45,094 nucleotides of DNA, taken from Clostridiales bacterium (GTDB taxonomy: Bacteria; Bacillota; Clostridia; HGM11327). The notes under the pieces were generated by a model. That model ran no database searches and was not told the origin of the DNA. It saw nothing but the letters and a program-made list of their open reading frames with translations. This document shows positions 1 to 45,094 of this stretch, in pieces. Numbering within the stretch: the stretch's first letter is position 1; each line of letters starts with the position of its first letter. Where the stretch lies: NCBI GenBank assembly GCA_015056475.1, contig SVGF01000003.1, positions 1 through 45,094 of the forward strand, given 5' to 3'. Position numbers and translations under genes: made by a program.

Positions 1-342
1 AAGGCCAAGATTGCAGAAACAGAAGCAAATGCCGCAGCAGCAGTTGCAAAGATCGCCGCACAGGCAGAGCTTGACGTTGTTAAGATCCAGGCAGACGCAG
101 CTGAGTATGCAGGTCAAAAGGACGCGGCAGTTATAAATCAGCTCAAAGAAGTATTTATAGTTGACCCCGAAAGCGCAACTCAGGAGGACGTTGAAAACCT
201 GCTTATGTACTACTACATACAGAAGTGGAGCGGTAATCTTCCCGAAACTTACATCGGCTCAACTGAGCTTTATAACATGCTTGCCGCAGCATTAAAGAGC
301 ATGGAAACAGCACCGACAACACCCGTTGTACCTGCTGAATAA
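1..342 (+). CDS. SPFH/prohibitin-family protein, C-terminal end (5' truncated)
   Basis: Only the last 113 codons are present; the frame is open from base 1 and stops at TAA 340-342. The visible part begins with an Ala/Glu-rich, probably coiled-coil stretch (AKIAETEANAAAAVAK). A compact tail follows with LLMYYYIQKWSGNLPETYIG, which resembles the conserved end of SPFH/Band-7 (prohibitin, stomatin-like) proteins. Family members are membrane-associated scaffolds that oligomerise through this coiled coil. The N-terminal membrane anchor and SPFH domain would lie left of the window. A nested hairpin and a strong terminator follow. The family call rests on the tail alone and is fairly, not fully, secure. 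Confidence 0.7.
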   Translation, partial: KAKIAETEANAAAAVAKIAAQAELDVVKIQADAAEYAGQKDAAVINQLKEVFIVDPESATQEDVENLLMYYYIQKWSGNLPETYIGSTELYNMLAAALKSMETAPTTPVVPAE

Positions 343-379
343 CGCAAAACAAAAGGAGTACGGAACACGTACAAAATTA

Positions 380-427
380 GCGGAGTAATTATAAGCCGGC
401 TTACTTGAACGGCTCAAAACACTCCGC
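380..427 (+). other. Nested inverted repeats in the 3' untranslated region
   Basis: GCGGAGT (380-386) pairs with ACTCCGC (421-427), and inside it AGCCG (394-398) pairs with CGGCT (410-414). This makes a two-tier hairpin just upstream of the terminator at 439-479. No ORF is visible in 343-564. It may stabilise the 3' end of the upstream transcript. Confidence 0.4.
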
Positions 428-438
428 AGTAAACAAAC

Positions 439-479
439 ATCAAACGCCGACAGATTTTTGAGATCTGTCGGCGTTTGAT
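439..479 (+). terminator. Intrinsic terminator of the SPFH-like gene
   Basis: A perfect 17-bp stem (439-455 with 463-479) has a 7-nt loop TTTTGAG. The following bases are AT-rich but not a clean T run. It could serve both strands, because the next gene converges on it from the right. Confidence 0.75.
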
Positions 480-564
480 ATTTAATAAACTAAAATTTCA
501 CATTCTCAATACATCGAAAGCAATTATTAATATCCCCTTATTCCTTATATAAATTCAACTATGA

Positions 565-1452
565 TTACTTTTTGAAATACTTTAGTATCGTTTCAATATA
601 TTTTTCTGTTTCTTCAATTCTCGGAAAATGTCCGCTATTATGAAATTCCACAACGGTTGCATTCGATAATCCTTTTATATACTGAGTCTGATCGTCACTG
701 CAAACAGGATCATATTTTCCCTTCAAGAGCAAAATGGGCTTATTAAGATCTTTCAAAACAGGCAAATAATTTTCACCTATTGCCCCATCCTTTAACAGAT
801 TAGAAAGGTGCATTTCATATTTTGCCCACATATCATCAGTAATTCCTACGGTTGAAAAGCTTGCCATATACTCCTCATAAGAAATGCCATGCAGATAAGT
901 TCGCAATTTCATATCTTTTACATAACCTAAAAGCTTGATAAGTTCAACCAAAGCATTACAGTCTTGGTAATCGAACGTTTTCATTTTTTTGCAATGCTCT
1001 ATTGCATCCGAATCTCCGGTCTGATCAATATAATCGGATAGATAAGCCGCAGACGACTTCGCAGAATCAGCAATATTAAGGCTTGGACCTTCCAATATGA
1101 TTTTATCAACTGAATCCGAATATTTGTTGGCATAGAAAACGGACAACGCTCCACCATATGAATGTCCGAGAACGCTCCAACTCTTGATGTTCAACTTACG
1201 ACGCATTTCTTCAATCATATCCGCTTGAACGTCCATTGAGTAATGCTCATTTTCTGCGATTGCCTCGGAGCGTAGCACACCGTATTGGTCAAAAGAAATA
1301 ACCTGTAATTCTTTACTTAGCATTTCCGCCGTATTGCCAAAATCCAAACAACTTGCGCCCGGTCCTCCATGCAAATACAAAAGAACCGTTTCATTGGTTG
1401 CTCCACGAATTTCGTAGTAAATATTTTTCCCGAAAATATTAATATACGCCAT
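565..1452 (-). CDS. Alpha/beta hydrolase, proline iminopeptidase-like
   Basis: A 295-residue cytoplasmic hydrolase of the alpha/beta fold (S33/proline iminopeptidase-like group). It shows the oxyanion motif HGGPG (29-33), the nucleophile elbow GHSYGG with Ser98, an acid candidate Asp248 in KYDPV, and the catalytic His275 in SGHF. A cap domain lies between about 120 and 230. The motif DQYG at 55-58 replaces the DQRG usual in true proline iminopeptidases, so the substrate may differ. I place the start at 1452, where AAGGAAG sits 6-7 bases upstream. An upstream in-frame ATG at 1518 has no ribosome site and adds an unconserved-looking 22-residue extension. Confidence 0.8.
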   Translation of the reverse strand: MAYINIFGKNIYYEIRGATNETVLLYLHGGPGASCLDFGNTAEMLSKELQVISFDQYGVLRSEAIAENEHYSMDVQADMIEEMRRKLNIKSWSVLGHSYGGALSVFYANKYSDSVDKIILEGPSLNIADSAKSSAAYLSDYIDQTGDSDAIEHCKKMKTFDYQDCNALVELIKLLGYVKDMKLRTYLHGISYEEYMASFSTVGITDDMWAKYEMHLSNLLKDGAIGENYLPVLKDLNKPILLLKGKYDPVCSDDQTQYIKGLSNATVVEFHNSGHFPRIEETEKYIETILKYFKK

Positions 1453-1613
1453 TTTATCTTCCTTTTTGTACTCTATTCCGATCTTTTTACATTCTCTTGT
1501 TGCCGATGGTTTATGCACACAAATCGGCAGAAAAACAAGTTCTCTGCCGAAGTTTTCGTGCTACTAATTCTCTGCTAAAAATGCAGAAAGAATTGATCGC
1601 ATACATTATCTTA

Positions 1614-3572
1614 TCACAATTCTCTGTTTGTCTTAAACGAAACTCTCTCGCCGAGCGTTGTGCCCTTGATGGAATTTGCAAATCCCACAACCTCGTAGCC
1701 GTCCTTTGTAACGGTGATAGTAACCTTATCGCCGCACATACGGAAGTTTGAAAGCACGACCTTATCCAAGCCCTCGGGGATTCTGGGAATGAATGAGAAT
1801 TCTCTTGCAGCTTCCGGTCTTATTGCAAGAATACCCTCAGGAATAATTCTGCAGAACAATGCGCTTTCTGCACTCAAATGACGTCTTGCGCCCTCGGGCC
1901 AAGCTTCGATAGCGTAAGGAACTCTTTCGCCCAAAAGTCTTGAGTTGCAATATTTGAAGAACTGTGTCCAAACGTTGCCGAATCTGCCGTTCATGAACGC
2001 ACCCTTGAATCCGTAAAGAGAAGCTCTATCCCAAACTGTAGCGGATTTATTTTCCGGTCCTATCTCGCAAGAAAGCATACCGTTTTCATTCCAGAGATAC
2101 TCTGAGAACATTGCATCAAGAGTATCCTCAAGTCGATCCGTAATGCCCATACACATCGGGAGACATATCCAAGCTCTGAGCGTATCAAAACCCTTTGAAT
2201 AACGGAATGTCTTATATCCGTGCAATTCCGCACCAAAATAATTCACGATAGCCGTCTTGAGTGATTCAGCTTTATCAACATACTTTTTGGCATAATCATG
2301 CTTATCAAGATACTCGGCGATCATTGCCATATATTTATAGCCGCCGTAAGCAAGGCATGACGTCGAAAGATTTGCACGATTATCCGTTGGGAATCTGCCC
2401 TCCAACTCGTCGGAGTGTGACCATATAACACCCTCGGGAAGTGTTTTGCGCTCACAATACTCAGCACACCATCTGAGTGCAGGCCACATTCTTTCCATCA
2501 TGAATTTATTACCGTGAGTAAGTGCAAACAAAGATCCGCCGTAGAGATACATTGCGGCATCTCCTCTGTCACCTGCGCCCTCCCATATATCTGTACCTTC
2601 TGCAATCACGGACGTAGGGATGTGTATATATTCCTCAGTCATAAACGGTGTATAGTGCTCGTAAGCATTTACCGACGCCTTGACTGCAGTAACGTCATCA
2701 GTAAATGCAAACCACGGACCTGCATACTCTACCTGGTCATTACACCAAGTTGCGGCATAATAGGTTCTTCCGCCGGGGCTATGGAACATGCCACCCTTTG
2801 TATTGAAAATGCTCTCCCCTGCTCTTATCTTGGCAAATCTATACATTGTGTCGAGAACTGCATTGCCTGTGTCAAGTGCAGCCTCATTTGAAAGCTCATT
2901 GACTCTTTCAATTCTGTCTTTGAGAGCCTTTTTCCAATCATAAAGTGCCTTATCGGGAGTATTGTAGTAATCTTCGCCAAAGTAATCGTATTTAAGCGCA
3001 TTTTTGTATGCTGAATAATAGATACAGAACGTGATGCTGTCACCCTTTGCAAGAGTCGTATCCTTTGCATCATGAGTTACTTCATGAACGTAAATGCCTG
3101 TAACCCCCCTTGAGATGCCGTATCTGCCACACTCTGTAACGGAAAGCTTTATCTCGTTTTCGGATGAATTTGTTATGTCGATAACTTCATACATTATCAT
3201 TTCCTTAGCATCGGGAATAAACGTCCTCTTGAGCTGAACGCCGCACTCAGTTACTGATTCAATAGCAAGAATACCGTTGATTGATACCTTTTTACCATAT
3301 TCCACCACCGGAATATCGTTTATAAGTATCTTGGGAAGCTTTGCATTGTCATAGTCAATCGCAAGAGTGCCGTGTGTATTGTTAGGAGACATTCTCAACG
3401 TAGGGAATGCGCAGTATCTTGCAAGAGTAAGAACGCCGTTTTCGTCAACGCCATAGTCAACTATACAATCCAAGCCCTTTCCCGAGAACTCAAAATTGTC
3501 CTTATGACCGAAATCTTCATTTTTTACGTCCCAAACGATGCCATCGCCCGAGATATTGAAATATTGCTTCAT
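1614..3572 (-). CDS. Six-hairpin glycosidase-like protein
   Basis: A 652-residue protein with no signal peptide, so probably cytoplasmic. Its layout fits a six-hairpin glycosidase: an N-terminal beta-sandwich (about 1-220), an (alpha/alpha)6 barrel (about 230-570) rich in Trp and Gly motifs such as GGRTYYAATWCNDQVEY and GTDIWEGAGDRGD, and a C-terminal beta-sandwich ending near 640. This is the clan that includes GH78 rhamnosidases and GH63/GH37 enzymes, but I cannot assign a family or substrate. AAAGGA precedes the ATG at a good distance. It is divergent from the GH78 gene at 3916, which suggests a shared plant-polysaccharide role. The catalytic acids cannot be named from sequence alone. Confidence 0.65.
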   Translation of the reverse strand: MKQYFNISGDGIVWDVKNEDFGHKDNFEFSGKGLDCIVDYGVDENGVLTLARYCAFPTLRMSPNNTHGTLAIDYDNAKLPKILINDIPVVEYGKKVSINGILAIESVTECGVQLKRTFIPDAKEMIMYEVIDITNSSENEIKLSVTECGRYGISRGVTGIYVHEVTHDAKDTTLAKGDSITFCIYYSAYKNALKYDYFGEDYYNTPDKALYDWKKALKDRIERVNELSNEAALDTGNAVLDTMYRFAKIRAGESIFNTKGGMFHSPGGRTYYAATWCNDQVEYAGPWFAFTDDVTAVKASVNAYEHYTPFMTEEYIHIPTSVIAEGTDIWEGAGDRGDAAMYLYGGSLFALTHGNKFMMERMWPALRWCAEYCERKTLPEGVIWSHSDELEGRFPTDNRANLSTSCLAYGGYKYMAMIAEYLDKHDYAKKYVDKAESLKTAIVNYFGAELHGYKTFRYSKGFDTLRAWICLPMCMGITDRLEDTLDAMFSEYLWNENGMLSCEIGPENKSATVWDRASLYGFKGAFMNGRFGNVWTQFFKYCNSRLLGERVPYAIEAWPEGARRHLSAESALFCRIIPEGILAIRPEAAREFSFIPRIPEGLDKVVLSNFRMCGDKVTITVTKDGYEVVGFANSIKGTTLGERVSFKTNREL

Positions 3573-3627
3573 AATTTATCCTTTCGTAATAGCAGTACTA
3601 AAAGAAACCCACTACGGGTACATGATA

Positions 3628-3656
3628 ATTATACCACATCTTTGATTCAATAGCAA
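3628..3656 (-). promoter_or_regulatory. Promoter for the six-hairpin glycosidase gene
   Basis: On the reverse strand TTGCTA (3651-3656) and TATAAT (3628-3633) are separated by exactly 17 bases. They lie about 55 bases upstream of the ATG at 3572. Confidence 0.65.
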
Positions 3657-3841
3657 TAGGCAATTTTGGCATGCTGTATATAAAAATATTGAATCGTCAA
3701 TAATGGGTGACAAATCATCGAGGAAAACGGGTAGGGTTTTATAATCAGACGTTTTCCGCGCAACATTTTGTATAACCATTTTGACTATCTGAAATATTTC
3801 AAACTGAATATTGCAATATTATTGGCAGTAATAAAAAAACT
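3657..3841. other. Divergent intergenic stretch with no gene
   Basis: This is the middle of the 343-base gap between two divergent glycosidase genes. I see no ORF, RNA gene or strong dyad in it. Any regulator site shared by the two promoters would be expected here. Confidence 0.5.
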
Positions 3842-3881
3842 TCGCATTTTTATAAAAAATATGTTATAATAATGTTATAAT
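3842..3881 (+). promoter_or_regulatory. Probable promoter(s) of the rhamnosidase gene
   Basis: Two TATAAT boxes (3865-3870 and 3876-3881) lie in a repeated ATGTTATAATA context about 35-50 bases before the ATG. The -35 regions at 17-base spacing are poor (TCGCAT at 3842-3847), which would fit an activator-dependent promoter. Confidence 0.4.
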
Positions 3882-3915
3882 AATAATGAAATATCGCTTA
3901 CATAAAGGAGCTAAA

Positions 3916-6228
3916 ATGAATATATTTACAAAGAATTTCATATCGTCGGGCTTTGGCTACGGCAATGCCGAAAATCCCCATTGTGCCCCACTTTTCCGTA
4001 AAACTTTTGATCTTGACAAATTACCCGAAAAGGCATCCTTGCTCATTACGGGCTTGGGCTTTTACCGCCTATTTATCAATTCAAAGGAGATCACAAAGGG
4101 GCATTTATCCCCATCCATTACAGACCCGGGGCTTATAGTTGCCTTTGACAAATACGATATCAAGCCATATCTCACAAAGGGCAAAAACGTTATAGGCGTT
4201 ATACTCGGCTCCGGATTCCGCTCAAGTATTTTAGGAATGTTTGCTGCAGGTAATTCGCTTGCAGGCGGAGATATGCTTTTGGCGCTCGCTTGTGATATTG
4301 ACGGCGAGATCTTTGAGGCTGATGAATCCTTTAAGGTGCACACCTCTCCCATACTTATGAATGACCTCAGATTTGGTGAGCACTACGATGCGCGCCTTGA
4401 AAAAGAAACAGACGGCTGGTTACTCCCCGAATTTGACGATTCTGAGTGGACAAACGCTCGCATAAACGATATTCCGCGCGGTGAGCAACGCATTTGCACA
4501 GCTCCTCCCATTAAAACAAGAAGAATTCTTACCCCCGTAAAGATATGGCGCGAGGATGACGGCATCATATACGATTTTGGTCAGAATGGTGCAGGGCTTT
4601 TATGCTTACACACCAACCTCCCCGAGGGCAGAAGAATAGCCGTTGACTTTGCAGAATACCTTTGGAACGGTAGATTCTATAACGAAACAATTACCGGCTC
4701 GGGTCCAAAAACAAAGGAATATCCATTTGGAAGCCAGAATTATATATACGTTTCAAAGGGCGGCGAGCAGCATTACAAGACGTCGTTTACGTATCAAGGC
4801 TTCAGATATGCTAAGGTTTACGGAATAAGCGACGAAGAAGCAACCCCCGAGCTTTTCACGTTTGAGCTGATGTCATCCGAAATGCGTGAAAGAGGAAATT
4901 TTGAATGTTCCGATGATATTCTTAACGCCGTTCAGAAATTAACGCGCGAGGCAACTCACTCAAATATGTTCCACATTCCAACCGACTGTCCGCACAGAGA
5001 AAAGAACGGTTGGACCGCGGACGCCGCAGTATCGTCCGTACATATGCTTCTCAATCTTGAAAGCGAGGGCGTATTCAACGAGTGGATGCACTCAGTAGCT
5101 GCCGCCATCGATAAAAACGGCGCAATGCCCGGCTGTGTGCCAGCACCTCCCGGAATGTTCTATGATTCATGGAACGGTCCCGGTTGGGATGCAGTTTTGG
5201 TTGAGATACCGTACAGATTGCTTGAACTGAGAGATGACCTCAAGAGCGCAAGAGTTGCAGCCCCGGCAATGTTCCGTTACGTTGCATACACACTCACAAG
5301 ACGTGATGAGAACGGACTCGTTCATATCGGACTTGGCGATTGGATGCCCCCGCACGATCCCATCAAAGCGCCTCGCGAGCTTACCGATACTATAATGTGC
5401 TACGATATTGCGCGCAAAGCCGCACTTTTATATGACAAGCTCTCAATGCCTGAGGTATCCGAATTCTGCTTTAAGGTTGCTCAAAATTACAGAAAAGCAG
5501 TAAGAGAGCATCTTATTGACACCGAAAACTGCATCGCGGCAGGTAATTGCCAAACGTCGCAGGCAATGGCGATATGCCTTAATATATTCGAGCCACACGA
5601 GCTCAAAAAAGCAACAGCTGTACTCAAGAGCATAGTTGAGGAGCTTGATTATCACGTTGATTGCGGTGTACTCGGCATGAGATATATTTTCAGAGCACTA
5701 AGCATAGGCGGTTATACCGACGTTGTTTACAAAATGATAGTTAACCCCATAGCACCATCGTATGCCGACATGGTATTCAGAGGCGAAACAACTCTCGCTG
5801 AGGACTTCAACGCGCTCGGTCAACGCATTAATTCAAGAAATCACCACTTCCTCGGTGACGTTTCCGCTTGGTTTATTGACACTGTATGCGGTATAAAGGT
5901 GAACCCCGAGATGAAAGGATCACTCTCTAACGCTAATAGGACGGGTAAATTTGCCCATTATGACGGTGCATCAAGGGTGGATATAATTCCGCACCTGCCC
6001 GAAGCACTCTCATACGCAAAGGCATATCACGAAACGCCCTACGGAACGGTAAAAGTTGAGCTTAAGCGAGTAAGAGAGGACTGGATAAGCATAAAGGTAA
6101 ACGTTGACGGTGAGCTTCACGGAAGAATTCTTCCGCCCGAAGGATATTTATTCGACGGATGCGGCGAATATCCCCTCGAAACCGGTGAATTTGACGCATT
6201 TAACCACGAAAGCGGCGGCTGGATGTAA
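3916..6228 (+). CDS. Alpha-L-rhamnosidase (GH78)
   Basis: A 770-residue inverting glycosidase that would release terminal L-rhamnose from pectin side chains or glycosides. N-terminal beta-sandwich domains cover about 1-330, including the YDFGQNGAG segment typical of the family. The (alpha/alpha)6 catalytic domain follows with TDCPHREKNGW at 356-366, the GH78 signature containing an essential Asp. RGETTLAEDFN is at about 622-632, where the family carries a catalytic Glu. A C-terminal beta-sandwich ends the protein. There is no signal peptide, so it probably acts on imported oligosaccharides. I chose the ATG at 3916 because AAAGGAG precedes it; an upstream in-frame ATG at 3886 lacks a site and sits at the -10 region. 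Confidence 0.9.
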   Translation: MNIFTKNFISSGFGYGNAENPHCAPLFRKTFDLDKLPEKASLLITGLGFYRLFINSKEITKGHLSPSITDPGLIVAFDKYDIKPYLTKGKNVIGVILGSGFRSSILGMFAAGNSLAGGDMLLALACDIDGEIFEADESFKVHTSPILMNDLRFGEHYDARLEKETDGWLLPEFDDSEWTNARINDIPRGEQRICTAPPIKTRRILTPVKIWREDDGIIYDFGQNGAGLLCLHTNLPEGRRIAVDFAEYLWNGRFYNETITGSGPKTKEYPFGSQNYIYVSKGGEQHYKTSFTYQGFRYAKVYGISDEEATPELFTFELMSSEMRERGNFECSDDILNAVQKLTREATHSNMFHIPTDCPHREKNGWTADAAVSSVHMLLNLESEGVFNEWMHSVAAAIDKNGAMPGCVPAPPGMFYDSWNGPGWDAVLVEIPYRLLELRDDLKSARVAAPAMFRYVAYTLTRRDENGLVHIGLGDWMPPHDPIKAPRELTDTIMCYDIARKAALLYDKLSMPEVSEFCFKVAQNYRKAVREHLIDTENCIAAGNCQTSQAMAICLNIFEPHELKKATAVLKSIVEELDYHVDCGVLGMRYIFRALSIGGYTDVVYKMIVNPIAPSYADMVFRGETTLAEDFNALGQRINSRNHHFLGDVSAWFIDTVCGIKVNPEMKGSLSNANRTGKFAHYDGASRVDIIPHLPEALSYAKAYHETPYGTVKVELKRVREDWISIKVNVDGELHGRILPPEGYLFDGCGEYPLETGEFDAFNHESGGWM

Positions 6229-6282
6229 ACAGAAGTTAAGGGCAGAGATTTTTACCGTGAGCCCCATAACGAAGTTTTAACA

Positions 6283-6328
6283 AAAAGCACTTATGATAAC
6301 GAATAAATCGTTTGTCATAAGTGCTTTT
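6283..6328. terminator. Bidirectional terminator after the rhamnosidase gene
   Basis: AAAAGCACTTATGA (6283-6296) pairs perfectly with TCATAAGTGCTTTT (6315-6328), with further partial pairing inward. The A-rich 5' arm and T-rich 3' arm allow it to act on both strands. Confidence 0.8.
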
Positions 6329-6360
6329 GCGTTGCTTCAGACAATTTTCTCCAGATAGTA

Positions 6361-6440
6361 ATGAATTGACGCTTTGCGTCATGAATTGAAGCCTGACGGC
6401 TTCATGATTTGAAAACTTTGTTTTCATGAACGAAGTTCAT
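6361..6440. repeat. Array of four tandem mini-hairpins
   Basis: Four short perfect palindromic hairpins lie head to tail. They are GACGC-TTT-GCGTC (6368-6380), GAAGCC-TGAC-GGCTTC (6388-6403), GAAAAC-TTT-GTTTTC (6411-6425) and ATGAAC-GAA-GTTCAT (6426-6440). The first three are each preceded by a 7-base spacer ATGAATT, ATGAATT or ATGATTT. Stem sequences differ while architecture and spacer are kept. The array lies in the gene-free stretch 6229-6589 between convergent genes and has no ORF. Confidence 0.8.
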
Positions 6441-6482
6441 TTCACGGCGCAAGCCAATTCATGCCATTTAGGGCAATTCATT

Positions 6483-6534
6483 ATGGGCACGCTCGAATAA
6501 CTTATGTTAATCCTTCGTTATCGCGCGTGCCCAT
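6483..6534. repeat. Long hairpin beside the mini-hairpin array
   Basis: ATGGGCACGC (6483-6492) pairs with GCGTGCCCAT (6525-6534). The arms continue inward as CGAATAAC against GTTATCG with one bulged base. An outer GGGCA/TGCCC pair flanks it. It could be a terminator for the converging reverse gene or part of the same repetitive element. Confidence 0.55.
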
Positions 6535-6589
6535 TATTCTCTGCCCGTTTGGCTATCCACACAATTTTACGCAACTTAAACTTAACCCG

Positions 6590-7132
6590 TTACTTGCCGC
6601 TAAACATAAACGGATATGCGTCAAACGGCTTTTCTCCGGTTTTATTCGCCTTTGAAATCAAGTACTCCTGTTCAATTTTTATGTACTTTTTAGTTTCAAT
6701 CGCACCTTTTACAAAAACGATCAAGCCTAAAACATGGCAAATAATACAAGTCATCGTTACAGAGTCTAAGTCAATAAACATTGCAAGACAATCTACTACA
6801 AAAAACGCTGTAGCATAATACACAAGTGATTTTTTGACCTTTGACATCAAGCCCAACACAATGTACGCCAACCCACACAGCAAATATACAATCAAAGCGA
6901 GAATAAACTTTACCATTTCACCGTTTGATAATGCTTCAGCACTACAATTTGCAAGTAAATACGTCAACTGCGCTGTGCAAGGTAAAAACACATCAACGCC
7001 AAACAATTGCAAAACTCCATTGATCAAAGATATCACGCCAATAAATAGAATTACACACCTCAAAAACGTAAATTTTTTTGTATATATTTCTTTTAAGCTC
7101 ATACCCTTCGGGTATGGATCAAAAATAGCCAT
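6590..7132 (-). CDS. Four-helix membrane protein, unknown function
   Basis: A 180-residue integral membrane protein that I do not recognise. Hydrophobic segments lie near residues 24-48, 74-95, 104-125 and 128-148. A short charged N-terminus and a Lys-rich cytoplasmic tail bracket them. AGGAGGG stands 6 bases before the ATG. It begins 30 bases after the XRE-family regulator at 7163-8290, so the two are probably co-transcribed and the regulator may control it. No catalytic motif is visible. Confidence 0.7.
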   Translation of the reverse strand: MAIFDPYPKGMSLKEIYTKKFTFLRCVILFIGVISLINGVLQLFGVDVFLPCTAQLTYLLANCSAEALSNGEMVKFILALIVYLLCGLAYIVLGLMSKVKKSLVYYATAFFVVDCLAMFIDLDSVTMTCIICHVLGLIVFVKGAIETKKYIKIEQEYLISKANKTGEKPFDAYPFMFSGK

Positions 7133-7162
7133 AGTATCCCTCCTCTACTAATTTGCAACTAT

Positions 7163-8290
7163 TTACTGCGCTGTTACTTTCTCTATCATTTTTTGATAAC
7201 GAGGATCCGATTTCAAATCTTCAAATCTTTCATCAGTCAGTTTTGTTATCAAATTCTGATGCCTGTCAATTCTCTTTCGATACAGTTCTTGTTTAATGGT
7301 GTTCAAAAGCGGAGTTTTTGGTCTGATGCTCTTGTCTATTCTTTCATAATCAATAAGGTCATAATCAACCATCTTCTCCAAATTCAGCAAGGCTTTGTCA
7401 TCATCACCGTATTTGAGATAAGCGTGTGCAATAAGCATATACATATCTCCGTATTCACGATGATGCAATGGCGGCATTATCTCATTATCCTTAAAAATGC
7501 AATTGATCAATTCTATTGACGTTTCCAACGTCTTTGCGGCATCCAAGTATTTTTCCTGAAGCATATAGCTGTTATATAATTTTACCGTTGTATTGAGCAT
7601 AGATTCAAGGTAATGCAATATCGCCCACTGACAGTGTATGCTCTCCATGCCGTATTCCCTTTTCCAATGCGCATAATAAGTGAGCATATTGTGAATATTG
7701 AAATCTGCACGAGCTGGGAACTGCTCCAGATGCAGCTTTGCCGCTTCAAAATTGCCGTATGCTGAATGAAGAGCAACCATTATCATATGCGCACGCATAA
7801 TATCGGACGCATTTTTTGAATATGATATAACCAAATTAGCATATCTTTCGCATTCATGGTAAATTTCCTCAGCGTGCTCAGGGTCATAAACCTCTTCGTT
7901 TTCAGGATAAGACAATGCTATTCCCGTTTCCAATAGATTTGCGAGTAACATTGGATTATTTGGATAGATCTTTAATCCCTCTTTTAAGGCACAATGCTTT
8001 GCGTAAAAATTTTCTGCTGTGATCGGAGCAGAAAGCAAGCTTTGAGCATCCTCAATAATTTTAATTACTTCTTCGGTAGTATTTATACCAACAGTACCAA
8101 ACAAAACGTCCGTGCTTACGCCAAACACATTTGCAATAGGCACAACCTGGGATATATCAGGCATTCCTGCATCGTTTTCCCATTTCGATACAGCTTGAAA
8201 CGTAACGTCCAGCTGTTCGGCAAGCTCTTCTTGTGTGAGATTTCTCTCCTTTCGCAATCTGCGAATGATCTGTCCCATAGTTTCGTTCAT
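7163..8290 (-). CDS. XRE-family transcriptional regulator with TPR-like C-terminus
   Basis: A 375-residue protein. Residues 5-60 form a classic Cro/CI-type helix-turn-helix (LTQEELAEQLDVTFQAVSKW). The rest (about 75-375) is all alpha-helical with TPR-like spacing, as in regulators that sense a peptide or small ligand through a helical-repeat domain. The DNA-binding part resembles that of the regulator at 35465-36505, but the C-terminal parts are unrelated. GAGGA precedes the ATG. The promoter at 8355-8383 and a perfect palindrome at 8327-8340 between promoter and start suggest autoregulation. The membrane protein downstream is the likely partner or target. Confidence 0.85.
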   Translation of the reverse strand: MNETMGQIIRRLRKERNLTQEELAEQLDVTFQAVSKWENDAGMPDISQVVPIANVFGVSTDVLFGTVGINTTEEVIKIIEDAQSLLSAPITAENFYAKHCALKEGLKIYPNNPMLLANLLETGIALSYPENEEVYDPEHAEEIYHECERYANLVISYSKNASDIMRAHMIMVALHSAYGNFEAAKLHLEQFPARADFNIHNMLTYYAHWKREYGMESIHCQWAILHYLESMLNTTVKLYNSYMLQEKYLDAAKTLETSIELINCIFKDNEIMPPLHHREYGDMYMLIAHAYLKYGDDDKALLNLEKMVDYDLIDYERIDKSIRPKTPLLNTIKQELYRKRIDRHQNLITKLTDERFEDLKSDPRYQKMIEKVTAQ

Positions 8291-8326
8291 AATTGTTCCT
8301 CACAATCGTAAATAATTAAACAAACC

Positions 8327-8340
8327 AAATTGCGCAATTT
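8327..8340. promoter_or_regulatory. Candidate operator of the XRE regulator
   Basis: AAATTGCGCAATTT is a perfect 14-bp palindrome in the leader of the regulator gene, 15 bases downstream of its -10 box. A related half-site AAATTTGCAA follows at 8341-8350. This is the usual place for an autorepression site. Confidence 0.5.
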
Positions 8341-8354
8341 AAATTTGCAAGTAT

Positions 8355-8383
8355 ATTATCCCACACATTTATAAAAAAGTTAA
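8355..8383 (-). promoter_or_regulatory. Promoter of the XRE regulator-membrane protein operon
   Basis: On the reverse strand TTAACT (8378-8383) and GATAAT (8355-8360) are 17 bases apart. The -35 box overlaps the dyad TTAAG-CGA-CTTAA at 8380-8392. Confidence 0.6.
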
Positions 8384-8445
8384 GCGACTTAAAAATGAGT
8401 TAAACTCAACTTTGCGTTGAGCTGTGTTGAAGAAAAGATCTTCAA
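8380..8445. repeat. Chain of short dyads, including overlapping alternative hairpins
   Basis: Four dyads follow one another: TTAAG-CGA-CTTAA (8380-8392), TGAGTT-A-AACTCA (8396-8408), CTCAAC-TTTGC-GTTGAG (8405-8421) and TTGAAGA-AAAGA-TCTTCAA (8427-8445). The second and third share bases and cannot form together. The last overlaps the stop codon of the glycosidase gene at 8442 and could help terminate it. Confidence 0.45.
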
Positions 8446-9773
8446 TTACTCTCAACTACAACCTTGACAGAATCATCCGATACGCTGTACCTGACCTCAC
8501 CGTGATCTATGTTAATATCGATTGAAATATCGTTTGTAACGGCAAGCTCGGTGATGGAGATGCGCTCATTTTTCAGTTGTTTTGGGATTTTGGGAGAAAC
8601 GGTGACGGTCTTATTGTCCGCGCTGTACGAAACGCCAAATATAATTTCTACGATCAATTCCAGATATTGTGAAGCTGTCCACGCATATCGAATAACTCCA
8701 TGACCGCTTCCGTCAAACGGATTTACAAATTCAGCGCTATTATGGTTGAATATGCAAATCGTCTTGAAACAAAGCTCGGTTGCCAGATCAACCTCACCGC
8801 AATCGAAAAGCCCGCGCACCACCATCTCATTGATCAACGTCCAAACGTTGCCGCTCCAGCTTGCATTTCCTTGATACTCACCTGTAGTAACAGTAAATAT
8901 ACTATCCTGCTTGGACACAGATGTTAATGGAATGGTATCCCAATTAAAGTGCTCATGATCTTTCAGCAGGCGTATAAGCTTTTCAGCTCTGTCCTTACCT
9001 GCAATATTCATTCTCAACGGAAAAAACGTTGATGCCATAAGACGATCACTAAGCTTTTTTTCATTTATAAGATAAGCAAAATATGCACCTTTTTCTTCGT
9101 TCCACAAATACTGATTTATACTCTGCTTGAGCTGTGCTTTTCTTGCTTCAAGCAGGCTTGCATCCTCAGTCATTCCAAGTTCCTTAGCCAATAGACCCGT
9201 ATAATGACATCCGACACAAACCTCAACATTGGTATCAACAGGCGCATATTCGCCTGCAGATCCAAGGTATGGAACAAACGTTTCCTCAAACACAGCAGAG
9301 ATCAAGCCTGTTTCTTTATCCTGTCGATTTAAGAACCACCAATCAAGGTAACGTTTCATCATTTTATAAGTCAGCAGCTTTAAGTTCTTATCCGTTGAGC
9401 CCTTGACAATATGATACGCAACGTCAAAAAGCTTAGGCAATGAAGAAACGCCCACGGTCTGCGTTAAACGGTCGCCCCCTGCTACCACCAATGGCAAATC
9501 GTCCGCTCCCCAAAGGCATATTCTGCCGTCATCTCTTTGCGATTCGATGAAATTCAAAAGAGAAGTTTCCGTAAACGCTCTGTCCACCCACTGATAGCCC
9601 CGCAATGACACCGTTGAATCCAACTGCCACCATTGCTTTCCGTAGTGACCGCCCGGAGTAAAATAAGGGTAATTAAAACCACAGCTTTTAGCATCATCCT
9701 GCTTGCACATTTCAAGAGTCTCAATTGCATATTCCAAATCATTTTGCGTTATGTAAGAACATTGAATTATCAT
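8442..9773 (-). CDS. Six-hairpin glycosidase (GH63/GH37-like)
   Basis: A 443-residue protein dominated by an (alpha/alpha)6 barrel. It resembles the glucosidase/trehalase-type clan, with WWQLDSTVSLRGYQW near the start of the barrel, a DTNVE acid motif, and NASWSGNVWTLINE, which recalls the GxxWxGPxW motif of GH63. A short beta-strand domain (about 365-443) closes it. There is no signal peptide. The start at 9773 has AAAGGAG 7 bases upstream; an earlier in-frame ATG at 9821 lacks one. Substrate is unknown; alpha-glucosides or mannosylglycerate-like compounds are typical of relatives. It has its own promoter at 9871-9899. Confidence 0.65.
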   Translation of the reverse strand: MIIQCSYITQNDLEYAIETLEMCKQDDAKSCGFNYPYFTPGGHYGKQWWQLDSTVSLRGYQWVDRAFTETSLLNFIESQRDDGRICLWGADDLPLVVAGGDRLTQTVGVSSLPKLFDVAYHIVKGSTDKNLKLLTYKMMKRYLDWWFLNRQDKETGLISAVFEETFVPYLGSAGEYAPVDTNVEVCVGCHYTGLLAKELGMTEDASLLEARKAQLKQSINQYLWNEEKGAYFAYLINEKKLSDRLMASTFFPLRMNIAGKDRAEKLIRLLKDHEHFNWDTIPLTSVSKQDSIFTVTTGEYQGNASWSGNVWTLINEMVVRGLFDCGEVDLATELCFKTICIFNHNSAEFVNPFDGSGHGVIRYAWTASQYLELIVEIIFGVSYSADNKTVTVSPKIPKQLKNERISITELAVTNDISIDINIDHGEVRYSVSDDSVKVVVESN

Positions 9774-9870
9774 ATAAAAACTCCTTTGATCTTGCAGATC
9801 CAATAACATAATGAAACGCATTTGTCAGTAGTTCATCCTTGTACGTTTCAATAATTACTTCATTGCAATT

Positions 9871-9899
9871 ATTATAGCATAATACCACACATTTTGCAA
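9871..9899 (-). promoter_or_regulatory. Promoter of the GH63/GH37-like gene
   Basis: On the reverse strand TTGCAA (9894-9899) and TATAAT (9871-9876) are 17 bases apart. An inverted repeat AATAATT/AATTATT (9850-9856, 9867-9873) spans the -10 box and may be an operator. Confidence 0.65.
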
Positions 9900-9928
9900 T
9901 ACAAAAGAGAAACCTCAACCAAAACCAC

Positions 9929-9957
9929 TTGACAAAAACCGATTTTTCCGTTATAAT
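9929..9957 (+). promoter_or_regulatory. Consensus promoter of the valS leader
   Basis: TTGACA (9929-9934) and TATAAT (9952-9957) match the sigma-A consensus exactly with a 17-base spacer. The valine T-box leader begins just downstream. Confidence 0.9.
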
Positions 9958-9965
9958 ATACACAT

Positions 9966-10180
9966 CAAGCTGTTCGAGGGGTAGCGATCTTTCAGCAACA
10001 GAGAGGGCAACGTTTTGGTGCAAGTTGCCTTGCGTAAAGTAGATCGCGAGTTGCGAATATGCTCCGAGTTTCGGCGGGTAGCTCCGTTATGGGCTTTGAG
10101 TGTCGCATTTTATGCGGAATTAAGGTGGTAACGCGGAGATAGCTTCGTCCTTTGTTTTTAGGGCGAAGCTTTATTTTATT
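9966..10180 (+). promoter_or_regulatory. T-box riboswitch, valine-specific, controlling valS
   Basis: The T-box core AAGGTGGTAACGCGG is at 10122-10136, followed by terminator arms AGCTTCG (10141-10147) and CGAAGCT (10164-10170) and a T-rich run. AAGG can instead pair with CCTT (10149-10152) to form the antiterminator. Stem I is closed by GCGAT (9984-9988) with ATCGC (10043-10047), and its apical loop has GGTGCAA (10017-10023), matching the GNUGNRA motif. The likely specifier is GTA (Val) at 10039-10041, one base before the closing helix. Stem III is CGCAT-TTT-ATGCG (10104-10116). Uncharged tRNA-Val would permit readthrough into valS. Stem I is only about 64 nt. Confidence 0.92.
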
Positions 10181-10228
10181 TATCACTAAAAAGATTATAA
10201 TATTTTCTAATAATTACAGGAGTTTTTT

Positions 10229-12895
10229 ATGTCAAACGAAACAACAAATTTTCCGAAGGTTTACGACCCGCAGTCTACAGAAGCCCGTCTTTACCAAAAA
10301 TGGGTAGATAACGGCTATTTTACTGCGCACGTTGACAAAACAAAGGAATCATACACAATAGTTATTCCCCCACCGAATATAACAGGTCAGCTCCATATGG
10401 GTCATGCTCTCGACAACACTCTCCAGGATATCCTCATCCGTTTCAAGAGAATGCAGGGCTACTCTACGCTCTGGCTCCCCGGCACAGACCATGCCAGCAT
10501 CGCAACGGAGGTCAAGATCATCGAAATGCTCGCTAAGGAAGGCGTAACAAAGTACGATCTTGGCAGAGAAAAGTTCCTTGAGCGCGCATGGGAATGGAAA
10601 AAGGAGTACGGCGGCAGGATCACAAAGCAGCTCAGAATGCTCGGCTCATCCTTGGACTGGACTCGCGAACGCTTTACAATGGACGAGGGCTGCAACAAAG
10701 CCGTTCGTCACGTATTCGTATCGCTCTACAATAAGGGACTTATCTACAGAGGCGAAAGAATCACAAACTGGTGCTGTGAATGTAACACAGCTCTTTCCGA
10801 TGCAGAAGTTGAATATCAGGAAGATCCCGGTTTCTTCTGGCACATAAAGTATCCCATCAAGGATAGCGACGAATTCATTACGTTTGCAACGACCCGTCCC
10901 GAAACAATGCTCGGTGATACAGCTGTAGCTGTTCATCCCGAGGATGAGCGTTACACTCACCTCATAGGCAAAACGCTTATTCTCCCCCTCGTAAACAGAG
11001 AGATCCCCGTAATCGCTGACGAATACGTTGACAGAGAGTTCGGTACAGGTGTTGTTAAGATCACTCCTGCACACGACCCCAATGACTTTGAGGTTGGTCA
11101 AAGACATAATCTCCCCATCGTTAAGGTTATAAACGATGACGGCACAATGAATAAGCTTGCAGGCAAGTACGAAGGTCTTGACAGATACGAAGCAAGAAAG
11201 CAGATCGTTAGTGATCTTGATGCTTTGGGCTTGCTCATAAAGGTTGAACCCCACGCTCATAACGTTGGTCATTGCTACCGTTGCCACTCAACAGTTGAGC
11301 CCATGGTTTCAACACAGTGGTTTGTAAAGATGAAGCCCCTTGCTGAGCCCGCTATTGCAGCTGTTCGCAATAAAGAAACAGTATTCATCCCCGAGAGATT
11401 TGACAAGATCTACTACAACTGGATGGAAAATATCCGTGACTGGTGTATCTCCCGTCAGCTCTGGTGGGGTCACAGAATTCCCGCATGGTACTGTAAGGAC
11501 TGCGGCGAGATCATCGTAAGCGAAGATACGCCTACAAAGTGCCCCAAGTGCGGTTGCGAGCACCTTAAGCAGGACGAAGACGTATTGGATACGTGGTTCA
11601 GCTCTGCGCTCTGGCCCTTCTCAACACTTGGCTGGCCCGACAAGACAGAAGATCTTGATTACTTCTTCCCCACAACAACGCTCGTAACAGGCTATGATAT
11701 CATATTCTTCTGGGTATCAAGAATGATCTTCTCATCCATCGAAAATATGGGCGAGGTACCATTCAAGAACGTACTTATTCACGGTCTTGTTCGTGACGAT
11801 CAGGGCAGAAAGATGTCAAAATCCCTTGGTAACGGTGTGGATCCGATCGAAGTAATCAACTCATTTGGTGCTGACGCTCTCAGATTCAGCCTTGTTGCAG
11901 GTACAACACCCGGTAACGATATGCGTTACTACGACAGCAAAGTAAGAGCTTACAGAGATTTTGCAAACAAGATCTGGAATGCAAGCCGCTTCATCGTAAT
12001 GAACCTTGAAAACGCACCCTTCGAAAAGCCCGATGACAGTATGCTCACAGCTGATGATAAGTGGATAATGTCAAGACTTAACGAGGTTACAAAGGAAGTT
12101 ACGTCCAATATGGAAAACTTCGACCTTGGCGTTGCCGCGCTCAAGCTCTACGACTTCATCTGGACAGAGTTCTGCGACTGGTACATTGAGCTTACAAAGA
12201 TACGTCTTTACTCTGACGACCTTGAGCAGAGAAAGACCGCAATTTATGTTCTCGTTACAACGCTCACAAAGGCCCTCCAGCTCTTGCATCCGTTTATGCC
12301 ATTCATAACAGAAGAGATCTGGTTGCATCTCCCCCACGAGAATAGTGCTGATGAAACGATCATGCTCACAAAGTGGCCTGAATACAGCGAAGAATTAAAG
12401 TTTGAAGAAGCTGAAGCACAGATGAACGTTATTATGGACGTTATCCGCGCAGTAAGAAACTTGAGAGCAGAAATGGATATAAAGAACTCCAAGAAGCTTG
12501 ATATGATACTCTTTGACAACTCAGGCAAGTACGTTGAAATGCTCGAATCAGGCAGAATCTATATCGAGAAGTTTGCAAACACTTCAAACCTCCGTATAAC
12601 CACCTCAAATGACGGTGTTCCCGCTAACGCTAAGGTAGTTAATATAGGTACTTTGATTGCGTACTTCCCAATTGATGAGCTTGTAGACTTCACAGCAGAG
12701 CTTACAAGACTTGAAGCCGAAAAGGAAACTGCAACGTCCGAGCTCAAGAGAGCCGAAGGTAAGCTTTCAAACGAAAAGTTCGTAAGCAAAGCTCCCGCAA
12801 AACTCGTTGACGAAGAAAAGGCAAAGGTTCAAAAATATACAGAAGCCCTTGCATCCATCCAACAGCAGATCGACGCCATCAAGGCAATGATGTAA
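10229..12895 (+). CDS. valS: Valine--tRNA ligase
   Basis: An 888-residue class I aminoacyl-tRNA synthetase that charges tRNA-Val in the cytoplasm. The first adenylate motif is HMGH (56-59) after PPPNITGQL, and the second is KMSKS (528-532). The editing CP1 domain lies between about 190 and 345, with the TTRPET motif. A CxxC...CxxC zinc-binding knuckle is seen near 427-448. The anticodon-binding domain follows KMSKS, and a C-terminal coiled coil typical of ValRS covers about 820-885. Length is normal. AGGAG precedes the ATG. It is governed by the T-box leader just upstream. Confidence 0.98.
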
Positions 12896-12902
12896 TTATT
12901 CC

Positions 12903-12928
12903 GGGGAGCTTCAGCTTGAATGCTCCCC
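12903..12928 (+). terminator. Terminator after valS
   Basis: GGGGAGC (12903-12909) pairs with GCTCCCC (12922-12928) and is followed by a short T-rich stretch (TTTGTTT). The next gene begins 12 bases later, so some readthrough into it is possible. Confidence 0.65.
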
Positions 12929-12940
12929 TTTGTTTAACTT

Positions 12941-13342
12941 ATGAATATTATAGCTTGTATCGATAACGAAAACGGAATACTATTTAACTCAAGAAGACAA
13001 AGCCGCGATGCCCATATTTTTGATGATATCAAAAATACCATCGACTCAAAAATCATCTATTGTTCCGAATATTCCGCAAAATTATTGCAAGAGTACTCGC
13101 TTTCACCTGCGGTAGTCAAAACGTTAAAAGCCGTACCTGAAAACGGATACTATTTTCTCGAAAACACTCTGCCGCCGGATCTCTTGCCCGAAATCAAAAA
13201 GGTGATAATATATAAATGGAATAAATCATATCCCAAGGATACTTATCTTGGAATGGACTTTTCAAATATAAAGCTCGTTCACACGTCTGATTTTCAAGGT
13301 AAGTCGCATAAATTGATCATAAAGGAAATATATGAATTATGA
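12941..13342 (+). CDS. Conserved small protein of unknown function
   Basis: A 133-residue soluble protein. The N-terminus (MNIIACIDNENGILFNSRRQ, then SRD) and the later YKWNKSYPKDTYLGMD stretch look like a conserved small Clostridia family. From memory, database entries of this family are sometimes labelled ribonuclease Z. No metallo-beta-lactamase HxHxDH motif is present here, so I do not adopt that name. The start resembles the first strand of DHFR-like folds, but that is weak. Its stop overlaps the start of the secreted nuclease gene (ATGA, 4 bases), so the two are translationally coupled and probably functionally linked. There is no ribosome site of note before its ATG. Confidence 0.7.
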   Translation: MNIIACIDNENGILFNSRRQSRDAHIFDDIKNTIDSKIIYCSEYSAKLLQEYSLSPAVVKTLKAVPENGYYFLENTLPPDLLPEIKKVIIYKWNKSYPKDTYLGMDFSNIKLVHTSDFQGKSHKLIIKEIYEL

Positions 13343-14838
13343 AAATATATAAAAAACTGCTTACATATTTAAGTGTACTTCTTATATCATTATCCCTTAT
13401 CAGCTCATGTATAACTGCGCCAACGCCATCACACAATATTCCCGATGAAATACTTACGTTAGCCAACGTACCCGAATTTTCCGATAAAGCCTACGTTGCA
13501 ATAAACTCAAACGTTCCGTATTTTACCGAGAGCGAATTGACGGTTGACTCTTACGAGTATTATTCAGAGCTTGATTCTCTAGGCAGATGCGGTATTGCCA
13601 TCGCATGCATAGGTATTGATATAATGCCGACCGAAGATAGAGGCAGCATAGGTTCAATTAAACCAAGCGGTTGGCAATCTGTAAGATACGATATCGTTGA
13701 CGGCAAGTATCTTTATAACAGATGCCACTTGATAGCATTTATGCTTGCAGGTGAAAACGCAAACAACAAGAATCTCATCACAGGTACCCGTTACATGAAT
13801 ACCGAAGGTATGCTTCCGTTTGAGGATATGGTGCATGATTACGTTGTTGAAACAGAGAATCACGTTATGTACAGAGTAACGCCCATATTCCGTGACAATG
13901 AGCTTGTAGCAAGAGGCTGCTTGATGGAAGCATATTCTGTTGAGGATAACGGTGAAGGTATCTCTTTCTGTGTTTACGTATATAATGCACAGCCGGGTAT
14001 AACAATAAACTATGCAGACGGCTCAAGCGCACTAAATGGCCAACCTTTGCCAAGTCCCGGTGCATCATCTGCCCCGTCCGACGTCAGCTTCATACTCAAC
14101 ACAAGCTCAAAAAAGTACCATAAGCCCACCTGCTCACAGATCAACAGGATCAGCGAAAACAACAGGGCTGAATTCTTTGGTGATGAGCAAGATCTTATTG
14201 AAGATGGCTATACTGCCTGCGGTACTTGCTTTAAGGGCGAAGTTTCCGACATTTCTACACCATCGCCTACATCCACTCCAACTGTTATCCCAACAGCAAC
14301 TCCCACTCCGATAGTTATACCGACAGTAACGCCTGCTCCGACAGCTTCACCGACGCCAACGGTAACACCGACACCGTCTTTAGCAACGCCTTCACTCAAG
14401 CCTACCGTTACACCATCTCAAACACTACCACCCGAAGCAAATATTACTTACGTGCTTAATACAAGCTCAATGAAGTATCATAAGCCAAACTGCTCGCAAG
14501 TAAACAGGATCAGCGAAGAAAACAAGGCTGATTTCTACGGTAGCGAGCAAGATCTTATTGATGACGGTTATACAGCTTGCGGAACTTGTCACAAAAATCA
14601 AAGCGCAGACAGCTCAACTACTGCGCCGACTACAACGCCACAGGCACCATCAATCCTACCGACACCCACAGATAATAATTCAATCACATACGTGCTGAAT
14701 ACAAGCAGTTTGAAGTACCACTTGCCGTCTTGTGCGCACGTAAAGAGAATTAAAGAGGAAAATAAGGAGAAATATAGCGGAAGTTTGGGAGAACTAACCG
14801 GAAAAGGCTATACCCCTTGCGGCACCTGTATACGGTGA
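13339..14838 (+). CDS. Secreted DNA/RNA non-specific endonuclease with three Cys/His repeat domains
   Basis: A 499-residue probable lipoprotein with a signal segment at 6-23 and lipobox ISSC (Cys24). Residues about 45-235 resemble NucA/EndA-type beta-beta-alpha-metal nucleases, with RCHLIAF (His130 as general base) and NNKNLITGTRYMN (Asn145 as metal ligand). The C-terminal half carries three near-identical 49-residue domains at 249-297, 369-417 and 449-497. Each has the pattern YVLNTSS, KYH, a central Cys, and GYTxCGTC, so one His and three Cys could bind zinc. Pro/Thr-rich linkers, rich in TPT repeats, separate them. It probably degrades nucleic acid at the cell surface for nutrition or uptake. 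It is coupled to the gene at 12941 by a 4-base overlap. Confidence 0.85.
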   Translation: MKIYKKLLTYLSVLLISLSLISSCITAPTPSHNIPDEILTLANVPEFSDKAYVAINSNVPYFTESELTVDSYEYYSELDSLGRCGIAIACIGIDIMPTEDRGSIGSIKPSGWQSVRYDIVDGKYLYNRCHLIAFMLAGENANNKNLITGTRYMNTEGMLPFEDMVHDYVVETENHVMYRVTPIFRDNELVARGCLMEAYSVEDNGEGISFCVYVYNAQPGITINYADGSSALNGQPLPSPGASSAPSDVSFILNTSSKKYHKPTCSQINRISENNRAEFFGDEQDLIEDGYTACGTCFKGEVSDISTPSPTSTPTVIPTATPTPIVIPTVTPAPTASPTPTVTPTPSLATPSLKPTVTPSQTLPPEANITYVLNTSSMKYHKPNCSQVNRISEENKADFYGSEQDLIDDGYTACGTCHKNQSADSSTTAPTTTPQAPSILPTPTDNNSITYVLNTSSLKYHLPSCAHVKRIKEENKEKYSGSLGELTGKGYTPCGTCIR

Positions 14839-14876
14839 AAAACATTCGAATTTATAAATATAACTGAGAGGTAAAT

Positions 14877-15041
14877 ATGGAATATCTGATCCCGATATGT
14901 ATTATAATTTTAGCAGTCGTGCTATTTTTCAAGGTCACAAAAGCTATATTAAAAGCGGTATTCGCTTTTGTTTTTGTCGGATTTATCGTATATCTTTTGA
15001 CCGGCACAAATTTGATAAGCGAGTTATTGTCAATTCTGTAA
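14877..15041 (+). CDS. Small two-helix membrane protein
   Basis: A 54-residue ORF starting MEYLIPICIIILAVVLFF and stopping at TAA 15039-15041. Two hydrophobic segments (about 3-19 and 27-44) are separated by the basic loop KVTKAILK, a typical small transmembrane hairpin. GAGAGG lies 6-7 bases before the ATG, and a strong terminator follows at 15060. It lies 38 bases after the nuclease gene and may share its transcript. Function is unknown. Ribosome site, hydrophobic pattern and terminator together support a real gene. Confidence 0.6.
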   Translation: MEYLIPICIIILAVVLFFKVTKAILKAVFAFVFVGFIVYLLTGTNLISELLSIL

Positions 15042-15059
15042 ATCTAACGTCAACAAAAC

Positions 15060-15087
15060 AGCGCGTGCAGTATTTTATGCACGCGCT
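15060..15087. terminator. Terminator between convergent genes
   Basis: AGCGCGTGCA (15060-15069) pairs perfectly with TGCACGCGCT (15078-15087), with an 8-base loop and an AT-rich run after it. It ends the nuclease/small membrane transcript and may also stop the converging DUF1232 gene. Confidence 0.8.
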
Positions 15088-15132
15088 TAAATTTTATATA
15101 TTAAATTTTATTGGATAAATGGGATAAAACCA

Positions 15133-15501
15133 TTACATTACAACAATCAATATCAGCATGATCACCGCCAGCCATATCAAAACAAACGGAATGGAATAAT
15201 ACCATTTTTGTGGGGCACCATTGCCCCATAGATCTTGAGATCTCGCCCTACAATCGGCAAAAACCTCGTCTGGAATACACCTGATGCACCACACGATGAG
15301 CACGGGCAAAATGATCAGATCATCGAGATATCCAAGAATAGGAATAAAATCAGGTATCAGATCTATTGGCGACAACGCATAGACCACCACCAGAAACGCT
15401 AAAACCTTAGCAAACCACGGTGTTTTTTTATCTTTCAGAGCTATAAAAACAGCCGGAATATCTGTTTTTAATCTTTGAGCTCGTTCCTTTAACTTGTTCA
15501 T
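15133..15501 (-). CDS. DUF1232 (YkvA-like) membrane protein
   Basis: A 122-residue protein. Its central motif VYALSPIDLIPDFIPILGYLDD (reported here as VYALSPIDLIPDF and ILGYLDD) is diagnostic of the DUF1232/YkvA family. Two hydrophobic segments cover about 32-52 and 64-85, and a C-terminal hydrophobic helix covers 100-121. The family is widespread in Firmicutes and its role is not established. The N-terminus is a basic amphipathic helix. An AGAGGCGG-like site precedes the ATG. It stands alone, 79 bases downstream of the ChrA pair on the same strand. Confidence 0.85.
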   Translation of the reverse strand: MNKLKERAQRLKTDIPAVFIALKDKKTPWFAKVLAFLVVVYALSPIDLIPDFIPILGYLDDLIILPVLIVWCIRCIPDEVFADCRARSQDLWGNGAPQKWYYSIPFVLIWLAVIMLILIVVM

Positions 15502-15580
15502 TGCCGCCTCTGTTTTTTCCTCTGTATTTCATCTTAATTTCATCTGAATTTCCTGTTGTTTCATCCAAAAATTTCACTTA

Positions 15581-16156
15581 TCACAAACCGAATAATACTA
15601 TTCCCATCACACCCGATATTGCAACAAGTATGATCGAAGAAAACTCTTTTTTCTTTATCCTTTTCCAGATTATAGGAATCACTATCACGACCGCAAGGAT
15701 CAAAGCCTTGCGCCAATCAAATGCAAATTCTATATTGCTAAGAGTGTAAGTGCCGCAAAAAACAGTAAGTGCCATAGTGACGGCAACGGATATGATCATT
15801 CCGCCGATTGCAGGACGCATGCCTGAAATAAAAGCCTTAACAGGAGGATATTTCAAAAGATTCTTTATCAACGAAGCAATTATGACCACAACTGTAAACG
15901 AGGGCAAAACAACGCCCGCAGTTGCAAGGAGTGCGCCTAAAAATCCACCCTGCTCGTAACCAACGTAAGTGGCTGCATTGACTGCTATTGAGCCCGGAAA
16001 TAACGAAACTGCACCAACAAGATTCATCAGTTCGCTGTCTGTCAACCAGCCGTATTCAACCAAGGACTCCCCTAACAAAGATAGCACGGCATAGCCTCCG
16101 CCAAATGCAAAGATACCGCCCTTAAGAAACGTTAAGAAAAGCTGCAGATATATCAC
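15581..16156 (-). CDS. Chromate transporter-family protein (ChrA), second half
   Basis: A 191-residue integral membrane protein of the short-chain CHR family. Each member equals half of a full ChrA, and pairs work together. It shows the family motifs FAFGGGYAVL near residue 16 and PGSIAVNAATYVGY near 54-67, with about six transmembrane segments. Family members export chromate or related anions by proton antiport; the natural substrate in gut anaerobes is unclear. Its start overlaps the stop of the partner gene by 4 bases (ATGA), as expected for a heteromeric pair. Confidence 0.88.
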   Translation of the reverse strand: MIYLQLFLTFLKGGIFAFGGGYAVLSLLGESLVEYGWLTDSELMNLVGAVSLFPGSIAVNAATYVGYEQGGFLGALLATAGVVLPSFTVVVIIASLIKNLLKYPPVKAFISGMRPAIGGMIISVAVTMALTVFCGTYTLSNIEFAFDWRKALILAVVIVIPIIWKRIKKKEFSSIILVAISGVMGIVLFGL

Positions 16157-16725
16157 TTTTGCTCTCCTTTCTGTTTTTTGGTATTAAAAAAGGATACCAC
16201 AAGCCCGCACAAGCCTGCTGAGAGTATGAACCAGACCGCAGGTATGTGAACGTCAAATACTGTGCAGAGTATCATACCGATGCAGGTTACAGAAAAAGCA
16301 ATTATGTCAAACGCTGACTTTCTCATTCTCTTGAGCATTTTTATTCCCGCTGAAGTAATAAGATACACAACACATACCTGAATACCCTTAAAAGCAGCGG
16401 CAACTATAGCTATCTCCATAAATTCGTTGTAAAACAGCGAAACAAAATACATTATTACAAATGAAGGTACGCACACTCCTATCATTGAAACGAAAGCGCC
16501 CCAAAATCCTTTGAGCCTATAGCCTATGCACGTAGCAACGTTGATAGAAATAGATCCGGGTGTGTTTTCTACAATGGCAACGATATCCATAAAGTCGTCA
16601 TGCTCTATAAGCTTTCTTTTTGATACGAATTCGTTTTCAAACAATGCAATAATGGCATATCCTCCGCCAAATGCAAAGCAACCGATTTTAACCATTGATA
16701 AGAATAATGATAGAATTATACTCAT
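16153..16725 (-). CDS. Chromate transporter-family protein (ChrA), first half
   Basis: A 190-residue membrane protein, the upstream partner of the gene at 15581. It carries the same motifs, FAFGGGYAII near residue 17 and NTPGSISINVATCIGYR near 53-70, and about six hydrophobic helices. Split CHR pairs are common in Firmicutes, and the two proteins typically insert with opposite topology. AGAGG precedes the ATG. The P-loop kinase-like gene upstream ends only 26 bases away, so all three may be one transcript. Confidence 0.88.
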   Translation of the reverse strand: MSIILSLFLSMVKIGCFAFGGGYAIIALFENEFVSKRKLIEHDDFMDIVAIVENTPGSISINVATCIGYRLKGFWGAFVSMIGVCVPSFVIMYFVSLFYNEFMEIAIVAAAFKGIQVCVVYLITSAGIKMLKRMRKSAFDIIAFSVTCIGMILCTVFDVHIPAVWFILSAGLCGLVVSFFNTKKQKGEQK

Positions 16726-16751
16726 AAAGCCTCTTTTTGATCAGTAATTAC

Positions 16752-17255
16752 TTAATCTTGCACTAATTTTCCAATTCTGCTTAAAAACTCATTAGCCTCA
16801 CTCCTGCTTGTAAATACAATAACGTTTTTGTCGTTGTATTTTTCAAGCAAAGAAAGGACTTTTGGTCTTTGATTATCTATGTAGCCTTTTATAAATTCAA
16901 GGAATTCTTCATCATCCTCGGTTTCCACCCACGGCATATCCTCCCTCGGCTTACCCTGCCTTTTCCGAATACCGCTAAGACAAACCTCAAGCGGATAGTC
17001 AAGGAAAATAACAGTATCGCATGCGGATATGCGCATTTCCATGGTACTTTGGTAGTTGCCGTCAATTATCCACGTATCCTGATTCATAACGGTTTGCAGA
17101 CGGTCAATAAAAATACTCTTTTCGATCTTTGTTTTATTGCTATTCCAACACATCATATCCAAATAATGCAGAGGTATATCAGTGATGGTGTGAAGCTTGC
17201 GGGCAAATGTACTTTTTCCACTCCCCGGGCAACCGATTATTATGATCTTATTCAT
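16752..17255 (-). CDS. P-loop nucleoside/adenylate kinase-like protein (FlaR-like)
   Basis: A 167-residue cytoplasmic protein with an N-terminal Walker A motif GCPGSGKST (8-16). HYLDMMCWN, WIIDGNYQSTM and an FLDYP strand follow in the order seen in the adenylate kinase-like group often named FlaR or topology modulation protein. Arg residues in the lid-like segment SGIRKRQGKPRED fit phosphate contacts. The physiological substrate of this group is not settled. A good AAGGAGG site precedes the ATG. Confidence 0.8.
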   Translation of the reverse strand: MNKIIIIGCPGSGKSTFARKLHTITDIPLHYLDMMCWNSNKTKIEKSIFIDRLQTVMNQDTWIIDGNYQSTMEMRISACDTVIFLDYPLEVCLSGIRKRQGKPREDMPWVETEDDEEFLEFIKGYIDNQRPKVLSLLEKYNDKNVIVFTSRSEANEFLSRIGKLVQD

Positions 17256-17288
17256 GAATAAAGCCTCCTTTTTGAGTTTTTAAGTAGT

Positions 17289-17438
17289 CTATAAGGTTGA
17301 CAACACCAATAAAAACAAACGAACGGCAAGAACGAGTGTGATAATCCATTTACCGAGAGGCTCGTGATTCAGCGCAATAATAACGTAAACAATTATTATC
17401 GCAACTCAAATGATTATTTGGAAAAGAGATGATATCAA
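17289..17438 (-). pseudogene. Small membrane protein frame with internal TGA
   Basis: A 50-codon reverse frame runs from a possible TTG at 17436-17438 to TAG at 17289-17291. It is interrupted by one TGA at 17406-17408. The residues before it (ISSLFQIII) and after it (VAIIIVYVIIALNHEPLGKW, then a hydrophobic segment) form one coherent two-helix membrane hairpin, as if TGA replaced Trp. The start is weak: AAAGGA stands only two bases before TTG. The simplest reading is a small gene inactivated by a nonsense mutation; a chance hydrophobic frame is also possible. Nothing else is seen in 17262-17461. Confidence 0.4.
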
Positions 17439-17464
17439 TTTCCTTTTTTATTTGACTTGTCACC

Positions 17465-18706
17465 TTACTTTTTTAACACCATTTTCAAAATATTACCTAT
17501 TTTGGGCGGTGTGCCGTAAAGCAAAACGCCAACCCTGTATATTTTTGCTGAAAGAACACCTATTCCGATAGTTGATGCAATAAGTATTACTATAGAAATT
17601 GCAATTTCGTACCACAAAACCGTACTCATACAAATTCTCGTGAACATTGCCATGGGTGACGTAAACGGAATATACGAGCATATAAGCATTGCGGCATTAT
17701 CAACAGAACCACTGGTCATTGAGAACATAACCACCATAAATGCAATTATAAATAAGTACGTAATGGGCATTACGGATGTGTTGATATCCTCAAGCTTTGA
17801 AGCGGTTGAACCAACTGCACCAAACATAAACGCATAAATGAGGAATCCCAGAACAAAGAAAACTATCAAATAGATGAAGAGTTCAACAGGAATATCAAAT
17901 ATGGATGCGATCAAAGGATTTGAGAGTGATTCCTTATTAACGTTGTAGAGCAAAATTGCCGTACCAAACACCAGCACAAGCTGTGAGAATCCTGCAATAC
18001 ATGATGCAAGCACCTTGCCAAACATCATACTTGTTGGTTTTGCACTTGTTACCAATACCTCCATTGCACGTGAGCTCTTTTCAGTTGCTACGTTTGTTGC
18101 AACCATCTGACCGTAAAGGAGTATTACCATATACAACGCAAAGATCATTATGTAGGTATAAAAGAAATTCTGCATCTGATCCTTACCGAGTGTTTCGGTG
18201 ATGCTCTCGATCTGAACGGACATTATTTCGCCTGCAATATCGGGAGAAAGCCCGTTTTGTATCATTGCGTTGATCCTATATACCTCTTGGAGGACGGAAT
18301 TTGCTATTTCGGTATTTGTATCATACATTGAAAGATTATTAACGTAATAAGTGTATGACGCTGCGCTGTTCATAACGAATGCACATTCAGCCTCACCCGT
18401 AACGACGGACTCCTTTATGCTTTCTACAGAGTCTTTAACTGCTTTAACGTCGTAATCCGCAAAAGCATTTGCAAAGTACTCTTTTACAAGCGTTGAAAGA
18501 GTTTCATCCTCAGCATATACGAGCATAACGGGAAGATCTGTTGGGGGTGTATCGCTACCGTCGCTCGATTCAAATGCAGAAATTATATTAGGAATGAACA
18601 TAACTATTGCTATGAGCGCGATCATAAATACAGTAAAGCCCACGAAGGTTTTATTCTTTACGTATCCCTTTAACTCAAATTTTAATATTTTACTGAATTG
18701 TTTCAT
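17465..18706 (-). CDS. ABC transporter permease, ABC-2 type (NatB-like)
   Basis: A 413-residue membrane protein. One N-terminal transmembrane helix (about 20-42) is followed by a large extracytoplasmic domain (about 45-185) and then five to six helices, the standard ABC-2/NatB layout. Together with the ATPase 11 bases upstream it would form an export pump. NatAB relatives move sodium ions, while others move antibiotics or peptides, so the substrate is open. The motif ATNVATEKSSRAMEVLVTSA is typical of the family coupling helix region. Confidence 0.88.
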   Translation of the reverse strand: MKQFSKILKFELKGYVKNKTFVGFTVFMIALIAIVMFIPNIISAFESSDGSDTPPTDLPVMLVYAEDETLSTLVKEYFANAFADYDVKAVKDSVESIKESVVTGEAECAFVMNSAASYTYYVNNLSMYDTNTEIANSVLQEVYRINAMIQNGLSPDIAGEIMSVQIESITETLGKDQMQNFFYTYIMIFALYMVILLYGQMVATNVATEKSSRAMEVLVTSAKPTSMMFGKVLASCIAGFSQLVLVFGTAILLYNVNKESLSNPLIASIFDIPVELFIYLIVFFVLGFLIYAFMFGAVGSTASKLEDINTSVMPITYLFIIAFMVVMFSMTSGSVDNAAMLICSYIPFTSPMAMFTRICMSTVLWYEIAISIVILIASTIGIGVLSAKIYRVGVLLYGTPPKIGNILKMVLKK

Positions 18707-18717
18707 TATTTTTCTCC

Positions 18718-19608
18718 TTAGATCTGCTCGCCTGCGTATTCCACGAAAATATCATTCAACGACGGCTCAAACACCTTTATCTCATCAATATCATAATTCT
18801 CAACGATATGCTTCATCATAGCCTGCTTTTGGCCGGGATCTGAAAGCTGAATGAGTAAGCTTTGATCCTCTCGCTCAATGCAAGCGTCGCCAAGATCCGC
18901 CTTTATGGCTTTGGGGTTGGTTGTACTCACCACAAGCTTATCGCGGACGTAATTTCTCTTTATGTCGTGCAGGTCACCGCTGATAGCGACCTTGCCTGCA
19001 TTAATTATGGCAATACTGTCACAGAATTCTTCTATATAGCTCATCTGATGGCTTGAGAATAAAACTATTTTGCCCTTTGATATCTGTTCTTTTACTACGT
19101 CCTTCAAAAGCATTGCGTTTACGGGGTCAAGTCCCGAGAATGGCTCGTCGAGAATTACTATGTCGGGATCATGCGCAAGGGCTGTGATGAGCTGTATCTT
19201 CTGCTGATTACCCTTTGACAAAGTATCAAGGCGCTTGTTGCGGTATTCCGTCATGCCAAGCCTTGAAAGCCAATAATCTATGGACTTTACAGCATCCTTT
19301 GTTTTCATACCCTTGAGCTCTGCAAAATACGTGAGCTGATCTATTATTATCTTTTTGGGATACAAACCCCTCTCCTCGGGGAGATAGCCTATACCTATCT
19401 TGTCGTAATTTATGGGCTCGCCGTCAATAAGGACTTCGCCGTTATTTGCAGGAAATACGTTCATCAAAATACGGATGGACGTGGTCTTTCCCGCGCCGTT
19501 TCTACCCAATAATCCGAATGCTTTACCTCCTTCAGCTTTAAAGCTTACGCCCTTTAACACTTCCTTTTCACCAAAGGATTTATCAATATTTCTTAATTCA
19601 AGTATCAT
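18718..19608 (-). CDS. ABC transporter ATP-binding protein (NatA-like)
   Basis: A 296-residue nucleotide-binding subunit. It has Walker A GRNGAGKT (36-43), the ABC signature as LSKGNQQ (130-136), Walker B VILDEP (151-156) and switch His187. The LSKGNQQK variant and the C-terminal domain (about 215-295, DUF4162-like) are characteristic of the NatA/drug-export group. It starts one base after the stop of the GNAT gene upstream and is followed by the permease, so the three form one operon. Confidence 0.93.
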   Translation of the reverse strand: MILELRNIDKSFGEKEVLKGVSFKAEGGKAFGLLGRNGAGKTTSIRILMNVFPANNGEVLIDGEPINYDKIGIGYLPEERGLYPKKIIIDQLTYFAELKGMKTKDAVKSIDYWLSRLGMTEYRNKRLDTLSKGNQQKIQLITALAHDPDIVILDEPFSGLDPVNAMLLKDVVKEQISKGKIVLFSSHQMSYIEEFCDSIAIINAGKVAISGDLHDIKRNYVRDKLVVSTTNPKAIKADLGDACIEREDQSLLIQLSDPGQKQAMMKHIVENYDIDEIKVFEPSLNDIFVEYAGEQI

Positions 19609-19609
19609 T

Positions 19610-20389
19610 TTACACCTCTGAATTATTATTCATTTCATCAACCGTTTTGCACGGCTTTGCTGTCATTTCCACCCAAGCAGGTCTGAATCCGCTTTTGATG
19701 GCGTTTCTTACCGATTTAATATTGCTCCATGCAACACAATAAAAAGGCACGATGCCTCTGTTCAATATTTCTATTGCAAGCCTTGCTGTAAGTGCACAAG
19801 CTATTCCCTGCCTGCGATAGCTCGGCAATACGTCAACACCTATCTGCCACATGGTGTCACAATCGGCTGAGCAAGCGGCTAAACCGACTAATTTTTCACC
19901 GTCATAAGCACCTACACCGAGCACGTCAAGATGCTTTCTGTCCTCACATAGTGCATTTTCCCACTCGGTTGTGTAGAGATCTACAAAATCATCTTGGGAT
20001 AGAATTCTCATCTCATAGGGGCACTCGAGAGGTTTAAGAGCGTTAACGTCGGGTAGAAAGTATTCAGCCATAAAGCATATTTTTTGGCCTTTGGCAATTA
20101 AAGCGTCGTTCAAAACGTGGAGATTAGGAGTTTCAAACAAATGCTCAACGGGATATTTATTTATATAATCCTGCGTTATATCATAGAACTCCTCCGATAC
20201 GGAGGCCACAACGTTATTGCCGTAGGACACAAGCTGGCAGCTAAACGGAAGCTTTAAGTATTTTCTGGCATCGGCGTTATTCTTTGAAATAACTATGACG
20301 TTTTCTTGTTTTGTAAAATCGCACGGGTCCGCAGATATATCTATTGCGGATTGAGCCATTGCGATATTTAATATTTCAGTATTATTCAT
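19610..20389 (-). CDS. GNAT-family N-acetyltransferase
   Basis: A 259-residue protein. Its C-terminal half holds the acetyl-CoA fold: GVGAYDGEKLVGLAACSAD (beta strands), then IGVDVLPSYRRQGIACALTA with the RxxGxA pyrophosphate loop. The N-terminal half looks like a degenerate second GNAT-like or accessory domain. I take the start at 20389, which has AAAGGA upstream, rather than the ATG at 20470 that lies inside the promoter. It is first in an operon with an ABC exporter, so it may modify the exported compound or confer tolerance; that is inference. Confidence 0.8.
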   Translation of the reverse strand: MNNTEILNIAMAQSAIDISADPCDFTKQENVIVISKNNADARKYLKLPFSCQLVSYGNNVVASVSEEFYDITQDYINKYPVEHLFETPNLHVLNDALIAKGQKICFMAEYFLPDVNALKPLECPYEMRILSQDDFVDLYTTEWENALCEDRKHLDVLGVGAYDGEKLVGLAACSADCDTMWQIGVDVLPSYRRQGIACALTARLAIEILNRGIVPFYCVAWSNIKSVRNAIKSGFRPAWVEMTAKPCKTVDEMNNNSEV

Positions 20390-20441
20390 ATTTTTCCTTT
20401 TATCAAACGCATTGTGCATACAAGTGAATGCTTTATCTAAA

Positions 20442-20470
20442 ATTATAACATATTTTGGCAAGGTAGTCAA
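20442..20470 (-). promoter_or_regulatory. Promoter of the GNAT-ABC operon
   Basis: On the reverse strand TTGACT (20465-20470) and TATAAT (20442-20447) are 17 bases apart, 53 bases before the ATG at 20389. Confidence 0.8.
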
Positions 20471-20538
20471 TGTAAAATATTTAGAATAACATGAGTTTTT
20501 GCGCCATAGACTATATCAAAAATCGTTTTGGGGGTTAT

Positions 20539-21063
20539 ATGAAGAGATCGATAGGATTATGGCAATTATCAGGGTTTTCTTTTACATCACTTTTGGGTAC
20601 TGTTCTGCATTTTTTGTACGAATGGTCAAACGAGGCAGTATGGGTTGCGCCGTTTTCGGGCGTGAACGAATCGACGTGGGAGCATATGAAGCTGTTATTC
20701 TGGGCAACGTTTGCTTTTGCTGTGATACAGAGCTTTTTCTTTAAGGATACAAAGGGCTTCTGGTGTGTGAAATTAAGAGGAATAGCTTTGGGGCTGATAC
20801 TGATCCCCGTTATATTCTATACGTACAATGGAGTTGTAGCAAAGTCGCCCGATTGGATAAATATTGCGATATTCTATATTGCAGCGGGTGTTGCTTATGC
20901 TTTTGAAGCAAGACTCTTTTACTCGGATGCAATGGAGTGCAGATCATCCGGTGCTGCTTTTGTTACGCTTTGCATAATAGGAATAACGTTTGGGGTGTTT
21001 ACGTTTATTACTCCGGAGATCGGGATATTCCGCGACCCGATGACGGGTGGGTATGGAATCTGA
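20539..21063 (+). CDS. DUF6512-like membrane protein
   Basis: A 174-residue membrane protein with about five hydrophobic segments. The N-terminal block LWQLSGFSF and the motif PFSGVNESTWEHMKLLFW match a Firmicutes family that I believe is DUF6512; the assignment is from memory. Function is unknown. The ATG at 20539 follows a G-rich stretch (GGGGG), giving a modest ribosome site. An upstream in-frame ATG at 20491 has none and falls next to the divergent promoter. The C-terminus (TPEIGIFRDPMTGGYGI) looks intact and conserved. Confidence 0.72.
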   Translation: MKRSIGLWQLSGFSFTSLLGTVLHFLYEWSNEAVWVAPFSGVNESTWEHMKLLFWATFAFAVIQSFFFKDTKGFWCVKLRGIALGLILIPVIFYTYNGVVAKSPDWINIAIFYIAAGVAYAFEARLFYSDAMECRSSGAAFVTLCIIGITFGVFTFITPEIGIFRDPMTGGYGI

Positions 21064-21137
21064 ATCGGAAGAAATATGAGGTGAAGCAACAAATATTATT
21101 GTTTTGGATAAGTGATGTTATGATACAAAATTATTAC

Positions 21138-21166
21138 TTGACAAACAAATTACAGTATTGTATAAT
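21138..21166 (+). promoter_or_regulatory. Consensus promoter of the large lipoprotein gene
   Basis: TTGACA (21138-21143) and TATAAT (21161-21166) are a perfect sigma-A match with a 17-base spacer, 31 bases before the ATG at 21198. Confidence 0.9.
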
Positions 21167-21197
21167 GGACTATATAAAATATTTTTAGGAGAAAACC

Positions 21198-24077
21198 ATG
21201 AATTTTAAGAAAATTTTTATAGTTCTGCTTTTTGCGTGTATGTGTTTTTTCAGCGCATGCGGTGTTGACTCAGACGTAACCGTTCTTGAGCTCAACGGCG
21301 ATATAACTATTTCTGCCGACGGTAGCATTACATGTGACGGTAAACTGATATCCGGTTCAAAAAACACAAATCTCAAATCATCTGCCGAATACGTTATTAA
21401 GCAGGACGGCAGTATTATTGTACGAGTGGACGGCAACGAATATCTTATTCAGAAAGACGTTGACGTTGTTATTCCCGCAAAGGATGCAGATATTCCACAG
21501 ATAACTACTTCATCAAACAATATCTACTCCATACCGCTGGACGGAATAAACGTTGGTAACACAACTATAACGCACGATTGCTCGATAGTTTCGGGCGATA
21601 ACAAGATCACTTCCGATGAGAACGGTAATATGGTTATTTCCACGTCAAAGGGTGACTATATCATAAACAAAAAGGACGTTAAACCATTGAGTTCAAACGA
21701 CGATACTGTCAGCGTTACCTTGCCCGACGGACAAACTGTCGGCGTCACCGATATTATGGACATCATCAACGGAATTTCCATTAACCTTGACGGTTCAATA
21801 ACTATCGACGGCTCGATCGTATCAAATTCTGACGAAGGCATTACGCTTTCAACCGAGTTTGGTGATTATTCCGCAAACGTCAATAACGTTACTATTTCTG
21901 CAGAGGAGGTAAAAAACCTCGTATATCAAATAACAGGTGAGGACGGCAATGTTCTTGACTTGATAAATCTTGCAAAGGATATTACCATTGACAAAAACGG
22001 TAACGTTGTAACGCCCAACGGTACTATCTCCATTCAAGACGGTATGGTTACGATAGATGCACCAAAAAAGAGCACTGCTTACATACTGCCCAACGGAATT
22101 GTGGTTGACAGAGGCGCCATTGAGCGTAACAAGGACGGCACTGTAATATTGCCCGAAACAGTAACCACATTCACCACCGAAGACGATCAGGTTGTCGTTG
22201 TGTATGAAAATGAAATGAAATTTACTCCCGACAATTTGTGTTATGAATATACTTATTGGACATTTACCACTCTTGACGGTTTTGGCAACTATTCATCCAA
22301 CCGAGTTGCAAAGACTAATAACAAAGCCGCTTTTGTCACAGTCACACTCTATGATTATAATTATCTTGATGAATGGAATGAACCTAGAATGATCTATGTC
22401 GAAACAACTTGGATAAGTGATTCCGAGTTGGTAGAGCACTCCGATTACGAATACGATGCAGACGGCTTTAACACACAAATTACATCTCAAATATGTAACC
22501 CTGTTACACGGGAAAGATCCAAGACCGTTACCGTATTCACTAAGGATGATCCGTTTTATTGTGCGATTTATTCTTATGATAAAAATGACAAGCTGATCAA
22601 TCATACAGAAATACATAACTTTGACGATCCTGATATCTCATTCCCGCAGGTTTACAAGAGATTCAATTCAAACGGTGTTTTAGTTCATTATTCCGAAATG
22701 GACAAGACAGGTACGGAAATAGTAGTTTGCGAGTATGCAGATGACGGTACACTTCTCCGCCACACAACGCCCAACTCCTCAACTTACTACAATGAGGACG
22801 GTACACACACCATGGAATATTGGTATGCTGACGGCTCCGGCGGTTATATCACCACTTATGCAACAGGTGATTCGCTTGAAAACATAAGAGATACTCAAGA
22901 CAGATACATTTATCAGAAGTATTACGACAGCAATGGCGAGCTTATTAATTACTTTCACTATCAGTATGACATTGATGGCTATGCCAAGATCACCACAATC
23001 ATCAGAAATAATTATGACCAATCAACGCCTTATAAGACCATGATCTATGAAAATGCAGATGAAATTACTCTACTGCGCCAAGAATATACCATTGATGAGA
23101 AGTTGATTTCTGAACTTAAATACGCTGATGACGGAACACCGATCTACATAGAGTATTTTGACAGCTCAACCAACACTCACACATCTACTTATTATAATGT
23201 TGACGGATGGTGGTATGTTGAAACCTGTAACTATTATTCCACAGGTGAAAAAAGAATATCTTATGCAAAAAAGCTTGAAAATAAGGGTTACGAAGGTATT
23301 GAACAGGATTTCGTTGAAAAAGCAATCAAGGTAATATATTACTACTCTAACGGCAATGTTTATTCAATAAGCGAATATGATGAGGATTTTGAAAATAACT
23401 TCCCCATTTTATTTGAGAGATACAACCAGGACGGAGCTCTTATTTATAAGGAATCCTTAAATCATTCTCTTGAGCATATGGAGGACGGCACTATTGTTGA
23501 AATGTTTAAGAATGATGACGGTTCAATAAGGCGCATTACAATTTATCCTAATGGAAGCAAATATGAAACAGTTACAAATGCTCAAGGTGAACAAACATAT
23601 GAAGCAAACTATGACACTAACGGTGATCTTTTATTCTCATCCTCTACTGAATACAACGTTGACGGTTATGCAAAAAAGGTAACCTCCATTCTCGAATATA
23701 ACACGGATTCAAATATATACAAAACCATCAAATGCTATAACCATCAAGTTATTCTTGTCAGTGATATGAGCTACAACAAAAATGGAGTACTCGTAGAAGA
23801 TACCCAATATGACGATGACGGAAACTGTCTCTATATTAAAACATATCACGATACTGGAAGTCCAAAAAACGCATTGGAATTTGATTACAATGTTGACGGT
23901 TGGTATTACGTAACAAAAGGTTATTCGTACCCATCGGGGAAAATAATATCTTACAGTTACCACGATCATAACCTCTTGTGCAGAAAATATGTTGCTTACC
24001 TTGACGACGGAACCTTGTGGTGGATAAGTGAGTATGACGAAAACGGTAACGAAATATACACCAAATACTATATATAA
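21198..24077 (+). CDS. Large surface lipoprotein with two kinds of repeats
   Basis: A 959-residue lipoprotein with a signal peptide (1-20) and lipobox FSAC (Cys21). Residues about 30-345 consist of diverged beta-strand repeats of the type ITISADGSITCDGKLIS and INLDGSITIDGSIVS, likely a beta-helix or beta-solenoid. Residues about 350-959 hold many units centred on Y-x-x-DG (YNEDGTHTMEYWYADGSG, YNVDGWWYVETCNYYSTGE, YNVDGYAKKVTSILEYN), reminiscent of YD or MORN-like beta-hairpin repeats. Asp, Asn, Tyr and Gly are greatly enriched. No enzyme motif is visible. It has its own strong promoter and terminator, so it is a stand-alone, probably well expressed surface protein. AGGAG precedes the ATG. Confidence 0.75.
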   Translation: MNFKKIFIVLLFACMCFFSACGVDSDVTVLELNGDITISADGSITCDGKLISGSKNTNLKSSAEYVIKQDGSIIVRVDGNEYLIQKDVDVVIPAKDADIPQITTSSNNIYSIPLDGINVGNTTITHDCSIVSGDNKITSDENGNMVISTSKGDYIINKKDVKPLSSNDDTVSVTLPDGQTVGVTDIMDIINGISINLDGSITIDGSIVSNSDEGITLSTEFGDYSANVNNVTISAEEVKNLVYQITGEDGNVLDLINLAKDITIDKNGNVVTPNGTISIQDGMVTIDAPKKSTAYILPNGIVVDRGAIERNKDGTVILPETVTTFTTEDDQVVVVYENEMKFTPDNLCYEYTYWTFTTLDGFGNYSSNRVAKTNNKAAFVTVTLYDYNYLDEWNEPRMIYVETTWISDSELVEHSDYEYDADGFNTQITSQICNPVTRERSKTVTVFTKDDPFYCAIYSYDKNDKLINHTEIHNFDDPDISFPQVYKRFNSNGVLVHYSEMDKTGTEIVVCEYADDGTLLRHTTPNSSTYYNEDGTHTMEYWYADGSGGYITTYATGDSLENIRDTQDRYIYQKYYDSNGELINYFHYQYDIDGYAKITTIIRNNYDQSTPYKTMIYENADEITLLRQEYTIDEKLISELKYADDGTPIYIEYFDSSTNTHTSTYYNVDGWWYVETCNYYSTGEKRISYAKKLENKGYEGIEQDFVEKAIKVIYYYSNGNVYSISEYDEDFENNFPILFERYNQDGALIYKESLNHSLEHMEDGTIVEMFKNDDGSIRRITIYPNGSKYETVTNAQGEQTYEANYDTNGDLLFSSSTEYNVDGYAKKVTSILEYNTDSNIYKTIKCYNHQVILVSDMSYNKNGVLVEDTQYDDDGNCLYIKTYHDTGSPKNALEFDYNVDGWYYVTKGYSYPSGKIISYSYHDHNLLCRKYVAYLDDGTLWWISEYDENGNEIYTKYYI

Positions 24078-24102
24078 TTAAGTATTGTTAAAGCTATATA
24101 AT

Positions 24103-24130
24103 AAAGCTCCGAATTAAATATCGGAGCTTT
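24103..24130. terminator. Bidirectional terminator
   Basis: AAAGCTCCGA (24103-24112) pairs with TCGGAGCTTT (24121-24130) and is followed by TT and AT-rich sequence. It lies between the convergent lipoprotein and SGNH hydrolase genes. Confidence 0.85.
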
Positions 24131-24143
24131 TTATTGTACTGAT

Positions 24144-25208
24144 TTATAATTCAACTACATTCGCCGTCAGCAATGCCGCAACTCTTATTACGTGCCCCTC
24201 GGATTCCGGAGATTTTTTGCCCGTCACCTCAAACTTCAGAGTGTGCTTACCATATTCAAGATCATCTGCAAAAAATGCACATGAATCTCTGTCAAAGGAA
24301 TTTGCGTAAGTGTCCCATTGATTAAACTCGCAAACGAATTTATCATCGATGTAAACGTTTGTTATGCCGCTATCCTTTTCGATCCTGGTATATGCGGCAC
24401 AAACTGTGCCCTCAAAGTCTATCTCAAGTGTTTGCCCCTTTGTATCGGCACAGAAGTACCTTAAATTTCCGCCGTACGTTGTTACCCTTTTTGAGAGCAA
24501 AAAGTCGCCTCTTGCTTCTTTCAACTCCTCAGCGGGAATCATAACCGGTGATATAAAATCCTTGTCTGTGACCGGCTGTTGAGGGAATTCAAACGTAAAT
24601 TCCGCATCAGGCAGCACTCTGGTGATCTCATCAAAATACACGCTGTAGCCGAGGTCGTTTGGATGCACGGTGTCGGTAATGTATTTTTTCTTGTCACCGC
24701 ACTCGCATATTTTGTCGTAAAGCGGTTTACCCATATAAATTACCGGGACACCGTAAGCCTTTGCTATATTTGCCTGCCCCTTTACAGTAACCTTGTACCC
24801 GTGAGCATTCTCACCCTCAGCGTTATAATTACCGTCGCAATATGCTATCAAAAGCACTATGGGAAGGGTTGGGTCGTGTCGTCTTGACGTACGTATCAAG
24901 CCCTCTACGTATGGCAGCATATCAGCATTGCCGCAATCGTTAACAGCGTATTCAATAAAAAGAACGTCGGGAGCTTTGTCAAGCACCTGCTTTTGAAGCC
25001 TGAAAAGACCAAACATGGACGTTGTGCCACCTATTGCGGCATTGATTTCTGTAACGCTTGCCTCGGGGAACGCATCTGCTATGTATTGAGTTACACGGGA
25101 TGAGTAACGGTTGGCGCTTTTGGATGCACCTGCGCCCTCTGTGAGCGAGCCGCCTATGAATGCCACGTTGATATCGGTTTTGTCCTTTAATGATTCAAAC
25201 AGCTTCAT
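24144..25208 (-). CDS. SGNH/GDSL hydrolase with C-terminal beta-sandwich
   Basis: A 354-residue esterase-type protein. Block I is IGGSLTEG (Ser21 nucleophile), the block III Asn is in YAVNDCGN (90), and block V is DTVHPNDLGY with Asp179 and His182. Residues about 235-354 form a beta-rich domain ending VIRVAALLTANVVEL. The order (SGNH first, beta-sandwich last) is the reverse of CE2 esterases. There is no signal peptide, so it would deacetylate imported sugars or oligosaccharides; the substrate is not known. It begins 5 bases after the HIT gene and has no clear ribosome site of its own, consistent with translational coupling. Confidence 0.85.
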   Translation of the reverse strand: MKLFESLKDKTDINVAFIGGSLTEGAGASKSANRYSSRVTQYIADAFPEASVTEINAAIGGTTSMFGLFRLQKQVLDKAPDVLFIEYAVNDCGNADMLPYVEGLIRTSRRHDPTLPIVLLIAYCDGNYNAEGENAHGYKVTVKGQANIAKAYGVPVIYMGKPLYDKICECGDKKKYITDTVHPNDLGYSVYFDEITRVLPDAEFTFEFPQQPVTDKDFISPVMIPAEELKEARGDFLLSKRVTTYGGNLRYFCADTKGQTLEIDFEGTVCAAYTRIEKDSGITNVYIDDKFVCEFNQWDTYANSFDRDSCAFFADDLEYGKHTLKFEVTGKKSPESEGHVIRVAALLTANVVEL

Positions 25209-25213
25209 GATAT

Positions 25214-25558
25214 TTAACCCATGTTTTCTGGTAACTGCTTGCCTGCAAGCACGTGGAAATGAAGATGCTTAACGGACTGTCTTGCATCGTCACCGTGATT
25301 TGTGATGATTCTGTAGCCGCTTTCTGAAATGCCCTCAGCCTTTGCTATCAGCGGAATGGTTGCAAAAATATGCGCAACGATATCAGCATTGTCATTTGTA
25401 ATATGATCGGCGGACGGAATATGCTCCTTTGGAATAACCAAAAGATGCACCGGCGCCATGGGAGCAATATCTCTGAAGCAGAGTATCTTATCATCTTCAT
25501 ATACCTTGTTTGACGGGATATCGCCCGCAACTATTTTGCAAAAAATACAATTATCCAT
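25214..25558 (-). CDS. HIT-family nucleotide-binding protein
   Basis: A 114-residue histidine-triad protein of the HINT/PKCI branch, which hydrolyses nucleoside phosphoramidates such as AMP-lysine in the cytoplasm. The triad HLHFHVL is near residues 99-105. CIFCKIVAGDIPSNKVYEDD at the N-terminus has the CxxC typical of bacterial HIT proteins. Length is normal. AAAGGAG precedes the ATG, and the promoter at 25589-25617 serves it and the SGNH gene. Confidence 0.95.
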   Translation of the reverse strand: MDNCIFCKIVAGDIPSNKVYEDDKILCFRDIAPMAPVHLLVIPKEHIPSADHITNDNADIVAHIFATIPLIAKAEGISESGYRIITNHGDDARQSVKHLHFHVLAGKQLPENMG

Positions 25559-25588
25559 AAGTTTTTCTCCTTTGTGTTTTTCAATATT

Positions 25589-25617
25589 ATTTTACCACAA
25601 CAAAATGCATATGTCAA
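25589..25617 (-). promoter_or_regulatory. Promoter of the HIT-SGNH operon
   Basis: On the reverse strand TTGACA (25612-25617) and TAAAAT (25589-25594) are 17 bases apart, about 30 bases before the HIT start. Confidence 0.8.
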
Positions 25618-25626
25618 CTTAAATGC

Positions 25627-26511
25627 TTATTTCTTTTGTAAAACGTCCGAAAGCTTTGCGCTTGTGCCAAAAACTACAGCCATATCCAGCAGATCACCCT
25701 CGGTGAATTCGCATATCACATTAAAATCATTGTCAACTATTCTGTAAGTATTCACCGTGTCGTGTCCGCCTGCCTTAAGCGCATCTCTTATGCTCGCCGT
25801 ATTTATTACGTAAATGCATTTTGAAACAAGCGTTACGTGCTTTTTTAAGTCCTTATCCTTGTTGATTATGTTGCTTACAAAATTTGACGTGCATTTTCTT
25901 TTGTCCGATATTGCGTAGTGAACAAATAACAGCGTTATTAAAAGCAGCTGCCACACAAACTCACCCTCGGCAACAGCCAGAAATACAAACGCCCCAAAAA
26001 TTGCTCCCGCAAATATCAAGCTCACAACAAATAATATATTTGTTGCACGCCTTTCGTTAAAGCATCTCAGCAAGATCGCCTTAAAAGCGTTACCGCCGTC
26101 AAACGGACAAACAGGCAAAAGACTCACCGCAGCAATAAAGCCGTTAACGAGCGCTGTCTGCATCAACAGCAAAGAATCCGAGGCTACACCCATTGCCCAG
26201 CTCACGCAAAATATCATCACGTTTGTAAAAGGCGCAAATAAATACAGCGCAACCTTTCTTGAAAGGCTGTGCTTACCCGTCACGTCAACGCTTAAGATCC
26301 CACCCGTTGGCAAAAGCACGAATGATGAAACGTCCATTTCAAACAAATGTGCCGCCAAAAGATGCGAAAGCTCATGTATTGCAAATGACGGCAGAAGCAA
26401 AAGCCATAGCCCAAGCCCTCCGCTGATGCACACAGCAATCACCGCAGGAATCACAAGCACGTCAAAGTAGAGCGAAACGCCCCTCAAAGAGCCTACGTAT
26501 ACTCTGCTCAC
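25627..26511 (-). CDS. spoIVFB: Site-2 protease, SpoIVFB-like
   Basis: A 294-residue membrane metalloprotease. The zinc motif HELSH (46-50) sits in a transmembrane helix, and the second motif PVCPFDGGNAF (133-143) supplies Asp138, replacing the usual NPxDG. A soluble C-terminal domain (about 205-294) resembles the CBS-like tail of SpoIVFB. In spore formers this enzyme cleaves pro-sigma-K in the mother cell. It starts with GTG overlapping the stop of the SpoIVFA-like gene by 4 bases (GTGA). The pair order and overlap support the sporulation assignment over a generic S2P. Confidence 0.8.
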   Translation of the reverse strand: MSRVYVGSLRGVSLYFDVLVIPAVIAVCISGGLGLWLLLLPSFAIHELSHLLAAHLFEMDVSSFVLLPTGGILSVDVTGKHSLSRKVALYLFAPFTNVMIFCVSWAMGVASDSLLLMQTALVNGFIAAVSLLPVCPFDGGNAFKAILLRCFNERRATNILFVVSLIFAGAIFGAFVFLAVAEGEFVWQLLLITLLFVHYAISDKRKCTSNFVSNIINKDKDLKKHVTLVSKCIYVINTASIRDALKAGGHDTVNTYRIVDNDFNVICEFTEGDLLDMAVVFGTSAKLSDVLQKK

Positions 26512-27245
26512 GCGCTGACACCATTTTCAAAGCACTTTTGCGGGTCTAAAACGTTTCCGTCAACGTGCACTTCCATATAGAGATAGTATTCGCCGTCCTT
26601 ACCCTGAGAGAGGCTTGCTATTGCAGTACTTGTGTCGACCGCATCACCGTTTGAAACTATTATTCCGTCACAACAGCCGTAGATCACCTTTATTCGGGGG
26701 GATTCCACCGTAACGTAATTTCCAAGAACGTTATTATTGCCTACCTCGGTAACGCTTCCTGAGTGGGATGACATTACAAGCTCGGGAGTGGGAGATGATA
26801 TCAATATGCCAAAGCATTGCGCGCCGTTTTGATCGCGCTGCCCGTAGCCCAGCACAACATTGCCTTCCGTCGGGAATTTGAGATAATCTTCTTCATCCCC
26901 AAAAACAGACGCCGATCCACCGTTTACCAATGCATCAACGAATTTTTCCACGCTGTACTCCTCGGGGATGGAATAATTGCATTGCGACCACGCACAAAGC
27001 GCATCAAAAACGTAATTAACCGTGGAATCGTTGCTGTTTTTCATAAGCATTACCGCGCTGAATATTGTAATGCAGATTATTACTCTTATTAAAAAGCTGC
27101 CGATAAAGGATTCATCCTCGTCATGCTTTGGAACGCCTCTTTGTATTCTGTTGGAATGCTCAGCTTGTGAGCTTGCTTGGGGCTGTTGAGGTGCAGGGCG
27201 CGGTCTTTTTGTTTGTCTGTATGAAAGATTAAAATATCGTTGCAT
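26508..27245 (-). CDS. spoIVFA: SpoIVFA-like protein with degenerate M23 domain
   Basis: A 245-residue single-pass membrane protein. A Pro/Gln-rich cytoplasmic N-terminus (1-45) and a transmembrane helix (48-68) lead to an extracytoplasmic M23/LytM-like domain (about 130-240: SHSGSVTEVGNNNVLGNYVT to YLYMEVHVDGNVLDP). The metal-binding His and Asp residues of active M23 peptidases are not evident, as in SpoIVFA, which holds SpoIVFB inactive until signalled. Adjacency and overlap with the S2P gene fit this. GGAGAAG precedes the ATG. Confidence 0.72.
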   Translation of the reverse strand: MQRYFNLSYRQTKRPRPAPQQPQASSQAEHSNRIQRGVPKHDEDESFIGSFLIRVIICITIFSAVMLMKNSNDSTVNYVFDALCAWSQCNYSIPEEYSVEKFVDALVNGGSASVFGDEEDYLKFPTEGNVVLGYGQRDQNGAQCFGILISSPTPELVMSSHSGSVTEVGNNNVLGNYVTVESPRIKVIYGCCDGIIVSNGDAVDTSTAIASLSQGKDGEYYLYMEVHVDGNVLDPQKCFENGVSA

Positions 27246-27303
27246 TGTCTTCTCCGAATCATTTTTATAATAATGTATTCAGTTGATAATAATTCCATGC
27301 AAC

Positions 27304-27339
27304 AAAAAAGCTTTCGCAATCCATTAAGACTGCGAAAGC
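27304..27339 (-). terminator. Terminator after cysS
   Basis: GCTTTCGCA (27310-27318) pairs with TGCGAAAGC (27331-27339). On the reverse strand the stem is followed by six T (27304-27309), a textbook intrinsic terminator that separates cysS from the spoIVFA-like gene. Confidence 0.88.
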
Positions 27340-27357
27340 CAATGCTTTTATTTATAA

Positions 27358-28755
27358 TTATACTCTCTTCCAACGGATACCCTCTCTTGTATCCTCAATA
27401 ACGATACCCATATCCTTGAGAAGGTCGCGGATCCTGTCAGCCTCTGCCCAATTTTTGCTCTTTCTTGCAGCCTGACGCTGTGCAATAAGCTCCTCAACCT
27501 CTGCATCAAGGGCTGTATTATCATTTCTTCTTGTGAGAAGACCGAGCACGCCTGTCAACTCAACAAGCATATCCAGCGCATACTTTGCATCAGCTGCTGT
27601 GGAATCGGAATTAACGTTAACGTTGATATCCTTTACAAGGTCAAATATTGTGGAGATAGCGTCCGCTGTGTTGAGATCGTCATCCATCTTGGAATTGAAC
27701 GTATCTCTGTATGCATCAAGCTTTGCCTTCCAATCGGGGTTAAGCTCGCTATTGTCGCCTGACTTTGCGTTTATGAGCTGTTCAAGCATGAGCTTTGCGT
27801 TGTAAAGACGGTCAAGCGCATTTTTTGTACCTGCAATAGCATCATCGGTATAATTGATGGGGTTTCTGTACTGAACCTGGAGAATGAACATTCTTAAAAC
27901 CTCAAGGTCATACTTCTGGCTGACCTGACGCACTGTAACAAAATTGCCGAGGGACTTACTCATCTTTTCGCCATTGACCTGAATGTAACCGTTATGCATC
28001 CAATACTTTGCAAATTTATGTCCCGTGCAGCATTCGCTCTGCGCGATCTCGTTCTCGTGATGGGGGAATATAAGATCAAGGCCGCCTGCGTGGATGTCAA
28101 ACGTTTCGCCGAGGTACTTCATAGACATTGCGGAGCATTCAATATGCCAGCCCGGTCTGCCCTGACCCCAGGGGCTTTCCCAATAGGGCTCGCCCTCTTT
28201 TTTGGATTTCCAAAGCGCAAAGTCCATAGGATTCTTCTTTACGCTGTTAACGTCAATACGCGCACCGAGGTTGAGGTCGTCAAGATTCTGACCGCAAAGT
28301 CTGCCGTAGCCGGGGAAGCTTTCCGTATCAAAATAAACGTCACCATCAACGTTGTATGCATGGCCCTTATCCTCAAGATTCTTTACAAGGTCAATTATCT
28401 CGTTGATGTGCTCAGTTGCTCTGGGGTTAACGGAAGCAGGCAAAATGCCCAAGCCCTTGGCATCCGTATAGAATTCGTTGATAAAGCGATCGCCCAATTC
28501 TTTAACGGTGATACCGCTTTCGTTGGCACGGCGGATCATCTTATCATCGATATCGGTGAAATTCTGGACGTAGGTTACGTCATATCCTCTGTATGCAAGG
28601 TAACGTCTGAGGGTATCAAATACTACCATTGGTCTTGCGTTACCGATATGAATAAAGTCATATACTGTGGAGCCGCAAACGTAAATTGACGCTTTGCCAT
28701 CCTTTACAGGGATAAAGTCCTCCTTTTTGCGAGTCATAGTGTTAAATATTTTCAT
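27358..28755 (-). CDS. cysS: Cysteine--tRNA ligase
   Basis: A 465-residue class I synthetase charging tRNA-Cys. Zinc ligands Cys27, Cys207, His232 and Glu236 are in place, as are HIGN (36-39) and KMSKS (264-268). The C-terminal anticodon domain ends with the usual [14 protein letters not shown]-like block ([15 protein letters not shown]). Length is normal. Unlike valS there is no T-box upstream; a plain promoter lies at 28799-28827. The AAAGGA site stands about 10 bases before the ATG and can pair with CCTTT just after it, which may lower initiation. Confidence 0.97.
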
Positions 28756-28798
28756 AAAAGGTTCATCCTTTCTTTGTTATTATTATAAACCATATTAT

Positions 28799-28827
28799 AT
28801 TATACTACATACAATAAAAAAAGTCAA
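28799..28827 (-). promoter_or_regulatory. Promoter of cysS
   Basis: On the reverse strand TTGACT (28822-28827) and TATAAT (28799-28804) are 17 bases apart, 44 bases before the ATG. The leader is short, ruling out a T-box here. Confidence 0.8.
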
Positions 28828-28883
28828 ACATTTTTACCGATATATGAAAAAAAATAGTATATAAAATATTCACGAATAAATTG

Positions 28884-28923
28884 ATATGCACCTCCAAGGT
28901 CTTACACTTTTGGAGGTGCATAT
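28884..28923 (-). terminator. Terminator of the metY-metA operon
   Basis: ATATGCACCTCCAA (28884-28897) pairs perfectly with TTGGAGGTGCATAT (28910-28923), just after metA. The T run on the reverse strand is weak. Confidence 0.75.
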
Positions 28924-28937
28924 TCTGATCGTTTTTA

Positions 28938-29855
28938 TTACTTTATTGTTGTAACGTCGTATGGCGTTGTCTGGTAAACAAAATAGTTCAGCCAGTTGGA
29001 GTATAAGAGATTTGCATGCGATCTCCACGTTACCATCGGGGGCTTTGTGGGATCGTCATTCGGGAAGTAGTTTTTCGGTATCTCAATGGGCTTGCCTGCG
29101 TTAACGTCACGAGTGTATTCCTTGTTGAGGGTTTGGGCATCGTATTCCGAATGACCCGTAATGAATATCTGCTTGCCGTTTTCAGTTGCAAGGGCATATA
29201 TGCCTGCCTCCTCGGAGGACGCAAGTATCTTTATTTCGGGAACCTTCTCAATATCCTCTCTCAACACGGTGGTGTGACGGGAATGAGGCACCATAAACAC
29301 GTCATCAAAGCCTCTCAAAAGTATGGAACGCTTATAATCAGCGGTGTGGGGGAAAATTCCGAACATCTTTTTTTCAAGAGGATATTTTTTAATGCCAAAG
29401 TGGTAGTAAAGACCTGCCTGCGCACCCCAGCAGATGTGGAACGTGCTGTGGACGTTTGTCTTTGTCCATTCCATAATTTCGCAAAGCTCTTTCCAATACT
29501 CAACTTCTTCAAATTCAAGATGCTCTACGGGCGCGCCCGTGATTATCATTCCGTCGAACTTTTCGTCCTTTACTGCGTCAAACGTCTTGTAGAATGCAAG
29601 AAGATGCTCCTGTGAAGTATTTTTGGACTGATGCGACTTTGTGTGTATCAGCGTCAGCTCCACCTGAAGCGGCGTATTGCCCAAAAGACGGGAAAGCTGA
29701 GTTTCGGTATCGATCTTTGTGGGCATGAGATTGAGCAATAATATCCTTAAAGGACGGATATCCTGCATTCCTGCGCGAGTTTCCGACATTACAAATATAT
29801 TCTCATCGTTAAGAGTTTTTGTAGCCGGCAATTCGTTTGGGATCTTTATTGGCAT
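28938..29855 (-). CDS. metA: Homoserine O-acetyltransferase (MetA-type)
   Basis: A 305-residue enzyme that acylates homoserine in methionine synthesis. The nucleophile Cys142 lies in FHICWGAQA, and His235 and Glu237 lie in TGHSEYD. Residue 111 is Glu (GAPVEHLEF). In studied MetA proteins Glu here favours acetyl-CoA and Gly favours succinyl-CoA, so this should make O-acetylhomoserine despite the common succinyltransferase label. It follows metY by 18 bases under the same methionine T-box. MetY uses O-acetylhomoserine, which agrees with the residue call. Confidence 0.93.
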
Positions 29856-29873
29856 AGTTTAATTCCTTTCGTA

Positions 29874-31157
29874 TCAGATGGTATCAAGAGCCTGAGCGAT
29901 ATCCTCAATGAGGTCATCAACGTTTTCGATACCGCATGAATATCTTACGAGGTCGTTTGTGATTCCTGCTGCAATGAGCTCCTCGTCGTTCATCTGTCTG
30001 TGTGTTGCGCTTGCGGGATGCAAACAGCAGGTACGTGCATCTGCAACGTGAGTTTCAATAGCTGCTATCTTCAATGATTTCATAAACTGCTCTGCTGCAG
30101 GTCTGCCACCCTTAAAGCCAAAGCTTACAACACCGCAAGTGCCGTTGGGCATATACTTTTTTGCAACTGAGTAATATTTGCTTGACTCAAGACCGGGATA
30201 TTCGACCCAAGCTATCTTTTCGTGCTGTTCAAGATATTTTGCGATGGCAAGAGCGTTTGAGCAATGGCGCTCCATTCTTACGTGGAGGCTTTCAAGACCG
30301 AGGTTCAATATGAATGCATGCTGAGGAGCCTGGATGGAACCAAAATCTCTCATGAGCTGTGCTGTAGCCTTTGTGATGAATGCACCCTCAAGACCGAACT
30401 TTTCGCAATATGTGATACCGTGGTAGCTATCATCGGGAGTGCAAAGACCGGGGAATTTTTCGGCGTGAGCCATCCAATCAAATTTACCCGAATCAACTAT
30501 GCAGCCGCCAACGCAAGCGCCGTGACCGTCCATGTACTTTGTTGTAGAGTGAGTAACGATATCTGCGCCCCATTCAATAGGTCTGCAGTTAACCGGTGTT
30601 GCAAAAGTATTATCAATAATAAGCGGTACACCGTGAGCGTGAGCAGCGTTTGCAAACTTCTCAATATCAAGAACTGTGAGTGCGGGGTTTGCGATAGTTT
30701 CACCAAAAACTGCCTTTGTGTTGGGGCGGAATGCAGCCTCAAGCTCCTCGTCCGTGCAGTCGGGAGAAACGAAGGTGAATTCAATACCCATCTTCTTCAT
30801 TGTTACGGCAAAGAGATTGTACGTACCGCCGTAAATAGTTGAGCAGGACACAACGTGGTCACCGCACGTTGCAATATTGAATACTGCATAGAAGTTTGCA
30901 GCCTGACCCGATGACGTGAGCATTGCCGCTGTGCCGCCTTCCATTTCGGCGATCTTAGCCGCAACTGTATCGTTTGTGGGGTTCTGCAATCTTGTATAGA
31001 AATAGCCCGAAGCCTCAAGGTCAAAGAGCTTGCCCATTTCCTCGCTTGTGGCATACTTAAACGTTGTGCTTTGCACGATAGGTATTTGTCTGGGTTCACC
31101 GTTTGCGGGAGTATAGCCTCCCTGAACACATTTAGTTTCAATTCTGTTATTCTTCAT
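29874..31157 (-). CDS. metY: O-acetylhomoserine sulfhydrylase (MetY-like)
   Basis: A 427-residue PLP enzyme of the Cys/Met metabolism family. The Schiff-base lysine is Lys207 in THSTTKYMDGHG, and the PLP-contacting Asp182 is in IIDNTFATP. YTRLQNPTND and SSGQAA are the standard family blocks. It would make homocysteine from O-acetylhomoserine and sulfide. I use the ATG at 31157, after GGAGG. An earlier in-frame start at 31244 would lie within the T-box terminator region and is not credible. It is first gene of the metY-metA operon. Confidence 0.93.
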   Translation of the reverse strand: MKNNRIETKCVQGGYTPANGEPRQIPIVQSTTFKYATSEEMGKLFDLEASGYFYTRLQNPTNDTVAAKIAEMEGGTAAMLTSSGQAANFYAVFNIATCGDHVVSCSTIYGGTYNLFAVTMKKMGIEFTFVSPDCTDEELEAAFRPNTKAVFGETIANPALTVLDIEKFANAAHAHGVPLIIDNTFATPVNCRPIEWGADIVTHSTTKYMDGHGACVGGCIVDSGKFDWMAHAEKFPGLCTPDDSYHGITYCEKFGLEGAFITKATAQLMRDFGSIQAPQHAFILNLGLESLHVRMERHCSNALAIAKYLEQHEKIAWVEYPGLESSKYYSVAKKYMPNGTCGVVSFGFKGGRPAAEQFMKSLKIAAIETHVADARTCCLHPASATHRQMNDEELIAAGITNDLVRYSCGIENVDDLIEDIAQALDTI

Positions 31158-31189
31158 GTTTTCCTCCGAAAATACGTTATTTTTTATAT

Positions 31190-31427
31190 AAAAAACGCCC
31201 CAAAGCACAAATTGCCTTGAGACGAGAAATTCCCGCGGTACCACTCAAATTGCGATAAAACGCCGCTTAAAGACCTTAACGCGGTCACACGTAAAGCCCT
31301 ACGTATCGAGCCTTATGCTCGGGAGCCATAGGAAAACTGCCTTAGGTTGCCGACTCTCAACAAACGCCGACTCTCTGTAAACCGTATGGTCAGGACCCTC
31401 TCCGTCATAGCAAAACTATTTAACCGA
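31190..31427 (-). promoter_or_regulatory. T-box riboswitch, methionine-specific, controlling metY-metA
   Basis: On the reverse strand the T-box core GTGGTACCGCGGGA is at 31231-31244. It is followed by a 12-bp terminator stem (31213-31224 with 31196-31207, some G-T pairs) and six T (31190-31195). Stem I is closed by GGAG (31400-31403) with CTCC (31322-31325). The specifier ATG (Met) at 31327-31329 sits one base before the closing helix, the same geometry as in the valS leader. GTTGAGA in the apical loop matches GNUGNRA. Two further hairpins (CGAGC/GCTCG and ACGTA/TACGT) precede the T-box. GAGAGTCGGC occurs twice within Stem I. Confidence 0.92.
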
Positions 31428-31432
31428 ATATT

Positions 31433-31461
31433 ATTATATCATACTATTTTGATTTTTGCAA
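31433..31461 (-). promoter_or_regulatory. Promoter of the metY-metA T-box leader
   Basis: On the reverse strand TTGCAA (31456-31461) and TATAAT (31433-31438) are 17 bases apart, just before the T-box leader. Confidence 0.75.
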
Positions 31462-31505
31462 TAGTATTTTTTAATTTTTATGGAATACTGCGATGGAAGT
31501 GCCAC

Positions 31506-31534
31506 TTGACAACCGTGCAACTTACTGATATAAT
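31506..31534 (+). promoter_or_regulatory. Consensus promoter of the VUT transporter gene
   Basis: TTGACA (31506-31511) and TATAAT (31529-31534) are a perfect match with a 17-base spacer, divergent from the metY promoter. Confidence 0.9.
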
Positions 31535-31569
31535 ATTATACGTAAAAAGTCAAAGAAAGGAGTGTTCCC

Positions 31570-32301
31570 GTGAGCATAAAAAAAGAGATATACGAAACAA
31601 AACTTTTGCTTCGGTCCATCCCTGCAACTGTGGTGACGCTTTTTGTTGTTAGCATAATTTGTATGAATCTTTTGGCGAACAAAACGCTCATTCAGCTTGA
31701 TTGGATAGCACTTGACGGCGGAATACTCATATCGTGGCTTTCGTTTATGTGTATGGATATTATCACAAAGCATTTTGGGCCGAAGGCTTCAAACAGAATT
31801 ACGTTTTTGGCGGTTGGAATAAATCTTTTGACTTGCCTTATATTCTTTGTGGCGAGCGCGATACCATCAAATGCCGACGATTACACAGCGTTTGACGGAA
31901 TATTCGGCGGGACGTGGTTTATACTGCTCTCAAGCACTGTGGCGTTTATTATTTCCGCGCTGATAAACAATATGCTTAACTGGTCGATAGGCAAAGCTTT
32001 TCAGCGCGACCCGCATTCAAAGCTCGCTTTTGTGACGAGGTCCTACGTTTCAACGTTTGTTGGGCAGTTTATTGATAATTTTATATTCTCGTTGCTTGTG
32101 TTTACATTATTTGCACCTATATTCTGGGACGGCTTTTGCTGGACGCCGTTGCAATGCGCTACTTGCGCTGTTACGGGGGCTGTGGCTGAGCTTATAATGG
32201 AGGTGGTTTTCTCGCCCATTGGGTACAGGATCACGACAAAATGGAGAGAGGCAAACGTAGGTAAGGAATATCTTGATCATATTAACGGAGGGAAAAACTA
32301 A
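31570..32301 (+). CDS. VUT-family (queuosine-precursor transporter-like) membrane protein
   Basis: A 243-residue membrane protein with about six helices. The layout and the motif SWLSFMCMDIITKHFGPKAS resemble the VUT/YhhQ-type vitamin or queuosine precursor uptake family. SYVSTFVGQFIDNFIF matches the helix that in this family carries a conserved Gln/Asp pair. Substrate is not certain. It starts with GTG at 31570, with AAAGGAG 7 bases upstream. It overlaps the following dehydrogenase gene by one base (TAATG), so they are coupled. Confidence 0.8.
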   Translation: MSIKKEIYETKLLLRSIPATVVTLFVVSIICMNLLANKTLIQLDWIALDGGILISWLSFMCMDIITKHFGPKASNRITFLAVGINLLTCLIFFVASAIPSNADDYTAFDGIFGGTWFILLSSTVAFIISALINNMLNWSIGKAFQRDPHSKLAFVTRSYVSTFVGQFIDNFIFSLLVFTLFAPIFWDGFCWTPLQCATCAVTGAVAELIMEVVFSPIGYRITTKWREANVGKEYLDHINGGKN

Positions 32302-32954
32302 TGAACGTACTCATAACCGGCTCATCACGCGGAATTGGGCGCGCAATTGCACAGAACTTTCTTGATAACGGGCACAGCGTAATAGGAATGGATATTCTTT
32401 CGGAGCATATTGAGCATTCCCGTTACACACATTTGATATGCGACGTGAGCAAAAAAGATGATCTTCCCTCGATTGACGGGATAGATATTCTTATAAACAA
32501 TGCGGGGACGCAGAATCAAAACGATATTGACACAAACCTTAAGGGATTGATATACGTTACGGAGAAATACGGCGTGAGAGAGGGAATTTCATCAATATTG
32601 AACATTGGCTCTGCAAGCGCGCACACAGGCTCGGAATTTCCCGAATACTGTGCGAGCAAGGGTGGAGTGCTCTCATACACGAAAAACGTTGCGATGAGGG
32701 TGGCGCAGTTTGGTGCGACGTGCAACAGCCTTGATCCCGGTGGTGTGACGACGTCATTGAACGATTGTGTGATGAATGACCCTGAGCTTTGGGAACAGAT
32801 AATGGACGTAACCCCACTAAAAAGATGGGCCAGCCCCGAGGAGATAGCAGAGTGGGCATATTTTTTGACGGTTACAAACAAATTCTGCACAGGACAATGC
32901 ATTGTGGTTGACGGCGGAGAGTCGATAAATTACAAATTCGTGTGGAAGGAATGA
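32301..32954 (+). CDS. Short-chain dehydrogenase/reductase
   Basis: A 217-residue NAD(P)-dependent oxidoreductase. The cofactor motif is TGSSRGIGRA (6-15), NNAG is at 66-69, and the catalytic residues are Ser104, Tyr116 and Lys120 (YCASK). The C-terminal WASPEEIAEW to CTGQCIVVDGG segment is the usual SDR ending. Basic residues after the first strand suggest NADPH. It is FabG-like but short, and the substrate is unknown. Co-transcribed with the VUT transporter through a one-base stop/start overlap. Confidence 0.92.
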   Translation: MNVLITGSSRGIGRAIAQNFLDNGHSVIGMDILSEHIEHSRYTHLICDVSKKDDLPSIDGIDILINNAGTQNQNDIDTNLKGLIYVTEKYGVREGISSILNIGSASAHTGSEFPEYCASKGGVLSYTKNVAMRVAQFGATCNSLDPGGVTTSLNDCVMNDPELWEQIMDVTPLKRWASPEEIAEWAYFLTVTNKFCTGQCIVVDGGESINYKFVWKE

Positions 32955-32982
32955 ATTATTACAGACAAAGTATAAAGAAACA

Positions 32983-33017
32983 GAGAGAACAAGCGGATTT
33001 TTCCACATTGTTCTCTC
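32983..33017. terminator. Bidirectional terminator
   Basis: GAGAGAACAA (32983-32992) pairs perfectly with TTGTTCTCTC (33008-33017), followed by ATTTTGTTT. It lies between the convergent SDR and MmcQ/YjbR genes. Confidence 0.82.
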
Positions 33018-33024
33018 ATTTTGT

Positions 33025-33405
33025 TTATTCTGATTTATGTTTTTTGAGCTTTAAGTTAGTTAATTCGTAGCTTATTTCCAGAAGCCATCTGAGGGTATCG
33101 TCATCAGTATCATTGTTGAGCACAATGGAAAGCCAATGAGTTTTATTCATGTGGTAGGCGGGGTAAATACCTCCCATGCTCATGAATGAGCCCATCATTT
33201 CGGGGGCACATTTTAAGTTGACTATATCCACCGTTTTGTCACCTGCCAGTCCAAGCTTTGAGCAATGCACGCTCATAATTACGGCAAACCATTTATCGTT
33301 AGACTTATGGCGAAACACAACGGTGTTGTCATCCTTTGCAAACGGGCGCTCGGCTTTTTCTGAATACTCGGTTGCAATATACTCCTCAAGCTGATTTCTG
33401 GTCAT
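33025..33405 (-). CDS. MmcQ/YjbR-family protein
   Basis: A 126-residue protein of the MmcQ/YjbR family, which has a CyaY-like alpha/beta fold and has been suggested to bind DNA. FAVIMSVHCSKLGL, VDIVNLKC and the GIYPAYHMNKTHWLSI block are family hallmarks. AAGGTGAG precedes the ATG. It begins 16 bases after the stop of the large repeat protein, with no terminator between them, so both share one transcript. A nonsense codon in the upstream gene could therefore reduce its expression by polarity. Confidence 0.9.
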   Translation of the reverse strand: MTRNQLEEYIATEYSEKAERPFAKDDNTVVFRHKSNDKWFAVIMSVHCSKLGLAGDKTVDIVNLKCAPEMMGSFMSMGGIYPAYHMNKTHWLSIVLNNDTDDDTLRWLLEISYELTNLKLKKHKSE

Positions 33406-33421
33406 TTTAACTCACCTTTTA

Positions 33422-35452
33422 TTATATTATATCTGCGGCGATATCTTTGAGCACATCGTCGTCAATTACACCTTTGAGCTTTGCAATATCCTCAATAGAG
33501 AAATTCTCAGAATTATCGCTTATAAGGTCGGCAAGAACGTCTGGATCGATAATTGATGCAAGCTTTATTACCGTGTCAATATTTATCTCACAGCATTCCT
33601 GCACTATCTCGCGTATGCAATCGTCATCGATCAAGCCTCGAAGCATCAATACCTCGTCAATATCAAGATCGGATTCCATTGCAAGCTCTGCAACCTCATC
33701 GTCATCAATGTAGGTACTGAGCGATACAAGGTCATCGATCGAAAGCGGAGTCATATCTTCTGCAAGCTCAAATGCAGTATCCTCGTAAATTACGCCCTCG
33801 TTGATAAGGTCAATGATCTCATCGACCTCAAGCTCGCCGCTGAGGTTATCAAGCACGATCTCGTTGAGCTGATCCTCGGTCAAGACCTCCTTTAGCATTA
33901 TAAGGTCATGAACAGTAACCTCGCCCAATCTGTCCAAGCTGTCGCAAACTATTTCGTATATATCGTCCTCGTCAAGGATTCCGCCGAGCTTTAAGATATC
34001 GTCGATGGAGAGGTTGCCTCGATTTGAACGGCGACCCGATGTTGAGTTATTACCAAACTGATAATTATTGTTGCCTGAATAACGCTGATATTCCTTCTTG
34101 CACGTTTCCCATGCAGAGCCGTCTTTTATTGAACTAACTGCGCTTGGTTCGATAGCGCTTACGTCCTCAATAAGCTTTGCTCTCTCGGTTTCATCAAGCA
34201 TAGGATATATAAACGCTGCGGCATTTGTAATATCGTTCGCTTTGCTGTAGTAATTTTTTGCAATCTGCTTGAGTGCGGGCAATGATATTTTATCATATAC
34301 GTCCTTGATCTGAACAAAGCTCTTGCGATCGTTTGTATGCTCGATGGCGATATTATCTATTTCCTCCTGCGAGAATGCAAAATGAGCGTTTACTATTATC
34401 TTATATGCACCTGCGCCCCTTGAAAGAGAATTCATTGCGCACTGCTTTATAGTTTCATTTGAAAGCTGATCCTTAAAGCATACTACCTCAGCAAGGTCTG
34501 CACCGTTGGCACTCGCTTCAAGCACTAATTCGTTTATATCTCTGTCATCACCGGATGCGAACTTTGCGGCGATAATATCTCTAAGATTTGCACCCTGACT
34601 GCTCTTGTATTGGAAAAGCCAATCTGCAGTTTCCTTACTCATAAAGGGAGCAAAGCCCTGCATATCCGCTATTTTTGCGCCTTGATAGCTCTTTTTCTTG
34701 ATGAGACTATCAATATCACTTTGATTCATAAACGGAGCAAAAGCAACCATATCTGCTATTCTTGCGCCCATATCCGCCTTATAAGTTATCACCCAAGAGA
34801 TAGTGTCCTGACTTGCAAATGGAGCAAACGCCGTCATATCTGCAATTCTTGCACCTTGATAGCATTTTTCCTTCAAAATGGTATCAACTGCCTTTGAGGA
34901 AATAAACGGAGCAAACACTACTGCATCCGCAATGGGTGCGCCCTGACGTATCTTATTAACCACAAGCTTGTCAAGTACCTTTGTTGATACAAACGGTGCA
35001 TAGCCTGTAAGCTCGCAAAGCCTGCCGCCGTTTGCAATAAATTCCATGGCTTCAACGTCCTTATCGCCAAGCTCGCCGTCATCAAGATCAAAGTCCTCAT
35101 CGTTATTATCAGATGAGCTTTGATTTGAGGTTCTTCTTGACCACTCGATGCCGTTTAAGCAATTTGCAATAACGGCATTATCAATGCCAAGCTCTTTAAG
35201 ATCGTATTTGAGCTTATTCCACCCCTGCGGACCGTGGTTCAAGTAAGGTCCGATAAAGCTTGCGGCTTCAACAGCGTCACCCGTTTTTTCATATATGATC
35301 CTTGTGATCTCGTAGAGCGCGGGGTTGCTTATCTGCATAAGCACGCTTCTTATGGTTTTAACGTCCATAGTGTTATCTAAGTATGCGATCGCAAGCTCAT
35401 CCATATCAAGCTGTGTATGCATATGGCGCTCTTGTGTGAGAATCTTTACCAA
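33422..35452 (-). CDS. Tandem-repeat protein, C-terminal portion of an XRE/repeat protein split by TGA
   Basis: A 676-codon frame not recognised as a named family. It begins with one unit (about 15-104) of a helical repeat also found twice in the upstream ORF. An acidic linker (110-134) follows. Then come eight 29-residue units at about 142-375, centred on GARIADMxxFAPF. A fourth copy of the first repeat overlaps their end and runs to about 448, followed by an Asn/Ser/Arg-rich linker (455-480). Seven units of 26-31 residues finish the protein (481-676; LSIDDILKLGGILDEDDIYE type). The TTG at 35452 has no ribosome site; ATG at 35422 is the other possible start. The frame is continuous with the upstream ORF except for one TGA. 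Confidence 0.75.
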   Translation of the reverse strand: MVKILTQERHMHTQLDMDELAIAYLDNTMDVKTIRSVLMQISNPALYEITRIIYEKTGDAVEAASFIGPYLNHGPQGWNKLKYDLKELGIDNAVIANCLNGIEWSRRTSNQSSSDNNDEDFDLDDGELGDKDVEAMEFIANGGRLCELTGYAPFVSTKVLDKLVVNKIRQGAPIADAVVFAPFISSKAVDTILKEKCYQGARIADMTAFAPFASQDTISWVITYKADMGARIADMVAFAPFMNQSDIDSLIKKKSYQGAKIADMQGFAPFMSKETADWLFQYKSSQGANLRDIIAAKFASGDDRDINELVLEASANGADLAEVVCFKDQLSNETIKQCAMNSLSRGAGAYKIIVNAHFAFSQEEIDNIAIEHTNDRKSFVQIKDVYDKISLPALKQIAKNYYSKANDITNAAAFIYPMLDETERAKLIEDVSAIEPSAVSSIKDGSAWETCKKEYQRYSGNNNYQFGNNSTSGRRSNRGNLSIDDILKLGGILDEDDIYEIVCDSLDRLGEVTVHDLIMLKEVLTEDQLNEIVLDNLSGELEVDEIIDLINEGVIYEDTAFELAEDMTPLSIDDLVSLSTYIDDDEVAELAMESDLDIDEVLMLRGLIDDDCIREIVQECCEINIDTVIKLASIIDPDVLADLISDNSENFSIEDIAKLKGVIDDDVLKDIAADII

Positions 35453-35464
35453 TGAAGCCGCATC

Positions 35465-35467
35465 TCA
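35465..35467 (-). other. In-frame TGA interrupting a 1027-codon frame
   Basis: On the reverse strand the codons read GTG CTT TGA GAT GCG GCT. The ORF before (from 36505) and the ORF after (to 33422) are in the same frame. In the aligned preceding repeat unit the TGA position is occupied by Tyr236 (NYDA), nine residues after a conserved Trp. No frameshift or insertion is needed to join them. Confidence 0.9.
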
Positions 35468-36505
35468 AAGCACAGCAGGATGCTTGCTTCTCCATACCTT
35501 ACCGCTTAAAACGTCGTTTATTTTAGCATCGTCAGCACCGAGAGCCTTTAAGTCTGCAATCATCTTTTGCTTATCGTTATAATCAAGATAAGGTCCTATA
35601 AAGCCTGCCGCCTCTATTGCGTCACCCGTCTTTTGGTAAATTACTCTTGTGATCTCGTGAAGTGCAGGATTTGTTATAAGCATGAGCAGACTTCTTATTG
35701 TTGCAACGTCCATAGTCTTTTCAACGTAGGATATAGCAATATCGTCAATATCGCGCTGTGAGTAGCGGCGATTCTTAATGATATCGGTTACAGTCTGAGC
35801 ATCGTAGTTCTGCAATACGTACTTTTCTCTCCATGCTCTGCCGTTTATAACGCTTGAAACGTCTTCATCATCAGCACCGAGAGCCTTTAAGTCGCCTGCC
35901 ATTTTGATGCCGTCAAGAGTGCTGAGTAACGGACCAATAAAGCACGCCGCTTCAATGGCGTCACCCGTCTGCTCATAGCGAATTCTTGTAATTTCTTTGA
36001 GCGCGGGATAACTTATAAGAGAAAATTTCTCTCTTATCTTTACTATATCACCTGTTTGCTTTATATATTCTATTGCGGTTGAGTCGATCTGCTGCTGTGA
36101 ATAACGATTGCGATTAGAGAATACACCGTCAAAGTCAACATGCGGCTTGTTACTTTCTATATACTCCTTTATTGCCTGTGCCTTTATAGCCTCGATATCT
36201 ACGGATTCCGGCTCTGCCTTTACCTTAGCACTCTGTTCTCTGCCGAGCAAAACGTCAATGCTCGTTTCAAGCACGGTTGAAAGCGCGAGCAAATTGTCAA
36301 GGTCGGGCATGGTGTCGCCACGCTCCCAATTTGAAACTGCCTGAAAGCTTACGCCGAGCTTTTCTGCAAGCTCTGTCTGTGTGTAGCCCTTTTCCTTACG
36401 GTAGGTGGCTATTACCTTACCTATTTTTCTTACGTCCAATTTTGTGATCTCCTTTTGATCGTTCTTGCTTTGAGTTCTTCGATCGTTAAATCTGAAGCTT
36501 TTCAT
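35465..36505 (-). CDS. XRE-family regulator, N-terminal portion of the split repeat protein
   Basis: A 346-residue product if TGA stops translation. A Cro/CI-type helix-turn-helix is near residues 25-85 (YTQTELAEKLGVSFQAVSNW). Two copies of an about 88-residue helical repeat follow, at about 139-225 and 251-338. Each has the motifs PALxEITR, QTGDAIEAA or KTGDAIEAA, FIGP and DLKALGADD, and ends in a conserved Trp. The frame stops eight residues after the second Trp, within the run into a third unit. I take the ATG at 36505, six bases after GGGGG; the ATG at 36511 abuts that site. Dyads and half-sites in the upstream region suggest autoregulation. Confidence 0.85.
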   Translation of the reverse strand: MKSFRFNDRRTQSKNDQKEITKLDVRKIGKVIATYRKEKGYTQTELAEKLGVSFQAVSNWERGDTMPDLDNLLALSTVLETSIDVLLGREQSAKVKAEPESVDIEAIKAQAIKEYIESNKPHVDFDGVFSNRNRYSQQQIDSTAIEYIKQTGDIVKIREKFSLISYPALKEITRIRYEQTGDAIEAACFIGPLLSTLDGIKMAGDLKALGADDEDVSSVINGRAWREKYVLQNYDAQTVTDIIKNRRYSQRDIDDIAISYVEKTMDVATIRSLLMLITNPALHEITRVIYQKTGDAIEAAGFIGPYLDYNDKQKMIADLKALGADDAKINDVLSGKVWRSKHPAVL

Positions 36506-36561
36506 AAGCATCCCCCTTTTGTTGCTGTTTTAGAGTGTTTTGAGCTCTTACTCTTAAAACC

Positions 36562-36590
36562 ATTGTACTGTAAAAGGGATTTTTTGTACA
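36562..36590 (-). promoter_or_regulatory. Candidate promoter of the XRE/repeat protein gene
   Basis: On the reverse strand TGTACA (36585-36590) and TACAAT (36562-36567) are 17 bases apart. TTGTAC occurs twice on the forward strand (36563-36568, 36584-36589), 21 bases or two helical turns apart, which could be a regulator site over the promoter. Confidence 0.45.
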
Positions 36591-36600
36591 GCAAGCAGTG

Positions 36601-36652
36601 CTTGAATTTTTAAAATTTTTAATTTTGCCAAATTCAAGCTACACTTGAATTT
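36601..36652. promoter_or_regulatory. Cluster of CTTGAATTT sites (candidate operator)
   Basis: CTTGAATTT occurs at 36601-36609 and 36644-36652, and its complement AAATTCAAG at 36630-36638. The last two form a perfect 9-bp inverted repeat with a 5-base spacer. They lie in the divergent gap 36506-36894 between the XRE gene and the glycosidase gene, where no ORF is seen. Confidence 0.55.
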
Positions 36653-36810
36653 GCGGATATATCCAATAAAACTTACATCGAAATTTAATAAGCAAAAAGC
36701 AACTTAAAAAATATTTTTTGGAAATATCCGTATTTTTTAAAAACGATACCAATTAAAGCACGTTACGTTTATATTATACCACATATTTTGCCGATTTTGA
36801 GTACAAACTA

Positions 36811-36839
36811 TTGACAATTATATTTAATTATGTTAAAAT
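36811..36839 (+). promoter_or_regulatory. Promoter of the putative glycosidase gene
   Basis: TTGACA (36811-36816) and TAAAAT (36834-36839) are separated by 17 bases, 55 bases before the ATG at 36895. Confidence 0.78.
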
Positions 36840-36894
36840 TGTTATCAGCAGATTATGCACTAAAAAATATATTTGACGAAAAGGAAATATTATT

Positions 36895-38127
36895 ATGGCA
36901 GACAGAGTTCAGCTTACATTCTGGAATTATAACCAGTTTGCAAATTATCAGCCCCATATGCTTGAGGATTGGATAAACCTTGGCATGACAACACCGATCA
37001 CACCCTCGTTTGGCTTGAATTCAAGCGAGGAATTGTATAAAAAGTTCTATGAGATGCTTGACGATGCACACAACCGCGGTGTAGGGCTCATACTTCAGAT
37101 TCCCGATATCTATCTTTGGAGCTATCATGACAGGGAGAGCTTTATTAAGACGGCTCTTGTAGTTAAAGAAAAATTTGGAAGCCACCCCGCAGTTTGCGGC
37201 TTCTATGTAGGCGAAGAGCCCCACGGTGATGCAAAGGAATATTTTGAGGGCGTGAAGACTCTTAAGGAGATATTCCCCGACAAGATCTTCTATATGAATA
37301 TGGGCAGCATTGAGCGCACGGAAAGATGCGCACTCAAGGGCAGAGAGAGCATTACAAATTGGTGCTGCAGATACACAAAGGAAACGGGCAGCAACATCAT
37401 TGGCTACGGCTGCTATGCAGGTATGCTTGTTGACGGCACAGGTCTTTACGAGCATTTCCACAATATCAGAGAATTCGTTGAAGCAGGTAAGAAAGCTGGC
37501 GCTGACATCTGGGCTACAATGCTCTCCTCCGTTCACGATTTTTACAAGATACCCACAGCGGACGATTTCCGTTGGCAGTTGAATACATGCGTCGCTTGCG
37601 GATGTAAGGGTATAGTATGGTTCAGAATTTACGATAAATTGGTTGCAGGCGACTACCGCGAATCTCCCATTGATGAGTTTGGCAACAAGACGACTCATTA
37701 CTATGATCTTGCAAGAGTTCAGAATAAGTTTAACATTCTTTACGGCGAGATATTTGCAAAACTTAACCATAAGTATACATACGGCATTGGCGTAAGCTAC
37801 GGCGGATACCCCTACTACACAACTCCCAACGAATGCGATTGCGATTATATTGCAGGCGTTTCGGGCAGAATGGGTATGGTTTCGACATTTGTTGACGACG
37901 ACGGAGTTGATTATTGCGTTCTTATCAACACGGATCCCAAGCTTGCAGGCCATCTCAGCCTCACGTTTACTGATAAGGTGGAAAAGGTTGAGGAGGTATT
38001 CTACAACGGTAAGCAGCTCGACCTTAAGGTTAAGCGCGACGGTCAGCAGGGCAACCTCGCAATGGCTTCTGCTTGCTATGCACCCGGACAGATGTCACTC
38101 TTTAAGATAACAAAGGTTAAGGAATAA
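36895..38127 (+). CDS. Putative TIM-barrel glycoside hydrolase
   Basis: A 410-residue protein without signal peptide. Residues about 5-315 read as a beta/alpha barrel. An early barrel strand carries VGLILQIPD (63-71), and VCGFYVGEEPHGDA (100-113) at a strand end with Glu107/Glu108 resembles the acid/base position of clan GH-A enzymes. Later strands hold IWATMLSS and GIVWFRIYD. A small beta-domain (about 325-410) closes it, as in many glycosidases. I cannot name the family or substrate. It is rich in Cys. AAAGGA lies 9 bases before the ATG. It is divergent from the XRE/repeat gene. Confidence 0.55.
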   Translation: MADRVQLTFWNYNQFANYQPHMLEDWINLGMTTPITPSFGLNSSEELYKKFYEMLDDAHNRGVGLILQIPDIYLWSYHDRESFIKTALVVKEKFGSHPAVCGFYVGEEPHGDAKEYFEGVKTLKEIFPDKIFYMNMGSIERTERCALKGRESITNWCCRYTKETGSNIIGYGCYAGMLVDGTGLYEHFHNIREFVEAGKKAGADIWATMLSSVHDFYKIPTADDFRWQLNTCVACGCKGIVWFRIYDKLVAGDYRESPIDEFGNKTTHYYDLARVQNKFNILYGEIFAKLNHKYTYGIGVSYGGYPYYTTPNECDCDYIAGVSGRMGMVSTFVDDDGVDYCVLINTDPKLAGHLSLTFTDKVEKVEEVFYNGKQLDLKVKRDGQQGNLAMASACYAPGQMSLFKITKVKE

Positions 38128-38148
38128 TTTGATATAAGTACAAAATAT

Positions 38149-38187
38149 CCCCGATGGAGCTTGTGATCCGTCGGGGACGTTTTTTTA
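38149..38187. terminator. Terminator between convergent genes
   Basis: CCCCGATGGA (38149-38158) pairs with TCCGTCGGGG (38167-38176), one G-T pair, followed by seven T (38181-38187). It ends the glycosidase transcript and can also form on the copA strand. Confidence 0.88.
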
Positions 38188-40641
38188 TTCTTTTGGCGTA
38201 TAGCCCGCCTTTTTTATTGCCTTGAAGACCTTGCCTTGGCTGACCTTGCCGGTAACGCTGTACGTAACTGTGCCGCTCTTGTGGTCTGCAACTGCACCGC
38301 CAATGCCCTTTACAGCCAAGAGTGCGTTTCTTACCCTTGCCTCGCAATGCTCGCACATCATGCCTTCAACGTGAAGTGTGATGCTTTGAACTGTAGGATC
38401 ATTTTTGCTTGATGAGATGGGCTTACCCTTTTCGTCAATATTCATGAGGTTAAGCCTTAATGCATTCGTCACCACGCAGAAGCTTGACAAGCTCATTGCA
38501 AGCGCGCCGAGCATGGGGCTCATTTTCCAGCCGAGGATGCTTATAAATACGCCTGCCGCAAGAGGAATTCCTATTACGTTGTATAAAAATGCCCAGAAAA
38601 GATTTTCCTTTATATTTGTGAGCACAAGCTTGCTGAGCCGTACTGCTCTGACTGCGTCGGTAACGTTATTCTTCATCAGCACAACGTCAGCGGCGTCTAT
38701 TGCTATGTGAGTGCCCGAGCCTACCGCGATACCGATATCCGCCGCGCTGAGTGCGGGAGCATCGTTGATGCCGTCGCCTATCATGGCAACGCTTCCTCGC
38801 GACTTTAACTGCGTTACCGTTTTAGCTTTATCCTCGGGCATTACCTCGGCATAAAACTCGTCAACTCCAACGTTTTTTGCAACGTATTTGGCTGTGCCGT
38901 TATTGTCACCCGTAAGCATAACCGTGTGGATCCCCATGTGCTTTAACTGAGATATTGCAAGCTTTGCATCGGGTTTTAATTCATCTGCAACGGCAATGAT
39001 TCCGAGCAATTTATCCTCGCGAGCTATGAGCATGGGAGTTTTGCCCTGTGACGCCATTTGAGAGCAAGTATCCAATGCATTCTGATCAACCTCGACAAGA
39101 GTTTTGATGAAGCTGACTCTGCCGCAGTATACTCTGCCGCTTTGAGTTACGGCTGTAACACCGCTACCTGTGAGTGTTTCAAAATCGGTTGCTTCTATAC
39201 TTTGTGCATTCATTTTTTGAGCATGGTCGCATATTGCCGTTGCAAGGGGATGTGAGCTGAATTTTTCTACGGAATATGCGACTGAAAGCAATTCGTCACT
39301 TGTTACTCCGTCAACCGCCACAACGTCAACAACCTTTGGTTCACCGACGGTGATAGTTCCCGTTTTGTCAAAAACTGCAACGTTTATTTTTCCGACAGCT
39401 TCAAGTGCTTCAGCATTTTTGAACAGAATTCCGTTTTTTGCTCCGATGCCGTTGCCGACGGTTATTGCAACAGGTGTGGCAAGCCCGAGCGCACACGGAC
39501 AGCTTATTACAAGCACGGCAATACCTCGCTCAAGCGCATAGCCGATGCTCTTATCAAGCAAAAGCCATACTATCACACTCACCAAAGCTATTGCCAAAAC
39601 AACGGGAACGAAAACACCCGAAACCTTGTCTGCAATTCTTGCGATGGGTGCTTTTGACGCTGCCGCCTTGCTTACTGCGTCAATTATGCGTGCAAGCGCG
39701 GTATCCTCGCCGACCTTTTCGGCACGGCACTCGATATAGCCCGTCTGATTTACGGTTGCGGAATACACCTCGTCACCCACAGCCTTATCCACGGGCACGC
39801 TTTCACCCGTAAGCGCAGATTGATCAACGCACGAAAAGCCGTTTAACACTATTCCGTCAACGGGAATGCTTTCTCCCGGGCGCACGATGAACACGTCGCC
39901 AACCTTTACCTGATCTATAGGGACTTCGGTTTCGATTCCGTCAACAAGGATGATCGCGGACTGAGCCTTAAGAGATTTTAAGCCCTTTATTGCATCGGTG
40001 GTTTTGCTTTTTGCCCTTGCTTCAAGTAGCTTACCAACGCTTATGAGAGTTAATATCATAGCCGCGGACTCGTAATAAAGCTCGTGAAGAAGCATTGCAT
40101 CATTTTTAACAGCCAAAACTACCGTAATATACGCGCTGTATATAAACGACGCGCCCGAGCCGAGTGCTACCAACGTATCCATATTGGGTGCGCCCTTTAT
40201 TGCGCCCTTGATGCCGCGGATAAAAAACTGTCTGTTGATGAACATTACCGCAAGCGCACATGTCATCTGCACAAGTGCAATGAATATGGGTGTGTCCTCA
40301 AAAAATTTTGGGAGCGGAAGCCCAGCCATATTATAGCCCATTGCAAAGTACATGAGTACCAGCAGTATGGCTATTGATGAGATAAGCCTTTTTAACGTGG
40401 ACTTTATCTGCATTGATTGTTGGTCTTCGTTATTATCATTGCCGTTATCCAAAACAAGCTCGTAGCCTGCTTTTTTTATTGCAACGGAAAGTGCCTCCTC
40501 TGTTTGTGTGCCATCAACAGACAATGTATTTGATAAGAGGTCAACGTTGCACTTTTCAACACCCTTTACACCGTTTACTGCCTTTTCTACCCTTGCGCTG
40601 CAGGCAGCACAGCTCATTCCCTTTACATAATATCTTTTCAT
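38185..40641 (-). CDS. copA: Copper-exporting P1B-type ATPase
   Basis: An 818-residue membrane pump exporting Cu(I). An N-terminal heavy-metal domain carries GMSCAAC (8-14). TGES is at 278-281, the CPC ion-binding motif is at 381-383 (SCPCALG) and the phosphorylation motif DKTGT is at 425-429. [18 protein letters not shown] is the usual hinge. A second metal domain sits at the C-terminus with GMMCEHC (Cys763, Cys766) rather than beside the first. The ATG at 40641 follows GTGAGG; the upstream ATG at 40683 lies inside csoR. It follows csoR by 7 bases and is controlled by its operator. Confidence 0.95.
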
Positions 40642-40648
40642 AATTACC

Positions 40649-40963
40649 TCACAATATTCTCTTGAGAAGTGATACGAGCTCATCTGCCGTATCCTGTTTG
40701 CCGGATTTTATATCCTCTACCACACAAGTCCTTATATGCTCTGACAAAAGCTCCCTGCTGAATGCTTCGAGCGCCGCATTGACCGCAGACACTTGAATGA
40801 GTATGTCGGGACAGTATGCGTCCCTTTCTATCATGCCTTTTATTCCGCGTATCTGCCCTTCTATTCTGGAAAGCCTGTTTGAGAGTGCTTTATATTCTGC
40901 ATCTGTGCGATGCTTTTTTCTGCAATGCTCACAATTATTATCGATCAATTCTATATCGTCCAT
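40649..40963 (-). CDS. csoR: CsoR-family copper-sensing repressor
   Basis: A 104-residue all-helical repressor (DUF156 family). The Cu(I) ligands Cys51, His76 and Cys80 of the CsoR pattern are all present ([15 protein letters not shown]). The [14 protein letters not shown] stretch is the family core. An additional CEHC at 11-14 lies in the N-terminal tail. It should bind the operator at 40990-41006 without copper and release it when Cu(I) binds, derepressing itself and copA. AAAGGAG precedes the ATG. Confidence 0.94.
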
Positions 40964-40984
40964 TTTTATTCTCCTTTTTTATAT

Positions 40985-41014
40985 ATTATATACCCCCTTG
41001 GGGTATTTTGTCAA
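40985..41014 (-). promoter_or_regulatory. csoR-copA promoter with CsoR operator
   Basis: On the reverse strand TTGACA (41009-41014) and TATAAT (40985-40990) are 18 bases apart. The palindromic ATACCCCCTTGGGGTAT (40990-41006) fills the spacer. This G/C-tract palindrome is the known type of CsoR operator, so bound CsoR would block polymerase. Confidence 0.9.
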
Positions 41015-41035
41015 GTATTTTTTCAAAAATTTCTA

Positions 41036-41064
41036 TTGTAATTTGCCGTTAAATATGCTATAAT
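41036..41064 (+). promoter_or_regulatory. Promoter of the membrane protein-helD genes
   Basis: TTGTAA (41036-41041) and TATAAT (41059-41064) are 17 bases apart, 31 bases before the ATG at 41096. Confidence 0.78.
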
Positions 41065-41095
41065 GAAATGACAAACTTTATGGAGTGTAAAAAAT

Positions 41096-41737
41096 ATGGA
41101 AAACAAGAAATTACCTGAATTGAGTACAAGAGATATAAGGAATTCATTGCTCTTGGGATTGAAATACGTAATGGCAAATTTATTCACAAGCTTTTTGATG
41201 TTTGCTTTCCACTTTATAATAGGAATAATAATGGGATTGGAAACAAACCAGGCAAAAGAATTTTTCAGCGGCGCACTTGTTCATACGATCATGATGCCGT
41301 TGGTAATACTCTACTACGGATACATCGCATATAACGACGGATACAGACATTCAGTCGGCGGAATATACGACAAGAGAAGAATATATCTTGCAACTATAGC
41401 TATAATTGCAGTACAGCTTATCTGTATTTTTTGGGCTATAAAAGTAAACTTGCAGCTTGAAGCTCCGGATGAGCTGAATCCTGCAAACATCGTATCAAAA
41501 TTTTTGATGGCACCGTTTACGATATTGTTTAACCAGTTTCCGTTGCTTATGCCAGAATTGATGCTTTTGCCCGTATGCGTGCCGCCCATAGCTATGATAA
41601 TAGGCTACAAGAAGGCAAGAGGTGTGGAGATACAGGACCACGATATGAGCCAGGATGCTATTGAATTCCGCAAGCAGCTTGAAATGGAACAATATAAATA
41701 CGACGAAACAAAAACAGAAAACGAAAACAAAGAATAA
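41096..41737 (+). CDS. Membrane protein of unknown function upstream of helD
   Basis: A 213-residue protein with four hydrophobic segments (about 26-48, 57-78, 97-116 and 133-172) and a highly charged cytoplasmic C-terminal tail (about 173-213) rich in Glu and Lys. The motif YNDGYRHSVGGIYDKRRIY lies in a cytoplasmic loop. I do not recognise the family. It precedes the HelD-like gene by 11 bases and shares its promoter, so a link to it is possible but unproven. Confidence 0.7.
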   Translation: MENKKLPELSTRDIRNSLLLGLKYVMANLFTSFLMFAFHFIIGIIMGLETNQAKEFFSGALVHTIMMPLVILYYGYIAYNDGYRHSVGGIYDKRRIYLATIAIIAVQLICIFWAIKVNLQLEAPDELNPANIVSKFLMAPFTILFNQFPLLMPELMLLPVCVPPIAMIIGYKKARGVEIQDHDMSQDAIEFRKQLEMEQYKYDETKTENENKE

Positions 41738-41748
41738 AGGATATAAAA

Positions 41749-43947
41749 ATGGCTTTAACAGATAAGGAATTACAAGAAGAACAGCTTCACTTAAAAAAAG
41801 CTTACGGACTTATAATTGATGAGACTGAGCTTTTGAGTGGAAATATAAAGGATAAATTCAAAAACATAGTAAGCATCAACAAGGACTTTAACGAGGACGT
41901 ACCAACGTTAAACGGTGGTGCTGACTGGGATCAGATCACTGAGATCTATAAATACAACGACATTGTTGAGGCTGAAGAAAGGCACTACAACGACATAAAC
42001 GCAAGACTCAGAGTGCTCAGACAGATGGAAGCTTCCGCATACTTTGGTAAGATAGATTTTCTTGAGGAGGATGAGTATCTTTCGGAAAAGTATTACGTGG
42101 GAATATCAACGTTAAAGGACGAGGACGATGATTTTATTGTGCTCGACTGGAGAGCACCCATATGCTCGCTTTACTACCAATACGAAAGCGGTAAATGCGA
42201 ATACGAATGCCCTGCAGGAACGATTTACGGTGAGCTTTTGGGCAAGAGACAGTTTGGTATTGCGAAGGATAAGATCAATTACGTTTTTGATACGGACGTA
42301 TTGATAGAGGATAAGCTTTTGTGCAAGCTTTTGTCCGAAAGCAGGGACAAGAGAATGGGGCACATTGTTAAGAGCATTCAAAAGGAGCAAAACGAAGCTA
42401 TCAGAAAGAGCTCCGCTAAGCACCTTGTAGTGTTTGGACCGGCAGGCAGTGGTAAAACGTCCGTTGCAATGCACAGAGCCGCATATCTGCTATACAAGCA
42501 CAGGGATACTATAAAAGCTGATAACGTGCTTATACTCTCCCCCAACAATATCTTCCTTGACTATATAAGCGAGGTGTTGCCCGACCTTGGCGAGGCAAAT
42601 GTAAAAATAAGAACGGTTACGGACCTTTTTGGCGAATTGCTTGGCGACTTTACGGTAACGGGGCATTGCGAGCTGATGGAAAAGATGCTTGCCGAGGACA
42701 GCAAAAAGCGCGAGCTGAGATTGAAGCAGGCGAAGTTCAAAAACAGCGCAACATTCCTTGAAATATTGAAGCGTTATGCAAAATTCGTCGATTCAAACGA
42801 TTTTAAGCCCCACGATATTGAATACCGTGGCAGAATGCTCATCACGGCTGAGGAGATCTCAAGACTTTATTACCACGATTGGGCAAGCATGAATTACGCG
42901 CAAAGGCTCAAGCGAATCTCCGCAAGAATATACTCTGTGCTTGATGAGATAATTGAGCAACGCAAAAAGGAGCTGGAGCAGGAAAATTCGGATCTTTTCA
43001 GCTGGGAAATGGACGAAGTGGTAAATGCTGCGCTGAATCAGGAGTTTGCTTCGATAAAGTCTAAGATCAACAATATGTTTGGCGTGAACACGGTTTCGCT
43101 TTATGCTAATATGTTCAGATCAAAGAGATTCTTTGAAACGATATCGGATCTTACAGACATAAGCTTTGAGGAATTCAAGAATATGATAGACCCTGCCGAG
43201 TATTTTAACAAGAGGCATTTGAACAGAGAGGATCTTTTCCCGCTGCTTTTTGTGAGATGCGTTATTGACGGGCAAAAGGTTCAGACAGAAGCTCCGATCA
43301 AATTTATATTCATAGACGAATTCCAGGACATCTCCCCCACGGGAATTTACGTTTTGCAGAGAATGTTTGACAAGGCGGCAATAACTCTTGTGGGTGACGT
43401 GAATCAGACCATTGATTGCACGGCTGAGATATATAACGAAGACGTTCTTGATAAATGCCTTGAACGAGATGCGGATATATTCCGTTTGACAAAGAGCTAT
43501 CGTTCAACAAACGAGATATCCGAATTTGCTAATTCAATAATTCAGCAGACGGACGTTGAATATATGGACAGACACGGCGACCCCGTATCGGTAATCAAAT
43601 TTGCAAAGGGACAGGACAGATACACCACTCTTATTGATGGAATACGTGAATGCACAGAAAGAGGATTCCATTCAATAGGCGTTATATGCAAAAATGCGGA
43701 CACAGCTTTTGATCTGCATTCAAGGCTGAAGGTGAATGACGATATCAATCTGACGCTCGTTATGGATGATAACGATTCTTACAGCTCGGGTGTGGTGGTA
43801 ATACCGTCGTATCTTTCAAAGGGGCTTGAATTTGACGCAGTATTTGTATATGATGCTGAGAATTACGATACCGAGATCGAAAAAAGGCTCTACTACACAG
43901 TTTGTACCCGTGCAATGCACAAGCTTGTGATTTTTGACGGAGAATGA
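41749..43947 (+). CDS. helD: UvrD-like ATPase, HelD-type RNA polymerase recycling factor
   Basis: A 732-residue superfamily 1 motor. A coiled-coil N-terminal arm (about 1-100) precedes the split ATPase. Walker A is GPAGSGKT (230-237), motif II is IDEFQD with Asp523/Glu524, motif IV has LTKSYRSTNEIS, and the last motifs are SKGLEFDAVFVYD and YYTVCTRAMHKL. The Arg-containing DWRAPICSLYY segment near 133-143 is typical of HelD and separates it from UvrD/PcrA. HelD proteins bind stalled RNA polymerase and remove it from DNA. Length fits the Firmicutes type. Confidence 0.9.
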   Translation: MALTDKELQEEQLHLKKAYGLIIDETELLSGNIKDKFKNIVSINKDFNEDVPTLNGGADWDQITEIYKYNDIVEAEERHYNDINARLRVLRQMEASAYFGKIDFLEEDEYLSEKYYVGISTLKDEDDDFIVLDWRAPICSLYYQYESGKCEYECPAGTIYGELLGKRQFGIAKDKINYVFDTDVLIEDKLLCKLLSESRDKRMGHIVKSIQKEQNEAIRKSSAKHLVVFGPAGSGKTSVAMHRAAYLLYKHRDTIKADNVLILSPNNIFLDYISEVLPDLGEANVKIRTVTDLFGELLGDFTVTGHCELMEKMLAEDSKKRELRLKQAKFKNSATFLEILKRYAKFVDSNDFKPHDIEYRGRMLITAEEISRLYYHDWASMNYAQRLKRISARIYSVLDEIIEQRKKELEQENSDLFSWEMDEVVNAALNQEFASIKSKINNMFGVNTVSLYANMFRSKRFFETISDLTDISFEEFKNMIDPAEYFNKRHLNREDLFPLLFVRCVIDGQKVQTEAPIKFIFIDEFQDISPTGIYVLQRMFDKAAITLVGDVNQTIDCTAEIYNEDVLDKCLERDADIFRLTKSYRSTNEISEFANSIIQQTDVEYMDRHGDPVSVIKFAKGQDRYTTLIDGIRECTERGFHSIGVICKNADTAFDLHSRLKVNDDINLTLVMDDNDSYSSGVVVIPSYLSKGLEFDAVFVYDAENYDTEIEKRLYYTVCTRAMHKLVIFDGE

Positions 43948-43948
43948 T

Positions 43949-44416
43949 ATGAAAGTAAGAAATGCAGCTTCAAAGGACATTGAGCAAATAAATACTTTAC
44001 TGTTTCAGGTGAACAACGTCCATGCGGACGGCAGGGATGATATATTCATTCACGGGAAGAAAAAATATACCGATGACGAGCTGGCTGAAATTCTGTTGGA
44101 TGAGTCAAAGCCAATACTCGTTGCGGTGGATGAAAACGATATTGCTCTCGGATATGCGTTTTGCATATTGCAGGAGGCTGAGGGCGATAATTTAATGCCC
44201 ATAAAAACACTTTACGTTGACGATTTATGCGTGCTTGAGGACTCAAGAGGCAAGGGGATCGGTACTTTGCTGTATGAAAGCGTAAAGGAATTGGCAAAGC
44301 AGTTGGGATGTTATCACGTGACGCTCAACGTGTGGTGCTTAAACTCCGGAGCGATGAAATTTTATGAGAAATGTGGGTTAAGACCGCTTAAGGTTACCAT
44401 GGAAGATATTTTATAA
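43949..44416 (+). CDS. GNAT-family N-acetyltransferase
   Basis: A 155-residue single-domain acetyltransferase. LYVDDLCVLEDSRGKGIGTL contains the beta4 strand and the RGKGIG acetyl-CoA loop, and the C-terminal VWCLNSGAMKFYEKCGL is the usual end of the fold. The acceptor is unknown. The ATG at 43949 follows GGAG and begins one base after the helD stop; a TTG at 43934 inside helD is less likely. It is the last gene of the helD group. Confidence 0.9.
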   Translation: MKVRNAASKDIEQINTLLFQVNNVHADGRDDIFIHGKKKYTDDELAEILLDESKPILVAVDENDIALGYAFCILQEAEGDNLMPIKTLYVDDLCVLEDSRGKGIGTLLYESVKELAKQLGCYHVTLNVWCLNSGAMKFYEKCGLRPLKVTMEDIL

Positions 44417-44453
44417 AGCCGTATAAGGCTAATATAGTATTGGAGGTAAAAAT

Positions 44454-45094
44454 ATGGACATCAAGAATTTTTACGTTTCACCCCAAGGATGCGACTGCAA
44501 CTGCGGTTGCGAGGAAAAACCGTTTGCCACTATAGATATGGCACTCAGCAAGGTAAATGATGCTGTTTCATCGGGCAAGTATTCACAAGTAAATATACTT
44601 TTATGCAAAGGTGAATACAACGTTGAATCTATCAAGCTCACAAAAGAACACAGCGGCACAGCTGAATGCCCCGTTGCCATCAAAGCTTTGGACGGCGCAG
44701 TTATTAGCGGTGGCAGAGTGCTTGATTTTAAGGATTTTGGTGCGATCGATGATGACGTCAAGGAGAGACTGTACGAATCAGCGCGCGACAAGGTTGTTGG
44801 ATACGACCTTTTGGCACACGGCATAACAAGAGAGCAGATCGGTGATTTTTATGCTATTGCAAGCTGCTGCGGTCAGCTTTTTAAGGATCACGTTGACGGA
44901 CTTAACTGCGAGCTTTTCTGGAATAACAAGAGAATGAGTATTGCCAAATATCCCAACGAAGGCTTTACTAAAATAAGAGAAGTATTTGAAGTTGGTGATT
45001 GCGGCGAATTCCCGCCGCAGAATTACGACGGTGAATTCTGGAAAAAGCAGGAGCCAAAGGGATTCTCCATTTACGTTGACAAGGAAACAAACGA
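44454..45094 (+). CDS. Parallel beta-helix (polysaccharide lyase-like) protein, 3' truncated
   Basis: The first 213 codons of a protein that continues past the window. The start FYVSPQGCDCNCGCEEKPF, followed by ATI, matches the opening of right-handed parallel beta-helix proteins acting on pectin and other glycans (pattern YVSPxGxDxNxGxxxxPFATI). VNILLCKGEYNV and AIKALDGAVISGG are typical first turns. The normal small residues are replaced by an alternating run of four Cys (GCDCNCGC), an unusual detail. There is no signal peptide. GGAGG precedes the ATG by 7 bases. A short AGCC/GGCT hairpin before it has no T run. Confidence 0.72.
   Translation, partial: MDIKNFYVSPQGCDCNCGCEEKPFATIDMALSKVNDAVSSGKYSQVNILLCKGEYNVESIKLTKEHSGTAECPVAIKALDGAVISGGRVLDFKDFGAIDDDVKERLYESARDKVVGYDLLAHGITREQIGDFYAIASCCGQLFKDHVDGLNCELFWNNKRMSIAKYPNEGFTKIREVFEVGDCGEFPPQNYDGEFWKKQEPKGFSIYVDKETN

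Follow-up and report, generated by a model that had tools for sequence, protein, structure and literature searches.

The window analyzed here, a stretch of 45,094 nucleotides from a Clostridiales bacterium (contig SVGF01000003.1), contains on its minus strand a single 1027-codon frame (36505-33422) whose sole internal stop is a TGA at 35467-35465, codon 347 when counted from the ATG at 36505 (Table 1). The first-pass annotation had described two same-frame open reading frames (ORFs) parted only by this TGA, and retranslation bears out both its coordinates and its repeat register. GC contents at the three codon positions follow the same periodicity on either side of the stop (0.51/0.35/0.44 before and 0.53/0.33/0.45 after), and the remaining five frames of the region carry between 29 and 97 stops. 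The earlier observation that nothing else is damaged downstream is likewise confirmed: 680 codons past the TGA are free of any other lesion, for which the chance probability at the given composition is about 1e-19 (8e-20). On the same strand, 16 bases past the end of the repeat gene, lies a YjbR-family gene (PF04237; window positions 33025-33405), and co-transcription of the two is likely. A divergently oriented gene at 36895-38127 encodes a 410-aa protein that is possibly glycoside-hydrolase-like by eye and has no Pfam match at E 0.001.

Table 1. Features of the interrupted frame, in window coordinates.
Feature	Coordinates	Strand	Basis or remark
Whole interrupted frame	33422..36505	-	1027 codons (internal TGA counted) and a final TAA; translation, periodicity, open length
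Ribosome-binding site of main start, AAAGGGGGA upstream of ATG 36505	36511..36519	-	anti-SD energy -10.9 kcal/mol
XRE/Cro-CI helix-turn-helix, residues ~26-89	36239..36430	-	Pfam HTH_3, 3.8e-18; NCBIfam RstR-like, 1.8e-16, under its cut-off
~105-aa helical repeat, copy 1	35816..36154	-	alignment
~105-aa helical repeat, copy 2	35471..35815	-	alignment
In-frame TGA, codon 347, next base G, at joint of repeat copies 2 and 3	35465..35467	-	sequence
~105-aa helical repeat, copy 3, immediately past the TGA	35135..35464	-	54% identity to copy 2
First in-frame ATG after the TGA	35420..35422	-	anti-SD -2.1 kcal/mol, equalled or surpassed by 53% of internal ATGs
APF array of ~29-aa helical repeats	34425..35065	-	self-comparison, period 29; also present in XRE proteins from other genera
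~105-aa helical repeat, copy 4, diverged, residues 703-806	34088..34399	-	31% identity to copy 2
Acidic ~27-31-aa helical repeats up to the C-terminus	33425..34024	-	self-comparison, offsets 26-31

The likely start of the frame is ATG 36505, whose anti-SD duplex (-10.9 kcal/mol) equals or surpasses that of 93% of gene starts, whereas the ATG at 36511, initially taken as the start, reaches only -3.0 kcal/mol. The encoded protein begins with a helix-turn-helix that matches Pfam HTH_3 over residues 32-86 (65.7 bits against a cut-off of 23), and PADLOC matches are confined to this domain. Beyond it, no family model in Pfam or NCBIfam scores above its cut-off, and searches against PDB sequences and PHROGs gave no matches. 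The remainder is a succession of divergent helical repeats. Three copies of a ~105-aa unit stand in tandem; the first and third, the latter starting at residue 348, share 52-54% identity with the second, and a profile of this unit matches copy 4 at E 5.8e-47, copy 4 itself being one of the model's four rows. Self-comparison further revealed, at residues ~480-690, about seven repeats of 29 residues each that carry an A-P-F motif, and the comparison of the ~105-aa profile with these APF repeats was not significant. For the ~105-aa repeat and the acidic array (33425-34024 and 35135-36154) we found no sequence relative above cut-off in Pfam, NCBIfam or PDB.

An AlphaFold model computed with no alignment is all-helical and weak (pLDDT 61, pTM 0.29). 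Its Foldseek matches are alpha-solenoids of a generic eukaryotic kind (TM-scores near 0.1), which we did not take as evidence of kinship. The intact protein would presumably serve in regulation, its solenoid binding a partner or a signal. Upon alignment of the repeats, the TGA falls opposite a tyrosine of copy 2, as had been noticed from the sequence. Rather than lying within the repeat, as had also been proposed, it occupies the joint between two units, which the model places in a low-confidence linker, outside any conserved helix.

Five genomes (G050, G095, G227, G309 and G386) encode proteins of 262-424 aa in which an XRE domain and APF repeats follow one another without interruption, and a further one, in G036, is split only by a contig end; such one-chain proteins are spread over several further genera within the bacterium's class. 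Both parts of the interrupted frame match the profile shared by these single-frame proteins, with the TGA between them. The same genome also encodes, on contig C117 (G000:C117:11988-12668, L092), an uninterrupted 226-aa XRE protein that scores 119 bits against the XRE-APF profile, a shorter and divergent relative with a close counterpart in G002:C230. Given the uninterrupted versions elsewhere in the class, fusion looks like the ancestral condition, and, together with the C117 protein, these homologues argue that head and solenoid are normally joined, a link which the TGA broke. Along with the repeat homology that spans the stop, the uninterrupted proteins of other genomes uphold the earlier view that the two ORFs are one protein.

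The intact homologues found for the interrupted frame are distant ones only. No orthologue covering the TGA site was found in the genome-contig and viral-contig collections, whole-genome searches of 99 and 391 relatives returned APF-repeat homologues only, and the same-genus genomes (94% and 79% complete) contain no match to the part beyond the helix-turn-helix. Beyond this gene, the ~105-aa unit matched only marginally (E about 2e-4) across 390 other genomes of the class. In the sister genus, locus L048 (G003:C51, ~3930-4490, minus strand; ORF L034:1387-1938) encodes an APF-repeat protein that retains just the C-terminal half of the helix-turn-helix (FQTVSNGDHDISMPD). The frames upstream of it are broken, and it is probably a decayed offshoot of the XRE-APF family.

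In this organism UGA is read as a stop. In 461 kb of the genome (about 23%, sampled as stretches), TGA ends 91 of 264 ORFs of 250 or more codons, and the TGA stops that the first-pass annotation had cited within the window (13342, 14838, 32954 and 43947) are genuine triplets closing open frames. RF2 is present and intact, none of the 30 tRNAs examined has a UCA anticodon, and the Trp-CCA tRNA is normal. SelA was detected in none of 21 genomes (this one and 20 relatives) by a search that recovers it in both controls, E. coli and M. jannaschii; the tRNA-Sec matches of this genome fall below the family cut-off, and the ones amenable to comparison coincide with ordinary tRNAs. The RNA following the TGA folds no more strongly than its shuffles and has no Rfam match. 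The assembly is a draft of 139 contigs and 79% complete, so that a factor absent from it is weak evidence alone. On the SelA, tRNA, RF2 and TGA-stop tests we reject selenocysteine insertion, a suppressor tRNA and reassignment of the code. Reassignment of TGA to an amino acid, in favor of which there is nothing beyond codon 347 itself, is refuted by the one third of long ORFs that end in TGA, the intact RF2 and the lack of a UCA tRNA among those examined, and we regard its probability as practically nil.

The sample also shows how unusual such a frame is in this assembly. It holds 14 pairs of ORFs that share a frame across a stop and show coding bias in both members. In 13 of them, a plausible start (mostly ATG, one GTG, most with a ribosome site) lies no more than 14 codons from the stop, so that these resemble ordinary gene boundaries. 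The frame described here is the only one of the 14 with coding homology across the stop. Interrupted genes are thus rare in the assembly, which argues against generally poor quality but remains compatible with a single base error. For sequence within 75 bases of the TGA, exact repeats in the sample do not exceed 15 bases, and for the gene as a whole the longest measures 23, making a repeat-driven misjoin unlikely. The 2040 bases downstream have acquired no stop or indel, which, if they evolved neutrally, bounds the divergence since the stop arose to about 1-4%, depending on the assumed share of indels. The absence of further lesions fits a recent event. Given the bound, a real mutation would be young; alternatively, the allele is unfixed, the base was called wrongly, or the downstream part continues to be translated.

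We thus see one frame with one lesion, in a genome that uses UGA as a normal stop and in which no dedicated recoding machinery was found. Very probably, a single lesion, counting mutation and base error together, interrupts a formerly continuous XRE-solenoid gene. Until recently, this gene would have been one continuous frame for an XRE-type DNA-binding regulator with a long, all-helical C-terminal solenoid. As sequenced, translation would begin at 36505 and mostly terminate at the TGA, leaving a 346-residue stump of the helix-turn-helix and two repeats, and the remaining 680 residues would be made at most in trace amounts, through ordinary leaky decoding of UGA or weak internal initiation. 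The perfect preservation of the downstream frame counts against a simple lesion, being equally expected if that part is still translated. That the lesion is a nonsense mutation carried by the organism has, in our estimate, about an even chance. A base error or a collapsed strain variant in the draft contig, with the organism's own gene intact, is somewhat less likely but a serious candidate: the assembly is fragmented and incomplete, and many internal-stop pseudogenes are assembly errors, chiefly at low coverage (Cooley and Wright 2024, PMC11017572). Against it stand the lack of longer exact repeats near the TGA, the lack of a variant copy of the gene on a second contig, and the lack of any other interrupted frame of this kind in the 461 kb.

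The undamaged downstream frame could also belong to a stable split gene, in which stump and solenoid are made as two proteins by re-initiation. The first-pass annotation had noted that the TTG at 35452 lacks a good ribosome site, which is correct (-2.7 kcal/mol, at background), but in treating it as the only downstream start it overlooked the in-frame ATG at 35422. This ATG begins the first helix of the repeat, so that, with the TGA at the repeat joint, both products would be clean domains. Yet its own ribosome site (-2.1 kcal/mol) is no better than those of random internal ATGs, it sits 42 bases beyond the stop, and homologues keep both parts in one chain; we consider a split gene improbable. 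Programmed readthrough, whose products would be a short form that binds DNA and a long one with the repeats, appears more doubtful still. Of the stop codons, TGA leaks most in E. coli, the more so when the next base is G, and tryptophan is usually inserted (PMC11126739). A G also follows the present TGA, as it does only 13 of the 91 TGA stops in the sample, and the codon aligns with a tyrosine of copy 2; by analogy, basal leakage is likely at this codon. However, leakiness of such size is common to many UGA codons, and we found no selenocysteine system, suppressor tRNA, structured element past the stop or second case in 461 kb, whereas RF2 is present. That a leaky UGA-G at the repeat joint might set the ratio of a short repressor to a long solenoid form, with tryptophan placed where the sister repeat has an aromatic residue, seems to us slightly less probable even than programmed readthrough in general. 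Among the three options originally listed, nonsense mutation and assembly error therefore stay, and regulated readthrough is left unsupported by the SelA, tRNA, RF2 and RNA-folding results and by the want of a second case.

Favoring a single lesion, we regard the interrupted gene itself as routine, and as a warning against inferring recoding from one stop in a draft assembly. More novel is the repeat architecture, which is unnamed and may deserve a profile and a structure: an XRE head followed by a solenoid of three repeat types that lack family models constitutes a small unnamed group of putative regulators. RNPP-type regulators such as PlcR combine an XRE domain with a helical TPR solenoid that binds a peptide. 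The general plan, a helix-turn-helix head on a helical solenoid, is common to both; in our protein, Pfam yields no TPR match, NCBIfam matches the helix-turn-helix only and no RNPP family is hit, and the PlcR-peptide-DNA structure 3u3w ranks 45th in the fold search (TMt 0.21), the model (pLDDT 61) being too poor for a claim of shared fold. With the nonsense-interrupted genes, or putative pseudogenes, of draft genomes (PMC11017572), the locus shares a single internal stop, an otherwise intact frame and an incomplete draft. The protein further resembles the XRE (HTH_3) proteins of the other genomes with C-terminal APF-type helical repeats of ~30 aa. Those are uninterrupted and much shorter than the 1027-aa frame, whose four ~105-aa units and long acidic tail were not found elsewhere, but all have in common an N-terminal XRE domain followed by A-P-F repeats, recognized by one profile.
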